A stretch of DNA of 64,000 bases from Sphingobacteriaceae bacterium (GTDB taxonomy: Bacteria > Bacteroidota > Bacteroidia > B-17B0 > Aurantibacillaceae). Under the pieces are notes generated by a model. That model worked only from the letters and a program-made list of their open reading frames with translations, made no database searches and was not told where the DNA came from. Both the position numbers and the translations under genes were made by a program. Position 1 is the stretch's first letter. Every line of letters starts with the position of its first letter. The stretch covers positions 2,976,001-3,040,000 of the forward strand of contig NVQB01000001.1 of NCBI GenBank assembly GCA_002319075.1, written 5' to 3'. Positions 1 through 64,000 of the stretch are shown piece after piece.

Positions 1-456
1 AACGCCGGCTACCATAGAAGATAAAGACACAATCCGGGTACTGAATAAAACCAGTAGAAATACACCCAGGGCACAAGCACAAGCTAAAGGCAGAATACAA
101 ATAACAACCCCCAGTATAGTAGCAACTCCTTTTCCACCTCTAAATCCAGCAAAAACCGGGAAAATATGACCAATAAGCGCTGCCACACCAAGACCGAGTT
201 GTAAATCTATAAATTCGTTACTATGGATATCGAAATCGCTGAAATAAGCCAAAGCTACGGCCAGTGTTCCTTTTAGAATATCAAGAATAAGTACGGGAAT
301 TCCGGCTCTTTTACCTAAAACACGGAAGGTATTGGTAGCACCTGCATTACCACTTCCGAATTCGCGGACATCGATATTATAAAAAAACTTACCTATCCAA
401 ACGGAGTTAGGAATCGACCCTAATAAATACGCTATGAAAACGAATATTGCTATCAA
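1..456 (-). CDS. plsY: Glycerol-3-phosphate acyltransferase PlsY, 3' end cut by window edge
   Basis: Integral membrane acyltransferase that transfers an acyl group from acyl-phosphate to glycerol 3-phosphate, the first step of phospholipid synthesis. The 152 codons present show the family hallmarks: an N-terminal membrane helix ending in LLGSIPNSVWIG, then REFGSGNAGATNTFRVLG, and later GHIFPVFAGFRGGKGVAT, which are the conserved PlsY phosphate/glycerol-binding loops. No ATG lies in frame; the first canonical start is TTG at 456-454, and an in-frame stop lies seven codons upstream at 477-475, so TTG is the likely start. The last 60 or so residues lie outside the window. It is transcribed away from gdhA's terminator, on the same strand. 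Family is secure; start codon is inferred. Confidence 0.9.
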   Translation of the reverse strand, partial: MIAIFVFIAYLLGSIPNSVWIGKFFYNIDVREFGSGNAGATNTFRVLGKRAGIPVLILDILKGTLAVALAYFSDFDIHSNEFIDLQLGLGVAALIGHIFPVFAGFRGGKGVATILGVVICILPLACACALGVFLLVLFSTRIVSLSSMVAGV

Positions 457-505
457 TGTTTCTTGAACGTTAAATTAATATTAGCAAAACTAACAATTAT
501 TTTAA

Positions 506-551
506 ACAAAAAAAGCACCTAAACTTTTTTTAATCAAAGTTTAAGTGCTTT
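506..551 (-). terminator. Rho-independent terminator after glutamate dehydrogenase
   Basis: A 16-bp inverted repeat (512-527 with 536-551, one mismatch at 519/544) with an 8-nt loop. Read on the minus strand it is followed by a run of Ts (511-507 region), just 20 nt past the gdhA stop. The A-rich opposite side means it could also stop plus-strand transcription weakly. Confidence 0.88.
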
Positions 552-572
552 ATAATCAGTTTATTAACTCTT

Positions 573-1850
573 TTAGTAAGCGCCTTTTAATTTAACACCT
601 TGCTCTAATTTTTGAAGAGCTGTGATATAAGCTGCAATTCTCATACTTGTTTTAAAGTGAGAAGCGTTATGCCAAACTGCTTCAAAAGCAATGTCCATTT
701 TAATGTCATGTCTTTGATTTACTTCTTCTTCTGTCCAGTAGTACCCGGCTTTATTTTGAACCCACTCAAAATAACTTACAGTAACACCACCCGAGTTGGC
801 AAGAATATCAGGAACACAAATAATTTTTTTCTCGTTTAAAATTGGATCAGCTTCCGGAGTTGTTGGTCCGTTAGCACCTTCCACGATTAATTTGGCTTGT
901 ATTTTATTTGCGTTTTCTTCGGTAATTACATTTTGTAAAGCAGCAGGAACCAATACATCACATTTGCTGATCAGTAATTCGCTGTTCTTAATTTCAGTAG
1001 CACCTTTAAAACCTTTTAAATTTCTATCGTTTTTTGCAGCAAACTCAATAGCTGCATTTACGTCAATCCCTTTTTCATTGTAGAAAGAAGCGCTGTGATC
1101 ACCGATCCCAACAATTTTTACTCCTTTTTCAGCTAGCAAACGCGCAGCATGAGATCCTACATTTCCAAAACCCTGCACTACCGCAGTAACGTCCTGAGCT
1201 CTTAAACCCATTTTTTTAAGGGCAGCTAAAGTATTAACCATAACTCCACGACCTGTTGCAGCATCACGGCCTAATGAACCACCCACTGCAATTGGTTTTC
1301 CGGTAATAACACCCGGACTATCTTCTCCTGTATTTTTATTGAATTCGTCAAGAATCCATGCCATCTCACGTCCGCTTGTGCCCATATCCGGAGCCGGAAT
1401 ATCTTTGTTTACACCAAAAACGTCTTTCATAGCTACTGCATAAGCACGGCTGATACGCTCTAATTCTCCAACACTGTGTGCGCGGGGATCTAATTTAATA
1501 CCACCTTTTGCGCCACCGTAAGGTAGATTAGCAACAGCACATTTAAAACTCATCCACGCAGCTAAAGCCATAACTTCATCTGCATTAACATCCATCGCAT
1601 AACGAATACCACCTTTACTTGGACCAAGGTGAGTGCTATGCACGGTGCGGTACCCTTCGAACACCTGAATTTTTCCAGAGTCCATCATAACGGGTAAACT
1701 TACTTTAACTTGTTTACTTGGATTTTTCAAAACCAGGGCAACTTCATCGCTAAGGTTCATCAATTTAGCCGCTGCATCGAGACGAGCTAACACTGCTTCA
1801 AACATACTTTCTTCGTGTGCGTGAGGCGCTTTTACTGTTTGTGTTGACAT
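573..1850 (-). CDS. gdhA: Glutamate dehydrogenase (Glu/Leu/Phe/Val dehydrogenase family)
   Basis: Cytoplasmic enzyme interconverting glutamate and 2-oxoglutarate plus ammonia with NAD(P). At 425 residues it matches the small hexameric class. Visible features: GGIRY and KCAVANLPYGGAKGGI around residues 80-117 carrying the substrate and catalytic lysines, PAPDMGT near 152-158 with the catalytic Asp, and the Rossmann dinucleotide loop GFGNVG at 227-232. The start MSTQTVK is preceded by an AT-rich leader, and a minus-strand TAATTTTG (1886-1879) fits the Bacteroidota -7 element. It is a single gene with its own terminator. Whether it uses NAD or NADP is not settled by reading alone. Confidence 0.95.
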   Translation of the reverse strand: MSTQTVKAPHAHEESMFEAVLARLDAAAKLMNLSDEVALVLKNPSKQVKVSLPVMMDSGKIQVFEGYRTVHSTHLGPSKGGIRYAMDVNADEVMALAAWMSFKCAVANLPYGGAKGGIKLDPRAHSVGELERISRAYAVAMKDVFGVNKDIPAPDMGTSGREMAWILDEFNKNTGEDSPGVITGKPIAVGGSLGRDAATGRGVMVNTLAALKKMGLRAQDVTAVVQGFGNVGSHAARLLAEKGVKIVGIGDHSASFYNEKGIDVNAAIEFAAKNDRNLKGFKGATEIKNSELLISKCDVLVPAALQNVITEENANKIQAKLIVEGANGPTTPEADPILNEKKIICVPDILANSGGVTVSYFEWVQNKAGYYWTEEEVNQRHDIKMDIAFEAVWHNASHFKTSMRIAAYITALQKLEQGVKLKGAY

Positions 1851-1878
1851 AGTAAATTTTAGTTTATTAACTGGGGCC

Positions 1879-1886
1879 CAAAATTA
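1879..1886 (-). promoter_or_regulatory. Candidate -7 promoter element of gdhA
   Basis: Minus-strand TAATTTTG matches the Bacteroidota TAnnTTTG consensus about 29 nt before the gdhA ATG. No clear -33 TTG was found at the expected distance, so this is a weak call. Confidence 0.3.
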
Positions 1887-1995
1887 CACAAAATATATTA
1901 ATTAACCGTGTGGCCGTGGAAATTTGGGAGATTAAACCATAACTTGGCAGTAGTATTAGGCCTATTAAAAACGTTTGTTAAATTTACAACGTGTC

Positions 1996-2463
1996 ATGAC
2001 TCAATTTTTAAAGATTCTTTCTGTTTTTCTAACCTGTTCTTTTGCCTTTAAAGTTGGATTTCCAACTACTTTTTTTGTATTTGAGCACGATTTCTTAATG
2101 GTTATGCTGGTTTCGTGTGGTGGAGGTATTGCGGGAAATATTTTCTTCACCAATTTAAGCGCTGTTATTATAAAGTGGATTCACACATTCAGAGCCAATC
2201 GCGGATTGATTAAAAAAAAGAAAACCTTTACCAAGTTTAACAGACGCGTGATGACGGTTAAGCAAAAATTCGGACTTGCCGGCATCGCTTTTATTACTCC
2301 TATTTTTTTGTCGACACCTGTGGGGGCCTTTTTAGCAGAACGTTTTTTTAAAGACAAAAGAAAAATTATTCTTTATCTGAGCGCGGCCACTGTGCTATGG
2401 GCGCTTGCTTTGTATTTTATTCTCCTGTTTTTTCAGGGTGGCATGAGCGGATGGCTAACCTAA
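1996..2463 (+). CDS. Small integral membrane protein, function unknown
   Basis: A 155-residue protein with hydrophobic stretches near residues 5-20, 30-55, 90-115 and 122-148, separated by a basic loop with four consecutive lysines. The GLAGIAFITPIFLSTPVGAFLAE segment type recalls small export-like membrane proteins (COG2426-like), but the match is too loose to name. A TTG at 1975 lies in frame; the ATG at 1996 is preferred because it starts directly at the first hydrophobic stretch. Its 3' end overlaps the next gene's start by 13 nt, so the two are translationally linked and probably one transcript. Confidence 0.65.
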   Translation: MTQFLKILSVFLTCSFAFKVGFPTTFFVFEHDFLMVMLVSCGGGIAGNIFFTNLSAVIIKWIHTFRANRGLIKKKKTFTKFNRRVMTVKQKFGLAGIAFITPIFLSTPVGAFLAERFFKDKRKIILYLSAATVLWALALYFILLFFQGGMSGWLT

Positions 2464-3149
2464 AACATAAAAAACATTTATTTTTTGATTTTGACGACAC
2501 ACTGTGGGATTTTCAAAAGAATTCAAGCCGTGTTCTGGAAGAATTGTACCAGGAATATGAATTAGAATCAAAACTTAAAGCGAACCTGCCGGATTTTCTT
2601 GCGGCTTATAAAAAAACAAATTTGAATTTCTGGTCGCTCTACACAAAACGGGAAATCGATAAGCAGTTTTTGCGCAATCACCGCTTTAACGAAACTTTTA
2701 AGATTTTTGGTTACGATAATTACGATGAAAATCTTTTGATAACGGATCAGTATCTAAAGCGCGCACCGCAAGGGAGTTGTGTGAAAGAGGGATGTGTGGA
2801 AACGTTGGAATATCTGAGGCAAAATTACAAACTTCATATTATCACCAATGGATTTAAGGAAGTGTTCGGCATAAAAATGAACGCCTGTGGGATAAGAAAT
2901 TATTTTGATCAGATCATTATCAGCGAAGAGCATGCTTTAGTTAAGCCTGACGAAAAAATATTTCGTTTGGCCGAACACTTTGCCGGTGCAAAAAAAGACG
3001 ACTGTGTGATGATCGGCGATAGTTTGGAGAGTGATATAGAAGGTGCGCTAAATGCCGGTTGGGAAGCGATCTATTTGGCGGAAGATGAAATGCATGGTTT
3101 TAAAGGCAGAAGTATTTTGAGACTCGAGGAATTGAAAAATATATTTTGA
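2451..3149 (+). CDS. HAD-superfamily hydrolase, YjjG-type pyrimidine 5'-nucleotidase
   Basis: A 232-residue cytoplasmic phosphatase of the HAD family. Motif I FDFDDTLWDF (residues 12-21) contains the nucleophile Asp; motif II is IITNGF; the motif III lysine lies in VKPDEKIF; motif IV is MIGDSLESDIEGA. The helical cap between motifs I and II (about 100 residues) and the DTLWDF wording are typical of YjjG, which removes phosphate from non-canonical pyrimidine nucleotides (house-cleaning). The frame is open upstream to 2397, but the ATG at 2451, which overlaps the stop of the membrane-protein gene, matches the usual family N-terminus. Substrate is inferred from family. Confidence 0.85.
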   Translation: MANLKHKKHLFFDFDDTLWDFQKNSSRVLEELYQEYELESKLKANLPDFLAAYKKTNLNFWSLYTKREIDKQFLRNHRFNETFKIFGYDNYDENLLITDQYLKRAPQGSCVKEGCVETLEYLRQNYKLHIITNGFKEVFGIKMNACGIRNYFDQIIISEEHALVKPDEKIFRLAEHFAGAKKDDCVMIGDSLESDIEGALNAGWEAIYLAEDEMHGFKGRSILRLEELKNIF

Positions 3150-3210
3150 TCTTTTAAGTATAACACACACTACCATTTGTTATTCCAGTTTTTAGAAAGG
3201 TTCAGTGCGG

Positions 3211-4845
3211 TTATTTTTTCGCGTAAACCTTTTCCCCGTTAATATAAGTTGCTAAAACTTTTGTGTTCAAAATTTCTTTTGCATCACATTTCATCAAATC
3301 GGTGTCAAGAATCACAAAATCAGCCACCTTATTTTTCTCAAGACTGCCTTTTTCTTTTTCTTCAAAAGCTGCGTATGCAGCCCAGATGGTCATACCTTTT
3401 AATGTTTCTTCTCTTGACAAAGCGTTTTCTTTTTGAAAACCATTTGCAGGGTAGCCCTTGCTGTCTTGTCTTGCAACTGCAGCGAAAAAAGTTTTAACAG
3501 GAGAAATATCTTCTACCGGAAAGTCTGTACCGAGTGCAATTTTTCCGGTTGTTTCTAAAAGTTGTTTGTAAGCGTAGGCTGTTTTAATGCGTTCTTTTCC
3601 TACACGGTCTTCTGCCCAATACATATCGCTGGTGGCGTGTGTTGGTTGCACAGAAGGAAGGATCGTAAATTTCTTAAAGAGGTAAAAATCATTTGGATTT
3701 AGCACCTGCGCATGTTCAATGCGCCAGCGACGGTCATTTTGTTCCTTTAAAACAGAGCCATATAAATTCAGTATGTAACGGTTAGCACTATCACCAATGG
3801 CATGTGTGCAAAATTGAAAGGGACTATTTATCAAAGCATCTGCAATTTTTTTCAAGCGCCTTTTATCGGTCAGCAAAAATCCCTTCCAATGCTCTTTATC
3901 ACTGTATGAGTCAAGTAAACAAGCGCCACGACTTCCCAGCGCGCCGTCTGAATAGATTTTAAAGCCTCCAACGGTTAAACGTTCGGTTTTGTAAATTCCT
4001 TTTTTTAGCCAGCGCTCATAGTAAGTCGAATCATCACTTAACAAAGCGTAAATCTTCATTTTCAAATCTCCTGATTTTTGTGCCTGATCAATAAGGTCAA
4101 TGGTGTGTTCTGTTACACCGCAATCATGAACTTCGGTTAAACCATAACTAAAACATGTTTCCTGCGCGGCCTTGTAGTAAGCCTTTGCAAGACTATCATT
4201 TATCATCGGAATTTTAAGATCCACCAGGTCCATCGCGTTATCAATTAAAATGCCGGTTAACTTTCCATTTTTTAATTCTACGAGTCCGCCATTTACTTTC
4301 GTTTTTTCGGTAACGCCGGTTAACTCCAAAGCTTTTTGATTTGCTAATGCAGCATGACCATCTACACGTTTTAGAAAAACCGGGCGATCAGGAAACAACT
4401 TATCCAATTTTTCTTTTGTAGGGTAGTCTTTTTCGCTCCAGTCATTTTGATCCCAGCCACGCCCGTAGATCCAGAGCATTGGCGCTTTTTCGCTGTAGGT
4501 TTTTATTTTATCAAGAATCTCCTCAAATGACTTCGTTCCGGTCAGATTACATTTCCACATATCAGTGGCGTACCCTGTGAAATGACAATGGGCGTCTATC
4601 AACCCCGGTAAAATGGTTTTTCCATTTACATCGTTTATCTCTTTAGCCGCATATTTTTTCAGAATTTCTTTCGAGGAGTTCAGCTCTAGAATTTTCCCGT
4701 CTTTAATGGCCATAGCTTCAAATGTAGCAAAGGCCGAATCAACTGAATAGATAAGCGCGTTATAAATGATGAGGTCTGCGCTTTCTTTTTTCTCAGAACA
4801 AGAAAAAGCTATTGCTACTATTAAAATAAAAACGTTTTTTAGCAT
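3211..4845 (-). CDS. Amidohydrolase (Amidohydro_3, YtcJ-like), predicted lipoprotein
   Basis: A 544-residue metal-dependent hydrolase. The N-terminus has a hydrophobic signal ending in IAFSC, a lipobox, so the mature enzyme probably begins at Cys16 and is membrane-anchored. The first metal motif PGLIDAHCHFTG is near residue 84; later HAIGDSANRY and the metal Asp in LGTDFPVEDISPV mark the TIM-barrel active site of the Amidohydro_3 group. The C-terminal KGSLEKNKVADFVILD is the usual closing beta-sandwich. Family members act on varied cyclic or N-acyl amides; the substrate here cannot be told. It runs convergent to the HAD gene and divergent from the NTF2-like gene. Confidence 0.88.
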   Translation of the reverse strand: MLKNVFILIVAIAFSCSEKKESADLIIYNALIYSVDSAFATFEAMAIKDGKILELNSSKEILKKYAAKEINDVNGKTILPGLIDAHCHFTGYATDMWKCNLTGTKSFEEILDKIKTYSEKAPMLWIYGRGWDQNDWSEKDYPTKEKLDKLFPDRPVFLKRVDGHAALANQKALELTGVTEKTKVNGGLVELKNGKLTGILIDNAMDLVDLKIPMINDSLAKAYYKAAQETCFSYGLTEVHDCGVTEHTIDLIDQAQKSGDLKMKIYALLSDDSTYYERWLKKGIYKTERLTVGGFKIYSDGALGSRGACLLDSYSDKEHWKGFLLTDKRRLKKIADALINSPFQFCTHAIGDSANRYILNLYGSVLKEQNDRRWRIEHAQVLNPNDFYLFKKFTILPSVQPTHATSDMYWAEDRVGKERIKTAYAYKQLLETTGKIALGTDFPVEDISPVKTFFAAVARQDSKGYPANGFQKENALSREETLKGMTIWAAYAAFEEKEKGSLEKNKVADFVILDTDLMKCDAKEILNTKVLATYINGEKVYAKK

Positions 4846-4869
4846 CGCGAATTTTTATCAAATATAACC

Positions 4870-5232
4870 ATGATTTCACAAGCTAATAAACAAATTGCTC
4901 TAAGTTGGTTTGAGGCATTTAATGAACACGATCTTGAAAAATTATTGTCCTTATACGATGATAATGCCGAGCATTTTTCTCCTAAACTTAAAATACGTCT
5001 TCCGGCTACGCAAGGGTTGATAAAAGGAAAAGCGGCGCTGAGAAGCTGGTGGCAAGATTCTTTTGATCGGTTACCGAGTTTAAATTATGAGGTGTGGAAA
5101 TTAACCGCAGATGAAGAACAGGTCTTTATGGAATATATCCGTCACGTGTTGGGCGAAGAAGATTTACGTGTTGGAGAAGTGCTTGAAATAAAGGACGGGA
5201 AGATTGTTTTTTCGAGGGTTTATCATGGATAA
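4870..5232 (+). CDS. NTF2-like / SnoaL-type small protein
   Basis: A 120-residue protein with the SnoaL-like layout: an N-terminal helix with ALSWFEAFNEHDLEKLLSLYDDNAEHFSP, a GKAALRSWW segment, then beta strands ending in EVLEIKDGKIVFSRVYHG. Members of this fold bind small hydrophobic ligands or act as isomerases or hydrolases, but this protein gives no substrate clue. No signal peptide. Divergent from the amidohydrolase (24 nt apart), so the two may share a control region. Confidence 0.75.
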   Translation: MISQANKQIALSWFEAFNEHDLEKLLSLYDDNAEHFSPKLKIRLPATQGLIKGKAALRSWWQDSFDRLPSLNYEVWKLTADEEQVFMEYIRHVLGEEDLRVGEVLEIKDGKIVFSRVYHG

Positions 5233-5244
5233 GAAAGTTTATGA

Positions 5245-5877
5245 TCAATAGTTAATAGTAGCGCGCAGTGTGTCCTGTAAATTTGAGATAGGTAGTCTTA
5301 ATTTGTAACGAACGCTGTCGCCGCCTGAAGGTAAAAATGTTGTGTAGTTTACTACAAAAAAACTATCAGCAAAAAATTTATTTCCCGTGAACGTTGTGCT
5401 AAGCAGAACCTGTTTTGTACTGCCTTTTGCGAATGTATAAAATTCATTTTTCGCAAGTGTTTTGGCCAGCTGGGCGCTTGAATCGGATACAGAATGCATA
5501 GTGAGTTTGCAATAAGCCGTATGCTTTCCTGAAAAATAATTGCCGATGTTTTGTTTCTTGTCAGAGTTAAAACTCCTTCGTTCAAGTACAGTTGATCCCA
5601 TATGAAGCGCATACATGCCTCGCGAATAGCGGGAGACAATGACACTAAATGTGCCGTCTTCGTGTGTATCGGTTTTGGCAAAAAAAACAGAGCCTTCTGT
5701 TTGTTCTTTTGCTGAAAGGACATCGTCTCCGAAAACGCTCACGGTTGTTCTTAACGGCTTTCCATCCTCATAATTGAGCACACGACCGGAGATTTCAAAT
5801 TGTTGGGCTCCTCTTTGGCAGGAGAAGTATACTATTAGTGAACTTATAAAGAGGCTGGCGATCAATTTTTTTTTCAT
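5245..5877 (-). CDS. Predicted lipoprotein with carboxypeptidase-regulatory-like domain
   Basis: A 210-residue protein with signal peptide MKKKLIASLFISSLIVYFSC; Cys20 sits at a plausible lipobox. Residues about 27-105 (FEISGRVLNYEDGKPLRTTVSVFGDD, DTHEDGTFSVIVSRYSRGMYALHMG) resemble the CarboxypepD_reg-like beta-sandwich common in Bacteroidota surface proteins. The rest looks all-beta. No enzymatic motif. It follows the barrel-protein gene on the same strand and is convergent, 12 nt from the end of the NTF2-like gene. Confidence 0.65.
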   Translation of the reverse strand: MKKKLIASLFISSLIVYFSCQRGAQQFEISGRVLNYEDGKPLRTTVSVFGDDVLSAKEQTEGSVFFAKTDTHEDGTFSVIVSRYSRGMYALHMGSTVLERRSFNSDKKQNIGNYFSGKHTAYCKLTMHSVSDSSAQLAKTLAKNEFYTFAKGSTKQVLLSTTFTGNKFFADSFFVVNYTTFLPSGGDSVRYKLRLPISNLQDTLRATINY

Positions 5878-5932
5878 CTTTTATTTGGTTGTAGGAAGTT
5901 GTAAATAGTAAAAAATTAAATGTCTGGAATCA

Positions 5933-6649
5933 CTAGAGTTTAATGTTTAATCCAATTTGTCCAATGGGATGCACGTCAAAAGATTTCGCTTCATCACTGT
6001 TTAAAAAGTGCATGCCCCATGCAAAATTGGCATATAATTTTTTCGTCATTTTTAATTTAATAAAGTAGGTTAATTCATAACTAAATTGTTGCCTGGCGTA
6101 ATTTACTTTTTCATAGTAAACGTAAGTTGCCTTGCGGTAATGATTGTCCATAAAATTAATTTTACCTGATATCCCTGAAAAACTTTCGTGGCTAATCCAT
6201 CGATAGGCAGCGTAATGCTGAATGAAATATTTTTCAGTGCGGAATTGAAGATTTTCGAGCGGAGTATAGGCATCACCAGAGTACCATATCCTGTCCCAAT
6301 TTGTTAATCCCCGCCCGTAGCCAACCGTTAACCCAAGAATGGTTCGCTTTGCAGGCAGATATCCGCCGACTCCAGCTTCCAATTGGTTGTTGAATACAGA
6401 GGCAAAAGGTGAAGAGAGACTGCTGTAGCCGCTCACTTGTAAGGAAAGATAGTTAAGTGGAGAATATGCAAGGTTCAAATTGGCACCGTTTAAATTCAGA
6501 CCAATATTTCCTTCAAATTGTTTCTTACCGGTAAAGCAGGGTGTATTATGGGTAGGTGTCACGTATTTCCAAATACAAGAGGGTAAAGTAAACATTACAC
6601 CGATCAGAATACTATAGGACAGACGTGAAACGTGAAACTTCTTAGGCAT
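5933..6649 (-). CDS. Predicted outer-membrane beta-barrel lipoprotein, unknown role
   Basis: A 238-residue protein. The signal peptide ends near FTLPSC (Cys about residue 25), which fits a lipobox. After it come alternating amphipathic strands with aromatic residues at their ends, for example LNLAYSPLNYLSLQVSGY, GLTVGYGRGLTNW, FSYELTYFIKLKMTKKLY, and a terminal GQIGLNIKL strand, as in small outer-membrane barrels. No known family was recognised. It lies between the Crp/Fnr-type regulator and the lipoprotein gene, all on the minus strand, so these three may be co-transcribed. Confidence 0.6.
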   Translation of the reverse strand: MPKKFHVSRLSYSILIGVMFTLPSCIWKYVTPTHNTPCFTGKKQFEGNIGLNLNGANLNLAYSPLNYLSLQVSGYSSLSSPFASVFNNQLEAGVGGYLPAKRTILGLTVGYGRGLTNWDRIWYSGDAYTPLENLQFRTEKYFIQHYAAYRWISHESFSGISGKINFMDNHYRKATYVYYEKVNYARQQFSYELTYFIKLKMTKKLYANFAWGMHFLNSDEAKSFDVHPIGQIGLNIKL

Positions 6650-6710
6650 TTTGTTTTTTCAGTAAAAGTTCTTTAATAGAAAAACAAATCCTTTGACAAA
6701 TATCAAAAAG

Positions 6711-7274
6711 CTATTTCTGCCCCCTGATTCTACTCAAAGTTTCCTGGGTAATTCCAAGATAAGAGGATATTATTCCTAAGGACACACGTTGTAAAATTTC
6801 CGGATGTTTAGAAGTGAGCACATCGTAGCGTTCTTTAGCAGACATGGAATGAAAATCGTCGAATTTTTTTTCAAGTACCGACATACCGTAATTAGCAAAG
6901 AGCCTGCCCATGCGTTCCAACTCTTTAGAATTGGCGTAAAGGTTTTCAAGTTTGTCGTAATCAAAAATCCAAAGCGTGCAATCTTCTAAAGTCTCTACAT
7001 GTTTATTACTGGGAGTGCGCGAAAAAAAACTGGCCATCGATCCAACAAAATCATTTTCAGCCGCCAACCAATAAGTAACTTCTTTTCCGGCTTTATAATA
7101 GAAAGTTCTCGCTACGCCTTTTTCAACGAAATAAAGTTGATTGCAAACTTTTCCCTCTTCACTCAAGAGTTCTTTCTTTTTGAATTCTTTTTTTACGATG
7201 CTGTTTGTGAAAATCGCTTCTGCTTCTTTAGAGAGCATGGCCATTTCACCGAAAGATTCAATTAGCTGTTTCAT
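6711..7274 (-). CDS. Crp/Fnr-family transcriptional regulator
   Basis: A 187-residue DNA-binding protein. Residues about 25-115 form the cyclic-nucleotide-binding-like beta-roll (KKKELLSEEGKVCNQLYFVEKGVARTFY and the EVTYWLAAENDFVGSMASFF section). The C-terminal SLGIISSYLGITQETLSRIRGQ is the recognition helix-turn-helix. The usual Arg/Ser pair for cAMP phosphate binding is not evident, as is common in Bacteroidota homologues, so the effector is unknown. The divergently transcribed DPP IV gene begins 186 nt away. Confidence 0.88.
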   Translation of the reverse strand: MKQLIESFGEMAMLSKEAEAIFTNSIVKKEFKKKELLSEEGKVCNQLYFVEKGVARTFYYKAGKEVTYWLAAENDFVGSMASFFSRTPSNKHVETLEDCTLWIFDYDKLENLYANSKELERMGRLFANYGMSVLEKKFDDFHSMSAKERYDVLTSKHPEILQRVSLGIISSYLGITQETLSRIRGQK

Positions 7275-7460
7275 TTTATTGGGTTCCTGAATGGCGCTAA
7301 TATATAAATTATTTCTGCTGCTGAATGTTTCAAATTTGAAAGGTTTAGTTAAATAAGCGTGTTTTAAAAAGGGCGTATTTCACCCCAAACAGGGGATTTA
7401 CAGCAGAAGCAACGCTCATAAGACATAAATTACTAATTTCACCAAACAAAAAATTACACC

Positions 7461-9629
7461 ATGAAAAGAATTGCTTTTTTATTTCTAATTATTCCCGCAT
7501 TTGTTTTTTCGCAACAAAAAGTTACCCTCGAAGATATTTGGGTGAAGTACGCTTTTTATCCAAAGTCTGCTCAAGGTTTTAATGTTTTAAAAGACGGATT
7601 AAACTACGTAGATATTGAAAAAGTAGGTGAGGAAAGTGGAATTTATAAGTACGAATTAAAAACACAAAAGCGTTCTAAACTGCTTGTAAACGCCGCCGAC
7701 GTTAAGTTTGAAGGTCGCCTGCTGGATCTAAATTCCTACAAATTAAGTCCGAATGAAGACAAATTGTTATTGAGTGAAAGCGTGGAAAACGTTTACCGTC
7801 ATTCACCGAAAGCAAATTATTTTGTTTATGATATTGCTTCAAAAAAGGTAACTCAGCTAAGCGATAAAGGCAAACAACTCTTCCCGACCTTTTCGCCGGA
7901 TGGAAAAAAAGTGGCTTATGTAAAAGACAATAATCTTTTTATCAAAAATCTGGAGACTGGTGCGGAAACAACCGTTACAACAGATGGACAAGACAATAAA
8001 ATAAAAAATGGCTGGGGCGATTGGGTTTATGAAGAAGAGTTTTCGAAGGCAGAATATTTTGATTGGAGTTCAAACAGCCAGTATTTAGCATACGTGCGTT
8101 TCGATGAGTCGCGTGTAAAAGAATTTACCATGGATTATTATAAGGGAGAATTATATCCTGAAAAGTATACATTCAAATATCCTAAGGCCGGTGAAGAAAA
8201 CTCATTGGTTTCTGTCCGCATTTTCGACGAGCTTTCTAAAGCCACCGTTACTGCTGACATTGGCACTGAAACAGACATTTATATTCCCAGAATTGAATTT
8301 ACGAATGATTCAAAAACGCTTTGTATTCAGCGTTTGAACCGTTTACAAAATAAATTAGAGTTTTTATTTACCGATGCAGCTAGCGGAAAAGGGAAAGTAG
8401 TTTACACAGATGAAAGTAAAACTTACATCGACATAACAGACGATTTAAGATTTGTTGGCAACAAAGGCTTTATAGTTTCGAGCGAAAGAGATGAATACAA
8501 CCATTTGTATTATTACGATTTAAACGGAAAGCTGGTAAACCAAATCACTAAAGGTGAATGGGATGTTATGGAGTTTAAAGGGTTTAATGAAGCTACAAAC
8601 ACTTTGTATTATTTGTCTACCGAAATGGGAGTAATTAACCGCGATATGTACAGTGTAAAATTAGATGGCAAAGATAAAAAGCGCTTGTCTACAAAAGCTG
8701 GTCAAACAAATTTTGAATTCACCAACGGATATAAATATTATATTTCTAATTACCATAACTCAACAAGTCCGCCCTTGTTCGAGCTTTACAGCATAGATGG
8801 CAAGCTGGTAAAAGTCTTAGAAGACAATAAAGAGCTGGTAGATAGAATGAAAACTTACAATCTTAGTGCGAAAGAGTTTTTAAAGTTCAAAAATCCGGAG
8901 GGAGTAGAATTGAATTATTGGATGATGAAGCCGGCGAATTTTGACGCTTCAAAAAAGTATCCGGTGTATATGTATGCCTATGGAGGTCCCGGTAGCAACG
9001 AGTGTAACAACGGCTGGGATGGTTTTGATTATTTTTGGCACAACTTACTTTGCCAGGAAGGGTATATTGTTGTGTGCATGGATAATCGCGGAACACAAGG
9101 CCGCGGACGAGAATTTAAACACAGCACCTATTTGCAACTAGGAAGATTGGAAACACTTGATCAGATTAATTTTGCGAAATATCTGGGTGGAATGAACTAT
9201 GTAGATAAGACGCGCATTGGATTCCAGGGTTGGAGTTTTGGAGGATATATGGCCTCTTTGATGATTTCAAAAGGAGCGGATGTTATTAAAACGGCTATTG
9301 CTGTGGCTCCCGTAACTAATTGGAAATATTATGACAATATTTATACGGAAAGATTTTTACGTCAGCCGAAAGACAACAAAAGTGGGTATGAAGATAATTC
9401 TCCAACCAATTTCGTCAAAAATATTAAAGGACCTTTTCTATTGATTCATGGAAGCGCCGACGATAACGTACACATGCAGAACAGTATGGAGCTGGCAGCG
9501 GCTATGGTAAAAAACAACATTCCTTTCGATTATATGATTTATCCCAATAAAGCCCACGGAATTAGCGGTGGATACACACGTTTGCATATTTACTCAAAAA
9601 TGCTGAAGTTCGTAAAAGAAAATCTTTAG
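7461..9629 (+). CDS. S9-family dipeptidyl peptidase IV
   Basis: A 722-residue exported serine peptidase that removes Xaa-Pro dipeptides from peptide N-termini, probably in the periplasm. Signal peptide MKRIAFLFLIIPAFVFSQQ. Residues 30-480 are the beta-propeller (DPPIV_N), including the double-Glu WVYEEEFSKAEYFDWS that binds the substrate N-terminus. The C-terminal alpha/beta hydrolase has the nucleophile in GWSFGGYMAS (Ser about 591), Asp in LLIHGSADDNVH (about 667) and His in NKAHGISGG (about 699). Full length, with all catalytic residues visible. The sirtuin gene follows after 6 nt. Confidence 0.93.
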   Translation: MKRIAFLFLIIPAFVFSQQKVTLEDIWVKYAFYPKSAQGFNVLKDGLNYVDIEKVGEESGIYKYELKTQKRSKLLVNAADVKFEGRLLDLNSYKLSPNEDKLLLSESVENVYRHSPKANYFVYDIASKKVTQLSDKGKQLFPTFSPDGKKVAYVKDNNLFIKNLETGAETTVTTDGQDNKIKNGWGDWVYEEEFSKAEYFDWSSNSQYLAYVRFDESRVKEFTMDYYKGELYPEKYTFKYPKAGEENSLVSVRIFDELSKATVTADIGTETDIYIPRIEFTNDSKTLCIQRLNRLQNKLEFLFTDAASGKGKVVYTDESKTYIDITDDLRFVGNKGFIVSSERDEYNHLYYYDLNGKLVNQITKGEWDVMEFKGFNEATNTLYYLSTEMGVINRDMYSVKLDGKDKKRLSTKAGQTNFEFTNGYKYYISNYHNSTSPPLFELYSIDGKLVKVLEDNKELVDRMKTYNLSAKEFLKFKNPEGVELNYWMMKPANFDASKKYPVYMYAYGGPGSNECNNGWDGFDYFWHNLLCQEGYIVVCMDNRGTQGRGREFKHSTYLQLGRLETLDQINFAKYLGGMNYVDKTRIGFQGWSFGGYMASLMISKGADVIKTAIAVAPVTNWKYYDNIYTERFLRQPKDNKSGYEDNSPTNFVKNIKGPFLLIHGSADDNVHMQNSMELAAAMVKNNIPFDYMIYPNKAHGISGGYTRLHIYSKMLKFVKENL

Positions 9630-9635
9630 CGACGA

Positions 9636-10334
9636 ATGCCAGGAAAAAAGAAGTTAGTTGTTTTTACAGGTGCAGGCATTAGTGCGGAAAGTGGAATTAA
9701 AACTTTTAGAGATTCCGGCGGACTATGGGAAGAGCATAAAATTGAGGACGTAGCTACCTTCGATGCGTGGACTAAAAACCAGGCATTGGTTCTTGATTTT
9801 TACAATAAACGCCGCAAGCAATTGTTGGAGGTTAAACCCAACGCAGCGCATTTACTGGTTGCTGAACTACAAAAACAATTTGATGTTCAGGTTATCACTC
9901 AAAATGTAGATAATCTGCATGAGCGTGCGGGTAGTAAAAACGTTCTGCATCTTCATGGCGAGCTCATGAAGGCCAGAAGTACTGTAGACCCTAATCTTGT
10001 ATACGATCTAAAAACTTACGAAATTAAAGCAGGTGACCTTTGTGAAAAAGGGTCTCAATTGCGTCCACATATCGTGTGGTTCGGTGAATTGGTACCCGCC
10101 ATGGAAACCGCTAATGCTATGGCTGCGGAGGCTGATCTTTTTGTGGTTATTGGGACTTCATTGAATGTGTATCCGGCCGCGGGAGTTATAAATTTTGTTT
10201 CTCCTTATGTGCCAATGTGGTTGCTTGATCCAGGCGAGTTTAACCTGGATTATATCCGAGAATTAAAACACATTAAGAAAACTGCCGTAAATGGGGCGGA
10301 AGATCTTAAAAGGGAACTGCTCAAGAATAGTTAG
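9636..10334 (+). CDS. cobB: Sir2-family NAD-dependent protein deacylase lacking the zinc cysteines
   Basis: A 232-residue sirtuin that removes acyl groups from lysines using NAD. NAD-binding GAGISAESGIKTFR is at residues 11-24; TQNVDNLHERAG and the catalytic His in HLHGE follow; GTSLNVYPAAGV and the closing LLDPG region complete the Rossmann fold. The usual two CxxC zinc pairs between HLHGE and RPHIVWFGE are absent: that stretch has only one Cys. The residues KARST and LRPHIVWFGE resemble the CobB/SIRT5 class (desuccinylase-type), but the Tyr/Arg pair for acidic acyl groups could not be placed. Starts 6 nt after the DPP IV stop, so probably one transcript. Confidence 0.9.
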   Translation: MPGKKKLVVFTGAGISAESGIKTFRDSGGLWEEHKIEDVATFDAWTKNQALVLDFYNKRRKQLLEVKPNAAHLLVAELQKQFDVQVITQNVDNLHERAGSKNVLHLHGELMKARSTVDPNLVYDLKTYEIKAGDLCEKGSQLRPHIVWFGELVPAMETANAMAAEADLFVVIGTSLNVYPAAGVINFVSPYVPMWLLDPGEFNLDYIRELKHIKKTAVNGAEDLKRELLKNS

Positions 10335-10430
10335 ACGTGAATTTTACTAAGTGAAATGATTTCGAAATAGAGCAATGTTAGCGGTACTTTATTTCGCGAA
10401 CCTAAATAGGCACTAAAACTGATTTGTGTC

Positions 10431-10586
10431 CTACTTCCTTCCCGGACATTTTTTACAGCGGTCGCCTTTCTTGAAGTTTTTACAACAGTCTTTTTTCTTT
10501 TTACAGCAATCTGTGTAAACGCTTAACGGACAATTGTTTTGAAAGAACAAAATAGTAGGGCTCTTTTTTTCTGTCTCAATGTTCAT
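10431..10586 (-). CDS. Small Cys- and Lys-rich protein (51 aa), unknown
   Basis: An intact ATG-to-TAG frame of 51 codons in a spacer otherwise empty between the sirtuin and the DAHP synthase. The N-terminal third is ordinary (MNIETEKKSPTILFFQNN). Residues 19-51 hold seven cysteines, including two CC pairs separated by KKKKD and a terminal CKKCPGRK. The pattern suggests a metal-binding or disulfide-rich peptide; no family is claimed. The minus strand carries TAGTTTTG a few bases before the ATG, matching TAnnTTTG, which would give a leaderless or near-leaderless mRNA. No signal peptide. Whether it is expressed is unknown. Confidence 0.5.
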   Translation of the reverse strand: MNIETEKKSPTILFFQNNCPLSVYTDCCKKKKDCCKNFKKGDRCKKCPGRK

Positions 10587-10621
10587 GGATCAAAACTAAT
10601 TAATATAGGTTATTTTTTTAA

Positions 10622-10670
10622 TACCGTAAAAGCGGTAATTTTCATGTCGCAAACCTTATGCCGTTTGCGG
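10622..10670 (+). promoter_or_regulatory. Two tandem hairpins in the DAHP synthase leader
   Basis: TACCG (10622-10626) pairs with CGGTA (10633-10637), and CGCAAAC (10648-10654) pairs with GTTTGCG (10663-10669) around an 8-nt loop. The second stem ends 8 nt before the ATG, where it could hide the ribosome entry site. No T-run follows, so these are not standard terminators. A control role is an inference. Confidence 0.4.
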
Positions 10671-10677
10671 TCTTTAT

Positions 10678-11754
10678 ATGCAATTCGAATCTTTAAATAC
10701 CTGGTTACCGGCTGTAGCCAGTCCTTTGTTAATAGCAGGTCCTTGCGGGGCCGAAAGCCCGGAGCAGTTAATGATTACAGCCAGGGGACTTAAAGAAACC
10801 GGCAAAGTTTCCTTATTTCGCGCCGGGGTATGGAAACCACGCACACGTCCCAATGCCTTTGAGGGTATGGGCGAGGAAGCTTTAAAATGGCTGGTGGACG
10901 TAAAAAAAGAATATGGATTTAAGATCACGGTGGAAGTTGCTAATGCCCAACACACCGAACTGGCGCTGAAATACGGCATTGATGTTTTGTGGATTGGTGC
11001 CCGGACTACTGTAAATCCTTTTAGTGTCCAGGAGATTGCGGATGTGTTAAAAGGAGTGGATATTCCAGTGATGGTGAAAAATCCGGTGCATGCAGATCTA
11101 CAACTTTGGATTGGAGCGATAGAACGCATTTACAATAGTGGCATACATAAAATTGCGGCAATTCACAGAGGCTTTCACTTTTACGGAAAGACCAAATACC
11201 GTAACAAACCCTTATGGCAATTGCCTATAGAGTTGAGGACCTTATTTCCTGATCTCCCGATTATTTGTGATCCGAGTCATATTAGTGGAAACAGGGAACT
11301 CATTCCATCTGTTGCGCAAAAAGCTTTAGATCTTGGTATGAATGGATTGATGATCGAATCGCATTATGATCCTTCCATTGCTTTGAGTGATGCTGCACAA
11401 CAGCTCACTCCTCAAAATCTGAATCAATTGATTTCTAATTTGGTTATTCGAAAACAAAGTTCTGATAATCCCATTGCGACCGACAAACTATTGGAACTTC
11501 GTAAACTGATAGATGAAATTGACGATGAATTGATGAACGTTCTTAGAAAAAGAACGCAGGTAATTGAAGAAATTGGCACATACAAAAAAGAACATCACAT
11601 TACCATTTTTCAACTCGGGCGCTGGCAGGAAATTTTAAAAACACGCGGTCAGTGGGCCGATAAGATGGGACTTTCACGTCAACACATCGAAAAAATCTGT
11701 CAGCTTTTACACGAAGAAAGTATTCGAATTCAAAATGGATTGATGAATACTTAA
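10678..11754 (+). CDS. Bifunctional 3-deoxy-7-phosphoheptulonate synthase / chorismate mutase
   Basis: A 358-residue fusion controlling entry to and exit from the shikimate pathway. Residues 1-250 are a type I-beta DAHP synthase barrel: AGPCGAES (20-27), FRAGVWKPRTRP, KNPVHAD, HRGF and the metal-binding CDPSHISG. Residues about 270-350 are an AroQ-type chorismate mutase: LRKLIDEIDDELMNVLRKR, EEIGTYKKE and the terminal helices. Fusions with the mutase at the C-terminus are typical of Bacteroidota, where the mutase domain can mediate feedback by prephenate. Two hairpins precede the start. The gene is convergent, 5 nt from the end of the first T9SS gene. Confidence 0.93.
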   Translation: MQFESLNTWLPAVASPLLIAGPCGAESPEQLMITARGLKETGKVSLFRAGVWKPRTRPNAFEGMGEEALKWLVDVKKEYGFKITVEVANAQHTELALKYGIDVLWIGARTTVNPFSVQEIADVLKGVDIPVMVKNPVHADLQLWIGAIERIYNSGIHKIAAIHRGFHFYGKTKYRNKPLWQLPIELRTLFPDLPIICDPSHISGNRELIPSVAQKALDLGMNGLMIESHYDPSIALSDAAQQLTPQNLNQLISNLVIRKQSSDNPIATDKLLELRKLIDEIDDELMNVLRKRTQVIEEIGTYKKEHHITIFQLGRWQEILKTRGQWADKMGLSRQHIEKICQLLHEESIRIQNGLMNT

Positions 11755-11759
11755 AAGCA

Positions 11760-14609
11760 TTAATCCGTTTTAATTAATTTCAGATTTGACGAATAATGCC
11801 CGTCATTTATTTTTAGAAAATAAATTCCACTGTTATAATTGGAAAGGTCGAGTGTATTATGGCCTTCATTTATTTTACTTTGTAAAAGTATTTTTCCCAA
11901 ACCATCTAGAAGTGTAATAGAGACGTCTTTTTTGCAGGCAATAGTTAGTTTTCCACTCGTAGGATTTGGATAAACTGAAATCAGACCATTCAGGCTTAAC
12001 TCTTTTAAGCCAACAAAATTGCAGTCGGAAGTACTAACGGTTATGGCTTGTGTGCTACTGCAGGAGGCTAAAGAAGTTGTTCCCGTTAAAGTGTAAGTTG
12101 TATTAGTAGTCGGTGTAACCACAGTCATATAAGAAGTGCTTCCATTGTCCCAGTTATAGAAATATGCGCCAATAGCGATAAGTGTTGCAGACTGGCCTGG
12201 ACACAACAATGTATTTCCAGCGATGCTAAGTTGCGGATAAGGCACTACACTGAGTGTTATTACCTCAGAGTTCGAGCAGTTTGTTATCAGAGAATTTCCT
12301 TCGAGGGTGTAATTTGTAATAACACTTGGACTAAAAGTTGTGTAAGGAGTAGTAGATCCATTGCTCCAGCTGTAAGTATCGGCGCCACTTGCTAACAGGG
12401 TTGTGGACTGCCCCTCACAAAAAAGAGTATTGCCCGAAATGGAGATTGCAGGAAGCGGATTAATTACAAAAGATCCCGATGATACTGCTGAACAAGGTCC
12501 AATAGAATTTGTGTAATAAAAAGTGTTCAGGCCAGGAGTCTGCAAGCCCGGATCGAATGTTCCACTCGAATAATCAATTGCATTTGACGTGCCATTTGTA
12601 AACGAACCACCGCCAGGTACTACACTGACAGTATATTGCGCAGCGTTAATGCACAATGGGGGTATCGCTGAAATCGTTGGAGTTGAAGGATTTGCAAAGG
12701 TAAGGGATATAGTTTTTGACTGAGGACAATTAATAATAGATGGAGTTATTACAACAGTGTAAACGATCGTGGTAACTGACCCAGATTGTACGTTCGGAAA
12801 AATAACCGTTGTACGTGTATTTGTGCTACTTAGAAAAGTGCTTGGTGACCAGGAGTATGAATATTGTGTTAGAGAAGGTATGCTTGTAAATGTAACGGAT
12901 GCCATTTGACTGCCTGGGCATAAAGTGCCTGATGTTGGAGTAGTACTGAAGTTAAACGCAAAACCGTTGACAGTAAAGTATGTGGTATAAGTGCACGCTC
13001 CGTCGAAAGCACTTATAGTGTATTGTCCCCCGCCGGATAGACCACCAGCGGTGTAAATCTTTGAAGCCGTTGGATTTAAACTACTACTAAACGCCGCTGT
13101 TGTGCCGGTTGATGTTATGAAAAAGGAGTTTAGACCTTGCGGAGCGTCGCTGACCGGATTTAAAGAAAGGGTAATCATCGCGCTTGATGCTCCCTGGCAT
13201 ACTGTTGTATATTGAGAAACGGAAAGTGTACCGGGCGTAGAAGAAACAAGAATTGTTATAAGGGAATCACGACATCCCAGAGGACCATCAAAAGCAACTC
13301 CAAAAATATCGTTTGTTTGTGCTGGATTTACAATGTATTCCTTGTTTCCTCCACCCGCTGTAAAAGTAATTGCTGTATTTAAGTGATACCATTGATAATT
13401 TGTCGCTTGAGGGGCGCTTAAGTACGCTACCGTTCCGCAAAAAGGCTGAATTACGGTTGTGGGAGCAAGTATGCCAGAGTTGATTGTTACCACAGTGCTG
13501 GTAGCATTGCAGCCTAAAGCGACGACTGTATAATTTCCTGCAGCAACATTGCTAATAACCGAACTCGTGCTAATAACTGACCCTGTAGAATTACTCCAGC
13601 TATAGGAAGAAGCATTTGAGAACACTGTAGCAGATCCTGCACTTCCATTTATACAAGTAGGTTTTGTTCGGACATAATCTATAACGGTTGGCGTGTTACT
13701 AAAAGTGTAAACAATTGTTTGAGGGCAGCCATAGTTTTGATCCAGATAGAGTGTATACGTTTGCCCGGAATAAACTGCCTGTGCGTAAATAATTTGCTGT
13801 TGACTTCCCCATGCATAATTATACGGTATTCCTCCTGTATTCCAACTGTAGGTGATGTGCCCCAGAGGCGCCACAATAGTAGCAAAGCCTAAGGAATTAC
13901 CCTGACAATAGCTAATCGGCGGGGTTACATATGGAAAGTCAGCGTCAAAAAATAATGTACCGAAATGATCTCCAAATTGACAGTCACCACAGGATATTTC
14001 TATTGTAACAACTGTATTTATATATTGGCTTAAATCTACTGTGCGCAACTGCCAATTACTCCAATGAGCAGTGGCGCTTGAAGAAAAGCTCATGTTTGAA
14101 GTTTGATTACCAGGGCCGGGTGCCAGACTTTGAGTAACACAAGATACAATATTACCATACTGATCTGTAATGTTGAACTTAAAAAAGGACTCGGAACAAA
14201 AATAATGGTTTCCGCCTGTCCACACTCCGGCAAAAGCGAATTGGAAAGAAGAATTAGAGCTTGTTACAGAATATGTTCTCGATAATTTTGTTGTAACACT
14301 ATTGGATATAGAATTATTAAGCCGTGCCACATTTGTGCCGCCTAACGGAGATTGCAAAATGTTCCCTATTTCAGGAAAAGCGGCAATTGGTGTCGAGACT
14401 ATAGAGAATTCAGGACTTCCTGCTGTCCAAACGGTATTTCCGCTACATCCTACAAGAGTGCCATTAACCTGGCTGGTTATAGCCCAGCCATTCACTGCAT
14501 TTGCAGTTGTATAAGTTCCAGCGGGAGTTGATTCAAAGTCAATGTTTGCGGTTTGTGAGTTTAAAACAGCACAGCAAAATAAAAGTAAAATGAGAGCAAA
14601 CTGTTTCAT
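11760..14609 (-). CDS. Large secreted T9SS type A cargo protein, paralogue 1
   Basis: A 949-residue protein with a Sec signal peptide (first ~18 residues), an N-terminal jelly-roll-like region (DFESTPAGTY to about 225), several Ig-like/SprB-like beta repeats rich in Ser/Thr/Asn with a few Cys, and a C-terminal T9SS sorting domain beginning at VYPNPTSGKLTI and ending GIYFLKINDGHYSSNLKLIKTD. Such proteins cross the outer membrane by T9SS and end up on the surface or in the medium, often as adhesins. No enzyme motif was seen. Forms a tandem pair with the next gene upstream (14694-17606); about 480 bp near the 3' end are almost identical between the two, while the rest has drifted far apart. Confidence 0.9.
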   Translation of the reverse strand: MKQFALILLLFCCAVLNSQTANIDFESTPAGTYTTANAVNGWAITSQVNGTLVGCSGNTVWTAGSPEFSIVSTPIAAFPEIGNILQSPLGGTNVARLNNSISNSVTTKLSRTYSVTSSNSSFQFAFAGVWTGGNHYFCSESFFKFNITDQYGNIVSCVTQSLAPGPGNQTSNMSFSSSATAHWSNWQLRTVDLSQYINTVVTIEISCGDCQFGDHFGTLFFDADFPYVTPPISYCQGNSLGFATIVAPLGHITYSWNTGGIPYNYAWGSQQQIIYAQAVYSGQTYTLYLDQNYGCPQTIVYTFSNTPTVIDYVRTKPTCINGSAGSATVFSNASSYSWSNSTGSVISTSSVISNVAAGNYTVVALGCNATSTVVTINSGILAPTTVIQPFCGTVAYLSAPQATNYQWYHLNTAITFTAGGGNKEYIVNPAQTNDIFGVAFDGPLGCRDSLITILVSSTPGTLSVSQYTTVCQGASSAMITLSLNPVSDAPQGLNSFFITSTGTTAAFSSSLNPTASKIYTAGGLSGGGQYTISAFDGACTYTTYFTVNGFAFNFSTTPTSGTLCPGSQMASVTFTSIPSLTQYSYSWSPSTFLSSTNTRTTVIFPNVQSGSVTTIVYTVVITPSIINCPQSKTISLTFANPSTPTISAIPPLCINAAQYTVSVVPGGGSFTNGTSNAIDYSSGTFDPGLQTPGLNTFYYTNSIGPCSAVSSGSFVINPLPAISISGNTLFCEGQSTTLLASGADTYSWSNGSTTPYTTFSPSVITNYTLEGNSLITNCSNSEVITLSVVPYPQLSIAGNTLLCPGQSATLIAIGAYFYNWDNGSTSYMTVVTPTTNTTYTLTGTTSLASCSSTQAITVSTSDCNFVGLKELSLNGLISVYPNPTSGKLTIACKKDVSITLLDGLGKILLQSKINEGHNTLDLSNYNSGIYFLKINDGHYSSNLKLIKTD
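11959..12440 (-). repeat. Near-identical 480-bp block, copy 1
   Basis: Encodes the two last Ig-like repeats (ISGNTLFCEGQSTTLLASG onward) through the start of the sorting domain (VYPNPTSGK). It matches 14893-15374 at a constant offset of 2934, with only a handful of base differences, whereas the sequences just outside diverge abruptly. Confidence 0.9.
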
Positions 14610-14693
14610 TGGGTCTGGTTTACATTAAAAGTAGAGTAAAGCTTTAGCCAAAACAATTCCCTTGCTCATTCAAAAGCTCAATTCACTAAATTG

Positions 14694-17606
14694 TTAATCA
14701 GTCTTTATCAGTTTTAGTAATTTAGTTTCCTTTTCGTAGTAAACTTTTAAAAGGTAAACGCCGTTTGGATAATTGCTAAGATCAACAGCGAAATTTTTCC
14801 CTGGTGTTTTTTCTTCTCTGAGCAATCTTCCTAAGGCATCGTGTACACTGAAACGGATATTAGCAACTGATTCAAGAATTATTTTCCCATTTGTAGGATT
14901 TGGATAAACTGAAATCAGACCATTCAGGCTTAACTCTTTTAAGCCGACAAAATTGCAGTCGGAAGTACTAACGGTTATGGCTTGTGTGCTACTGCAGGAG
15001 GCTAACGAAGTTGTTCCCGTTAAAGTGTAAGTTGTATTAGTAGTCGGTGTAACCACAGTCATATAAGAAGTGCTTCCATTGTCCCAGTTATAGAAATATG
15101 CACCAATAGCGATAAGTGTTGCAGACTGGCCTGGACACAACAATGTATTTCCAGCGATGCTAAGTTGCGGATAAGGCACTACACTGAGTGTTACTACCTC
15201 AGAGTTCGAGCAGTTTGTTATCAGAGAATTTCCCTCGAGGGTGTAATTTGTAATAACACTTGGACTAAAAGTTGTATAGGGAGTAGTAGATTCATTGCTC
15301 CAGCTGTAAGTATCGGCGCCACTTGCTAGCAGGGTTGTGGACTGCCCTTTACAGAAAAGTGTATTACCCGAAATACTAAGAACAGGAAGAGCGTTAATGA
15401 CGTAAGTCCCCGAAGATTTCGCGACACAGGTTCCTACAGAATTGGCGTAAGTAAAAGTATTAACGCCGATGGTCTGCAGCGATGGACTAAAAACACCACT
15501 TATAGATCCAATCCCAACAGAGGTGCCATTTGCAAAAGAACCACCGGCTGGATTTGCGCTTATGGTATAGTCACCTGCATTTGCACAAAGAGGAGGGATT
15601 GAAGAAATAGTAGGGGTTAATGGATTAGCCGAAGTTATCGAAATTGTTTTTGTTTGTGGGCAATTAATCACAGTTGGTGTAACCACTACTGTATAAATAA
15701 TTGTGTTTACCACGCCTGGGCCCACAGTAGGGGATAGGATCGTATTTTGAGAAGAAGTTCCTGCCAGAAAGGTACTTGGGGTCCACGAATAGGAGTATTG
15801 ACCTTGCGCCGGTGCTGCTGAGAAACCAATGCTTGTTATTATACTGCTACCATTACAAAGGGTAGCAGTTGAAGGACTAACGGTATAATTAAAAACATAA
15901 GGAGTTATCGAAAACGAGGTGCTGTATTTACAAACACCATCAAACGCTACAACACTATATGCGCCACCAGCCGATAAGTTAGAGGCAGTGAAAGTATTCA
16001 ACGGAGTGGGATTGATTGAGGAACTGTAAGCGGTGGTAGTTCCGGTGGAACTCACAGAAAAGAAGTTCGTGATAGTCGATACAGTTGAAGCGGGCGTCAT
16101 AGAAATGGTTACGATGCCGTTGGTAGAGCCAGGACAGGCAAGCAAACTACCGAGGGTAGAGAGGTTTCCACCTGGAATTGAAACCAATACATAGTTTAAC
16201 GAATCTCTGCATCCGTTGTTAGTATATGCTACAGTAATGTTGCTCAAATTGACAGGAGAAGAAAGAGTAAAGGAAGAAGAAGTTCCGCCCAGGCTTGCTG
16301 TAATTGGGGTCAGATTGGAAGTATACCATTGGTAGTTCGATCCATTGGAAGGCTGCAGGTATGCCTCATTACCGCAAAAATACTTTAGATAAGTAGAAAG
16401 ACCAGGCGTGCCAGTGTTAACAGTGACAGCGGCTGTGGAAGTACCACAACTTAGACTAGTAGCACCAGCAGAAGTAACACTTATGGTATATGTACCTGAT
16501 AATAAATTATTCGCAACTGCATTTGTTGCCACCACTGAATTACTTGCGTTAATCCAATTGTAAGTGTAACCCGAACTGCTTCCGGCGGGCACTACCGTTG
16601 CCGAGCCAATATTTCCGCCTATGCAGGTAGAGGAGGATCCTGTCGCTACAATGTTGACAGTGCCGTAAGAAACTGTGTAGGTCTGCGTATAAACGCAGCC
16701 GGACTCAGCTACTAAAAACAAAGAATATGTGGCGCCGGGTACAGGGCTATTGATAGCCAATGTGCGTGTGGTGGCGAGAGGGAAATTAATAGATGACGTA
16801 TTGTTTACCCATGTGTAAGAAGAATAGCCGGGTGGACCTTCCGCCAGGGCTTGTGATGAACCTGCGCAAAAATAAATTTGATTAGAAGAGGGATCGACCG
16901 TGGATAAACCCTGACCGAGCAGAGGCGAAACTATACGGGAGTCAAAAAAAGCAGTGCCATAATGACCGGGCCACGTGCAGTCGCTGGCTGAAATTTCGAT
17001 AGTAACATTTGTATTTATAAAGGCCGAAAGATCGATGAACTTTACTTGCCAGTTTGTCCAGTAAACGAAGCCATTAGCGGCAGTTGAAAAAGTTGATCCT
17101 GAACTCTGACAGCCGATGTCGGGGGACATTGTGTAAGAGAAACAGCTTTGCAGGTTTCCGTTTTGAAAAAGCTCTGCTTTAAAAAATGCCCCTTCACAAC
17201 AGGTGTGGTTACCACCTTCAACGATTGCTGCATAAGCATATTGAAAAAGTAGATTAGATGATGTTACTGAGAAAGTGCGTGAAAGTTTTGTCGCGTATCC
17301 TGTTCCCGCGGTGTTATTTAATTGTACTATTTGTGTTCCGCCAAGTGGAGAATGTGCAAGACTTCCGATAACAGGAACAGAAGCAATAGGCGTTGCAAGC
17401 ACAGCAAACTTAGGACTTCCAAGATTCCATGTAGTTGATCGTGGACAAGAAGACAGAGCCTGACTTGTTACAGACCATCCGCTTACGGAATTAGATGTAG
17501 AGTAGGTTCCTGCAGCAGTCGATTCAAAATCCATGTTGGCTACTTGCGCTTTCAAAAAAGTTGCAGTAACTAAAAAGATGGCGAGTGTGGTAAAGAATTT
17601 TTTCAT
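14694..17606 (-). CDS. Large secreted T9SS type A cargo protein, paralogue 2
   Basis: A 970-residue paralogue of the 11760-14609 product with the same plan: signal peptide MKKFFTTLAIFLVTATFLKAQ, an N-terminal DFESTAAGTYSTSNSVSGW domain to about 230, a chain of Ig-like/SprB-like beta repeats, and a T9SS type A domain (VYPNPTNGKIILE to KLLKLIKTD). The two proteins align along their whole length but are only moderately similar except in the shared block. The spacer before each gene is also similar, so a gene-plus-spacer unit was duplicated. Predicted surface adhesin or matrix protein; no enzymatic motif was found. Confidence 0.9.
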   Translation of the reverse strand: MKKFFTTLAIFLVTATFLKAQVANMDFESTAAGTYSTSNSVSGWSVTSQALSSCPRSTTWNLGSPKFAVLATPIASVPVIGSLAHSPLGGTQIVQLNNTAGTGYATKLSRTFSVTSSNLLFQYAYAAIVEGGNHTCCEGAFFKAELFQNGNLQSCFSYTMSPDIGCQSSGSTFSTAANGFVYWTNWQVKFIDLSAFINTNVTIEISASDCTWPGHYGTAFFDSRIVSPLLGQGLSTVDPSSNQIYFCAGSSQALAEGPPGYSSYTWVNNTSSINFPLATTRTLAINSPVPGATYSLFLVAESGCVYTQTYTVSYGTVNIVATGSSSTCIGGNIGSATVVPAGSSSGYTYNWINASNSVVATNAVANNLLSGTYTISVTSAGATSLSCGTSTAAVTVNTGTPGLSTYLKYFCGNEAYLQPSNGSNYQWYTSNLTPITASLGGTSSSFTLSSPVNLSNITVAYTNNGCRDSLNYVLVSIPGGNLSTLGSLLACPGSTNGIVTISMTPASTVSTITNFFSVSSTGTTTAYSSSINPTPLNTFTASNLSAGGAYSVVAFDGVCKYSTSFSITPYVFNYTVSPSTATLCNGSSIITSIGFSAAPAQGQYSYSWTPSTFLAGTSSQNTILSPTVGPGVVNTIIYTVVVTPTVINCPQTKTISITSANPLTPTISSIPPLCANAGDYTISANPAGGSFANGTSVGIGSISGVFSPSLQTIGVNTFTYANSVGTCVAKSSGTYVINALPVLSISGNTLFCKGQSTTLLASGADTYSWSNESTTPYTTFSPSVITNYTLEGNSLITNCSNSEVVTLSVVPYPQLSIAGNTLLCPGQSATLIAIGAYFYNWDNGSTSYMTVVTPTTNTTYTLTGTTSLASCSSTQAITVSTSDCNFVGLKELSLNGLISVYPNPTNGKIILESVANIRFSVHDALGRLLREEKTPGKNFAVDLSNYPNGVYLLKVYYEKETKLLKLIKTD
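14893..15374 (-). repeat. Near-identical 480-bp block, copy 2
   Basis: Partner of 11959-12440. Sharp loss of identity on both sides, in the middle of coding sequence, points to gene conversion or recombination between the paralogues. Confidence 0.9.
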
Positions 17607-17690
17607 TGGGTTAGGCTTTAGTTAAAAGTATAGCGAAATCTTAATCAAAACTATTCCTTTGCTCATCCAAAAGGCCTGCTCACTAATTAC

Positions 17691-17829
17691 TTAATCTCCT
17701 TTTAGCAGTTTTAGAGTTTTTATTTCGTTCGCCTGGTCAACTTTTAAAAAGTAAATGCCACTTAGGTAATTACTTAAATCGAAAGTCAATTTATTAATTC
17801 GACTGTTCCCGAAAAAATATCCTGTTATA
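17691..17829 (-). pseudogene. Stub of a third T9SS cargo gene (C-terminal sorting domain only)
   Basis: The minus-strand frame ending in TAA at 17693-17691 encodes about 45 residues, including LTFDLSNYLSGIYFLKV and TLKLLKGD, clearly the last half of a T9SS type A sorting domain like those of the two downstream paralogues. It is fused directly to the stop of the SpoU methyltransferase gene at 17832 and has no start or body. The following spacer (17607-17690) resembles the spacer between the two intact paralogues. Best read as the remains of a third member of the tandem array. Confidence 0.8.
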
Positions 17830-17831
17830 AG

Positions 17832-18359
17832 TCACACCTTCCCCCGCAATAACTCCCAAAGCACGATTCCTACACTCACTGAAATATTAAAAGAGTGTTT
17901 GCTTCCCGCCTGTGGAATTTCAATAACCCCCTCGCAGGCATCTATAACGGTTTGCTCCACACCGTAAACTTCGTTTCCAAATACCAGGGCGATTTTTTCG
18001 TTGGAATAAGAAAATTTATTTAAAGGAATGCTGTTTTTTGCCTGTTCTACGGCATATACTTTGTACGCTTTTTGTTTCAGGTAGTCGAGGGCTTCCGCTG
18101 TTGATTTAAAGTGTGACCATGCAACCGTTGATGTTGCACCCAAAGCCGTTTTTTCTATCTCTTTATTTGGGGGTGTGCCGGTAACGCCGCACAAAAGAAT
18201 CTCTTCAATTAAGAAAGCATCTCCTGTTCTGAAAGCTGAACCCACATTGTTTAAACTTCTTACATTGTCAAGCACCACTACAACTGGCTGTTTTTCCGCA
18301 TTTTTAAAGGCTTCCACGCTCAATCTGTTCAATTCTTCGTTTTTTAGTTTCTCCGTCAT
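17832..18359 (-). CDS. SpoU/TrmH-family RNA 2'-O-methyltransferase
   Basis: A 175-residue SPOUT methyltransferase that would methylate a ribose 2'-OH in tRNA or rRNA using SAM. Motif 1 is VVVLDNVRSLNNVGSAFRTGDAF (residues 26-48, with the conserved Asn and Arg); motif 2 is IALVFGNEVYGV; motif 3 is IPQAGSKHSFNISVSVGIVLWE, forming the trefoil knot. The short length, without an N-terminal substrate-binding domain, is like TrmL/TrmH-type proteins; the RNA target is not deducible. Its stop abuts the T9SS gene stub. Divergent from the MCE gene (60 nt apart). Confidence 0.9.
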   Translation of the reverse strand: MTEKLKNEELNRLSVEAFKNAEKQPVVVVLDNVRSLNNVGSAFRTGDAFLIEEILLCGVTGTPPNKEIEKTALGATSTVAWSHFKSTAEALDYLKQKAYKVYAVEQAKNSIPLNKFSYSNEKIALVFGNEVYGVEQTVIDACEGVIEIPQAGSKHSFNISVSVGIVLWELLRGKV

Positions 18360-18419
18360 AAAGGCATTTTAACTGAATAAAATTACTTATATTTATGCGT
18401 TAAAACGTAATACTTTTTT

Positions 18420-19403
18420 GTGAAATTATCTAAGGAATTCAAAATAGGTATAGTGGTGGTTCTTGCCATTGGTGCTTTTATCTGGGGAGTTAGTTTTTTA
18501 AAGGGCGCTAATATATTTTCAGATCAGTATTTTTTATACGCTGTTTACCCGGAAATCGACAATCTGATCCCTTCTAATCCTGTTCAGATTAATGGTTATA
18601 AAATCGGACAGGTAAAATCTATCAGCCTTATTGAAAGAGGTGGCAAAAATCAAATTCTCGTAAAGTTTGTCATTACAGAGGATGTGAACATTCCCAAAAA
18701 CTCAATTGCCCGCGTAACGAGCACCGATCTTCTCAACAGTAAAGCCGTTGAAATTATTTTCGTTGGTAAAGAAAATGGTTTTGTGCAGAATGGTGATACA
18801 CTCGTTGCTGAAAATGCAGAGGGTATGAAAGAATCGGTAGTGCGAAAACTTGAGCCTTTGCAACGTAAAGTAGAAAGCCTGATCAGTAGCATGGATACGG
18901 TAATGGATGTAGTGAACAAAGTTTTAAATTATAAAACGCGCGAAAATATCAGCCAGTCTTTTGAAAGTGTGCGTAAAGCGATTTTTAGTCTGGAACAAAC
19001 CGCATATAAGCTTGATGATTTAATGGCGACTGAAAAACCTAAAATCTCTTCCCTGCTCACAAATCTTAACGGTATTACATCTAACCTCAATAAAAACGAA
19101 GTTAAGATTACAAATATCCTCACTAACTTCAGTAACCTTTCAGATACACTTGCTAAGTCTCAGTTAAAAAGTGCTGTCAGCAATGCAGATAACACTTTAA
19201 AAGAGCTTAATGCGTTGTTATCGAAGATTAACCAGGGACAAGGAACTTTGGGTAAACTTGCTAAGAACGATTCTCTTTACAACAACCTGAATAACTCGGC
19301 AGCCGATCTTGACAAGCTTTTACAGGATCTAAAAGCGAATCCGAAGAGATACGTACATTTCTCTTTATTCGGCGGAAAAAACAAACAATCTAAAACAAAA
19401 TAA
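18420..19403 (+). CDS. MCE-domain (MlaD-family) lipid-transport protein
   Basis: A 327-residue protein with an N-terminal membrane anchor (EFKIGIVVVLAIGAFIWGVSFLKG), an MCE/MlaD domain at about 36-115 (LFYAVYPEIDNLIPSNPVQINGYKIG type beta-barrel, with VEIIFVG), and a long C-terminal helical/coiled-coil segment (about 130-300). Such proteins form periplasmic hexamers that pass lipids between membranes with an ABC transporter; the transporter genes are not in this window. Start is GTG at 18420. Its stop is followed after one base by the next ATG, so it shares a transcript with the Fe-S oxidoreductase gene. Confidence 0.88.
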   Translation: MKLSKEFKIGIVVVLAIGAFIWGVSFLKGANIFSDQYFLYAVYPEIDNLIPSNPVQINGYKIGQVKSISLIERGGKNQILVKFVITEDVNIPKNSIARVTSTDLLNSKAVEIIFVGKENGFVQNGDTLVAENAEGMKESVVRKLEPLQRKVESLISSMDTVMDVVNKVLNYKTRENISQSFESVRKAIFSLEQTAYKLDDLMATEKPKISSLLTNLNGITSNLNKNEVKITNILTNFSNLSDTLAKSQLKSAVSNADNTLKELNALLSKINQGQGTLGKLAKNDSLYNNLNNSAADLDKLLQDLKANPKRYVHFSLFGGKNKQSKTK

Positions 19404-19404
19404 T

Positions 19405-20712
19405 ATGATCGCTTCTATTATTTTTTGCATTCTATTTATTGGCTCTGGCGCTTTTTTTTACATCAACGCGAAAAAAATCCGGAGAAATATTTTTATTGGA
19501 AAAGATTTTCCTATCACCGACAACAAAGGCGAGCGCTTAAAAACAATGGTGCTGGTGGCGTTGGGACAGAGTAAAATGGTGACGCGTCCCATAAGTGCGA
19601 TCCTTCATATTTTTGTTTATGTGGGATTTGTGCTTATCAATATCGAAGTTATGGAAATGTTTGTAGACGGTATTACCAACTCGCACCGTGCCTTCAGTTT
19701 TTTGGGTAGTTTTTATAATTTTTTGATCGGCTTTTTTGAAATTCTTGCGCTTCTTGTGTTTATTGGAGTGGTTGTTTTTTGGTTGAGAAGAAACGTGGTA
19801 AAAGTAAAACGGTTTTTGAATTCTGAATTAAACGGCTTTCCAAAGTTAGATGCCAATGTTATTTTAATAACGGAAATGGTTTTAATGACCGCCCTGATGT
19901 TGATGAATGCAGCCGATCAGAATTTACAGTTACGCGGTAACGAACACTATCATGCGGCCGGAAGTTTTCCGGTGAGTCATTTTTTTGCTCCTATGTTAAG
20001 CGGATTATCTGATGGCTCTTTAATCATGATTGAACGCACTACATGGTGGTTGCATATCATCGGTATCTTCGCGTTCTTAAATTACCTTCCTTATTCAAAA
20101 CACCTTCACATTCTTTTAGCTTTTCCGAATACCTATTTTTCTAACCTAAAACCAAAAGGACAATTTAATACTTTAGACGCTGTAACGGATGTGGTAGCTC
20201 CAAACTTTGATCCTGCATACGTTGCCAAAACCGATCCTAATAATCCGGTGCGCTTTGGGGTGAAAGATGTTCAGGATCTCGGTTGGAAAAATTTAATGGA
20301 TGCTTATTCCTGCACTGAGTGTGGAAGATGCACTTCTGCCTGTCCGCAAAATATGACCGGCAAAAAATTATCTCCTCGTAAGATCATGATGGATACACGA
20401 GATCGTATGGAAGAGGTTGGTCGTAACATGGATGCGAATAAAGGCGTGTTTGTTGATGATGGTAAATCTTTATTAGGCGATTACACAACAGCAGAAGAAG
20501 TGTGGGCTTGTAATACGTGTAATGCTTGTGTTCAGGAATGTCCTATAAACATTGATCCCCTGGCTATTATTTTAGAGATGCGTCGTTATCTGGTGATGGA
20601 ACAAAGTCAAAGTCCTTCTGAATTAAATGGGATGTTTACTAACATTGAAAATAATGGCGCTCCGTGGCAGTTTTCTCCGGCAGATAGAGCGAATTGGACG
20701 AACGAGGCATAA
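19405..20712 (+). CDS. Membrane-bound 4Fe-4S oxidoreductase subunit (HdrC/NarI-like)
   Basis: A 435-residue protein. Residues 1-230 contain about five membrane helices with His residues (e.g. HIFVYVGFVLINIE, TTWWLHIIGIFAFLNYLPYSKHLH) that could bind heme b. Residues about 300-400 carry two 4Fe-4S motifs, CTECGRCTSACP and CNTCNACVQECP. Together with the cysteine-rich protein at 21221 it resembles the HdrE/HdrC plus HdrB arrangement in which electrons pass between quinone and a soluble Fe-S partner. The physiological donor is unknown. Between the two halves sits the GxxExxY element, which separates what is likely one operon. Confidence 0.87.
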   Translation: MIASIIFCILFIGSGAFFYINAKKIRRNIFIGKDFPITDNKGERLKTMVLVALGQSKMVTRPISAILHIFVYVGFVLINIEVMEMFVDGITNSHRAFSFLGSFYNFLIGFFEILALLVFIGVVVFWLRRNVVKVKRFLNSELNGFPKLDANVILITEMVLMTALMLMNAADQNLQLRGNEHYHAAGSFPVSHFFAPMLSGLSDGSLIMIERTTWWLHIIGIFAFLNYLPYSKHLHILLAFPNTYFSNLKPKGQFNTLDAVTDVVAPNFDPAYVAKTDPNNPVRFGVKDVQDLGWKNLMDAYSCTECGRCTSACPQNMTGKKLSPRKIMMDTRDRMEEVGRNMDANKGVFVDDGKSLLGDYTTAEEVWACNTCNACVQECPINIDPLAIILEMRRYLVMEQSQSPSELNGMFTNIENNGAPWQFSPADRANWTNEA

Positions 20713-20713
20713 A

Positions 20714-20749
20714 AACCACTAAGACACTTAGAACACGAGAAGCACTAAG
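20714..20749 (+). repeat. Left terminal inverted repeat of the GxxExxY element
   Basis: Built from staggered CACTAAG/CACTTAG words about 9 nt apart. It differs from the reverse complement of the right repeat at only a few positions and one indel. Confidence 0.8.
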
Positions 20750-21163
20750 ATGATCATTACTCAGAAATATATTAATGAGATCTCATATGAAATTGTTGGG
20801 GGAGCGATTGAGGCGCATAAACATGTTGGACCTGGACTGTTAGAGTCGGTATATCATTCATGTTTGGCCGAAGAATTGGAAAGCAGCGGTTTGATAGTTG
20901 AATCGCAGGTAAAAGTTCCTGTGAGTTATAAAGGAAAAGATATTGGGGGTCTATTAAGGTTAGACATGTTGGTAAATAATTTGGTTGTGGTAGAGTTAAA
21001 AGCAGTGGATGTAATGATATCTCTTTACAAAGCCCAGCTGCTGTCGTATTTGAAATTGGCTGGAATGCCTAAAGGATTGCTTATTAATTTTCATTGTGAA
21101 AATATAACAAAACACTTAGTTCCTCTGGTCACGGAAGATTTTGCCTTATTACCAAAAGATTAA
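20750..21163 (+). CDS. GxxExxY-family protein with PD-(D/E)XK nuclease-fold motifs
   Basis: A 137-residue protein. The signature GxxExxY is present as GLLESVY around residues 29-35, within HVGPGLLESVYHSCLAEELE. A nuclease-type active-site pattern follows: LRLDMLVNNLVVVELKAVD (about 66-84), that is Asp, then Glu-x-Lys as in the PD-(D/E)XK superfamily, where the family is classed (PDDEXK_3). The C-terminal YKAQLLSYLKLAGMPKGLLINF is also typical. The role of this family is not established. It sits inside inverted repeats, and the start lies right at the inner edge of the left repeat, so the repeat provides the 5' context. All expected catalytic residues are intact. Confidence 0.9.
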   Translation: MIITQKYINEISYEIVGGAIEAHKHVGPGLLESVYHSCLAEELESSGLIVESQVKVPVSYKGKDIGGLLRLDMLVNNLVVVELKAVDVMISLYKAQLLSYLKLAGMPKGLLINFHCENITKHLVPLVTEDFALLPKD

Positions 21164-21169
21164 ATATAA

Positions 21170-21206
21170 CTTAGTGCTGCTCAGTGCCCTTAGTGCCTTA
21201 GTGGTT
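21170..21206 (-). repeat. Right terminal inverted repeat of the GxxExxY element
   Basis: Begins 6 nt after the GxxExxY stop codon. Its reverse complement begins AACCACTAAGGCACTAAG, matching the left repeat along nearly its whole length. Confidence 0.8.
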
Positions 21207-21220
21207 AAAATATAGAGAAT

Positions 21221-22009
21221 ATGAGTTTAATAAAAGTTTATACAATGGCAGAGATGATTGCCAAAGGCGAGACACCAGAAATTCTTTTTTGGGTAGGTTG
21301 TAGCGGAAGTTTCGATGACCGTGCTAAAAAAATAACCAAAGCCATTGTTAAGATTTTAAATCATGTAAATATTAAGTTTGCCATTCTCGGTTCTGAAGAG
21401 GGCTGTACCGGCGACCCGGCAAAGCGTGCAGGAAATGAATTTTTATTCCAGATGCAGGCAATGCAAAATATTTCTGTGTTAAACGGTTACGAGGTAAAAA
21501 AAATCGTAACGGGTTGTCCGCATTGTTTTAATACCATTAAAAATGAATACCCGGCTTTAGGTGGAAATTATGAAGTTATTCATCATACACAACTAGTGCA
21601 GGGACTTATAGACTCTGGTAAATTAACTGTACAGGGCGGAGAATACAAAGGCAAAAAAATTGTTTTCCACGATCCCTGTTATTTGGGAAGAGGAAATAAC
21701 ATTTACGAAGCACCACGCGAAGTAATTCAAAAGCTGGATGTGGAATTAATGGAAATGAAACGCAGCCGCGCTAAAGGTCTTTGCTGTGGTGCAGGCGGCG
21801 CACAAATGTTTAAAGAGGCTGAAAAAGGTACCAAAGAAGTAAACAACGAACGCGCCGAGGAAGCACTGGCATTAAATCCGGATGTTATCGCCGTAGGTTG
21901 TCCGTTTTGCAATACCATGATGACGGATGGTGTGAAACATTTCAATAAAGAAGATAAAACCAAAGTACTCGATGTGGCTGAGCTCATCGCAAATGCCAAC
22001 GATCTTTAA
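21221..22009 (+). CDS. CCG-domain Fe-S oxidoreductase subunit (HdrB-like)
   Basis: A 262-residue soluble protein with two cysteine-rich (CCG) domains. The first holds FWVGCSGSFDDR (Cys28 region), GCTGDPAKRAGNE and VTGCPHCFNTIKNEYP. The second holds VFHDPCYLGRGN, GLCCGAGGAQMF and VGCPFCNTMM. These domains bind unusual Fe-S clusters in heterodisulfide-reductase subunit B and in glycolate/lactate oxidase subunits. Expected to be the catalytic partner of the membrane 4Fe-4S protein at 19405. It starts 14 nt after the right repeat of the GxxExxY element and is followed after 3 nt by the TPR lipoprotein gene. Confidence 0.9.
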   Translation: MSLIKVYTMAEMIAKGETPEILFWVGCSGSFDDRAKKITKAIVKILNHVNIKFAILGSEEGCTGDPAKRAGNEFLFQMQAMQNISVLNGYEVKKIVTGCPHCFNTIKNEYPALGGNYEVIHHTQLVQGLIDSGKLTVQGGEYKGKKIVFHDPCYLGRGNNIYEAPREVIQKLDVELMEMKRSRAKGLCCGAGGAQMFKEAEKGTKEVNNERAEEALALNPDVIAVGCPFCNTMMTDGVKHFNKEDKTKVLDVAELIANANDL

Positions 22010-22012
22010 GCT

Positions 22013-23035
22013 ATGAACAAAATTATCTTTCTTTCCGCTTGTTTTCTTTTGTTTTTTATAGTGCCTTCCTGCAGTGAGCATTCGGAAGTGGAGCAGTCGA
22101 ATAAAAAAGCAGACAGCCTCAGCATCAAATTAAATTCGCCGGAGCTAAAAGCAGTAAACGCTGAACTTATAAAAGATGCTTCAAATGCCGGACTTTACGA
22201 CAAGCGCGCGAAAGTGTATTTGAATCTCAAACAATTTGTGGAAGCAGAAAATGATGCGAAGCGCGCTATTAAAATAGACAGTACTCAGGCCCCTTACTAC
22301 ATTACTTTGGTAGATATTTATTTTAGTGAGAACAATACACGAAAAGCGAAGGAGTTATTAGAGTCTACAGCAAAAAAATTTCCGGATAATATTGAAGCTT
22401 TATTAAAACTAGCTGAATTATATTTTTTAGTGCAGCGTTACCAGGATGGCATAACTTATGTAAACAACGCACTTAAGATAAATGAAAATCTTGCAAAAGC
22501 CTATTACATAAAAGGAAGTATTTACAGGGAGAGTGGCGATACAAGTCGTGCCATCTCAAACCTGGAGACAGCGGTGGAGCAAGACAATAAATACATAGAT
22601 GCTTATTACGATTTGGGAGTTTTGTATGCAGCCCGCAGAAATCCTATTGCACTTGATTATTACAACAACGTTTTAAGCGTAGATCCTAATCATGCAGAAG
22701 CAACTTATGCAAAAGCTAAATTACTGCAGGATTTGGGCAAAATAGATGAAGCCCTGGCTCAATACGAATCTATTATTGCTAAAGATAAGAACTGCGAAAA
22801 CTGCTACTATAACCGCGGCGCCATTTATCTTGAAATAAAAAAAGATGGTAAAAAGGCAGTGGAAGAATTTACAAAAGCAATTGAGATCAATCCTAATTAC
22901 GTGGAAGCGTACTTTGCGAGAGGGTATGCGTATTCTAAATTAAAAGATAAAGAAAGTGCTAAAGCAGATTATAGAATGTGCCTTAAAATAAAACCCGGTT
23001 ACGAACCGGCAGTAGAAGAACTGAATAGCTTTTAA
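22013..23035 (+). CDS. TPR-repeat lipoprotein
   Basis: A 340-residue protein with signal MNKIIFLSACFLLFFIVPSC, where Cys20 fits a lipobox. Residues about 55-335 are tandem tetratricopeptide repeats (34-residue units with YYNRGAIY-, AYFARGYAYSKL- and AYYDLGVLYAA-type first helices and closing Pro-Asn/Pro-Gly). TPR arrays bind other proteins; no partner is shown. It lies 3 nt after the Fe-S subunit gene and is likely in the same transcript. Confidence 0.88.
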   Translation: MNKIIFLSACFLLFFIVPSCSEHSEVEQSNKKADSLSIKLNSPELKAVNAELIKDASNAGLYDKRAKVYLNLKQFVEAENDAKRAIKIDSTQAPYYITLVDIYFSENNTRKAKELLESTAKKFPDNIEALLKLAELYFLVQRYQDGITYVNNALKINENLAKAYYIKGSIYRESGDTSRAISNLETAVEQDNKYIDAYYDLGVLYAARRNPIALDYYNNVLSVDPNHAEATYAKAKLLQDLGKIDEALAQYESIIAKDKNCENCYYNRGAIYLEIKKDGKKAVEEFTKAIEINPNYVEAYFARGYAYSKLKDKESAKADYRMCLKIKPGYEPAVEELNSF

Positions 23036-23086
23036 TTTATAAGCTCAGACGGAATACTAAATTTACAATTCAAAAAAACGGAAACT

Positions 23087-24118
23087 ATGAAGTTAGAAAA
23101 GAAACAGGTATGTATCGCCTTGCAAGGTGGGGGAGCTCACGGAGCATTTACCTGGGGAGTATTGGACAGACTTCTTGAAGAAGATGCCATCGTTGCTGAA
23201 GCTATGTGTGGAACAAGTGCGGGAGCAGTAAACGCAGTAACCTGTGCTTACGGTTTACACATTGGGGGTCCTGCAAAAGCAAAGGAGCTCATGGAAAAAC
23301 TCTGGCACAAAGTTGCACTGAGCGGAAGTTTTTTGTTTAAACCGAGCATGTTTGATCAATTGTATGGCGGCGGCGACATTCATAATAGTCCGGGCTTTAT
23401 GATGTTTAACACTATCACGCAATTTCTTTCTCCCTATAATTTTAATCCTTTAAATTATAATCCTCTACGCGATGTATTAAATAGCCTGATCGATTTTGAG
23501 GAATTAAAATTATATAACAAGAAAAAATTATTTATCTGCGCCACAAACGTAAAAACCAATCGCGCAAAAATTTTTACGAATAAAGAAATTACCGTTGATT
23601 CTGTGCTTGCCTCGGCTTGTTTGCCTTTTTTATTCCAGGCTGTGGAAATCGACGGCGAATATTATTGGGACGGAGGTTATATGGGAAATCCACCGATATC
23701 GCCTTTGATTACCAATACAAATATTCGCGATATTGTTTTAATTAAAATTAATTCTATAAACATCAATTCTGTTCCAACAAGCGCGCGTGATATTGCTGAT
23801 CGTGTGAATGAAATTTCCTTCAATAGTAGTTTGATAAACGAAATGAAATTGATTCACTACAGGAACGAATTAATACGAAATGGCATTTTAAAAACAGACA
23901 ATAAAACTAACCGTGAGATTTTCGTTCACACTATTAGCGGGTATGAAGCATTGAGCCAAATGAGCCAGAGCAGCAAAATGAATATTTCGTGGGAATTTTT
24001 GTTGAGCCTCAAAGAAAAAGGCAGACAAATTGCAGAGAAGTGGATCCAGACCGACTATCAGAATGTGGGCTTAAAATCTACTTTTGACGTGGAAGAACAT
24101 TTTTTCGATAAATTATAA
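23087..24118 (+). CDS. Patatin-like phospholipase family protein
   Basis: A 343-residue lipid acyl hydrolase. The oxyanion loop is LQGGGAHGAFTWGVLDRL (residues 12-29), the nucleophile Ser sits in CGTSAGAVNA (near residue 45), and the catalytic Asp sits in WDGGYMGNPPISPL (near 206). No signal peptide, so probably cytosolic or peripheral on the inner membrane. The full dyad is intact. Substrate (phospholipid or other acyl ester) is not evident. The upstream gap is 51 nt. Confidence 0.92.
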   Translation: MKLEKKQVCIALQGGGAHGAFTWGVLDRLLEEDAIVAEAMCGTSAGAVNAVTCAYGLHIGGPAKAKELMEKLWHKVALSGSFLFKPSMFDQLYGGGDIHNSPGFMMFNTITQFLSPYNFNPLNYNPLRDVLNSLIDFEELKLYNKKKLFICATNVKTNRAKIFTNKEITVDSVLASACLPFLFQAVEIDGEYYWDGGYMGNPPISPLITNTNIRDIVLIKINSININSVPTSARDIADRVNEISFNSSLINEMKLIHYRNELIRNGILKTDNKTNREIFVHTISGYEALSQMSQSSKMNISWEFLLSLKEKGRQIAEKWIQTDYQNVGLKSTFDVEEHFFDKL

Positions 24119-24169
24119 CATTAATTAAAGTTCCGCGACTTTATATCCTCAGATCTTTAAATTCAGATA

Positions 24170-24192
24170 GGTAAAATTTTAGTAGTTTTACC
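24170..24192. terminator. Inverted repeat between patatin and porin genes
   Basis: GGTAAAA (24170-24176) pairs perfectly with TTTTACC (24186-24192), 9-nt loop. The following T-tract is short, so termination of the patatin transcript is possible but weak; a control site for the porin gene is the alternative. Confidence 0.35.
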
Positions 24193-24222
24193 CTTTATCG
24201 CGAATTAAAACACCAGGCTTTA

Positions 24223-26109
24223 ATGTTTCACAGTTTCAAAAAGGTAAGTATTGTCAGAGTGGTTAAAACACTCTGCCTCCTTTTTTTAATTCTTTTTTGT
24301 TTGGAACATGATGCCCAGGTTTTTTATTCTGTTAATCCAAAGTATTTAAGAAGTAAAACAGAACAAAATAATCTGCTTTCAGATTACAAATACACTTACC
24401 CGGATACTTCCATTACGGAGCAGAGCAATTATTTTCCCCGCAACTTTATGGGGAACATGGGACTCGCTTCTCCTGATTATATTTGGCGATACGGAACAGA
24501 AGATCTTGGCTTTCGCCTTGTTCAAAGTCCGCTAACTAGTGATAAGATAAGTGAAAGCGAGGTTAAGTATTTCAGAACTATGGGGCCCTATGCCAGTTTA
24601 AATGGTATTGCCGGCAGTAAAGAGTTCCAGATCTTCAGAATGTTGTTTACACATACCTACAAAGATAAAGTAAACGTTACGGTGGGTTTTAACCGCTACA
24701 CTTCCAAAGGGTTTTATAACAGGCAGCAGACTTACACCAATAATTTTTACCTGAGTAGTAATTACACCAACAAAGAAAAAAGTTCTGGCTATTATTTTTA
24801 TATCATGAACAATGGTAATAAAAATAATGAGAGCGGAGGTATTAAAGATGGTGTGTTAACTGACTCAAGCATGGTTTTTGACAAAGCGCTCTTTGCTAAC
24901 AGGCTTACGGAGGCCAGTCGCGATAACCGCGAATTAAAAGTAATGGTGAATCCCTGGATAAGACTAAACAAGATTGACTCCACTTCAAAACTCAACCAGT
25001 ATGTTCAGTTGAAATCGAAATTTTCAACGCAATCCTATCGCTATAAAGATGCCTACCCTATAAAAGATTCTTTTTACACCGCTATATTTCTAGATACATT
25101 AAAGACGCAGGATAGTTCGCACGTTATGAAAATCTCCAACGAACTTTCTTATTCTCTTTTAAGTACTGATAACAAATTTGGTTTTTCTGTGGGATATAAA
25201 AATGAAGTGAACAAGGTTTGGCAAAAAATTGACAGTGTTTTTATAAATCATTTTTTACAATCTGATCTTGTTTACCGCACCGCCTTAGTTCCGAAGGATT
25301 CTACAGACAAACGTGTGAGATTTTTTGACAGCCGTGTTAATTTTCAATTCGGATTTTTAGGTCCTGCAAAAGGAAATTTAAAACTCGAAGGGAATTCAGT
25401 TTTTACGTTTAATGATCTTAAAAAAAGGGCAGTGTTTTTTAATTTGCTTTTAGAAAACCGAAGTCCTGATTATATCTATAACAACTGGGTGAGCAATCAT
25501 TTTTTGTGGTTCAACAATGGCTTCAAAGATCAGCAGCAGGTACAGGCTAAACTGGGTGTAAATTTAAACAGGTTTTTTCAGGCTTCTGTTTTTTTTCACA
25601 GTACGGCTAACTACTTATATTTTGACCAGGAAAATAAACCGCAACAATTTTCAGGACCCATTAATAACGTTGGGGTAAATTTGAATTTTACAAAAATATT
25701 TTTTAAACACCTGGGTATCGGTTTAAATCACATTTATCAAAATACCCCGGAGCCAAAAATAGTAAGAGTTCCGGCTAATGTTTCTACCATCAAGTTATTT
25801 TACAATGGCAGTCTCGCTAAAAATAACCTGCAATTGCAAATTGGAGCGCAACTACAAGTCTATGAGTCTTTTTATGCATTGGCATACATGCCATCTACTC
25901 AAACATTTTATTTACAAGACCAGTTTAAAACAAGTACCTATCCTTATTTAGATGTTTATCTGAATGCAAGAATTCGCCCTGTTAATTTTTTCTTAAAAGT
26001 GGAGAATGTTTTGCAGAGTCTTGCCGGACCGAACTACTCTTTTGTTCCCGGTTACTACCAAACAGATCTGGCTTTCAGATTTGGATTGACGTGGATGTTC
26101 TTCGATTAG
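24223..26109 (+). CDS. Putative outer-membrane porin (Porin_10 type)
   Basis: A 628-residue protein with a signal sequence (hydrophobic TLCLLFLILFCLEHDAQ, about residues 16-32). Early conserved wording (DTSITEQSNYFPRNFMGNMG, LGFRLVQSPL) and about twenty amphipathic beta strands ending in AFRFGLTWMFFD agree with the Bacteroidota 'putative porin' family. The last residue is a charged Asp after an aromatic pair, somewhat unlike the canonical terminal Phe. Solute is unknown. It is followed by the triple inverted-repeat array. Confidence 0.82.
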   Translation: MFHSFKKVSIVRVVKTLCLLFLILFCLEHDAQVFYSVNPKYLRSKTEQNNLLSDYKYTYPDTSITEQSNYFPRNFMGNMGLASPDYIWRYGTEDLGFRLVQSPLTSDKISESEVKYFRTMGPYASLNGIAGSKEFQIFRMLFTHTYKDKVNVTVGFNRYTSKGFYNRQQTYTNNFYLSSNYTNKEKSSGYYFYIMNNGNKNNESGGIKDGVLTDSSMVFDKALFANRLTEASRDNRELKVMVNPWIRLNKIDSTSKLNQYVQLKSKFSTQSYRYKDAYPIKDSFYTAIFLDTLKTQDSSHVMKISNELSYSLLSTDNKFGFSVGYKNEVNKVWQKIDSVFINHFLQSDLVYRTALVPKDSTDKRVRFFDSRVNFQFGFLGPAKGNLKLEGNSVFTFNDLKKRAVFFNLLLENRSPDYIYNNWVSNHFLWFNNGFKDQQQVQAKLGVNLNRFFQASVFFHSTANYLYFDQENKPQQFSGPINNVGVNLNFTKIFFKHLGIGLNHIYQNTPEPKIVRVPANVSTIKLFYNGSLAKNNLQLQIGAQLQVYESFYALAYMPSTQTFYLQDQFKTSTYPYLDVYLNARIRPVNFFLKVENVLQSLAGPNYSFVPGYYQTDLAFRFGLTWMFFD

Positions 26110-26126
26110 TTTGTTCTCAAAATTTT

Positions 26127-26213
26127 TACCACTCAGAACACTCAGAACACTTAGATACACTAAGATTTATTTTTTCTCAGTGCCCCTTCGTGACCTAAGT
26201 GTCTTAGTGGTTA
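26127..26213. repeat. MITE-like inverted repeat, copy A
   Basis: Left arm 26128-26164, spacer of 11 nt (ATTTATTTTTT), right arm 26176-26211. The arms match the ends of the GxxExxY element (ACCACT...ACTAAG outer and inner words), but no gene lies between them. It would fold into one long hairpin. Confidence 0.85.
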
Positions 26214-26263
26214 TTGGAAAAATACCAATTGAAAAATTTGTTTGATTTATCGCTAAGGATTTT

Positions 26264-26348
26264 TACCACTGAGGCACTTAGAACACTTAGTTACACTAAG
26301 ATTTATTTTTTCTCAGTGCCCCTTCGTGCCCTTAGTGTCTTAGTGTTT
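26264..26348. repeat. MITE-like inverted repeat, copy B
   Basis: Left arm 26265-26300, same 11-nt spacer, right arm from 26312. The outer right end differs (GTGTTTAG instead of GTGGTTA), so this copy is slightly decayed. The 50-nt stretch before it (26214-26263) resembles the one before copy C, so a larger ~140-bp unit was duplicated in tandem. Confidence 0.85.
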
Positions 26349-26410
26349 AGCGTATGAATTTTAAATACTAATTGAAAAGTTTCTTTGTTTGATTTAGCGC
26401 CAAGGAGTTT

Positions 26411-26496
26411 TACCACTGAGGCACTTAGAACACTTAGATACACTAAGGCTTATTTTTTCTCAGTGACCCTTCGTGCCCTTAGTGTCTTAGTGGTTA
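26411..26496. repeat. MITE-like inverted repeat, copy C
   Basis: Left arm 26412-26447, spacer GCTTATTTTTT, right arm 26459-26496. Its outer end TTA (26494-26496) is, on the minus strand, the TAA stop of queG. Confidence 0.85.
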
Positions 26497-27420
26497 TTTT
26501 GGCCGGATGAAATCAAGATTCCGTTTCAGTCCCTTATACTTCGTTCGCTTAACAGCTGAATTTTTGAAGACCAATTGAAATGTTTCTTCGGTCATATCAC
26601 TCCATTCTACTTCTGAAAAATTTAGAAAAGAAGAATTAGTAAACAAGGGTTCTTTGTGCGGCATGCTGAAACTGTTCCACGGACAAACATCCTGGCAAAC
26701 GTCGCAACCAAAAGCCCAGTTATCCATTTTTGTTTTAAACTCTTCGGGAATAGCTTCCTTTAATTCAATGGTGAGATAACTAATACATTTACTGCCATCA
26801 ACCACGTAGGGCGCTACAATGGCTTCGGTGGGACAAGCATCAATGCATTTTGTGCAAGTGCCGCAATAGTCTTTAATCGGCCCATCGTACTCCAATTCGA
26901 GATCAACTATTAATTCGGCGATAAAAAAGAAAGAACCTTGTTGTTTGCTGATGAGGTTTGAATTTTTTCCAATCCAACCGAGTCCGCTTTTTTTGGCCCA
27001 GGCTTTATCAAGTACGGGAGCGCTATCTACAAAAGCGCGTCCACTTATTTCTCCGATTTTTTCTTTTAGAGTAGAAAGAAATTCATGCAGCTTATTTTTA
27101 ATCACTTCATGGTAATCTTGTCCGTAAGCATACTTACTTATTTTAGGAGAATTAGTGGTTGGAGTCTGCGATGGATAATAATTATATAAAAGAGAAACAA
27201 CAGACTTTGCACCTTCTACCAATAAACGTGGATCGAGGCGCTTGTCAAAATAATTTTCCATGTAGGCCATTTGTCCGTGTTTGGACTCTTTCAACCATTT
27301 TTCGAGTCGCGGGGCCTCTTCCTCTAAAAAATCCGCTTTTGAAATTCCACAAAAATCAAAACCGAGCCTTTTGGCTTCAGACTTAATGAGGGCAGTGCGA
27401 CTATAGATAAGACTTTGCAA
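26494..27420 (-). CDS. queG: Epoxyqueuosine reductase QueG
   Basis: A 308-residue cytosolic enzyme that carries out the last step of queuosine synthesis in tRNA, using cobalamin and two 4Fe-4S clusters. Seen: N-terminal [39 protein letters not shown], the catalytic/cobalamin-region [23 protein letters not shown], clusters [16 protein letters not shown] and [13 protein letters not shown]. The C-terminal HEAT-like tail found in some homologues is absent, as in the short forms. The stop codon lies within repeat copy C, and the last residues (LIRPK-like RPK) may have been altered by that insertion. Confidence 0.95.
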
Positions 27421-27549
27421 GCCCTAAAGGTACTAAATCCGACAGATCAGTAAAAACGATAGTCTTTTCTAAATCGTGCGGATAGGCAATTTTTCATGTT
27501 TTAACAATTTAATGATGTAAAGCGCTAGGATTCAATGCTCTGAAATTTG

Positions 27550-27557
27550 TATATTTG
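27550..27557 (+). promoter_or_regulatory. Candidate -7 promoter element of phaE
   Basis: TATATTTG is an exact match to TAnnTTTG, about 140 nt before the phaE ATG. No clear -33 TTG 19-21 nt upstream was found. Confidence 0.4.
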
Positions 27558-27646
27558 CATCAAATTATGAAAACCACGTGTAAAAAACTGAAAATCAGTA
27601 ATTTACATACAAATACGTGATTAACAATAATTTAACGAAAGAATAA

Positions 27647-27679
27647 TAAACCGGTAAATCCTGAAAAATCAGCGGTTTA
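27647..27679 (+). promoter_or_regulatory. Hairpin in the phaE leader
   Basis: TAAACCG (27647-27653) pairs with CGGTTTA (27673-27679), with a second CTGA/TCAG pairing inside and a 7-nt bulge. It ends 17 nt before the ATG. A role in controlling translation or mRNA stability is a guess. Confidence 0.35.
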
Positions 27680-27696
27680 TCACAAAAAAGAAAAAA

Positions 27697-29058
27697 ATGA
27701 AAACAGCAAACCCAGTAATCGACACCCTAGTAGAAAGCCAAACACAATTCGTAAACAATTGGATGGATTCTGCAAAAAAAATGCAATCAGCTTTTACAAG
27801 CGGAAATATTACTACTGAAGGTCAGTCGTTATACAAAGAGTATTTCGATAAACAAATGGGAATTTTAAACGGGATGCAAAATTCTTCTGCAAACATGTTT
27901 AATTCAAATAACGAAAACAATCCACAGGAATTTTTCAAAAACTGGTTCAACCAACAAGCTTCGTATGCTAAGCAAATGGCTGACTTTAACCAGAGCATCA
28001 ATAACAGCTTTTCAAGTTTTGGCAAGCCTGCACAAGACTATATGTCAAACTTTGGTCAAAGCAACACTGTTTTTACTAACATGTACAATACATGGTTAAA
28101 CACATTGAATACTTCTTTTGATTCGATGAGTAAAAACATGGGGAATACATTTAACAAAGATGTGTTTACTAACTTTATGCAAGGTAACCGTGTTTATGCA
28201 AGCATGCAGGAATTTTTCCAGCCAATGGCTAACATGTTTAAAAACGGTCAGTTTAACATGGATGCATTCAAAAATCAAATGACTGCTGACATGTACACTA
28301 ACCTTACAAAACAAATGTTTGGTAACATGTTCAACACAACTTCTGTTCAGGAAGTTTATGATAACGGAATTAAACAATTGCAAAACTTTTTCGCTAACCA
28401 AAATAATTTAGGAAAAGAATATTACGCTCAAATGCAGAATATCTCTAAAGACTTTCCTAAACTTTTTGGAAACAACGAAGTTCTAACTAACATGAAAGAA
28501 TTCTCAGGTCAGTTTCACAATGTATTTGGAAAAACTTTTGAACCTCTTTTAAAATTAGTTAACGCCGGGAAAGAAAAAGAAAATGCTGAGGCGGTTATTT
28601 CTTTAATGGACAGAATGGGCGAATACAGCCTTAAACAAGCTGAATTACAATCTTACTTACAAACTACTGCTAAAGAAGGTGTAGAAAAAATTGCAAAACA
28701 ATACGCTGAAAAATATGCAACTCCTGAAGCTTTAAAACAATTACCTTCTCCACAGGAAATGTATGCTGAGTGGGTAAAAGTAAATGAGAAATTATTTACT
28801 GATTTATTCGCCAGCGAAGAATTCAGCAAAGTAAAAGGTGAAGCACTTAACTTAAGCATGGATGTAAAGAAACATTTTGAAAAACAATTCGAAAGCACTT
28901 TCTCCAGCATGCCATTAGTTTTTAAAAGCGAAGTAGAAGATCTTCAAAAAACTATCTACGACCTTAAAAAACAAGTAAAAGAATTACAATCAAAGATCAG
29001 TGCGCAACCAGCTCACGAATCTGACGAAGATAAAAAAGCGAAAACGCACAAGAAATAA
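27697..29058 (+). CDS. phaE: Class III polyhydroxyalkanoate synthase subunit PhaE-like
   Basis: A 453-residue helical protein, longer than the roughly 350 residues usual for PhaE. It is rich in Asn, Met, Gln and Phe, with many repeated NMF/FNKD-type words (residues 60-250). Middle parts (EFFQPMANMFKNG, LPSPQEMYAEWVKVNEKLF) and the terminal coiled coil VFKSEVEDLQKTIYDLKKQV fit the PhaE family, which partners with PhaC to polymerise hydroxyacyl-CoA on granules. The phaC gene is 1.9 kb downstream, supporting the call. A strong terminator follows directly. Phasin-like alternatives cannot be excluded. Confidence 0.75.
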   Translation: MKTANPVIDTLVESQTQFVNNWMDSAKKMQSAFTSGNITTEGQSLYKEYFDKQMGILNGMQNSSANMFNSNNENNPQEFFKNWFNQQASYAKQMADFNQSINNSFSSFGKPAQDYMSNFGQSNTVFTNMYNTWLNTLNTSFDSMSKNMGNTFNKDVFTNFMQGNRVYASMQEFFQPMANMFKNGQFNMDAFKNQMTADMYTNLTKQMFGNMFNTTSVQEVYDNGIKQLQNFFANQNNLGKEYYAQMQNISKDFPKLFGNNEVLTNMKEFSGQFHNVFGKTFEPLLKLVNAGKEKENAEAVISLMDRMGEYSLKQAELQSYLQTTAKEGVEKIAKQYAEKYATPEALKQLPSPQEMYAEWVKVNEKLFTDLFASEEFSKVKGEALNLSMDVKKHFEKQFESTFSSMPLVFKSEVEDLQKTIYDLKKQVKELQSKISAQPAHESDEDKKAKTHKK

Positions 29059-29073
29059 TCTTGCATAATTTTA

Positions 29074-29112
29074 AAAAGGCCGTTCATTTTTATAGTGTGA
29101 ACGGCTTTTTTA
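29074..29112 (+). terminator. Rho-independent terminator after phaE
   Basis: GCCGTTCA (29079-29086) pairs with TGAACGGC (29098-29105), 11-nt loop, then a run of six Ts. Preceded by an A-run, so it may work in both directions. Confidence 0.88.
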
Positions 29113-29155
29113 TTTAGTAGATTTAGCTAAAATTTCATCAGACAATCTTCCGTTT

Positions 29156-30970
29156 TTGAATTGGTTTAAGAACATATACAACAGGATCTTTTTCGGTTTC
29201 CTGCTTTCAGTACTTGTAACGTTTTTTTATGTCCGACCTTTAAACTCGCCCTGGCATAAATTTATAGCCGGCGATGGACTCGGTTATTATTCTTATCTCC
29301 CAGCAAAGTATATTCACGGAGATCCCAACTATGATTTTAAGTGGTTCAACAAAGTGCACAATGCCAACTACATTTACAGCGCTTTTGATAATCCTGAACA
29401 AAATCTGTTAGTAGAGTACAAAGGCAAACGCATCAACAAATATTACCAGGGACTTTCCTACATCTGGTTTCCATTTTTTGTGATGGCTCACGTTAGCGCT
29501 AAAATTTTGCATTATCCGGCAGATGGTTTTTCACAGCCGTATCAGCTTTTTATCGGACTCGCTTCTTTATTCTATTTGTTTCTCGGCTTACTTTTTCTTA
29601 GAAAATTAATTTCAAAATTATTTGCTAATCCTCTCGCTGCAGTCTGTGTTCCTATTGCTGTTTTTTATGGCACCCATTTGTTTACTTATGCTATAAGTGC
29701 CAATTCACTGTCGCATAGTTATTCCTTTACATTTATTACGCTTTTTATTTATTTCCTTGTCTCTTATTTTAAGGATGAGCATAATCGTCTTCGTAATTTT
29801 TTACTCTGTATGTTATGCCTGGTCATTACAGGTTGTATAAGACCGCTAAACGGACTTATCATTTTTTTAATTCCCGCTTTTATTCCTCAGGGATTTTTTA
29901 AGCAGGGCCTGCGCTTTGAGAGAATAAGAATTTTAGATGGGCTCATTATTTTACTGGCACTTCTGGCCATTTACCATCAGTTAAGTATAACTTATATTCA
30001 AACAAACTCTCTGATTGCTTACACTTATACGGACGAAAAATTTTATTTTGCCGACTCAAAATTCTTTGATGCTTTAGTTAGTTATCACATTGGTTTGTTT
30101 GTATACGTACCTGTGATTTTCATTTCTTTGTTTGGTATTCCATTTCTTCCTCCACGTAAACGCATTATTCTTCCTCTTTTCTTTTTCTTTATTATTTATC
30201 TGTACGGTGCCTGGTGGTACTGGCCTATCCTTAAGCGCGCACTTGTAGATTTTTATGTCCTTCCCGGCATTTTTCTGGGAGCTTTAATTGCGGCCATTAG
30301 TAAGCGCAAATGGAAGATCACACTTTTGAGTTTGATAGCTGTGAGCCTGGCATATTTTCAGTTAAAGACTTATCAAATGAACAGTGGTATTCTGGACGAG
30401 TACACCACTTACAAAGAAGTTTACTGGCGTAATTTTTTCAGAATAAACAAAGCAAATATGTATTTGGTTCCGCCTTCAACTATTCTTAAAGAGGAAAAGT
30501 ATTTAGAAGATTTTGAAAAGAATACTTTTAATGGAAATGTTACTTCTGAGAAAAAACAAAGCGGTAAGTATTCTCTTTCTTTAGGTCCTAAGAATTATAT
30601 CTGTAGAACAGGCGAATATAATTTTCCCCTTGTATTCAGTTCTAAGGGATGTAAGAAAATCCGGTATTCTTTTAAGTGCTATTTTGAAAAAGGAGTAAAA
30701 ACAGTTCACGCCTTCCTGCAGTTCTTTGACAAAGACAAAAAAATGATCTTGGAAATTCCTTTCTATATGGATGAAGCGCATTTGCTGACCGAAAGTTGGG
30801 ATTACAAGGAATTTGGGTACGAGATTACAGACAGCGAAGGATTAAATGCCACAACCGTAGACAAAATTGCATTTACGATATGGAATGTAGACGCTAAAAA
30901 TGAAATTTACATAGACGATGCGCAAGTAGAATTTTTACTTACCGACAGAAGCTTTGAAACAGTTAAATAA
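29156..30970 (+). CDS. Multispan membrane protein, GT-C glycosyltransferase-like
   Basis: A 604-residue protein starting at TTG 29156. Residues 1-410 contain about ten membrane helices. The first loop holds AGDGLGYYSYLPAKYIHGDP, with an acidic pair reminiscent of GT-C enzymes that use lipid-linked sugars. Residues about 435-600 form a soluble all-beta domain (NFPLVFSSKGCKKIRYSFKCYFEKG, NEIYIDDAQVEF) like a carbohydrate-binding jelly roll, likely periplasmic. No family could be fixed. It lies between phaE and phaC, with a terminator before it and 30 nt to phaC, so it may be co-transcribed with phaC rather than phaE. Confidence 0.65.
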   Translation: MNWFKNIYNRIFFGFLLSVLVTFFYVRPLNSPWHKFIAGDGLGYYSYLPAKYIHGDPNYDFKWFNKVHNANYIYSAFDNPEQNLLVEYKGKRINKYYQGLSYIWFPFFVMAHVSAKILHYPADGFSQPYQLFIGLASLFYLFLGLLFLRKLISKLFANPLAAVCVPIAVFYGTHLFTYAISANSLSHSYSFTFITLFIYFLVSYFKDEHNRLRNFLLCMLCLVITGCIRPLNGLIIFLIPAFIPQGFFKQGLRFERIRILDGLIILLALLAIYHQLSITYIQTNSLIAYTYTDEKFYFADSKFFDALVSYHIGLFVYVPVIFISLFGIPFLPPRKRIILPLFFFFIIYLYGAWWYWPILKRALVDFYVLPGIFLGALIAAISKRKWKITLLSLIAVSLAYFQLKTYQMNSGILDEYTTYKEVYWRNFFRINKANMYLVPPSTILKEEKYLEDFEKNTFNGNVTSEKKQSGKYSLSLGPKNYICRTGEYNFPLVFSSKGCKKIRYSFKCYFEKGVKTVHAFLQFFDKDKKMILEIPFYMDEAHLLTESWDYKEFGYEITDSEGLNATTVDKIAFTIWNVDAKNEIYIDDAQVEFLLTDRSFETVK

Positions 30971-31000
30971 TAGCTTAATTTTATAAAACAAAACCCTGCC

Positions 31001-32050
31001 ATGGAGAACAAAATTGTAGAAGAATTCACCAACATGAGCTCTAAATTATTAAAGAGCTACACAACCCTTAATCAAATTGATAAAGTGGAAATTGCAACCA
31101 GTCCCAAAACGGCTGTTTACCATGAAGACAAACTCACGCTATACCGTTACGACAGGGACACAGAACCGACTTTTAAAACACCGGTACTTATTGTGTATGC
31201 ACTGGTGAATACTTATAAAATGCTGGATCTTCAACCGGATCGCAGCTATATCAAAAATTTGTTAGATGCGGGCATGGACGTGTATCTTATCGATTGGGGT
31301 TTCCCGTCGGGCACCGACCGTTACCTGAGCATGGACGACTATGTAAATGGCTACATCAACAACTGTGTGGATTTTATGCGTAAAAAACACCGTCTCGAAA
31401 GTATCAACATCATGAGCATTTGCCAGGGTGGAACTTTAAGCGTGATCTACGCGTCTTTATATCCCGGTAAAGTGAAAAACCTTGTAACGCATGTTACGCC
31501 TATTGATTTCAGCACAAACGACGGACTTCTTTTCCGCTGGAGCAAAGACATGGATTTTGATTTGTTAGTAGATGGCAACCGTGGCCTTGTTCCGGGCAGT
31601 TTCTTAAATGAAGGTTTTGACATGTTAAAACCAATGATGAAAGTTCAAAAGCAACAAGCACTTACTAATTCACTCGATGATAGAGATAAACTTCTTAATT
31701 TTTTAAGAATGGAAAAATGGATCGCTGAGAGTCCTGACCAGGCTGGAGAATGTTTTCGTCAATTTATGAAAGATCTTTACCAGCAAAATAAACTGGTAAA
31801 AGGTGAATTAGAAGTTGGTGGAAAAAAAGTAAATCTTAAAAATCTTGTAGCTCCGTTACTAAATATTTATGCAACCGAAGATCATTTGGTGCCACCTGCT
31901 GCAACCAAACCTTTAAATGATCTGGTAGGAAGCAAGGACAAAGAATTGTACAGTTTTAAAGGCGGACATATTGGCGTTTTTGTAGGTGGAAAGTCGCAGA
32001 AAGAATTAGCTCCGGCGGTTGAGGCCTGGCTTAAGAAAAGGGACAAATAG
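31001..32050 (+). CDS. phaC: Class III polyhydroxyalkanoate synthase catalytic subunit PhaC
   Basis: A 349-residue alpha/beta-hydrolase-fold polymerase that builds polyester from (R)-3-hydroxyacyl-CoA. The nucleophile is the Cys in the lipase-like box SICQGGTL (about residue 141); the catalytic Asp lies in YATEDHLVPP (about 295) and the His in KGGHIGVFVGG (about 323). The length and IDWGFPSGTDRYLSMDDYV wording match class III (PhaEC) enzymes, which need PhaE. The 30-nt gap to the preceding membrane-protein gene suggests joint transcription. All catalytic residues are present, so the enzyme should be active if PhaE is functional. Confidence 0.93.
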   Translation: MENKIVEEFTNMSSKLLKSYTTLNQIDKVEIATSPKTAVYHEDKLTLYRYDRDTEPTFKTPVLIVYALVNTYKMLDLQPDRSYIKNLLDAGMDVYLIDWGFPSGTDRYLSMDDYVNGYINNCVDFMRKKHRLESINIMSICQGGTLSVIYASLYPGKVKNLVTHVTPIDFSTNDGLLFRWSKDMDFDLLVDGNRGLVPGSFLNEGFDMLKPMMKVQKQQALTNSLDDRDKLLNFLRMEKWIAESPDQAGECFRQFMKDLYQQNKLVKGELEVGGKKVNLKNLVAPLLNIYATEDHLVPPAATKPLNDLVGSKDKELYSFKGGHIGVFVGGKSQKELAPAVEAWLKKRDK

Positions 32051-32052
32051 AA

Positions 32053-32118
32053 CGGCACTGTACCTTGTATGTTGTACATGGTACATTGTCTGTATGTGTG
32101 AAGCGGAGTGCCGCTTTT
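32053..32118 (+). terminator. Nested hairpins after phaC
   Basis: CGGCACT (32053-32059) pairs with AGTGCCG (32107-32113), enclosing a second repeat GTACC (32060-32064) / GGTAC (32080-32084). A short T-run (CTTTT) follows. Position just after the phaC stop suggests a terminator. Confidence 0.6.
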
Positions 32119-32164
32119 ACCGCTAGACAAGTTACATGTTACAACCGACTATTAATAGAACGAA

Positions 32165-32644
32165 ATGAAAGCCGCCAGTCTCAACGAACTGAAAAAAGAA
32201 CTGATAGAATTGCCTCCGAAGCAATTGGCAGATCTGTGCATTGCGCTTGCCAAGTATAAAAAAGACAATAAAGAATTTCTAGGGTATTTACTTTTTGAGT
32301 CTCATGATAAACCCGCCTTTGTGGCGGAAATTAAATCAGAGATCGATCACCATTTTTCAGAACTGCGTGGACAATCCAATTTGTACTACGTGAAAAAAAG
32401 TCTGCGAAAATTATTACGCATCATTACAAAATACTGTAAATACATAAGCGACAAAGCTATCTCAGCAGAGTTGCACATTTATTTTTTGATAAAAATAAAA
32501 GAATCAGGCATTCCTTTTCGCAAAAGTCAGTTATTGGTGAATATGTACGAGCAACAAATAAAAAAAATAAATAGTTTTATAAAAACTTTGCACGAAGACA
32601 TTCAAAGTGATTATGCTTCGGATCTTGAAAAAATAAGTTTTTAA
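32165..32644 (+). CDS. Small helical protein, DUF6155-like
   Basis: A 159-residue, mostly helical, lysine-rich cytosolic protein. MKAASLNELKKELIELPPKQLADLCIALAKYKKDNKEFL and the later helices resemble the uncharacterised DUF6155 family of Bacteroidota; the assignment is from memory of the pattern and not secure. No catalytic motif or signal peptide. Its stop overlaps the next gene's ATG (TTTTAATGG), and a third small gene follows after 3 nt, so three small unknown proteins form one unit. Confidence 0.65.
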   Translation: MKAASLNELKKELIELPPKQLADLCIALAKYKKDNKEFLGYLLFESHDKPAFVAEIKSEIDHHFSELRGQSNLYYVKKSLRKLLRIITKYCKYISDKAISAELHIYFLIKIKESGIPFRKSQLLVNMYEQQIKKINSFIKTLHEDIQSDYASDLEKISF

Positions 32645-32874
32645 TGGAAGGATTAAACCCGCAAATACTTTTAGACCTTGTAACTAAACCCATGCCTTTT
32701 GGGAAATACCAAGGTTGGCTTTATTACCGTTTACCCGTTGAATACCTCGAATGGTTTAACCGCAAGGGATTTCCTCCGGGAAAAACAGGCATGATGCTTT
32801 CCACGATTTATGAAATCAAATTAAACGGTTTAGAGTTTTTACTAGAACGTATTAAAAAAGAACAAAAATTATAG
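32644..32874 (+). CDS. DUF3820 family protein
   Basis: A 76-residue protein with the family signature MPFGKYQGWLYYRLPVEYLEWF and KGFPPGKTGMMLSTIYEIKLNGLEFLL. DUF3820 proteins are described in Pfam as putative quorum-sensing-regulated virulence factors, but no mechanism is known. Full length. Its start overlaps the stop of the DUF6155-like gene by one base. Confidence 0.88.
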   Translation: MEGLNPQILLDLVTKPMPFGKYQGWLYYRLPVEYLEWFNRKGFPPGKTGMMLSTIYEIKLNGLEFLLERIKKEQKL

Positions 32875-32877
32875 TAA

Positions 32878-33213
32878 ATGAGTAAGATTAAAAAATTAAA
32901 AATTCCGGAAGACCAATTAGAATTATTAATTGATAAAGTCGCTGGGTGTTTTGCAACTAATAAGATCACTGTTGAAGGCATGCCTGTTGGTTTTATGTAC
33001 CGCGAAGAGCAATCTGAGGCAATTGATAGTGGATGGCGTTTTTTTTCCGGTACAGAGAGTCAGGACTATGTAGATGATAAAAGGAAAAGCGACTTTTATC
33101 CGCTAAATACAATTGCCAACTATGATCCGGCAATCATTCCTTATCTTGATATGCCTGAGGGAACGGAGTTGGAGAGAAATGAGGATGGTACTTTTTCTCC
33201 GATTGAATCTTAA
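32878..33213 (+). CDS. DUF2185 / Imm33-domain protein
   Basis: A 111-residue protein whose centre matches the DUF2185 (immunity protein 33) family: GMPVGFMYREEQ, DSGWRFFSGTESQDYVDD, YPLNTIANYDPAIIPYLD. In some bacteria this domain protects against polymorphic toxins, but no toxin gene is next to it, so the role here may be different. It starts 3 nt after the DUF3820 gene and ends 4 nt from the convergent helicase gene. Confidence 0.85.
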   Translation: MSKIKKLKIPEDQLELLIDKVAGCFATNKITVEGMPVGFMYREEQSEAIDSGWRFFSGTESQDYVDDKRKSDFYPLNTIANYDPAIIPYLDMPEGTELERNEDGTFSPIES

Positions 33214-33217
33214 TAGA

Positions 33218-34531
33218 CTAGCTCGCAATCTCCATTTTTACTTTTTTGTTTTTTATTCTTTCGTCGCGCACGAGATTTAAAGTTTTTACGATTTTGTCGC
33301 TTTTGATGGCGGCGTAAGAAGAGTGATCTAGCACTTCAATTTTACCAAGCTCTTCTTTTTTGAGTCCCCCCTTTTGTAAAAGCATTCCTACAATATCCAT
33401 TTTATTTACTTTGTCTTTTTTTCCTGCAGAAATGTAAAGTGTTTTCCAGAGACTGGATTGTGGGGACACGATTTTTTTAGGAAGCTTTTCTTCTTCTGGT
33501 TTTATTTGTAAGAATGGGGGCAAATAATCTTCGCCTTCCAGCATAAAATACACGGTGCCATCTGCATGCATCCGTGCTGTGCGCCCGTTGCGGTGAATCA
33601 TGGCGTCTTCGGTAAGAGGCAACTGAAAATGAATAACTGCTTCGATTTCCGGAATGTCGAGGCCTCGCGCAGCAAGGTCGGTGGATATTAAAAGATTAAT
33701 ACTTCCATTCCTCAATTTGATGAGCATTTTTTCACGATCGATCTGCTCTAAGCCACCGTGATAAAAACCATGTGCTATTTTTAACCTGCTTAACTCTTCC
33801 GAAATCCGGCTAACGGCTTCGCGGTGATTGCAAAAAACAATGGTGGACTGAGAATTTATTTTGCCCAATAAAAGAAGTAAGGCATTTAATTTTTCATCCT
33901 GTTCGCATTTAACGGACTTGTAATACAAAGTTCCTTTACCTTGTTTTTCTTCGGTAGTAAAATTTAAAACTTTCGGTTCTTTAATACCCACAAAAGAAGG
34001 AATATCAGAAATAGAAGTAGCCGAAGTTAGAATGCGTTTTTTAGGATTTTGAATAGTTTTAATGATGAAAGACATCTCATCCTGAAAGCCTGATTCAAGT
34101 GATTTATCAAATTCATCAAGAATTAAATAATCTGTTTTAGAAAGAAATAAATTTTTCTTGCGGATATGATGTGATAAACGTCCTGGTGTACCAACCAATA
34201 CGGCGGGTGCTTCTAATAAATTGTTGCGCTCAATCTGAGTAGAGTGCCCCCCGTAACAACAGGAAATTTTAAAGCCTGTTCCCATTTGTTTAAATACCGT
34301 TTCTATTTGCTGGGCCAGCTCGCGGGTGGGCACGATGATAATTGCCTGCACACCTTCTTTATTTTTATCAAGCAGTTCTACAAAAGGAAGTAAAAAAGCC
34401 AGCGTTTTTCCCGATCCTGTAGGGGAAATTAAGACAACATCTTTAGAAGTTGAGACAGCCTCTAAAGTTGCTTTTTGCATGTCGTTTAAAGAAGCTATAT
34501 TGAAATTGGAGAGAATTTGCGCGTAATCCAT
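33218..34531 (-). CDS. DEAD-box RNA helicase with DbpA-type RNA-binding tail
   Basis: A 437-residue ATP-dependent RNA helicase. Motif Q/I: SPTGSGKTLAF (about 36-46); Ia: PTRELAQQ; Ib: GTPGR; II: LDEFD, that is D-E-F-D in place of DEAD; III: SATS; IV-VI: FCNHREAV, STDLAARGLD, HRNGRTARM. The C-terminal 75 residues (LYISAGKKDKVNKMDIVGMLLQKGGL) match the DbpA RNA-binding domain, which targets helicases to 23S rRNA helix 92; a role in large-subunit assembly is likely. Complete and monocistronic in appearance. Confidence 0.93.
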   Translation of the reverse strand: MDYAQILSNFNIASLNDMQKATLEAVSTSKDVVLISPTGSGKTLAFLLPFVELLDKNKEGVQAIIIVPTRELAQQIETVFKQMGTGFKISCCYGGHSTQIERNNLLEAPAVLVGTPGRLSHHIRKKNLFLSKTDYLILDEFDKSLESGFQDEMSFIIKTIQNPKKRILTSATSISDIPSFVGIKEPKVLNFTTEEKQGKGTLYYKSVKCEQDEKLNALLLLLGKINSQSTIVFCNHREAVSRISEELSRLKIAHGFYHGGLEQIDREKMLIKLRNGSINLLISTDLAARGLDIPEIEAVIHFQLPLTEDAMIHRNGRTARMHADGTVYFMLEGEDYLPPFLQIKPEEEKLPKKIVSPQSSLWKTLYISAGKKDKVNKMDIVGMLLQKGGLKKEELGKIEVLDHSSYAAIKSDKIVKTLNLVRDERIKNKKVKMEIAS

Positions 34532-34557
34532 GTTTTTATTTTAAAATTTTCCCGGTC

Positions 34558-34583
34558 AAAAAAAAGCACTCCCGGGGGAGTGC
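34558..34583 (-). terminator. Terminator of the 34621-35208 gene
   Basis: Perfect stem GCACTCC (34566-34572) / GGAGTGC (34577-34583) with a 4-nt loop. On the minus strand it is followed by eight Ts (34565-34558), about 40 nt after the upstream gene's stop. Confidence 0.9.
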
Positions 34584-34620
34584 AAATATACGCTTATTAA
34601 GGGAAGGAAAGGCCTTGTAA

Positions 34621-35208
34621 CTATCTTGACAAAGTTAAAAAGCTATGGCATTTTGTAGATAGTGTTTGAGATTTTTCTTGTTCTCCGAATGTTTGATTAG
34701 AAGCTGTTACGTTATAAAGTTCTTTTTTCATTAGGTCAGAATATTGCACGTTGTGTTCGAAGGATTCTGTTTGGTAGTTGTAGCTAACCAAAGCAATAGG
34801 AGCGCTTGCCAGATTTTTATTAAGTTTAGCAATTTCAGTGTCTTTCAGCAAAGAAAGTTCGAATTCAAAAAAATGAATTTCGGTTTCCAAGGTGAGTATA
34901 TGAGTGCTTATAGCTACGGTTTTATTGAGGTACCCTTTTTTAGAGATGCGGATAAGATAGTCGGAATTCTTTTTAAGAATAAATTCAAATTTTTCATTAC
35001 CCTGTGAAAGCATAACTGTATCAATAGCTTTGTCTGGTCCTATAAGCTCAACGATGCAATCCTGATAATCTTCATCGCTATTTACAATTCCTGTTACATG
35101 CAGGCATGAATTTTTATCATAAACAGCTGTTTTGGATCCTCCGTCTGCTTTTGCATTTGAAAAGCAAAAAATAAGGGTTGTTGCGAGTAATAATAATGTA
35201 GATTTCAT
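34621..35208 (-). CDS. Secreted protein with regulatory-like beta domain, unknown
   Basis: A 195-residue protein with signal peptide MKSTLLLLATTLIFCFSNAKADGG (cleavage probably near A20). Residues about 33-110 (CLHVTGIVNSDEDYQDCIVELIG, FIL-KNSDYLIRISKKGYLNKTV) look like a carboxypeptidase-regulatory-type beta-sandwich; the C-terminal part has no recognised family. Located after the gene at 35231-35650 on the same strand and closed by a strong terminator, so the two probably form a small operon of exported proteins. Confidence 0.65.
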   Translation of the reverse strand: MKSTLLLLATTLIFCFSNAKADGGSKTAVYDKNSCLHVTGIVNSDEDYQDCIVELIGPDKAIDTVMLSQGNEKFEFILKKNSDYLIRISKKGYLNKTVAISTHILTLETEIHFFEFELSLLKDTEIAKLNKNLASAPIALVSYNYQTESFEHNVQYSDLMKKELYNVTASNQTFGEQEKSQTLSTKCHSFLTLSR

Positions 35209-35230
35209 GTGTTTAGTTTTTAGGGGGTTA

Positions 35231-35650
35231 TTAATTCAATCTTGGGGCAAATTTGTTGTTTTGATTTTTATTGTAAGTGCTTGTTAATTGTGCAGGCTGT
35301 GATCCGGGTCCTGTATTTTTGGAAGCCGGACTAGTACTGCAGAATATTTTTTCGTAATCAAAATTGTCCAGGTCATCCATTTTGTGAAGTGTGTGGTTGC
35401 TTGAAATCTCGATTACTGGGAAATTCTTAGCAGAATAAAGCGTAATAGTTTTGGGTTTTTCAGGAACTGTTCCCGATTTAATTCCTAAGCGTGATCCGCA
35501 AACCATTCCGTTTGTTTGTGATGATAAGGTGGTAATATTTAAGATAAGGATAACAAGTATGCTTACTGTTTTAAAACTTATAGATTCCAGTCCGGTAAAA
35601 AAAGACATTTTAGAAGAAGCGTCTTTTTTATTTGTGAGTGTAGTTGTCAT
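35231..35650 (-). CDS. Hypothetical exported or membrane-anchored protein
   Basis: From the ATG at 35650 the protein has 139 residues: a basic N-terminus, one hydrophobic segment (TVSILVILILNITTLSSQTNG, about residues 27-47) that could be a long signal peptide, then a short Ser/Asn-rich mature part with two cysteines (MVCGS and IFCSTSPAS). The frame is open 15 codons further to a TTG at 35695, which I consider less likely. No family recognised. It lies 22 nt before the secreted protein gene at 34621-35208. Confidence 0.5.
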   Translation of the reverse strand: MTTTLTNKKDASSKMSFFTGLESISFKTVSILVILILNITTLSSQTNGMVCGSRLGIKSGTVPEKPKTITLYSAKNFPVIEISSNHTLHKMDDLDNFDYEKIFCSTSPASKNTGPGSQPAQLTSTYNKNQNNKFAPRLN

Positions 35651-36056
35651 GTTCTTTGTTTTTGAAATTACTTTAAGTGCTGATTTCTGAATCAAAGTTA
35701 GGCAGGTTTTCGCCGATTTATTTTTCGTTAAGGTTTTACATGTTTCATATGTAAGATTGTTTTAGTATTTGTATAACCTTCAGATTTGATTTTTGAGGTC
35801 AAATGCCCTGTACGGCCCTAAATTCAGCCTTTCAGAGGTTATTGTTTTTTTTGATAAAGTAGAAAGTGGATTGGGGGAATTTAGCTGGTGCCGACAGATT
35901 ACCGGGTCGCCTGGGGAATGTGCAGCGCGTTTTCGGGTTCAACAACCTTCTAATTGCTTTCAGCTGCAAAATAAAATAGAACTCAGCTGCAGTTTTGCGG
36001 GAATCTGCTTATGGTTTCAGATGGGTAGTGCTTGTATTGCAACTACTAAAAGTAAA
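35651..36056. other. Spacer of about 400 bp without a convincing gene
   Basis: Between the start of the exported-protein gene and the 3' end of the large kinase gene. It is richer in G+C than neighbouring spacers (e.g. 35880-35960) and holds two CAGCTGCA words (35961 and 35984 regions) with flanking GCAAAA/TTTTGC that could pair. The one open frame (from TTG 35793) runs into the kinase 3' end and looks spurious. Possibly decayed coding DNA. Confidence 0.4.
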
Positions 36057-39000
36057 CTAGGGAATTTTAATATGGACTTTTTTGAAACGGAGCGTAAATA
36101 AGGTGCCTTCATTTATCCTACTGTCAATGTCGATAGAGCCACCCATAGCTTCTAATTGCGATTTAACAAGAAAAAGCCCAAGGCCTTTTCCTTCTGTGTT
36201 ATCATGAAACCTCTGATACAATCCAAAAACTTTTTCTCGGTGAAGTCCAAGGTCCATCCCACGTCCATTATCCTTATATTTTACAATTACATCCTCGCTG
36301 GTTTCTTCACTACTGACGTCGATTAGCAGAGGTACTGATTTTAAACGGTACTTAATGGCATTGGTAAGTAAGTTGGAAAAGATACTTTCTATATAAGCTT
36401 TATTAAAGAAAACGGTCTTAGCTTTCGAAAAATCCCAGATTACCTGAGCCTTGCTTTCGTCCAGAAGAATCCTGCATTGTTCCAGTGTTTTACAGTGAAT
36501 TGTTTCCAGCTCGATATTTTCCTTCGGTATAGAAGGACGGTCTTTTATATTCAGAACAGTAGAAAGATCTTTAATAGTTTCATCAAAATTGGAAGCGGCT
36601 TTTTTTATGCCATCCATGATCCTAGAAAGGGTAGGATCTTCTACTTTATACGTGTCTAATAAATTAGTAAGCCCAAGAAGGTTAGCAATGGGACCTCTGA
36701 GATTGTGTGAAGTGATGTAAGAAAATTGTCGCAGGTCTTTATTATTTTGTATCAGCTCAAAAATAAGTTTTTCCCTTTCCTGTTCCTGAACCTTGCGGCT
36801 GGTGATGTCCCGCTCGATCGCAATCATATGCGATGTTTTCCCGCTGATATCGGTTACAGGGGCAATGTCTATACCTGTCCAATAAGACCTTCCATCTTTA
36901 GACTGCTTGATAATTTCAGAACTAAAATGCTGATGATTTTTAAGAGCAACTTTCATTTTGGTTACTTCTTCGCTATCTGTCCTTGGCCCAAGAAAGATAT
37001 CAGGCGACTGTCCTATTATTTCTTCCTTAGAATAACCTGTTATCTTAACCATAGCCTGGTTCACGTATATTATTGTAGAATTGTTTTCGCCTGGTTCCAA
37101 AATCATCACCGCATCATTGGCATGAGTAATGATGGATTCGAGTAATTTTAACCTGTATTCTTCTTCTTTACGTTTAGTAATATCATTTATCGCTCCAATG
37201 ATCCGCACAGGCGCTCCGTTTTCGCGAATTATAAAAAGTCTGTCGTTAACATAAGCATAGCTCCCGTCAGATTTTTTGAAGCGGTATTCGTACTGAATTT
37301 GTTTCTCTGCGGCATTTTTTATAAAGTCATCGAGTTTCTTTAAGGTTTCTAACCTGTCTTCGGGATGTATGTTATCTTCCCAAAATTCTTTTTCAACGAA
37401 AGCGTTCACCACCTTGTAACCAAAAAGGAATTTAAAGCCTGTGCCTGCGATATAGATTTTTCCACTATTGATAGTGTGGTCCCAAATGGCGTCACTTGTT
37501 GCTTTTGAAACAAGGTTGTAACGGTCGTTACTTTCTTTTATCTGCAGTTCGACTTTTAACTTTTCTGTAATATCATTTGAGATTACCAAACGTGCACTTT
37601 TACCGGAAAATTTAAGCGTATTACTTTGAATATTAACTTGAATAAGCTCCCCGTTTTTTTTATAATGCTGAAAGGTGCCTTCATAATAATTAGAAGTGTT
37701 TTTATTTGACTCTACAACTTTCACCATCCTTTGGATATCTTCTGCGGGCCATAATTCTTTGATCGTCATTGCGAGAAACTCCTCACGTGTGTAGCCATAG
37801 TGACGACAAGCAGCGGCATTAACATCCAGAAAACAGTAACTGTCAGGATCATAAACCCACATCGGTATAGGACTGGAATAGAAAAGGTTTCGGTATTTTT
37901 CTTCAGATACTTTTAATTCACTGTTGATCTTGTTTCTTTCTTGTATTTTTCCTTCTAGTCTGGTATTTAATTTCTTTAATTCCAGTTCCGCTTTTTTATT
38001 TCTACTAATATCCTGTGTAGCACCAATCATGCGGATAGCTTTTCCCTCTTCATTCCGAATAATAAATCCCTTGTCGTATACATACGCGTAGGTGCCATCT
38101 GCTTTCTTAAACCTGTATTCCTGATTGCAATAGTTAGCCTTAGGGTCGAGAAGAAGATTTTTCAATTTAGCATAACATATTTTGTAGTCTTCAGGATGAA
38201 TACGATCAGACCAGAAATTTTTTTCCGCTTCTGCTTCCTTTGGGTCATATCCAAATAGTGTCTTAATACCATCCCCTGTTCTGAATGTTTCATTTTTTAC
38301 AAGGTCCCAATCGTAAATCGCGTCATTGGTAGCTTTGGCAACAAAATCATAGCGTTCTTTTGAAATCCTGATTTCTTCGTTAACAAGTTTTCGTTGGGTG
38401 ATATCCTGCATCGCGCCGATCATCCGCTCGGCAGTTCCTTTTGCACTACGAATAACATAGCCCCTGTCAAGCACGTCAGCATAAGACTTATCGGATTTAG
38501 CATAGCGGTATTCTTCTTCCCACTTTACTTCCGAATCGGAATGAATGACCTTTAGAATGCTTGCGGCAACCCTTTCCCGGTCTTCCGGATGAATCTGGGA
38601 TCTGAACTGCTCTATGGTTTCAAAGTCTTCAAGTACCTCATGTCCGAATAAGTTTTTAAATCCCTCGCCACATTGTAACTTATTGTTTTTTAAATCCCAG
38701 TCCCAAATAGCTTCGTTGGTAGCTTTTGTTACAAGGTCGTATCGCTCTTTGCTTACGCGGATTTCTTCAGCGCTTATTTTACTTTCTGTAATATCCTGAA
38801 GGTAGCCGTACCAAATAGTGCTATGAAGTTTTCGGGTTGGCCTTGAGAAGCCATGCAGCCATCGAAAGGTATTGTCGGGGAGCATCATCCTGAATTCCAA
38901 AGACCAGTCGCTTAACTTAATCCGCGAATCTTCAATGGAATTCATTAAGGTTTCAACATCTTCGGGGTGTATCGCTTCAAAAATAGTGTCTGCATCGTAA

Positions 39001-40730
39001 CGGAGGTTTGAAATATCAGCATGTGGCACAAATTCGAGAATGGCTTTACTCATAAAAGGAAAAGTCATTTTTCCATTATCGTTTAACTCAAATTCGTAAA
39101 TGGCTACCGGTACTTTATCCGTTAGTTTTTGCAAGAGTTCGTGACTTTTTTTTAGAATTTCTTCAGCCTCTTTTTGGGCAGTCCTGTCGTGAACAATTCC
39201 ATACAGACCAATAGGATTTTTGTCGCTATCAAACTCAAAACGGCACTCTAATACTACATGTCGAACCGAACGGTCAGTTCTAATAATCCTGTGTTCGTGC
39301 GAAAAATCTGAAAGAGAAGAAAAAGCGCTTTCCATTTCATTTTCAAAAGAAGCAATTTCTTCAGGGTGAATAAATTCTTTTAACCGCTCGTGTGAAAAAT
39401 CGCTGGTTAAGGGTTCCAGGCCGTATATCCTGTAAATTTCATCAGACCAGGCGGAAATATTTTCTTTAAAATTTACCTCCCAGTGTCCTACATGAGCAAT
39501 TGCCTGTGCCTGTTTTAATCTCGCCTCTTTGTATTCAAGTTCCTTTTCGATCGTTATTTTTGCACTAATGTCTCTAAAATTGGCAACAATTGCTTTGATC
39601 GCTTTATCATGGAGCATGTTTGTCATGATCCTTTCCACCCAAACAAAATGTCCTTTTTTGTGTTGTGTTCTGAAAATAATGGGAAAAGAAACGCCGGGGT
39701 TTCTTAATACGTTGAGGTGGTTTTCTTTTACTTTTTCAATATCGTCGGGATGCGTTTTGTCGGCGAAGTCTTTTCCAAGTTTATCTTCATCTGTCCATCC
39801 TAAAATTCTTTCAGCAGAGGCGCTGCTATAAATAATAGAAAAATTTTCATCCCTTAAAACTATTCCGTCATAATTATGTTCGATGAGCGTTTTAAAGCGT
39901 GTTTCTCCTAATTCGATCTTTTCGTCTGCAATTATTTTTTCAGTTACATCTTTTAAATTTGCGACGATGGCCTGCACATTTGGATCATCGAGGAGATTCG
40001 TAGTTATGCCTTCAACATGCATATAGGCGCCTGTTTTGCGGTTTAAGAACACGTTTTTTCTGGCAATGGGCATGCCAGGATTATTAAGAAGCTCTGTAAA
40101 CATTTGCCGGGCTTCCTCATGGTAATCAGCATGCATAATATCGAAAGCAGATTTACCTTTCATAGTATCGGAGCTGAAGCCGGTTATTTTTTCAAAACTG
40201 GGACTTAAATAAAGTATTTTGCCTTCACGGTCGGTAAGTGAGATCATGTCTCCGCTATTTTCAAGCAATGCGCGGAAACGTATTTCGCTGAATTGTAATT
40301 GCCTCTGGACTATTTTTTTGTCTGTGATGTCGTTTATAGAAACAAAAGCTCCTATGATGGAATTAGTCTCATCAAAAGCTGGTTTGTAAATGACGGAAAA
40401 ATGAGTCGGAACGGCATCCTCGTTGGTAAGGTTTAATTCTGTTTCACGCGATACACCACCTAATACGTCTGAATATATTTTTTTAAGTTCGGGGATAGAT
40501 TTTTTTTGAGAATAATCGAGTATGGAAGCGCCTCTTAAAATCTGGCGACCGAAATATTTTAAATACAAGTTTTCAAACTGATTGTTGAAGGCTACGATTA
40601 CCAAATCTCGATCTACCATGATAAATGGTTCCTGAGTATTTATTATCAAGAGCTTCAGTTTTTGAGCCAGATCGTCGGAAGAAGGAAATGATTTGCCATT
40701 TTCTCTATCTAATGTGCCAGGGTAGTTCAT
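36057..40730 (-). CDS. Soluble sensor histidine kinase with about ten PAS domains
   Basis: A 1557-residue protein with no signal or membrane segment, so a cytoplasmic sensor. About ten PAS/PAC units follow one another from residue 25 to 1310; three of them (TKATNEAIWDWDLKNNKL, AKATNDAIYDWDLVKNET, SKATSDAIWDHTINSGK) are close copies from internal duplication. Then comes HisKA with the phospho-His in ITSHNLRGPIANLLGL (near 1350) and the HATPase domain with NLLTNAIKYR, KDNGRGMDLGL and GKGLGLFLVKSQL. Ligands of the PAS units are unknown. Downstream end of a signalling operon with a second kinase of the same type and a receiver protein, which may be the phosphotransfer partner. Confidence 0.93.
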   Translation of the reverse strand: MNYPGTLDRENGKSFPSSDDLAQKLKLLIINTQEPFIMVDRDLVIVAFNNQFENLYLKYFGRQILRGASILDYSQKKSIPELKKIYSDVLGGVSRETELNLTNEDAVPTHFSVIYKPAFDETNSIIGAFVSINDITDKKIVQRQLQFSEIRFRALLENSGDMISLTDREGKILYLSPSFEKITGFSSDTMKGKSAFDIMHADYHEEARQMFTELLNNPGMPIARKNVFLNRKTGAYMHVEGITTNLLDDPNVQAIVANLKDVTEKIIADEKIELGETRFKTLIEHNYDGIVLRDENFSIIYSSASAERILGWTDEDKLGKDFADKTHPDDIEKVKENHLNVLRNPGVSFPIIFRTQHKKGHFVWVERIMTNMLHDKAIKAIVANFRDISAKITIEKELEYKEARLKQAQAIAHVGHWEVNFKENISAWSDEIYRIYGLEPLTSDFSHERLKEFIHPEEIASFENEMESAFSSLSDFSHEHRIIRTDRSVRHVVLECRFEFDSDKNPIGLYGIVHDRTAQKEAEEILKKSHELLQKLTDKVPVAIYEFELNDNGKMTFPFMSKAILEFVPHADISNLRYDADTIFEAIHPEDVETLMNSIEDSRIKLSDWSLEFRMMLPDNTFRWLHGFSRPTRKLHSTIWYGYLQDITESKISAEEIRVSKERYDLVTKATNEAIWDWDLKNNKLQCGEGFKNLFGHEVLEDFETIEQFRSQIHPEDRERVAASILKVIHSDSEVKWEEEYRYAKSDKSYADVLDRGYVIRSAKGTAERMIGAMQDITQRKLVNEEIRISKERYDFVAKATNDAIYDWDLVKNETFRTGDGIKTLFGYDPKEAEAEKNFWSDRIHPEDYKICYAKLKNLLLDPKANYCNQEYRFKKADGTYAYVYDKGFIIRNEEGKAIRMIGATQDISRNKKAELELKKLNTRLEGKIQERNKINSELKVSEEKYRNLFYSSPIPMWVYDPDSYCFLDVNAAACRHYGYTREEFLAMTIKELWPAEDIQRMVKVVESNKNTSNYYEGTFQHYKKNGELIQVNIQSNTLKFSGKSARLVISNDITEKLKVELQIKESNDRYNLVSKATSDAIWDHTINSGKIYIAGTGFKFLFGYKVVNAFVEKEFWEDNIHPEDRLETLKKLDDFIKNAAEKQIQYEYRFKKSDGSYAYVNDRLFIIRENGAPVRIIGAINDITKRKEEEYRLKLLESIITHANDAVMILEPGENNSTIIYVNQAMVKITGYSKEEIIGQSPDIFLGPRTDSEEVTKMKVALKNHQHFSSEIIKQSKDGRSYWTGIDIAPVTDISGKTSHMIAIERDITSRKVQEQEREKLIFELIQNNKDLRQFSYITSHNLRGPIANLLGLTNLLDTYKVEDPTLSRIMDGIKKAASNFDETIKDLSTVLNIKDRPSIPKENIELETIHCKTLEQCRILLDESKAQVIWDFSKAKTVFFNKAYIESIFSNLLTNAIKYRLKSVPLLIDVSSEETSEDVIVKYKDNGRGMDLGLHREKVFGLYQRFHDNTEGKGLGLFLVKSQLEAMGGSIDIDSRINEGTLFTLRFKKVHIKIP

Positions 40731-40867
40731 GCTTTTAGTAGAAACGCAGGAATGTGTATTTAAGATTTCAAAGTTAGAATACCCTTCCAGTATACAACCT
40801 ACATTAATGGTTATTTTCTTACATTAAGTTTTAAGTAGAGGGAGGTTTAGGGAATCCGTGTTCATGG

Positions 40868-42736
40868 CTATTCCTGAAACTCTAAAACAAAAGTGGTGCC
40901 TTTGTTTACTTCACTGGCCACGCTTATTTTACCGCCAAGTATTTCAACCTGCGTTTTAACCATATAAAGCCCCATACCTTTGCCTTCCACATGTTTATGG
41001 AATTTTTTGTAAAGCCCAAAAACATTGTTTCCATGAGCATTAAGGTCTATTCCCAGGCCATTGTCTCTGAATTCGATGATGAGTTTATTATTCACTCGTT
41101 TACTCTGCACGTCTATAACTGTGCGGTTATTTGGATTACGGTATTTAATACTGTTGTAGATCAGATTAAAGAAGATGCTGTATAAATAACTCTTTAATGT
41201 AAAAAATTTATTGAAGGTAAAGTTTGTATTAATGAGAATGTTTTCTTTTTCTATAATACCACTGATGCTGGTTTTAATGTCGTTTATAATTTCCGAAAAA
41301 CTCACAGATTCTTTTTTCTCATTTATTTCACGTCGGGTTTGCAGAATATAATTTAAGTCCACGATCACGTTATCCAGCTTTTTCACAGAAAGGGTGAGTC
41401 CGGCCATGCATTTTTCGAAAGACACCTTATCCATGTCGGGAGAGTTTTCAATCAACGCTGAGAGTCCAAGAATGTTGGCTACCGGCGAACGTAAATTATG
41501 CGATATAATATAAGCGAACTGCTCCAGATCTTTGTTGTGTTGCACAATATCTGTAAGCATTTTGTTGCGTTCAAGTTCAATGATTTTACGTTTAGTGATA
41601 TTTTCGCTGGCGATAATAAATCCCAGGAGGTTTTGGGAATCATCACGAACTGCAAACATGTTTACATTATACCAGTGAAAACCACCTGCAGGTTGCAAAA
41701 AGCTGAGTTCATAGGTAACTTTGTCTCCGCGCAGTGCTTTTTCAAAACGGTCGCGCGAGGGCGGCTTTCGTTCATCGGGAATGTAGTCTAATAAACTATC
41801 TCCTTCTTTTATCTCTACCTTAAACTCTTTACTGTAGGTGTAAGAGGCACTAGAGTTAAAAGAAATAACTTTAAAATTTCTATCTGAGAGAACATAGGAA
41901 ACCGTGGTGTTATCAAAAATAGTTCTAAGGTTGGCTTCTGATTTCTGAAGGCGCTCTTCAGAAAATTTGCGCTCAGTAATATTTCGGTAAGTAAATATAA
42001 TGGCCTTGATGGTTGCATCGTGAATAAAATTCGTGATAGTTCCTTCTGCCCATATGAACGAACTGCGCTTTTGTCGCAAGCGGTAAGATGTAGTGAGTGA
42101 AACTCCCGGCTTAAGAATAGCTTGTTTAAGATAGCGTGTTACTGTTTCGAGATCTGCCGGATGTATAAATTCAAAAATAGATTTCCCGATAGCCTCAGCA
42201 GAAGGAAATCCGGATAATCTTTCGGCGGAGGGGCTGTGGTAAGTTATTGAGCCTTTTATATCCAGCAATAGAATTGCGTCTGAAATGTTTTCAATAAGGG
42301 TTTGTGATTTTTTCTCAACATCAATAACTTCGGCATGTTGCTCCTGCAGAGCCTTTTCGGACATTGATTTTTTTACGGCATTTAAAATTACCAAAGGCAA
42401 ACGTTCCAGGCGGTCTTTGAATAAAAAATCAGAGGCTCCACTCTGTGCCATTTGCCTTGCGATCACTTCAGAGTACGTGTGAGCAATGAGAATTAAAGTA
42501 TAAGGTTTCTGACTTTGACGCGATACGGGAAAATTTCTTACCGGCACCTGTTGTAACAGATCGTAATTTGAAAAAACAATATCGGGTGCAAAACGAATAA
42601 GTTCTCTTTCAAACTGAGGCCGGTCTTTTACCCGCAGGTAATCAGAAATAAAATCTGTTTTTTTTAGTTCTTCTCGGAGTAAACGGGCACTTACATCTTC
42701 ATTTTCAAAGTGCAGTATTTTAAGAGAACCAATCAT
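40868..42736 (-). CDS. Histidine kinase with degenerate receiver and PAS domains
   Basis: A 622-residue cytosolic kinase. Residues 1-122 have receiver-domain spacing (LKILHFENEDVSARLL, APDIVFSNYDLL, LILIAHTYSEV, LFKDRLERLP), but the phospho-acceptor position appears to be Asn in FSNYDL, so it is probably a pseudo-receiver. Two PAS units follow (about 140-260 and 270-385), then HisKA with YIISHNLRSPVANILGL and HATPase with NLIYNSIKYR, RDNGLGIDLNA and GKGMGLYMVKTQVE. The dimerisation motif is nearly the same as in the large kinase next door, so they are paralogues. It lies 137 nt before that gene, on the same strand. Confidence 0.92.
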   Translation of the reverse strand: MIGSLKILHFENEDVSARLLREELKKTDFISDYLRVKDRPQFERELIRFAPDIVFSNYDLLQQVPVRNFPVSRQSQKPYTLILIAHTYSEVIARQMAQSGASDFLFKDRLERLPLVILNAVKKSMSEKALQEQHAEVIDVEKKSQTLIENISDAILLLDIKGSITYHSPSAERLSGFPSAEAIGKSIFEFIHPADLETVTRYLKQAILKPGVSLTTSYRLRQKRSSFIWAEGTITNFIHDATIKAIIFTYRNITERKFSEERLQKSEANLRTIFDNTTVSYVLSDRNFKVISFNSSASYTYSKEFKVEIKEGDSLLDYIPDERKPPSRDRFEKALRGDKVTYELSFLQPAGGFHWYNVNMFAVRDDSQNLLGFIIASENITKRKIIELERNKMLTDIVQHNKDLEQFAYIISHNLRSPVANILGLSALIENSPDMDKVSFEKCMAGLTLSVKKLDNVIVDLNYILQTRREINEKKESVSFSEIINDIKTSISGIIEKENILINTNFTFNKFFTLKSYLYSIFFNLIYNSIKYRNPNNRTVIDVQSKRVNNKLIIEFRDNGLGIDLNAHGNNVFGLYKKFHKHVEGKGMGLYMVKTQVEILGGKISVASEVNKGTTFVLEFQE

Positions 42737-42889
42737 TTGATCGTAGCTTTTGCTGAGATTTACTAATCTACTATTATTCTTCTTTATTTTTTAAAGAATG
42801 GAACCAAAATTTAGTAATGATGTAAGTTTTCAGTGAAAAATGTAAATTAATTTTTCGCAGCGCCTTGAAAACTGTTTATTTTGAGGAAC

Positions 42890-43306
42890 CTAAATAGTAT
42901 CCAGCATGGCTTTAGTAAGGGGTTTATTTAGAAAAATAATATCCTGACTAATTGCGTTTGCTTTTTGCCGGTCTTCGTTATACACCGATGAAGTAAGAAT
43001 TACCAATTTCGGTTTCTGTAAATGTTGCTCAGAAGACTTTTTGTAATTATCAATAAATTGAAATCCGTCCATCATCGGCATGTTGATGTCGATGAAAATT
43101 ATTTTGGGATATACTTCCGAGTATTCAGATCCCATAGTTACCAGATTATTCAAGAATTCAAGGGCGCTTTTAGCGCTGGTGTGCACGTAAACTTTTTTAG
43201 CGAAATGATTTCCTTCCAGCGTCTTTTCATTTATGAAATTATCCAGCTCACTATCGTCAATCAGCATTACGTTTGTGTAGGTGTATTTAGGTTCTTTTAG
43301 TTTCAT
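42890..43306 (-). CDS. Single-domain response regulator (receiver only)
   Basis: A 138-residue CheY-like protein. Acidic pair in MLIDDSELDNF (residues 15-16), phospho-acceptor Asp in IFIDINMPMMDGF (about residue 72), Thr/Ser in VILTSSV and the Lys in FLNKPLTKAML. It has no output domain, as in Bacteroidota receiver proteins that relay phosphate or bind targets. It lies between the HTH/helical protein gene (16 nt before it) and the two kinases on the same strand, which makes it their likely phosphate acceptor. Confidence 0.9.
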   Translation of the reverse strand: MKLKEPKYTYTNVMLIDDSELDNFINEKTLEGNHFAKKVYVHTSAKSALEFLNNLVTMGSEYSEVYPKIIFIDINMPMMDGFQFIDNYKKSSEQHLQKPKLVILTSSVYNEDRQKANAISQDIIFLNKPLTKAMLDTI

Positions 43307-43321
43307 TCTAAAAAAGTTTAG

Positions 43322-44731
43322 TTAGCTGTATTTCTTTTTAAGTTCAAATTCAAGATGATTTAGTAATTTACTTTCATTTACGTTCCGAGCCTGGAATAAA
43401 ATAAAATCATCTTTTTGTTTCTCAGTAACTTTGCCGTTTTGTTTTATATCTGCGTTAAAAATTTTGATGAGATCGAGAACGTTCGTATAACCCGTCATTT
43501 CTTCTGATTTTATTTTGCGATAAATGTTTTTCAACAGACTATCCGCAAGGTCATATTCTTTAAGCGTAATGTAAACAAATGCCAGCGTTAATTTTACATC
43601 GGTATTGATATGAAAGTAGTCTTTAAAACTGTTAGTGTTTATAATATCATTTAAACGAGACGCAGCCTCTTTGTAATTTTTTCTGTAATAAGAAACCATT
43701 GCGTTGTAGATTCCGAGCAATACACTGGCATGCATATCGCTGGTATCTAAAAGCAGTGTTTTTTGTTCTTCTGCCAACAAATCATCTATTCTGTTTTGCT
43801 CCTGCAGGTAACAGATCTTAGAGATCAGAAATCTTGATGTGAGGCAAATGTTGGTGTAAAGTAAAAGCGTTTCTGCTTTGGCGTTAGTTTTCTCAAAATA
43901 TATGGAAGCCTGATTTGATTGACCGGTTCTTCTATAATGTTCGAAAGAAAGGTAATCAAAAACGGGTAGCCAGTTTTTATGAGTAGAAGATTCGGGCAGA
44001 TCGTTAATGATTTTTACAGCTTGCGCCAATGTTTCGCTGACATTAATTTCAGCTGACGGCGCTTTGTTAAAAAGAACAGGAAGTTGAAGTTCCATGATCT
44101 TATTAATGAGTTCAATTTGTCGTGAATTATTTAATGAGAAGTGATCCGAAACTTCTTTCGTTAAAAATAAGAGTGGCTCAAATTGTTTGGGAAGTCTTGA
44201 AAAATTATATTGCGCAAGTGCCCGGTTGAAGCTTCCCAGAATTTCTTCACATTTTTCGAGGGAAATATTAAAAGCCGTATGCTTATTATAGAGTTGGGAA
44301 TAATGAAAATATTTGTCAGAATATAAATGTATTTTTTTCAGGGCACTGTAAACCACTAATAGTTCGTTGTGCATATCAAAAAGCAAAAGATCTTTTTCGA
44401 GTTTTTGCAAAAAGGCTGTCGCTACTTCTCTTGATGATCCAAAACAAATTTGTGGAATCTGATGGAGTTGCTTTAGAACATCTTCTTTGTTCGAAAAAAT
44501 GTCTCCCGAAAGATGTTCCTGAATGCGGTCGTTGAGTCTCGATTTAAGAACATAAAGCGAATTCGAGTTAATACTTAAAGATTCTGCAATTTCAGAGTCT
44601 TTTAAATTCTTAGTTCTGTAAGTCTGTAATAAAAAAAGAAAGTTTTCTGCCTTGTTTTTTATTAACGATTCTTCAACCGTTTTATAAACATTTTCATCTA
44701 AATCGGCAACTATTTTTTTGAGTTTAATCAT
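43322..44731 (-). CDS. HTH plus helical-repeat protein, signalling-associated, unknown
   Basis: From ATG 44731 (a longer frame reaches 44809 but begins in spacer-like sequence), 469 residues. The N-terminal 75 residues hold a sigma-region-4-like helix-turn-helix (NLKDSEIAESLSINSNSLYVLKSRL). The rest is all-helical with TPR-like units (LKKIHLYSDKYFHYSQLYNKH, YYRKNYKEAASRLNDII, LAFVYITLKEYDLADSLL). No family is claimed. First gene of a minus-strand signalling group; an inverted repeat of TACTAAA words lies in the spacer before it. A DNA-binding regulator whose helical part senses another protein is a reasonable inference. Confidence 0.65.
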   Translation of the reverse strand: MIKLKKIVADLDENVYKTVEESLIKNKAENFLFLLQTYRTKNLKDSEIAESLSINSNSLYVLKSRLNDRIQEHLSGDIFSNKEDVLKQLHQIPQICFGSSREVATAFLQKLEKDLLLFDMHNELLVVYSALKKIHLYSDKYFHYSQLYNKHTAFNISLEKCEEILGSFNRALAQYNFSRLPKQFEPLLFLTKEVSDHFSLNNSRQIELINKIMELQLPVLFNKAPSAEINVSETLAQAVKIINDLPESSTHKNWLPVFDYLSFEHYRRTGQSNQASIYFEKTNAKAETLLLYTNICLTSRFLISKICYLQEQNRIDDLLAEEQKTLLLDTSDMHASVLLGIYNAMVSYYRKNYKEAASRLNDIINTNSFKDYFHINTDVKLTLAFVYITLKEYDLADSLLKNIYRKIKSEEMTGYTNVLDLIKIFNADIKQNGKVTEKQKDDFILFQARNVNESKLLNHLEFELKKKYS

Positions 44732-44913
44732 TAGGGTGTGAATTAGAATTAAACTTAGTTTACAAGCGGTCTTAAAATCAAATAAACAAAAAACAGGAGT
44801 TAGTGTCAAAACGGTAAATGAATAGTTTTTTTACATCGACAAAGTACTGTTTTTTATCGACGAAGCTCCAACATTTAACATTTAGGTAACTATGGGCCCT
44901 GTTTGTTTAAACT

Positions 44914-44947
44914 TTACTAAACAAAAATACTAAAGTTAATTTAGTAA
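44914..44947. promoter_or_regulatory. Candidate operator: three TACTAAA half-sites
   Basis: TACTAAA occurs as part of TTTACTAAA (44915-44921) and at 44928-44934; the latter forms a perfect inverted repeat with TTTAGTA (44940-44946), 5-nt spacer. It sits in the 418-bp spacer between the divergent HTH/helical gene (44731) and ferritin (45150). Two similar words TCGACAAAG and TCGACGAAG also occur near 44838 and 44859. Nothing else is seen in this spacer. Confidence 0.4.
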
Positions 44948-45149
44948 GCAATAGGTTGGTTGTTTTTAATGAGGCTATTTAAATAAACTGTAGAACTATT
45001 TTCTCAAGCCTATAAATGGGGTAACTCTTGTTAAGCTTTGATCACTAACAAGTCAAATTTTCTTCCAGGGTATCGGACTAGTATTTGGCGGGTATAAAAT
45101 TTGAAGAAGAGTACTGAGGTAAACCCCTAATAAACTAAAATTCACTATT

Positions 45150-45704
45150 ATGAATACTAACAGACTTTCTAAAACGCTGGAAGCAGCCTTGAATGAACAA
45201 ATGACCAAGGAAGCACATGCTTCACAGATTTATTTATCTTATGCTGCATGGGCAGATAGCGAGGGTTGCGGGGGAATTGCAAATTTTCTTTTTCGTCATG
45301 CCAACGAAGAACGTAATCACATGATGAAAATTTTAGAATACATTCTGAAAAGAGGTGGTAAAGTAAAAATCACTTCCATTCCTGCTCCGCCAGAAGACCC
45401 TAAGAGTATATACAATTGTTTTGAAAAAGTATTCGAGCATGAAGTTGATAACACACAAGCTATTTACAGAGTTGCAAAAATGAGTCACAATGAAGAAGAT
45501 TGGGCTACATGGAATTTTATGCAATGGTTTGTGAAAGAGCAAACAGAAGAGGAAACGCTTGCGATGAGTTTAATTGATAAGATCAAAATTGCCGGTGGAG
45601 AACACGCCGATGCCGCTTCTCTTTACTCACTTGACCGCGACCTTGAAAAGACACCTGATGACGCGCCTCTTGCACAGGATGCCACTGCTGCAAATCCGAT
45701 ATAA
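45150..45704 (+). CDS. ftnA: Ferritin (FtnA-type)
   Basis: A 184-residue iron-storage protein forming 24-mer cages. The four-helix bundle carries the ferroxidase residues: Glu in LNEQMTKEAHASQIYLSYAAW (site around residue 17), Glu-Glu-x-x-H in HANEERNHMMK (about 49-54), a Glu near residue 94 in FEHEVDNTQ and Gln/Glu in WFVKEQTEEE (about 127-131). No heme-binding Met as in bacterioferritin was placed. The last 20 residues are an extra low-complexity tail. Own promoter region upstream. Confidence 0.93.
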   Translation: MNTNRLSKTLEAALNEQMTKEAHASQIYLSYAAWADSEGCGGIANFLFRHANEERNHMMKILEYILKRGGKVKITSIPAPPEDPKSIYNCFEKVFEHEVDNTQAIYRVAKMSHNEEDWATWNFMQWFVKEQTEEETLAMSLIDKIKIAGGEHADAASLYSLDRDLEKTPDDAPLAQDATAANPI

Positions 45705-45764
45705 CCAGAAGATTTTAACGTTACTATTTAAAATTGAAGCATGCTATGCAGGAACAACATAGTA

Positions 45765-45930
45765 AGAGGTAGATGTCGTGTTAATTGGGGAGGAATTTGC
45801 TACACATAGAGCGCTTTTGAAAGAACTCGATGCTTTCAAGTTTTGGCGAATCATTGTCTGAAAATGAAGCACTCTGTTACGAGGCACGCAAACAAAGTGC
45901 TTCAAAATGACATCTGAAGTATTTTGAAAA
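45765..45930 (+). pseudogene. Possible broken short gene after ferritin
   Basis: One frame reads VDVVLIGEEFATHRALLKELDAF and stops at TGA 45859-45861 region; a second frame, overlapping it, continues SFGESLSENEALCYEARKQS before TGA and TAG. The codon choice looks protein-like in both, as if a small helical protein had suffered a frameshift. No family was recognised. An AAGCACT/AGTGCTT hairpin lies within the second half (about 45869-45904) and could instead be the terminator for ferritin. Low confidence. Confidence 0.25.
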
Positions 45931-45942
45931 AGAAAACTAGTT

Positions 45943-47361
45943 TTATTTTCCGATCAGTTTAGGATTTACCATATTGTCGAATGAATAGACTTCATCCCAT
46001 TTTTGTTGTGTAATTAATCGGCGTTCATTTACAACAATGGTGTGTACTGATTTCCCGGTGTCAAGCGCTTCTCTTGTTATAGCCGAACAGATTTCGTAGC
46101 CAAGAATCGGATTTAAAGAAGTAACAATGCCAATGCTATTCATTACAAAATCGGTACAAACTTTTTCGTTTGCCGTTATTCCATTAACGCATTTTACAAT
46201 AAGTGTATTAACAGCGTTACTCATATATTCTAACGAAGTAAATAAACTAAATCCTATAACAGGTTCCATGACATTTAATTGGAGTTGACCAGCTTCTGCA
46301 GCCATGGTTATTGTTACGTCAGCGCCAATCACATAAAAAGCAGTTTGATTTACCACTTCCGGAATAACGGGATTTACTTTTCCTGGCATAATAGAAGAGC
46401 CGGGTTGCATAGGTGGAAGATTTATCTCATTGATGCCGCAACGTGGTCCGGAAGACAATAAACGCAGGTCATTACAGATCTTCGAAATTTTGAGAACACT
46501 GCGTTTTAAAGTTCCGGATAGCTGCACATAATCTCCAGTGTCTGAACTTGCGTCAATTAAATCTTCTGAAAGTGTAACGGGAATGCCACTAATGTCGGCA
46601 AGATATTGGGTTACCATCACAGGATAGTCTTTGGGTGTGTTTATTTTTGTTCCGATGGCAGTACCTCCCATGTTACAGGTGGTTAAAAGGGCCTGGGCTT
46701 CTTTTAAGCGTTTAATGTCCTGATCGATTGTATTTGCAAAGCCATCAAACTCTTGTCCCAACACCATAGGCACGGCATCCTGAAGTTGTGTTCTTCCCAT
46801 CTTTAAAATGTGGTTAAACTCTTTTCCTTTTCTTAAAAAAGCTTTTTCTAATTCTCCTATGGTGGAAGTATAGTGATGTATTTTTTCGTAGAGGGCGAGA
46901 CGTAAAGCGGTAGGGTAAGTGTCGTTAGTAGACTGCGAACAGTTTACGTGATTGTTGGGATGAAGAAAATCGTATTGGCCTTTTTGGTGTCCCAAATATT
47001 CTAATCCAATATTGGCAATAACTTCATTGGTGTTCATGTTCATGGAAGTGCCTGCGCCGCCCTGAATCATATCAATCACAAACTGGTTGTCGAATTCGCC
47101 GGCAATGATTTTATCGGCGGCGAAAATAATAGCCTCTGCCAACTTTGGATCGAGAATTCCGCAATCGCGGTTTGCCATAGCGGCCGCTTTTTTCACCCAT
47201 CCGAAAGCTTTAATAAAAAGGGGCTCTTTAGAAACGGGAATGCCTGTAATGTTAAAATTCTCCAGTGCTCTGGCTGTTTGCACGCCATAATACACGTTTT
47301 CTGGAATTTCTTTTTCGCCGATAAAATCATGTTCGATACGGCTGGAATTATTTATTTTCAT
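45943..47361 (-). CDS. aspA: Aspartate ammonia-lyase
   Basis: A 472-residue enzyme that converts aspartate to fumarate and ammonia. Start region RIEHDFIGEKEIPENVYYGVQTARALENF is typical for aspartase; THxxxD-type and substrate segments include HVNCSQSTNDTYPTALR, KMGRTQLQDAVPMVLGQEF and NMGGTAIGTKIN; the catalytic flexible loop is GSSIMPGKVNPVIPE (about 317-331). Fumarase C is excluded by the loop environment and length, though the families are close. Cytosolic. Convergent with ferritin's region, and it follows pbpC's gene on the same strand after an 80-nt gap. Confidence 0.93.
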   Translation of the reverse strand: MKINNSSRIEHDFIGEKEIPENVYYGVQTARALENFNITGIPVSKEPLFIKAFGWVKKAAAMANRDCGILDPKLAEAIIFAADKIIAGEFDNQFVIDMIQGGAGTSMNMNTNEVIANIGLEYLGHQKGQYDFLHPNNHVNCSQSTNDTYPTALRLALYEKIHHYTSTIGELEKAFLRKGKEFNHILKMGRTQLQDAVPMVLGQEFDGFANTIDQDIKRLKEAQALLTTCNMGGTAIGTKINTPKDYPVMVTQYLADISGIPVTLSEDLIDASSDTGDYVQLSGTLKRSVLKISKICNDLRLLSSGPRCGINEINLPPMQPGSSIMPGKVNPVIPEVVNQTAFYVIGADVTITMAAEAGQLQLNVMEPVIGFSLFTSLEYMSNAVNTLIVKCVNGITANEKVCTDFVMNSIGIVTSLNPILGYEICSAITREALDTGKSVHTIVVNERRLITQQKWDEVYSFDNMVNPKLIGK

Positions 47362-47440
47362 ACTCTTTAGAGGATTAAAGATTTATGTTAAGGTAGGCAA
47401 ATAGAATTAACAGAGAGGGCAGAAAAAAACTTGCCATGAT

Positions 47441-49804
47441 TTATTTTGCGAGGGTTTCAAATTTTGCAGTTATCGAAATTCCATTTTCATCTAAGAGCAT
47501 GAGTTTATGTTTTCCAAAAGAGGGATTTAATGCCAATTGGTGAATTTCTTTCGTTTCGCCTATAAAGTTATCATCGAGGTGCCAGTATATTTTTGTGCCG
47601 GTATTTCTGTGGGTAGCTTCAAAAATGGTGCGACCGGCATTTCCGTCTATTTCTATAGGGACATAAATGCTGCTGTTGGGGCGCGGATATAATAAGGTCA
47701 TAGAACGTTCGCTGATCTTTGCCAGGCATTCTGGTTTAAAATCAGGAAGCGATTGATAATTGGGATGATTAAATTTATAGTAACGTTCAATAAGCGGTGG
47801 GAGAATGAACCAACTCACATGCTTCATATTGTATACAGCTTCGCATTCACTATCTACACGGTAAAAATTATTCTTTGTTAAGTGAACTAATTGATGATAA
47901 AGACAGGCTGTAGTGTTCAGGCAATTCGCGGGCATCTTTGCAAGTTCTGTTTTTTCGCACAAGTCAGAAGCCCTATGACCGCTTTCTGAACAAATTAAAA
48001 TTTTTGACATTCCGGTAACCGGTTCACTGAACCAGGAAGAAGATTTGGGAAGCTGTGCGAACAAATCAAATAGCAGTGGAGCTGCAGCTTTAATGCCGGT
48101 GAGTCCGGGGCGACCTTCTCCGTCAGCATTTCCTATCCAAACTGCCACAACGTAGTCTGGAGTTATACCAATGGCCCACGCGTCGCGAAAGCCAAAGCTG
48201 GTGCCCGTTTTCCAGGCAATTTTTTGAGCGGAGGCAAAAGCTCTCCAATTGCCATCTTCATCTGGACGGTTAACGTCTACCATAGCCTGAAAGGTGCTGT
48301 AAATGCAGGCACGGTTTGTTTTTACACGGGCACTATTTTTGGATGTTGGGCTTTTCTTTTTGTGTTCTACAAGTAATATTTCCCTGCTTTTTCCAAAGGA
48401 AAGTTCTTGCGCCATTTGTGTATAAGCTCTGCTTAATTCATCAAGCCTTGCTTCCGCGCCGCCGAGTATCAGAGAAAGCCCGTAATGCTTTGCAGGTTTA
48501 TGTAAAGTGCTGAGACCATAATTTTTTAGATCGCGGTGAAATTTTTCAAGCCCATAGTCATTTAACAGGCGTACCATGGGAATGTTAAGACTTCTAGCAA
48601 GCGCTTTATTCGCGGCTACGGCGCCATCGTATTGTTTCGTAAAATTTTTTGGAGAAAAACTTCCGTACTGTGTTGGAATATCTGGTATAAGCATGCAAGG
48701 AGTAATGATGCCGTCTTCCAGGCATTTGGCATATAAAAAAGGTTTTAGTATGCTTCCTGTGCTTCTTGAAGCGGTAACGCAGTCCACATCATTGCCGTGC
48801 TCATTATCTGCTGATCTTGTGTTGCCAACGTAGGCCAGAATTTTCCCGGTTTTTACAGAGGTGATTATAACCGCACCATTGTATATTTTATTTTCGATTA
48901 ACCGTTCACTATGACTTTGGAGTAACTGAGAACTTTTTTGCTGAAGTGAATTATCGAGTGTGCTTGTAATAGTTTTACCCATAAACCCCTGCTTTATTAA
49001 TTTCACTAAAATGTGAGGCGCAGTTTGCGGAAGAGGCAAAGGCTTGTGAGGCAGTGGTTCTGACACTGCAAGAAGATAGCTGGTACTATCTATTTTTTTT
49101 ACATCCAGTAGACGTTTTAGAAGGCGGTTGCGTTTTTCTAAAAGTTTTTTGTGGTTTTTTCCGGGATATATTAATCCGGGCGCATTAGGAAGCACCGCGA
49201 GCGTAGCATTTTCAGCCCAGCTTAAAGATCTTGGATCTCTTCCGAAATAACGCCAGGATGCAGCTTCCAGTCCCACAACATTATTTCCAAAAGGGGCATT
49301 TGAACAATAATACTGCAGTATTTCTTTTTTTGTAAAACGGATTTCCATTCGCGTGGCAACGATCATTTCCACTATTTTTTCAGGAAATGTCCGTTTAGGA
49401 TTTTTGAGCATAATTCTTGCCAATTGCATACTAAGGGTACTACCTCCACTAACGACCCGCCGGTATTTAATATTTTGAACCATTGCTCTTCCGATCCCAC
49501 GGCAACTAATACCACAGTGCTTGTAAAAATTCCTGTCCTCAAATTCCAGAAGGCAGGATTCAAATTTAGCAGGAATGCTGTTGCCGGGACTGAATCGCCA
49601 CTGACCATCCGCTGCGATTCTAGCTCCTAACAAATGCCCATCCTTGTCCATTAAAACGGTAGAAGTGCTTCCGTGGAATAATTCATCTGGCAGGCACACC
49701 CAGTACCAGCTAAAAAATAAAAGGCAAAGAAGGAGCAATGTTCTCAGGCTCCATTTTTTTAAAGCAATCTTACGTCTGGTTTTTTTGAGCAACTGCAAGT
49801 TCAT
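47441..49804 (-). CDS. pbpC: Penicillin-binding protein 1C
   Basis: A 787-residue bifunctional peptidoglycan enzyme. One N-terminal membrane anchor (LRTLLLLCLLFFSWYWVCLP). Glycosyltransferase 51 domain with EDRNFYKHCGI and GGSTLSMQLARIM (about 85-130). Transpeptidase domain with SxxK in TGSILKPFLY, SLN in ARSLNIPMV and KTG in AWKTGTSFGFRDAW. The C-terminal 95 residues are the BiPBP_C beta domain specific to PbpC. In many bacteria pbpC pairs with an alpha-2-macroglobulin gene (yfhM); here such a gene starts 11.7 kb away at 61530. Confidence 0.95.
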   Translation of the reverse strand: MNLQLLKKTRRKIALKKWSLRTLLLLCLLFFSWYWVCLPDELFHGSTSTVLMDKDGHLLGARIAADGQWRFSPGNSIPAKFESCLLEFEDRNFYKHCGISCRGIGRAMVQNIKYRRVVSGGSTLSMQLARIMLKNPKRTFPEKIVEMIVATRMEIRFTKKEILQYYCSNAPFGNNVVGLEAASWRYFGRDPRSLSWAENATLAVLPNAPGLIYPGKNHKKLLEKRNRLLKRLLDVKKIDSTSYLLAVSEPLPHKPLPLPQTAPHILVKLIKQGFMGKTITSTLDNSLQQKSSQLLQSHSERLIENKIYNGAVIITSVKTGKILAYVGNTRSADNEHGNDVDCVTASRSTGSILKPFLYAKCLEDGIITPCMLIPDIPTQYGSFSPKNFTKQYDGAVAANKALARSLNIPMVRLLNDYGLEKFHRDLKNYGLSTLHKPAKHYGLSLILGGAEARLDELSRAYTQMAQELSFGKSREILLVEHKKKSPTSKNSARVKTNRACIYSTFQAMVDVNRPDEDGNWRAFASAQKIAWKTGTSFGFRDAWAIGITPDYVVAVWIGNADGEGRPGLTGIKAAAPLLFDLFAQLPKSSSWFSEPVTGMSKILICSESGHRASDLCEKTELAKMPANCLNTTACLYHQLVHLTKNNFYRVDSECEAVYNMKHVSWFILPPLIERYYKFNHPNYQSLPDFKPECLAKISERSMTLLYPRPNSSIYVPIEIDGNAGRTIFEATHRNTGTKIYWHLDDNFIGETKEIHQLALNPSFGKHKLMLLDENGISITAKFETLAK

Positions 49805-49882
49805 TCGCCAAATGTAAACTGTGATTTAGAGAAATTTCTCGTCTTTTATTATTCGCAGTCTTTTTAATGGTAAGTGTTTTTT

Positions 49883-49890
49883 ATCTTTGA
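49883..49890 (+). promoter_or_regulatory. Candidate -7 promoter element of the propeller kinase
   Basis: TATCTTTG matches TAnnTTTG. It ends 4 nt before the ATT codon proposed as start, which would make the mRNA almost leaderless. Confidence 0.35.
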
Positions 49891-49893
49891 TTA

Positions 49894-52800
49894 ATTGAAA
49901 TCTCTTTTCCTATAAAAAATCTCGGTTTATACTTTGTTTTTTTTGTTCTTCTTTTCTGTAAAGGAAAAGCTCAACAATATAATTTTCATAATTATTCGGT
50001 AAAAGAGGGTGTTGCACAGTCACAGGTGTACGCCCTTTTGGTTGATGCGCGAGGCTATTTGTGGTTGGGGACGCAAGGGGGTGGGTTGAGTCGTTTTGAT
50101 GGTGAACATTTTAAAACTTTTACTGTAAACGACGGTCTTCCCAATAATTATATTTTGAGTATTAAAGAAGATACAGATGCCAATTTGTGGATCGGCACTA
50201 TGAATGGAATTTGCAGGTTCAATGGAATAGATTTTAAAAATTATAAAAGTTTGCAGGATTCTGAACAGCTTACAATTCGTGACCTTTCAATAGATGCGAA
50301 AGGCAGAAAATGGCTGGCCACTAACCTGGGAGTGATGCTGCTGGAAGGCGGGAAAATTACTAACCTGGCGAAGACTTTAAGGGAACGCCCAACTGTAGTA
50401 ACTTCTGTTTTGGTGGATAGGGAGCAAGCAGTATGGTATGGAAATTCGGAAGGACTTTATAAATTAATTAAGAGTGAAGGCGGATTAAAAAAAATTAATT
50501 TTGGTAAAGAAAGCGGTTACAAACCAAATTCGATTACTTGTATCAGGCAGGATAAAAAAGGAGATGTGTGGATTGGAACCTATGGCGATGGTGTATATGT
50601 TTACCAGGGAACAAAATTTAAGAGAATTGATCTGAACCTGGAGCTTTATAAAAAAACAGTTCTGGATTGTTATTTTGATGAACATGACAATGTATGGCTG
50701 GCGACCCTAAACGACGGAGTAGCGCAGTATAATTCAGTTTCGAAAACGTTTTTGTGGATTACCGAGAAGGAGGGTTTGAGCAATAACCATGTTAGAAGTA
50801 TCACGCAGGACAGGAGTAAAAATTATTGGTTTGGAACTTCTGGTGGCGGAGTTTGCAATTATTTTGGAAAACAATTTACGGTTTATGATAAATCTTCGGG
50901 GCTAGGTGGGAATTTTATTTACAGTATTTTTCGTGACAGTAAAAAGCGTTTATGGATAGGTACTTCTGACAAGGGGCTTAGCGTACTGGATAGCAGTCGT
51001 TTTTTCAATTACAATGCAGACAATGGTTTCGCGGATGTTAAGGTTAGGGCTATTGCGGAAGATGATAGTGGCAAAGTTTATTTCGGAACTGATGGTCAGG
51101 GAATTATTTATACAGAAGACGGGACGACCTTTAAAGCGATTGAGCAACTAAACAAAAAGTATATCCGGGCCATTGAAAAAGACAAGAACGGTGATCTTTG
51201 GATTGCAACGGCAGGGATGGGGCTTTATAAAATGGCTTTTAAACCTGTTTGGAAGCTTGAAAATTTTAATGTCAAAGACGGACTCTTACACCCCCGATTA
51301 ACCTGCCTTCACTACGATAAACAGGGTCGCCTATGGTACGCTACGGAAAATAACGGCATTGGATATGTTGAGAATGGTGAATTTAAAAAGCCTGAGTTTA
51401 AGGGTTCAGATTATTTCCCCACGAGCGCAATCCGGTGTTTTACAGAAGATCAAAGTGGGTATCTCTGGGCTGGCACCGGAGGCGAAGGCATATTAAGTTT
51501 TCCTTTGTACCAGGGCGATTTAAAATTAAAATGCTATACTCACAAACAGGGTTTAACTTCTTCAAACATTTATCTTCTTGCAATTGATCAGAATAATAAT
51601 TTGTTTGCAGGAAGCGAAAGCGGCCTGGATTATATTTCTTTGGATAAAGAAAGAAAACCCACTCAGATTAAACACTACAGCAAGGGCGAAGGTTTTACGG
51701 GCATAGAGACATGCCAGAATTCTGTTTTTGCAGACAAAGATGGAACCATTTGGTTTGGAACCATTAATGGTCTTACAAAATATAATCCCGCTAACCAGGT
51801 AAAAAATAAAAACGAGCCTGTGCTTAATATCAACGATATAAAATTATTCAATGTCAGCATCTCAAATACAGAGTTCAAAAAATTTGCCGGCGACTGGAAT
51901 AAGATTGAAAGACTGGAGTTGCCTTACGATCAGAATAATTTAAGTTTTGAATTTAACGGGATAAATTTCAGCAATCCCGAAGCTGTGAGGTATCAATGGA
52001 AACTGGCTGGTGCGGATAAAAATTGGTCGCCATCAAGTTCCCAGAAAACTATAAATTATTCGAATCTGGCGGCGGGCCACTACACTTTTACGGTGAAAGC
52101 CTGCAATGAAGATGGGGTTTGGACTAAAGTACCGATCGAGTTTAAATTTTATATTTCGCCGCCTTTCTGGAAGCGATGGTGGTTTATCAGTTTATTTGGC
52201 GGTGTACTGGCAGGTTCTGTTTTTTTAGTTTTTAAATGGCGGGTAAATCGTATTCGTGTTAATGCAGAAGAAGCGCAAAGAAAAATTCAATTGGAGAAGG
52301 ACGTATTGGAACTCGAACAAAAAGCGTTGAGACTTCAAATGAATCCGCATTTTATTTTTAATGCATTAAATTCAATTCAGTCGCAAATTGGCACTGAGAA
52401 CGAGCAGGCAGCCCGTTATTATCTTGCTAAATTTTCGCGGCTTATGCGACAAATCCTTGACAATTCACGAAGCACAAGTATTAGTCTGGAAGAAGAAATA
52501 ACTACTCTTGAAAATTATTTGCTAATTGAACGATTTTGCAATGGCGACCGTTTTGATTATACTATTAAAGTAAGTGAGACACTTGAAAAAGACTACATCC
52601 AGGTTCCACCTATGATACTGCAACCCTTTATTGAAAACGCGATCAAACATGGCTTGAAATCTGTGGAAGGAAAAAAAGGAAGCATCGAAATAGCTTTCAG
52701 GGAAACGGATGGCCTTTTGGAATGCTCTGTTACGGACAATGGGATAGGAAGAAAAAAGGCGGGCGAGTTAAATAGGATGAGTAAAGAGACTTATCACAAA

Positions 52801-52944
52801 TCGACTGCTTTGTTGGTGACACAGGAACGTCTGGATCTTTTAAGAGAGGGAAGAGCTATGAAAACATTGGAGATCATAGATCTTTATGATGAAAGCGGCG
52901 CGGGAAATGGAACTAAGGTAATTGTACGAATTCCGATGAGTTAA
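49894..52944 (+). CDS. Propeller-type sensor histidine kinase (LytS/YehU class)
   Basis: The first canonical start in frame is GTG 50026, but the reading frame continues 45 codons further up and encodes an obvious signal peptide (GLYFVFFVLLFCKGKAQQ) joined to the first propeller repeat. No ATG, GTG or TTG exists in that extension; ATT 49894 (then GAA ATC TCT) is the best candidate. Residues about 45-660: two-component-regulator propeller repeats (YLWLGTQGGGLSRFDG, DLWIGTMNGICRF). Then a Y_Y_Y domain (to ~750), one membrane helix, and a LytS-type kinase with QMNPHFIFNALNSIQ and ATPase motifs PFIENAIKHGLK and VTDNGIGRKKAG. Its partner is the LytTR regulator at 53476. Confidence 0.85.
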   Translation: MEISFPIKNLGLYFVFFVLLFCKGKAQQYNFHNYSVKEGVAQSQVYALLVDARGYLWLGTQGGGLSRFDGEHFKTFTVNDGLPNNYILSIKEDTDANLWIGTMNGICRFNGIDFKNYKSLQDSEQLTIRDLSIDAKGRKWLATNLGVMLLEGGKITNLAKTLRERPTVVTSVLVDREQAVWYGNSEGLYKLIKSEGGLKKINFGKESGYKPNSITCIRQDKKGDVWIGTYGDGVYVYQGTKFKRIDLNLELYKKTVLDCYFDEHDNVWLATLNDGVAQYNSVSKTFLWITEKEGLSNNHVRSITQDRSKNYWFGTSGGGVCNYFGKQFTVYDKSSGLGGNFIYSIFRDSKKRLWIGTSDKGLSVLDSSRFFNYNADNGFADVKVRAIAEDDSGKVYFGTDGQGIIYTEDGTTFKAIEQLNKKYIRAIEKDKNGDLWIATAGMGLYKMAFKPVWKLENFNVKDGLLHPRLTCLHYDKQGRLWYATENNGIGYVENGEFKKPEFKGSDYFPTSAIRCFTEDQSGYLWAGTGGEGILSFPLYQGDLKLKCYTHKQGLTSSNIYLLAIDQNNNLFAGSESGLDYISLDKERKPTQIKHYSKGEGFTGIETCQNSVFADKDGTIWFGTINGLTKYNPANQVKNKNEPVLNINDIKLFNVSISNTEFKKFAGDWNKIERLELPYDQNNLSFEFNGINFSNPEAVRYQWKLAGADKNWSPSSSQKTINYSNLAAGHYTFTVKACNEDGVWTKVPIEFKFYISPPFWKRWWFISLFGGVLAGSVFLVFKWRVNRIRVNAEEAQRKIQLEKDVLELEQKALRLQMNPHFIFNALNSIQSQIGTENEQAARYYLAKFSRLMRQILDNSRSTSISLEEEITTLENYLLIERFCNGDRFDYTIKVSETLEKDYIQVPPMILQPFIENAIKHGLKSVEGKKGSIEIAFRETDGLLECSVTDNGIGRKKAGELNRMSKETYHKSTALLVTQERLDLLREGRAMKTLEIIDLYDESGAGNGTKVIVRIPMS

Positions 52945-53411
52945 TTTTTTTTGATCTCTTCTTTGATTTTTTTATATAATTCAAACATTTCATCCTCGGT
53001 AAAACCACCGGCAATTTGTACAGACTCTCCCGTTATTTTTCCTGCAATCTTCGGAGCAATAATCACTTCATTGTCTACTACAATAGCAAGTCTTTTTCCA
53101 GTATATTTTTCAGTGGCTTCAGTAAACGCTTCTTCCCCCCGCTTGTTAAAATAAATATAGAGACTAAATCCGTCTCTGTTTGACATTTGCACATCTACAA
53201 TTTGATTTAAATTAACCAGTGGAACAGGCTGCAGATAAATAACATCGGAGGAGCCGCGGGTAATTCGACTATATTTTGTTGGTGTTTGGGTAACAGCGTA
53301 GCAGCCGGTTTCAAGATAGTCATTTGTGTGGATCGAAATTTCTGAGTCTTGACTTGTTGTGCAAAATTGCTGAAGGACAGCCAGGATAAAAAGCAGGAAA
53401 TGTTTTTTCAT
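52941..53411 (-). CDS. Exported protein with SecDF P1-head-like domain
   Basis: From ATG 53411 (an upstream frame to 53447 adds an unlikely 12 residues), 156 residues with signal peptide MKKHFLLFILAVLQQFCTTSQ. Residues about 75-145 (FSLYIYFNKRGEEAFTEATEKYTGKRLAIVVD, then NEVIIAPKIAGKITGESVQIAGGFTEDEM) closely resemble the periplasmic P1 head subdomain of SecD, including the inner IAG(G)FT phrase. It has none of SecD's membrane helices. Its stop overlaps the kinase stop by 4 nt on the other strand. Function unknown. Confidence 0.7.
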   Translation of the reverse strand: MKKHFLLFILAVLQQFCTTSQDSEISIHTNDYLETGCYAVTQTPTKYSRITRGSSDVIYLQPVPLVNLNQIVDVQMSNRDGFSLYIYFNKRGEEAFTEATEKYTGKRLAIVVDNEVIIAPKIAGKITGESVQIAGGFTEDEMFELYKKIKEEIKKN

Positions 53412-53475
53412 GAAAGTTTTAAGAGTTAAGTGAACGAGCGTGAACAACTATTTTTAGTAATTTTAGTTATTTCTT

Positions 53476-54219
53476 ATGATCAAAGCAATTATCATTGACG
53501 ATATAGAACAAGCCCGTGCAACCTTAAAAAAAGATTTGCAGGTTTACGCGCCGGATATCACAATTACCGGTGAAGCGAACGGAGTAGTGGAAGGCGCAAA
53601 ACTTTTAAAAATACAACAACCTGATATTTTATTTCTTGATATTCAAATGCAGGATGGTAGCGGCTTTGACTTGCTTGATATTCTGGGCCGGATAAATTTT
53701 AAAATTATTTTTATAACGGCATCCGACGCCCATGCTATTAAAGCTTTTCGCTATGCTGCAATCGATTATTTAATGAAACCTGTTGATCCGGATGAGCTTA
53801 TAAGTGCACTTAAAAAATACCGTGAGCAGAAATTGAATGAAAACGACAAGTATCAGCTACTTAACGACTCTTTAAAAAATACGAACAAACACCACCAGCG
53901 ACTTGCTTTACATACACAGGATAAAATTCATATCGTCAATATTAATGATATTCTACGTTGCGAAAGCAACGTAAATTACACTGAGTTTTATTTTGCTAAC
54001 AATAAAAAATTATTGGTAACAAAAACGCTTAAAGATTTTGAAGATCTGTTAAGTGATCAGGGATTTTACCGTGTTCATCAATCCCATTTAATAAATACGA
54101 AATTTATTAAAGAGTTTGTAAAAACAGATGGCGGTTATCTTATGATGACTGACGGCTGCAGTGTTCCGGTTTCTACACGCAAACGTGCGGATGTTATGAA
54201 AATGCTCGAGGAACTTTAA
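53476..54219 (+). CDS. LytTR-family response regulator
   Basis: A 247-residue two-component regulator. Receiver 1-120 with acidic pair IIIDDIEQA, phospho-Asp in LFLDIQMQDGSGF (near 55), Thr in FITASDAH and Lys in YLMKPVDPDEL. LytTR DNA-binding domain at about 145-245 (LALHTQDKIHIVNINDILRCES, YRVHQSHLINTKFIKEF, SVPVSTRKRADV). Expected partner of the propeller LytS-type kinase that ends 530 nt upstream, with the SecD-head-like gene between them on the other strand. Confidence 0.93.
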   Translation: MIKAIIIDDIEQARATLKKDLQVYAPDITITGEANGVVEGAKLLKIQQPDILFLDIQMQDGSGFDLLDILGRINFKIIFITASDAHAIKAFRYAAIDYLMKPVDPDELISALKKYREQKLNENDKYQLLNDSLKNTNKHHQRLALHTQDKIHIVNINDILRCESNVNYTEFYFANNKKLLVTKTLKDFEDLLSDQGFYRVHQSHLINTKFIKEFVKTDGGYLMMTDGCSVPVSTRKRADVMKMLEEL

Positions 54220-54241
54220 GGTAGCAACACATCATTTATAT

Positions 54242-55381
54242 TTATTTTTTCAAAATAATTTCTTCTTTTGCCGCCCATTGAGTAATATCTTGTTTGCTGA
54301 GTGCCGCTGCCATGAGGTCAGGAAATTTGTCTGGTGTACAGGCAAACACAGGTACCTGTAAAGAAGATAAAAATTGCGCATTTTGATGATCGTAAGACGG
54401 AGCGCCATCATCACTTAACGCAAGCAGCACAATTAATTGTACGCCGGATGCGATAATTTCCGTGGCTCGCAACAGCATTTCTTCTTGGTTTCCTCCTTCA
54501 TAAAGGTCAGTGATCAAAATCATCACGGTGTCGTTTGGCTTCTTAATTAACTGCTGGCAGTAGGTTAGCGCACGGTTGATATCTGTTCCACCACCTAACT
54601 GAACTCCGAATAACAATTCAACAGGGTCTTGCAGCTCTTCTGTAAGGTCAACTACGTTAGTGTCAAATACCACCATCTTGGTCTGAATTGCAGGGATGGA
54701 AGCCATTACGGATCCGAAAATACCTGAGTAAATAACAGATGTGCCCATAGAACCGCTTTGGTCAAGACAAAGAATCACATCTTTTAAAGAGTTTCTCTTT
54801 TTTCCATAGCCAATTTTTGTTTCGGGTATAATGGTTTTAAAATCTGGTTGGTAATGTTTTAGGTTTTTAAGAATAGTCGTGTGCCAGTTGATCTCGTTGT
54901 GGCGGGGTCGTCGGTTACGCGTTGAACGGTTAAGGCTGCCAGTGATAGCTTGCTGTGTGGGATTGCTTAATTTTTTAAGCAGCTCATCTACAACTTTTTT
55001 CACTACCTGCCGGGCTGTGTCTTTTGTTTTGTTTGGTATCATACGACTAAGCGTCATGAGGGTTGCTACAAGGTGCACATCGGGTTCTACATTTTCAAGC
55101 ATTTCCTTCTCCATAAGCATGCTGGTAAGATTCAGGCGTTTTAAAGCATCTTGCTGCATCACTTTTACAACTGTTGATGGAAAAAATGTACGAATGTCAC
55201 CGAGCCATCGATTAACGTTAGGGGCTGAGCCACCTAATCCACCTTTTTTATCTGAATCATACAATGCGTTCAAAGCTGAATCAATTTCAAATGCCTTTTT
55301 ATCGAGTGATACGCCAGTGCCATCATTTTGGTCACTACCAAGTATCAGTCTCCATCGTTTTAAAGTTTCTTCGTTTTCCAT
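54242..55381 (-). CDS. VWA-domain protein (CoxE-like)
   Basis: A 379-residue cytosolic protein. The N-terminal 190 residues are helical. Residues about 200-370 form a von Willebrand A domain with a full metal (MIDAS) site: DQSGS in LCLDQSGSMGTSV, the Thr in LGGGTDINRALTY and the Asp in LITDLYEGGNQ. In other systems VWA proteins of this kind are bridged to MoxR AAA+ ATPases, which fits here because MoxR is encoded two genes upstream. It is last in the five-gene operon, 1 nt after the DUF5682-like gene. Confidence 0.88.
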   Translation of the reverse strand: MENEETLKRWRLILGSDQNDGTGVSLDKKAFEIDSALNALYDSDKKGGLGGSAPNVNRWLGDIRTFFPSTVVKVMQQDALKRLNLTSMLMEKEMLENVEPDVHLVATLMTLSRMIPNKTKDTARQVVKKVVDELLKKLSNPTQQAITGSLNRSTRNRRPRHNEINWHTTILKNLKHYQPDFKTIIPETKIGYGKKRNSLKDVILCLDQSGSMGTSVIYSGIFGSVMASIPAIQTKMVVFDTNVVDLTEELQDPVELLFGVQLGGGTDINRALTYCQQLIKKPNDTVMILITDLYEGGNQEEMLLRATEIIASGVQLIVLLALSDDGAPSYDHQNAQFLSSLQVPVFACTPDKFPDLMAAALSKQDITQWAAKEEIILKK

Positions 55382-55382
55382 T

Positions 55383-57593
55383 TTAATGAATATTTAGCAA
55401 GTGCATGATAATGGGCAAGGCTTTCATGCCACCTTCATGATCGATCTCAAAAACAAGCTGTTTGCGATGATTTGAAACTGTTGAGCTTTTTGCTTTTTCT
55501 CCAAGTTTGCGTCTTTCGGGACTAGAGAATTGCGAAAATGTTCTTCTCATTAAAGGGAGCACTTCAATAAAGTGTTGTTCTGAAAGTTGTTTTACCCATG
55601 TCTCGACCAACAGCCATAGATTCTCATCAATCAGGAGAATCGTTCCGCTTCCTTTCAGGAATCCTTCAAGCCAGGCTGCTGTATGTGCATAAGCGTTAAC
55701 AGACGAAAGGGCATTAGTGAAAAGCGTTTGCAATTTCTCACCTGCCAGTAATTTAAAATCGTACAAAAGTCTGGTAGCGTACCCCGCTAGTAACGTTGCA
55801 GTGTTCTTATTTTCAGAAATAATAACCAACGTTTCCTGCCATTGTTTAAGCTGATCTTCGTTTTGTAAAAGTGTTATGGAATCGTTGAGCTGAAAAAAAA
55901 GATCAAGTAGATGTTGGGCTGCATCTTCATCAACCGCCTGACAGGCTCCTGGAAGACTTATGCTAATACGCGTGATCATACTTTCGACAATTTGTGAAAG
56001 TACCGCATTGTCCATTCGTCTCACATTACCGTACCGAAGTGCATTTACCAGGGGAGGAAGCGCTTCAATCAATTGTATTACGTCTCCTGAAGCGGCTGCC
56101 AGTGCATGAATGCGCTTAAGCAATGTTTCTGTGGCTTGTGGAAGATTCGATAACAAAGTGTCGCTAAGCAAAACAGATATAGTCTGTAGCGAATTCTCAG
56201 CAGTAGCTTTGGCACTTAAAAAATTATTTCCTGCCTCTTCCACTGAATTGCCCCAGAGAGCTTTATCTATTATATCAATTGCGAAAGCCGGGTCCCAATG
56301 CAGAACCCATGCTTCTTTGAAGGTACCTTTACCAGAGACACTCTTTTTTACTCCCCACTTGATCCCCATTAAAGCGAGTCTGTGAAGGAAAATACTTTTT
56401 TCCAAATCGCGCTCTTCTCTTAAGTCGAGTGCAATTTCTTTTTCATCTTCCGTTAAAGGAAGTCGTAGTTGCTTCTGCGTTTTTTCGATATCGACCTGTA
56501 AGGGTGTTTTGGGAGCATCAATAGGAACATATCCTAAGCGTGGGCTGACAATAAGTTCTTTATGAATAATGGATAGCAAAATAGCATCACCCATACACAT
56601 AACGCTATTGGTTGCTTCGTTTAACTCTTCGAGACCTGGCACAGCTAAACCACGCAGAGAAGACAATGTTTCCGCAAGTCTCACCGTTTCTATAATATGT
56701 GCTGAAGAGATATCTATTTGATTCTTGCGAAACAGTCTTGCTACTTTAGTGAGCCATTTAATACTAATATCTTTTTTTGTTTTCCAGATGTGGTGGTACC
56801 ATCCCGGTGAATTTATCCCTGCGCCATATCCACTTGTGAAGGATAATCTACTGTAGGTCCAGGGTACCCAGGTGCATTCAACTTTTACTTTCGGCAGATT
56901 TTTTAAAAGATTTGTATCTTCTTTATCTTTAGGTATATTTTTTAATGCAGGAACATGCCAGGCGCCGCAAATGACAGCAATGTCATTATACATTTCTTTT
57001 TCGGCCTGCTTTAGCATTTTACGCATCCAGGCTTCGCGACATTTTTCAATAAAGCCTGGCTCATCTTTTAACTGCTCACGTAAATTGCATACCGCTTCAC
57101 TTACAGCATCGAATACTGCGTTATTATTTTCGCGGTATTCAAAATTATTTTCCCACCACTTTTCAGCGTCTGTATATCCAGCAATTTCAGCGAGGTAAAG
57201 AAAAGGATCCTTATTATTTTGAACCATTTCACCTGGGGCTTCTGATTCAATTTCTTGTTCAACCGAATTTCCTTGTATAGCTAATTTATGAGCCACTGGA
57301 AGATCCATAAAGCGCAAAGGAATTTTATTTTCAAGAGCATATAAAATCGCCTGCCATTCGGGTGAAAATTCAGCAAATGGATAAAACAATGCCTGTTGTA
57401 AATTATTAGGAACATATGCAAGAATGGCAACAGGCGGTTTCATTTCTTTGTGCCCGGCCCAATGTAAAATGGCTTCCGCTTCGGGCGGACCTTCAAGCAA
57501 AATGATGTCAGGCCTTATTTTCTCAAGATAAAGTTTAACATTTTTCGCAGACCCGGGTCCGTGGTGTCTTATGCCTAAAAGATGAATACTCAT
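55383..57593 (-). CDS. DUF5682-like protein with TraB/ChaN-type N-terminus
   Basis: A 736-residue cytosolic protein. The first 230 residues have the pattern of the TraB/TIKI/ChaN/EreA fold group: LLGIRHHGPGSAKNV (residues 5-19), ILLEGPPEAEAIL (31-43), PLRFMDLP (95-102) and VICGAWHVPAL (about 208-218), with His and Glu residues spaced as for metal or substrate binding. The remainder is helical (about 270-736) with no known domain. This combination is seen in gene clusters with MoxR, VWA and SWIM proteins and carries the name DUF5682; no activity has been established as far as I know. Gap of 6 nt to the MoxR gene. Confidence 0.8.
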   Translation of the reverse strand: MSIHLLGIRHHGPGSAKNVKLYLEKIRPDIILLEGPPEAEAILHWAGHKEMKPPVAILAYVPNNLQQALFYPFAEFSPEWQAILYALENKIPLRFMDLPVAHKLAIQGNSVEQEIESEAPGEMVQNNKDPFLYLAEIAGYTDAEKWWENNFEYRENNNAVFDAVSEAVCNLREQLKDEPGFIEKCREAWMRKMLKQAEKEMYNDIAVICGAWHVPALKNIPKDKEDTNLLKNLPKVKVECTWVPWTYSRLSFTSGYGAGINSPGWYHHIWKTKKDISIKWLTKVARLFRKNQIDISSAHIIETVRLAETLSSLRGLAVPGLEELNEATNSVMCMGDAILLSIIHKELIVSPRLGYVPIDAPKTPLQVDIEKTQKQLRLPLTEDEKEIALDLREERDLEKSIFLHRLALMGIKWGVKKSVSGKGTFKEAWVLHWDPAFAIDIIDKALWGNSVEEAGNNFLSAKATAENSLQTISVLLSDTLLSNLPQATETLLKRIHALAAASGDVIQLIEALPPLVNALRYGNVRRMDNAVLSQIVESMITRISISLPGACQAVDEDAAQHLLDLFFQLNDSITLLQNEDQLKQWQETLVIISENKNTATLLAGYATRLLYDFKLLAGEKLQTLFTNALSSVNAYAHTAAWLEGFLKGSGTILLIDENLWLLVETWVKQLSEQHFIEVLPLMRRTFSQFSSPERRKLGEKAKSSTVSNHRKQLVFEIDHEGGMKALPIIMHLLNIH

Positions 57594-57599
57594 AGCTGC

Positions 57600-58682
57600 T
57601 TAATAACCCAGGTCACGACATGCACGATAAATATCTTTCCAGTCGTCGCGTTGCTTTACAACAGTTTCAAGATATTCCTGCCAGACAATTTTATCCTGAA
57701 CAGGATCTTTCACAACAGCACCAAGTACACCTGATGCAAGGTCGGAGGCGGTAATCCGTCCGTCTCCAAAATATGCTGCCATTGCCATACCACTGTTCAT
57801 AACTGAAATTGCTTCGGCTGTGCTGAGAGTTCCGCTTGGAACCTTTATTTTCGTTTTTCCGTCGGCAGTGATACCACTTCTTAATTCACGAAAAATAGTA
57901 ACAATGCGTTTTATTTCCTGTAACGCGGGAAGTTCTGCAGGTATATCCATGGCTTTACCGAGACTCTCCACGCGACGTTTTACAATATTCATTTCTTCTT
58001 CCATGCTGTCGGGCACCGGAAGAATTACCGTATTGAAACGGCGTTTAAGTGCGCCTGAAAGCTCATTCACACCTTTGTCGCGGTTGTTTGCTGTTGCAAT
58101 AATATTAAAACCTTTAATAGCCTGTATTTCTGTATTTAATTCAGGAACTGGTAAAGTCTTTTCAGAAAGGATGGTTATTAATGTATCCTGTACGTCGGCG
58201 CCAATTCTCGTGAGTTCTTCAACACGCGCAATTTTCCCTTCTTTCATAGCGCGCATAATAGGTGTTTCTACTAAAGCTTTTTCGGAGGGACCTTCAGATA
58301 ATAAGCGCGCGTAATTCCATCCATACCTTATGCTTTCTTCACTGGTACCGGCCGTGCCCTGTATAATGAGGCTTGAATTTCCGGAAATGCCTGCAGCAAG
58401 ATGTTCAGATACCCACGATTTAGCTGTGCCCGGCAGGCCATATAAAAGCAGGGCACGGTCGGTAGTTAAAGTAGCTACGGCAATTTCTATCAGTCTCTTA
58501 TTACCTATGTATTTGGGACTGATTTCAAAACCATTTTTTAATGTTGCCCCCATAAGATAGGTCACTACTGATTGTGGTGAAAGAATCCAGTTAGGCGGGC
58601 GCGTTCCACTATCCTGTTTTTTTAGTTCCTCGAGTTCTTGGGCAAATTGGAGCTCGGCATGCTGCCTGATAACATTTTTCAT
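57600..58682 (-). CDS. MoxR-type AAA+ ATPase
   Basis: A 360-residue AAA+ protein. Walker A in LLYGLPGTAKSWVSE (residues about 79-93, GxxGxxKS), a Walker-B-like segment before ADVQDTLITILSEKTLPVPE, sensor 1 in IIATANNRDKGVNELSGALKRRFN with the arginine finger pair. The wording is typical of the MoxR branch, whose members remodel proteins together with VWA partners. The helical cap extends to the C-terminus. It overlaps neither neighbour but lies 2 nt after the DUF5691-like gene and 6 nt before DUF5682. Confidence 0.92.
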   Translation of the reverse strand: MKNVIRQHAELQFAQELEELKKQDSGTRPPNWILSPQSVVTYLMGATLKNGFEISPKYIGNKRLIEIAVATLTTDRALLLYGLPGTAKSWVSEHLAAGISGNSSLIIQGTAGTSEESIRYGWNYARLLSEGPSEKALVETPIMRAMKEGKIARVEELTRIGADVQDTLITILSEKTLPVPELNTEIQAIKGFNIIATANNRDKGVNELSGALKRRFNTVILPVPDSMEEEMNIVKRRVESLGKAMDIPAELPALQEIKRIVTIFRELRSGITADGKTKIKVPSGTLSTAEAISVMNSGMAMAAYFGDGRITASDLASGVLGAVVKDPVQDKIVWQEYLETVVKQRDDWKDIYRACRDLGY

Positions 58683-58684
58683 AA

Positions 58685-60163
58685 TTAAAAAGATTGATTA
58701 ATGAGGTGTTTGATTGAAAGCATTTTTTTTAGATCTGAAATTATACTATCGTGATAATCTTTTTTAGTAAAATCAGGTTGCTCAAGAGCATCCAATTTAG
58801 ATAAAATGCTTACGGGAATATGATGTACTATGTTCTTATAAAAATTTCTACCATACCTGTAGGGGTCCTGTGAGGTTTTCAGCAGCAGGGAAAGTACAAA
58901 TTGTTCTGACCATTCTTTTTCTTTTCCGGGAAGTAGCGTGTAAAAATCTAAGGTCTGGTTGCCCCATACTTCCAGCGCAACCTCCTCCTGCAATGGTCGT
59001 TCGAATTGATCTACAACATCGAGGCATAATTTTTTGTACTTAGTATAAAGAATAAGCGCCCATTCAACATTTTTAAAAGTGTTTGCAGCGGAAGCAAAAG
59101 AGGAAATAAATTTTTCTGTGTTTGTTTTCTTGTGAAAAAGATCCAATATCTGAGCCGCTTTCATTTGAAAGTGATGTTCCCAAAAAAATAAGGGAATCAT
59201 GCCCATCATCTGGCTCATAGTAAATTCTTTTTCAGAATAAAGTTTATTTGCGTCTATATGACTAATGCCATAGGACCTGAATTGTAGCGGGATTTCGAAA
59301 GATAAATTAATGTGGATACTTTCTTTACTTACTAGACCCAACATAGAGCTTTCTTTTTTAATCGTAACAAGTGGACTCACGAAGTCCCAGATTTCTTTCA
59401 CCACAAATGAAGTCGGTAGTTGTTTCAGGAGTTTCAGTGCTACATCTTTTACCTTCTGACTTTTTTCTTTTAAAACATCTTTAAGAAAAGATTCATCTGC
59501 AGTATTCAGGTTGTTTTCTAATAGAGCAAGAAAGTCGGCCTTCGTGGCAGCTTGTTCCTCTTTCCATGTTTTTATAAGTGCTTCGCGGGCTTCATCAGCT
59601 GCGATTAGTCGCCAAAGTGTAAACGCTTTTTTCCTTTCTTCGGGTCTGCCTCTGTCAAATTGATCGCTGATTGATTCCTGCTTTGAAAAATTCCACTTAG
59701 AATTAAACGTAGCCAGCCATTCGCCTCGCTTACCGCAACACGCTAAAATCATGTCCCGCAGCTCTGTGTTTATTTCAGCAATTTTCATCAACGTTGGAAT
59801 GTATTCAGGATTTACAACTAAGTTATTTTTAGTGCAGAACAATAGCCACCAAAAAAGCAACGAATTATTTTCTTCACCAAGAACTGCCTGCAGCGATGCC
59901 AGGGTTTGCGAGTTTATATAGCTCTTGTGTTCGGCAGGGCAAGGGGGTAAATTTGGTACCGACGCTTTTGAAACCTGAAAACTGCCCTTTCTATATCCGC
60001 GAACCAGAGATGTGAGAGCCAGGAATTGCGACTCTTTATCTCCTCTGAGTTTCAGTTGACCTACCATAGAAATAAATTCTTCGGGCAACACCGCAGTGTT
60101 TACCTGTTTCTTTTCAGTTCCAATAATAGCCGTATGAAGTATTTCCTCCCAGATTTTTATCAT
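58685..60163 (-). CDS. DUF5691-like helical protein
   Basis: A 492-residue, almost fully helical cytosolic protein with HEAT-like pairs (FTLWRLIAADEAREALIKTWKEE, KATKADFLALLENN, VKDVALKLLKQLPTSF). The opening IWEEILHTAIIGTEKKQVN and the QSFL/PEERKKAF region match what is called DUF5691 in clusters with SWIM and MoxR proteins. No catalytic motif seen. Its start overlaps the SWIM gene stop by 4 nt (ATGA), so they are translationally coupled. A scaffold role is the most cautious inference. Confidence 0.75.
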   Translation of the reverse strand: MIKIWEEILHTAIIGTEKKQVNTAVLPEEFISMVGQLKLRGDKESQFLALTSLVRGYRKGSFQVSKASVPNLPPCPAEHKSYINSQTLASLQAVLGEENNSLLFWWLLFCTKNNLVVNPEYIPTLMKIAEINTELRDMILACCGKRGEWLATFNSKWNFSKQESISDQFDRGRPEERKKAFTLWRLIAADEAREALIKTWKEEQAATKADFLALLENNLNTADESFLKDVLKEKSQKVKDVALKLLKQLPTSFVVKEIWDFVSPLVTIKKESSMLGLVSKESIHINLSFEIPLQFRSYGISHIDANKLYSEKEFTMSQMMGMIPLFFWEHHFQMKAAQILDLFHKKTNTEKFISSFASAANTFKNVEWALILYTKYKKLCLDVVDQFERPLQEEVALEVWGNQTLDFYTLLPGKEKEWSEQFVLSLLLKTSQDPYRYGRNFYKNIVHHIPVSILSKLDALEQPDFTKKDYHDSIISDLKKMLSIKHLINQSF

Positions 60164-61458
60164 AAGATCGCAAAATTAGAATTCAATAAAATACCTAGAG
60201 GTTCATAACGTCCTTCACCACCCATCATTGCAAGGTTAAATGGATTGCCTCCTGATACCGTTAAAATTTTATACAATTTTTCATGGTCACATAGTACTGG
60301 AACCAGTTGGTTATTAGTATCACTTAAATACCAAGCATCGCTGCTGCCGGCGAGTCTTACGGAGTTGATAAAAAAAGGAAAATAGGAAACAAAAGGAGTC
60401 TTTGCATAAAGTTCTTTTTCAAATTTTATAAGTGCGTCCCAGTTTTCAAAACCTTTAATATCGGCCGCTGCAGAGACGGTTCCTGTGCTTTTTACAATAG
60501 CTCTGAAAGGATTTATACTTTCAAAAAAAGAGAGCTCTGCTTCTATAACAGTGCCTGGACTAAGATTAAACTCCGGAATTTGAGTACGCACATAAAACTG
60601 AAGAACGAGTGCATACTTTCCGGTAGAGGTGCCCAATAGCCAGTTACGCTGAACAAAGAGCTGGTCCTGCTGTTCGGTCTCTTTTGCAAGCACAAACCAT
60701 TTATCTTCGATGCCCTTTTGTTTTTTTAATTCTTCTGTACTTTGTGTAAAACCAATTTGTGAACGCACTTCGTTGGCAAGGTTTTCAGAAAGCTCTCTAT
60801 TTGAAAAAGCTGAAGTCACTAAATAAATGTTTGCCAGCTGGTCCATAAAACGGGTCTGCCATCCATCGCTGAAATAATTCATATCGGCCAGACTTCGTGT
60901 CATCATTGCAAGACCCGGCGCCTGTGAGTCTACCATACGTTTTGTGAGATTTGTAAATAATGTGGAGCCTTTTTCAGGCATGTTTAAAATCCCATTCCTT
61001 ACAATGTCTTTAAGGGTAAGTTGGAGTTCCTCAATTCCACCATTTATTTTTTTGAGACGTTGTTCCTGCCTTTTAGCTTGAGCTTCAGCATCTACCGGCT
61101 TATCAGTTTTCTCTTGTTTTTTTTCCTGTTTTTCTTCACGCTTATCCAGCCATTCCTTAACCCAGGTTGGAGACTCATTCGTGGGAAATAAATTTTTTTG
61201 GCGAGTATAAAGTAAAAGTATGCCAAGGCCGTGTTTACAGGGAAATTTTCGACTTGGACAGGAACATTTGAAGGCAATGCTGCCAAGATCAACCTGGGTG
61301 CGGTAAGGATTTTTCCCGCTACCCTGGCATTCTCCCCACAATGCTTTTTCATTAATAGAAGTGTTTGTCCATTTAGAAGGATTGGCAAGCTCTTTTCCTG
61401 ATTTTTTTGAGGCATCGTCAGGGGCAAGAGATAAGATCTGCTCTTCGTTCAACAGCAT
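60160..61458 (-). CDS. SWIM zinc-finger protein
   Basis: A 432-residue protein, first gene of the operon. The SWIM motif (CxC...CxH) is seen as FKCSCPSRKFPCKHG near residues 64-78, preceded by the GECQGSGKNPY loop usual in this family. A charged linker (EKQEKKQEKTDKPVDAE, about 109-130) leads to a long, mostly helical and then beta domain with no known family. SWIM domains bind DNA or proteins. The start ATG follows the alpha-2-macroglobulin gene by 71 nt with no clear terminator, so that gene may be in the same transcript. Confidence 0.9.
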   Translation of the reverse strand: MLLNEEQILSLAPDDASKKSGKELANPSKWTNTSINEKALWGECQGSGKNPYRTQVDLGSIAFKCSCPSRKFPCKHGLGILLLYTRQKNLFPTNESPTWVKEWLDKREEKQEKKQEKTDKPVDAEAQAKRQEQRLKKINGGIEELQLTLKDIVRNGILNMPEKGSTLFTNLTKRMVDSQAPGLAMMTRSLADMNYFSDGWQTRFMDQLANIYLVTSAFSNRELSENLANEVRSQIGFTQSTEELKKQKGIEDKWFVLAKETEQQDQLFVQRNWLLGTSTGKYALVLQFYVRTQIPEFNLSPGTVIEAELSFFESINPFRAIVKSTGTVSAAADIKGFENWDALIKFEKELYAKTPFVSYFPFFINSVRLAGSSDAWYLSDTNNQLVPVLCDHEKLYKILTVSGGNPFNLAMMGGEGRYEPLGILLNSNFAIL

Positions 61459-61529
61459 ATTGGGTTTTTTGCTAAATTAAAGAAGAATAAACCACTTTGG
61501 AAAGTGTTGTGAAAAAGTAAAAGAAAATT

Positions 61530-64000
61530 TTATTTTCCCGCCACTCTAATTTCTTCTTTCACTACCTCTACCCAACGTCCAGGCACGCGGGCACTTATTG
61601 TATTGTCATACATGGCTTCGCTATAAACCGTTGGAAGATAAAATCTACCAAGATAGGTGGCGTTTAAATGAATGATAAATGTCTTAGATGTATTTTCGGC
61701 GAGGTCGTAATAACTGTAAACCCTGTCGTCGCGAATGTCCTGGTAACGTGCTGAATTCGTTCCTTCCGTTCCATCCATTCTGCTATTATGAATTTCCCAG
61801 CCTGAAGGAAAGATTTGACTTAATGCCATCTCTTTCAAAAAGCCTTTTGTGCCGGGATTAGACATAAAAACTTCCGCTGTAAATTCAGTGCCCTGAATCA
61901 ATTTATCCGGTTGAATTTCTTTTCCTTTCATATCCTTGTATTTAATGCTCATCGTCAGATCTTTGGAGTAAGCAGATTTATCACCGGTTAAAGGAATGCC
62001 CTCTACAATTACCTTTGCAAATAAAACAGATTTACCGTTGTTTTTTATAGTTACACTTGCAGTTTTTGCAAAATCAACATCTGAATAGTGCATTTGATAA
62101 ATGGTTTTTTTGGAACTAACGGTTTTTTCATCGGATGCCACATGAGATGAAAAATGTAGTTCACCTGAAGATTCCTTAACACCCACGTAGGCGCACATAG
62201 CTAAAAGTCCGTAAGCAGTTTCTTGTGTGCTTAACCAGTGCGCTGAACTTAATTCCTTAGCAAGCTCTTTTGCTAATGGCCAGGCTTTTGTTTTTTCATT
62301 TAGCAAACTTAGTGTTTCAAGAATCATAGCTTCATCCCGTGTATCAGAACCGTAGCTGTACGATAATTCTTTATAAGTTTGAACCGTGGTTGGCAGATTT
62401 TTGATCAGGGTAAGAGCTACTTCTGTTTGTCCTACTAATTTATATGCAGCGGCAAGTCTCCATTTAGCAGTAGCAGAAAGATTTTTTTCTTCACGTAAAC
62501 GATTCATCGCTCCTATTTCAGCATTATTACTTAAGGCTAATACAAACAAACGGTAAGCCTGAATTATTTCATGAGTTTCATTTCCATGCGGGTGCGAATA
62601 GGCGGTTGAATTAGCAGACCAGTTACGCGCTTGTTGCTGCTGATAGTTGATCCATCTTGCTTTTAAGTTTACAGGAAGATTATAACCCTGGTTTTCTGCT
62701 TCAATCATAAAGTGTCCGGCATAATTGCTGCCCCACTCGCTGTCATAGCCTTCTCCAGGCCAGTAGGAGAAGCCTCCGTTAGATGTTTGAAATAATTGCA
62801 AACGTTTTAATCCTGCTTTAATATTATAACTTACTTTTAATTTTTCAGCCTCTTTCATAGAGATGAGATTCATAACATACAGTTGTGGAAAGACAGAGGA
62901 TGTAGTTTGTTCAATGCAACCGTGTGGATATTGAATGAGGTAAGCTAAACGCTTTTCAAGACCAAGAGAGGGTATGCCAGACAATTCGATAGTAGCCTTA
63001 TTGCTTCCGGAGATGCCTTTAAAATTAATTTCCGTAGTCCAGTCTTTGCCGGGTTCTAACACAAACTCTGTGCCTTCGCTAACTTTTGGATTTGCTGCAC
63101 GCACATCGAGTTCAATGTTCTGCACAGTTTTTTCTTTACCGCTTGTTGCTGTTATTTTTACTTTCGCTATGCCAAGTTTGGTCGCGACTTTTAATTTAAA
63201 GTTTATGACTTCATCGCCTACCTGAGTAAAGTGGGTGTTTTGAATTTTACTTCCGTCCGCTTCTAAAAATTCATTTACTTCTATTTCCACTTTCACATCT
63301 TTCACATGGTTTTCCATGGCAAAAATATTTACCGGCAAAGAAACGGACTCTCCTGGACCCAACACTCGCGGTAGTGTTGCAAGAATCATCAATGGTTTTC
63401 TAACCGCTACAGCTTTTTCAGCATTACCATAAGCACCGCCGTTTTCTGCTATTACCATCACGCGCACAGAACCAATGTAATTAGGAATGGATAGGGTATG
63501 AAATTTTTCCTGCCCAGCTTCTAAAACAAAAGGGCCCATAAATTTTACCATTGGCTTAAAGCGATTGGCCTTTACACTTTTGCCTGCGCCCCCGTCTCCA
63601 TCTCCGCCTATACTTAATAGTTTATCCAGTTTGCCCGCATAGGCCCCTATAACAGCGTCGTAAAGATCCCATGTTTTTACACCCAAGGCTTCGCGTGCAT
63701 AAAATGTGTTCCAGGGTTGTGGGGTTTTAAAACGGGTAAGATCTAACAGACCTTCATCGACCATTGCAAGAGTGTAAGTCATTTTTCTTCCTGTCTTTTC
63801 TTTCACTTTAATTCTGGTAGTGGATTCTGGTTTAATAACATCTGCCATAATAATTTCAGGATTCAAATGCGTTAAAGGTTCGTCGACTAACACGGGAACT
63901 ACGCCGTACATACGAATAGGTAAATCGTTTTTTGTATTGGCATGGGGTTGAAGTAATGTAACATGAATATAGGCATTGGGGGCCATTTCAGAGCTCGCTG
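61530..64000 (-). CDS. Alpha-2-macroglobulin family protein, 5' end outside the window
   Basis: C-terminal 823 residues at least of a bacterial alpha-2-macroglobulin, a periplasmic or surface protease trap; the frame stays open to the window edge. Seen: A2M domain wording (MVDEGLLDLTRFKTPQPWNTFYARE, SIPNYIGSVRVMVIAENGGAYG), the thioester motif in YPHGCIEQTTSSVFPQLYV (C-I-E-Q), a helical thioester-domain toroid (GGFSYWPGEGYDSEWGSNYAGHF), and a receptor-like C-terminal beta domain ending RWVEVVKEEIRVAGK. The intact CxEQ suggests a covalent trap. In many Gram-negatives it pairs with pbpC, found here at 47441 on the same strand. Confidence 0.93.
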   Translation of the reverse strand, partial: ASSEMAPNAYIHVTLLQPHANTKNDLPIRMYGVVPVLVDEPLTHLNPEIIMADVIKPESTTRIKVKEKTGRKMTYTLAMVDEGLLDLTRFKTPQPWNTFYAREALGVKTWDLYDAVIGAYAGKLDKLLSIGGDGDGGAGKSVKANRFKPMVKFMGPFVLEAGQEKFHTLSIPNYIGSVRVMVIAENGGAYGNAEKAVAVRKPLMILATLPRVLGPGESVSLPVNIFAMENHVKDVKVEIEVNEFLEADGSKIQNTHFTQVGDEVINFKLKVATKLGIAKVKITATSGKEKTVQNIELDVRAANPKVSEGTEFVLEPGKDWTTEINFKGISGSNKATIELSGIPSLGLEKRLAYLIQYPHGCIEQTTSSVFPQLYVMNLISMKEAEKLKVSYNIKAGLKRLQLFQTSNGGFSYWPGEGYDSEWGSNYAGHFMIEAENQGYNLPVNLKARWINYQQQQARNWSANSTAYSHPHGNETHEIIQAYRLFVLALSNNAEIGAMNRLREEKNLSATAKWRLAAAYKLVGQTEVALTLIKNLPTTVQTYKELSYSYGSDTRDEAMILETLSLLNEKTKAWPLAKELAKELSSAHWLSTQETAYGLLAMCAYVGVKESSGELHFSSHVASDEKTVSSKKTIYQMHYSDVDFAKTASVTIKNNGKSVLFAKVIVEGIPLTGDKSAYSKDLTMSIKYKDMKGKEIQPDKLIQGTEFTAEVFMSNPGTKGFLKEMALSQIFPSGWEIHNSRMDGTEGTNSARYQDIRDDRVYSYYDLAENTSKTFIIHLNATYLGRFYLPTVYSEAMYDNTISARVPGRWVEVVKEEIRVAGK

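Follow-up and report, generated by a model that had tools for sequence, protein, structure and literature searches.

Analysis of a 64,000-nucleotide stretch of DNA from a Sphingobacteriaceae bacterium (hereafter the window) identified a small gene for a GxxExxY protein that is enclosed by two inverted arms and inserted between two genes of an Fe-S operon. We consider it probable that this locus is a member of a widespread gene-plus-repeat system, in which a nuclease acts on its own type of arm and spreads DNA that is bounded by such arms. We infer the binding of the arm units, the cutting, and the role of the protein as the cause of the spread.

A GxxExxY gene enclosed by inverted arms in an Fe-S operon

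The gene (20750..21163, plus strand) encodes a protein of 137 amino acids, which is assigned to TIGR04256 / PF13366 as a predicted PD-(D/E)XK nuclease by profile matches, a structure model and fold comparison. It is preceded by a left arm (20714..20749, plus strand) with the outer end AACC and four inward-pointing units, which read in order CACTAAG, CACTTAG, CACGAG and CACTAAG and are separated by spacers of 1-3 nt, and it is followed by a right arm (21170..21206, minus strand) that is an inverted copy of the left one. The left arm ends at 20749 and the TAA stop codon of the gene ends at 21163, so that both placements given in an earlier note on this DNA, namely an ATG directly after the left repeat and a right repeat 6 nt past the stop, were correct. 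The alignment of arm against arm spans 37 columns with 31 identities, five mismatches and one gap, and its score is 42; in 2000 dinucleotide shuffles the left flank scored 31 at most. The inverted match is real, but to describe it as matching nearly base for base, as had been done, is a bit strong for 84% identity.

The upstream gene of the host operon (19405..20712, plus strand) encodes a membrane protein with a 4Fe-4S domain, is syntenic in relatives, and has a stop codon that abuts the arm-bounded element. The downstream gene (21221..22009, plus strand) is heterodisulfide-reductase-B/TfrB-like and, as we take it, of the CCG-domain type. The operon order (Fe-S gene, CCG-type gene, TPR gene, patatin-like gene, 628-aa ORF) is common to five relatives that were read further out, one contig end within the Fe-S gene being allowed for. 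That the two flanking genes would be adjacent in an ordinary operon was borne out: of the 34 species of the genus in which the spacer was readable, 14 have one of 8-102 bp with no insert. The observation of a gene packed in inverted arms inside an operon is confirmed.

Predicted nuclease fold and selection on the protein

The window protein matched TIGR04256 in a profile search with an E-value of 3.5e-37 and 127.3 bits, above the curated cut-off of 35, and also matched PF13366 (PDDEXK_3). The PD-(D/E)XK-like Asp and Glu-x-Lys are intact as previously stated (D72 and E82-x-K84), and E32 of the GxxExxY motif is present as well. Across an alignment of 70 sequences E82 and K84 are invariant, E32 and D72 are conserved in at least 90%, and Y35, Q96 and Y100 are nearly invariant too; Q96-x-x-x-Y100 is similar to the QxxxY motif that RecB-type nucleases share. 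The predicted structure of the protein has a mean pLDDT of 92.4. Its first Foldseek match was 4ic1 (SSO0001), which we take to be a Cas4, at an E-value of 1.5e-3, with no match at 0.001 or less. The same entry was the best chain in VIA-align (Z 9.5 over 104 residues), followed by restriction-endonuclease-like chains with Z values of 5.6-7.4 (including Cas4, MGME1, AddAB and Hjc), RecB-type and Holliday-junction nucleases among them. A search for a solved relative by sequence gave no convincing match (best E-value 0.091). From the model, the protein is predicted to be a PD-(D/E)XK nuclease whose closest structural match is the presumed Cas4.

The GxxExxY protein is under purifying selection. 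Values of dN and dS were 0.09 and 0.45 for the pair L022/L027 and 0.06 and 0.90 for L077/L122, and dN/dS was about 0.06-0.21 in pairs with unsaturated synonymous change. Broken gene copies with stops were found in several genomes. Phage cargo was rejected as an origin, with matches in 0 of 50,697 phage records, and so was plasmid cargo, with matches in 8 of 72,556 plasmid records, all of them below 60% identity; scans of viral contigs gave no relative in one case and one weak locus in another.

Inverted arms around other GxxExxY genes

Arms are not peculiar to the window gene. Flanks of 320 bp were readable for 211 distinct GxxExxY genes pooled from all sets; 134 of these have inverted arms with a score of at least 30 and 77 fall below it, compared with 14 of 381 neighbouring-gene controls (5/169 in the genus and 9/212 in the wider sets). 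The check proposed in the earlier note, whether other GxxExxY genes lack arms, thus came out in favour of a link. Within the genus 61 of 96 distinct genes reach a score of at least 30 and 31 reach at least 40, a level attained by none of the 169 neighbouring genes; at the score of 30 the wider sets contributed 17 of 29 genes from a phylum sample and 52 of 77 loci from named genomes. The proposed search for the same CACTAAG-rich arms elsewhere succeeded in part: arms do flank other members, but they are mostly made of sister 7-mers and not of CACTAAG. PF13366 is present in 34 of the 40 genus genomes, and the family occurs in 151 of 296 sampled Bacteroidota genomes, about half. Where record titles name other phyla, four of eight scored loci pass the score of 30 (Treponema L177, Planctomycetota L183, Pyrinomonadaceae L205 and Methylobacter L218) and four do not (L182 with a score of 29, L223, L230 and L245); since most of these are metagenome bins, misbinning is possible. 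In the window's own genome only the window gene out of four GxxExxY genes reaches the score of 30, and arms of the other three (L002, L003, L004) are visible by eye only.

The arms are tandem arrays of 7-mers with the rough form CRCNNAG or CRCNNAT and spacers of 1-5 nt, usually with AACC at the outer end. The unit is CACTAAG in the window and CACATAG, CGCAGAT or CACAGAG elsewhere, and among the CRCNNAG units of the 134 passing genes 576 are directed inward and 108 outward. The type of arm goes with the phylogeny of the protein. A tree was built of 196 proteins, of which 45 without an arm label were excluded from the count; arm type changed 11 times for the 151 labelled genes compared with 51-59 times in 200 shuffles, the unit patterns and arm labels having been defined once the arms were known; within the genus there were nine changes for 74 genes compared with 36-49 when shuffled. 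The 95 genus loci fall into 40 sites, a number possibly inflated by missing flanks, and the 18 CACATAG-type loci into nine. One site is occupied by CRCNRAG-type genes in five species, but in a further species by a CACATAG-type gene, which indicates a joint exchange of gene and arms at that site. The six CACTAAG-type genes all lie at the Fe-S operon site, so that this subtype alone shows loss and gain at a site and not transfer between sites.

Occupied and empty sites in the Fe-S operon

Sixty relatives were searched with the downstream protein, and the spacer was readable in 34 of 40 genus genomes (the survey omits G005, G013 and G032, which gave no match, and G060, G061 and G062). According to assignment by eye and family searches, the site holds a GxxExxY gene with CACTAAG arms in six of the 34 (G000, G001, G009, G010, G026, G034), a four-helix-bundle PF05635 gene in another six (G002, G007, G008, G011, G018, G033), gene-less arms in two (G003, G017) and other genes in six; the remaining 14 have the empty spacer described above. 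Empty sites in G019, G021 and G006 have near kin with occupied ones (G026, G034). On a tree of the two host proteins, in which 12 of 34 inner branches are weak, GxxExxY presence at the site changed at least five times. Empty and occupied site pairs in close relatives, which the earlier note had suggested looking for, were therefore found. Outside the genus neither a GxxExxY nor a four-helix-bundle gene occupied the site in any of 14 readable species. One of these 14, from another family (G054, locus L408), has ATATGAA-like units in an inverted array there, with no gene between them.

The PF05635 (23S_rRNA_IVP) genes in this spacer are likewise set in tandem-unit arms (L021, L026, L029, L040, L047, L048), five of GCAGTTGGCAG-type and one of GATTGATGATT-type. 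In several of these elements the arm gives the upstream gene a new TAG stop, and the old TAA is found at the right junction. In G018 (L048) a lone CACTAAG arm stands upstream of the four-helix-bundle gene, as if one element had replaced another; this genome has 28 CACTAAG matches and no gene labelled CACTAAG-type. Across the genus 13 of 35 scored PF05635 loci (L271-L299 and others) have inverted arms with a score of at least 30, made of other units that are often purine-rich. Arm-flanked PF05635 loci are a possible sister system.

The idea that the six other genes at the site are all selfish inserts was dropped, as a HAD-like gene (named by eye) is found there in three species outside the genus too and looks like an old operon member. 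Two species carry small gene pairs at the site (L034, L041) that by eye are RelE/ParE toxin-antitoxin-like. Such selfish-looking small genes in 2 of 34 species would fit an addiction module or toxin that holds its site, the arms being by-products. We rate this as very improbable for the GxxExxY locus, whose element contains no partner gene, since loss of the gene leaves empty sites and solo arms and the matching satellites described below would go unexplained.

Gene-less copies of the arms

Gene-less copies (satellites) were counted with three arm-type patterns in the 40 genus genomes, two arms being subtracted per gene. At least three copies of the CACTAAG repeat were present in 6/6 genomes with the matching gene versus 5/34 without it, of CACATAG in 15/16 versus 5/24, and of CACGAAT/CACTAAT in 8/9 versus 7/31; the reversed-pattern controls for the three arm types had 0, 2 and 0 matches in the tables printed. 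When gene types were compared with repeat types, each repeat associated best with its own gene type. CACATAG-type genes also associated with the other two repeats (p 0.002 or less), and these off-diagonal associations could be caused by shared ancestry. CACTAAG satellites in 3-28 copies occur without a matching gene in G007, G011, G060, G019 and G018. A phylogeny-corrected pair test pointed in the right direction for all three types, with too few pairs for significance. A generic arm pattern, which was drawn up after the arms had been seen and whose count includes the gene's own arms, was found in 93/151 Bacteroidota genomes with the family versus 5/145 without it, with 694 matches compared with 5 for the reversed pattern. 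At least three copies were present in 58/151 versus 1/145 genomes, the association held when stratified by taxonomic family (odds ratio 18.6, p 2e-7), and leaving out the large family f38 gave 93/145 versus 4/87.

The window's genome has 12 strict CACTAAG matches that are scattered, as would be expected if a common host repeat happened to flank the gene by chance, but the neighbouring-gene, reversed-pattern and label-shuffle controls all oppose this, and we regard it as refuted as the main account and next to negligible in probability. A more serious alternative is that of a tamed nuclease with a host role, for which the scattered units serve as binding sites in regulation, chromosome upkeep or defence; the gene would then lie between two units by happenstance, and the spread of the repeat would be old or otherwise caused. 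The strong purifying selection, the usual single gene copy per arm type per genome and the absence or near-absence from phages and plasmids agree with such a role. However, the scattered occurrence of the gene, with sites that are empty in very close species, the broken gene copies in several genomes and the arm-bounded packaging at 40 separate sites are element-like, which makes a purely tamed nuclease unlikely.

Within the window three gene-less CACTAAG hairpin elements stand in tandem about 5 kb downstream of the GxxExxY gene, none with a strand assigned. The first (26128..26211) and third (26412..26494) contain pattern matches (C1:3002190-3002211 and C1:3002473-3002494, respectively), and the second (26265..26347), with the outer right end GTGTT, was read by eye. 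Where G001 is syntenic with this part of the window (L420), no CACTAAG arms turned up beyond the two that flank the gene. Gene-less arm elements of the window's genome are sometimes tandemly duplicated together with their flanks into minisatellite-like arrays (L011, L013, L015).

A set of 20 gene-less CACATAG elements (86-174 bp) was chosen from G019 by an exact outer-arm pattern, so that the invariance of their outer units is uninformative. Most have an inner hairpin between the outer arms, the sequence of which varies yet remains self-complementary, with a stem of at least 8 bp in 15/20 elements versus 1.5% of shuffles. The inner hairpin in these satellites (L380-L399) often reads TTCGC..GCGAA and is bordered by ACATAG/CTATGT. 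The outer-arm spacers match within an element in 4/20 cases compared with 5.2 expected by chance and are thus not complementary beyond chance, which indicates that the units are kept and not a perfect stem. A perfect-stem reading of the outer arms, as RNA or cruciform, was ruled out because the spacers do not co-vary.

These structures bear on the possibility of an element that works at the level of RNA, as 23S rRNA intervening sequences do, in which the arms pair in the transcript and are processed out, rendering the operon insert harmless, and the protein is cargo. The insertion between genes of one operon, the inner hairpins and the four-helix-bundle genes of the 23S rRNA intervening sequence family at the same site in 6/34 species fit this picture, as does the reported excision of the Coxiella intervening sequence by RNase III (PMC4990558). 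It is contradicted by the lack of co-variation in the outer-arm spacers, by the conserved catalytic residues on a fold best known from DNA enzymes, and by the absence of Rfam matches at gathering score in the window and in 16 further loci. We consider it quite improbable.

The target-site duplications that the earlier note had proposed to look for were not found: in the 20 CACATAG elements the mean was 2.3 nt compared with 2.29 nt for shuffled pairs, with no excess, in a test that is weakened by AT-rich flanks. This speaks against the action of a classical cut-and-paste transposase and would still allow copying that is coupled to repair or replication.

Comparison with known systems

The mobile-unit reading of the earlier note, which had drawn on RAYT/REP pairs, is supported as an analogy: the architecture and the population pattern agree, in that the type of arm varies with the protein and gene-less copies accompany the gene, but the enzyme class does not. 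RAYT/TnpA-REP genes with REP sequences and REPINs (REPtrons), and also TIRYT/TIRtron systems, are described as a repeat-flanked enzyme gene with scattered gene-less inverted pairs in intergenic DNA, with a repeat flavour per enzyme lineage and the keeping of single gene copies (PMC3116915, PMC3733652, PMC8266576). The GxxExxY gene is likewise flanked by a repeat of which further copies are dispersed through the genome, and the repeat flavour is specific to the protein lineage. In contrast, the RAYT enzyme is an HUH tyrosine transposase of the IS200/IS605 kind, whereas the fold here is PD-(D/E)XK-like, and GTAG-tagged palindromes there stand against tandem CACTAAG-like 7-mers with unpaired spacers here.

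Cas4 and RecB-type nucleases appear to provide the nearest solved fold to the GxxExxY model. However, the GxxExxY protein is half the usual size, and its gene has no Cas1/Cas2 or polymerase beside it, its neighbours being Fe-S operon genes. Casposons, one of which has a Cas4-like domain, depend on Cas1 and show target-site duplications (PMC4046053). MITEs of Bacteroidota, such as BrickBuilt of Porphyromonas gingivalis, are intergenic, carry no gene and, small as they are, end in terminal inverted repeats (PMC4596501). The gene-less arm elements here share these features, but BrickBuilt-type ends resemble insertion sequences, whereas the ends here match the arms of a nuclease gene. Of the features of cut-and-paste transposons and MITEs, terminal inverted repeats were found here and target-site duplications were not (20 CACATAG elements). 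The 23S rRNA intervening sequences also place a small gene in an inverted-repeat insert, and genes of the IVP family share the Fe-S site, but the S23/IVP protein is unrelated and the insert here lies between protein genes and not in rRNA.

Proposed working and implications

We propose that a minimal Cas4/RecB-like PD-(D/E)XK nuclease would recognise arms that are inward arrays of its 7-nt unit. It would bind the units that belong to its arm type, both at its own gene (in cis) and at gene-less pairs (in trans), and would cut or process the DNA at the bound arms; repair or replication of the processed piece could then place arm-bounded DNA at new intergenic positions. None of the steps of movement was caught in our data. 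If protein lineage and unit sequence drift together, several pairs that do not cross-react might exist in one genome. The gene is kept by selection; a genome usually has a single copy of it for each arm type, surrounded by gene-less satellites, and the same is true of RAYT genes and REPINs. A broader version is put forward tentatively, at somewhat less than even odds: Bacteroidota and some other phyla would have a class of transposase-free elements, selfish or tamed, whose tandem 7-mer arms are recognised by a minimal Cas4-like nuclease that spreads the DNA between them, and a parallel four-helix-bundle IVP class would compete for the same insertion sites.

Gene-repeat systems as such are already known; what is new here is an unrelated enzyme that is nuclease-like instead of a transposase. 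Within open-licence PubMed Central we found neither an assigned role for the TIGR04256 / PF13366 family nor a link between the family and a repeat, including in the available part of PMC8934634, and an account elsewhere is possible. Tying GxxExxY proteins to a repeat family provides a defined substrate together with a specificity control in the form of a sister arm type, and it suggests where the intergenic repeats of CACAGAG/CGCAAAG type in Bacteroidota genomes with the family are likely to have come from. If the protein indeed moves the repeats, a Cas4-like nuclease alone would do the job that is otherwise done by transposases, and such movement driven by a nuclease alone would be categorically new.
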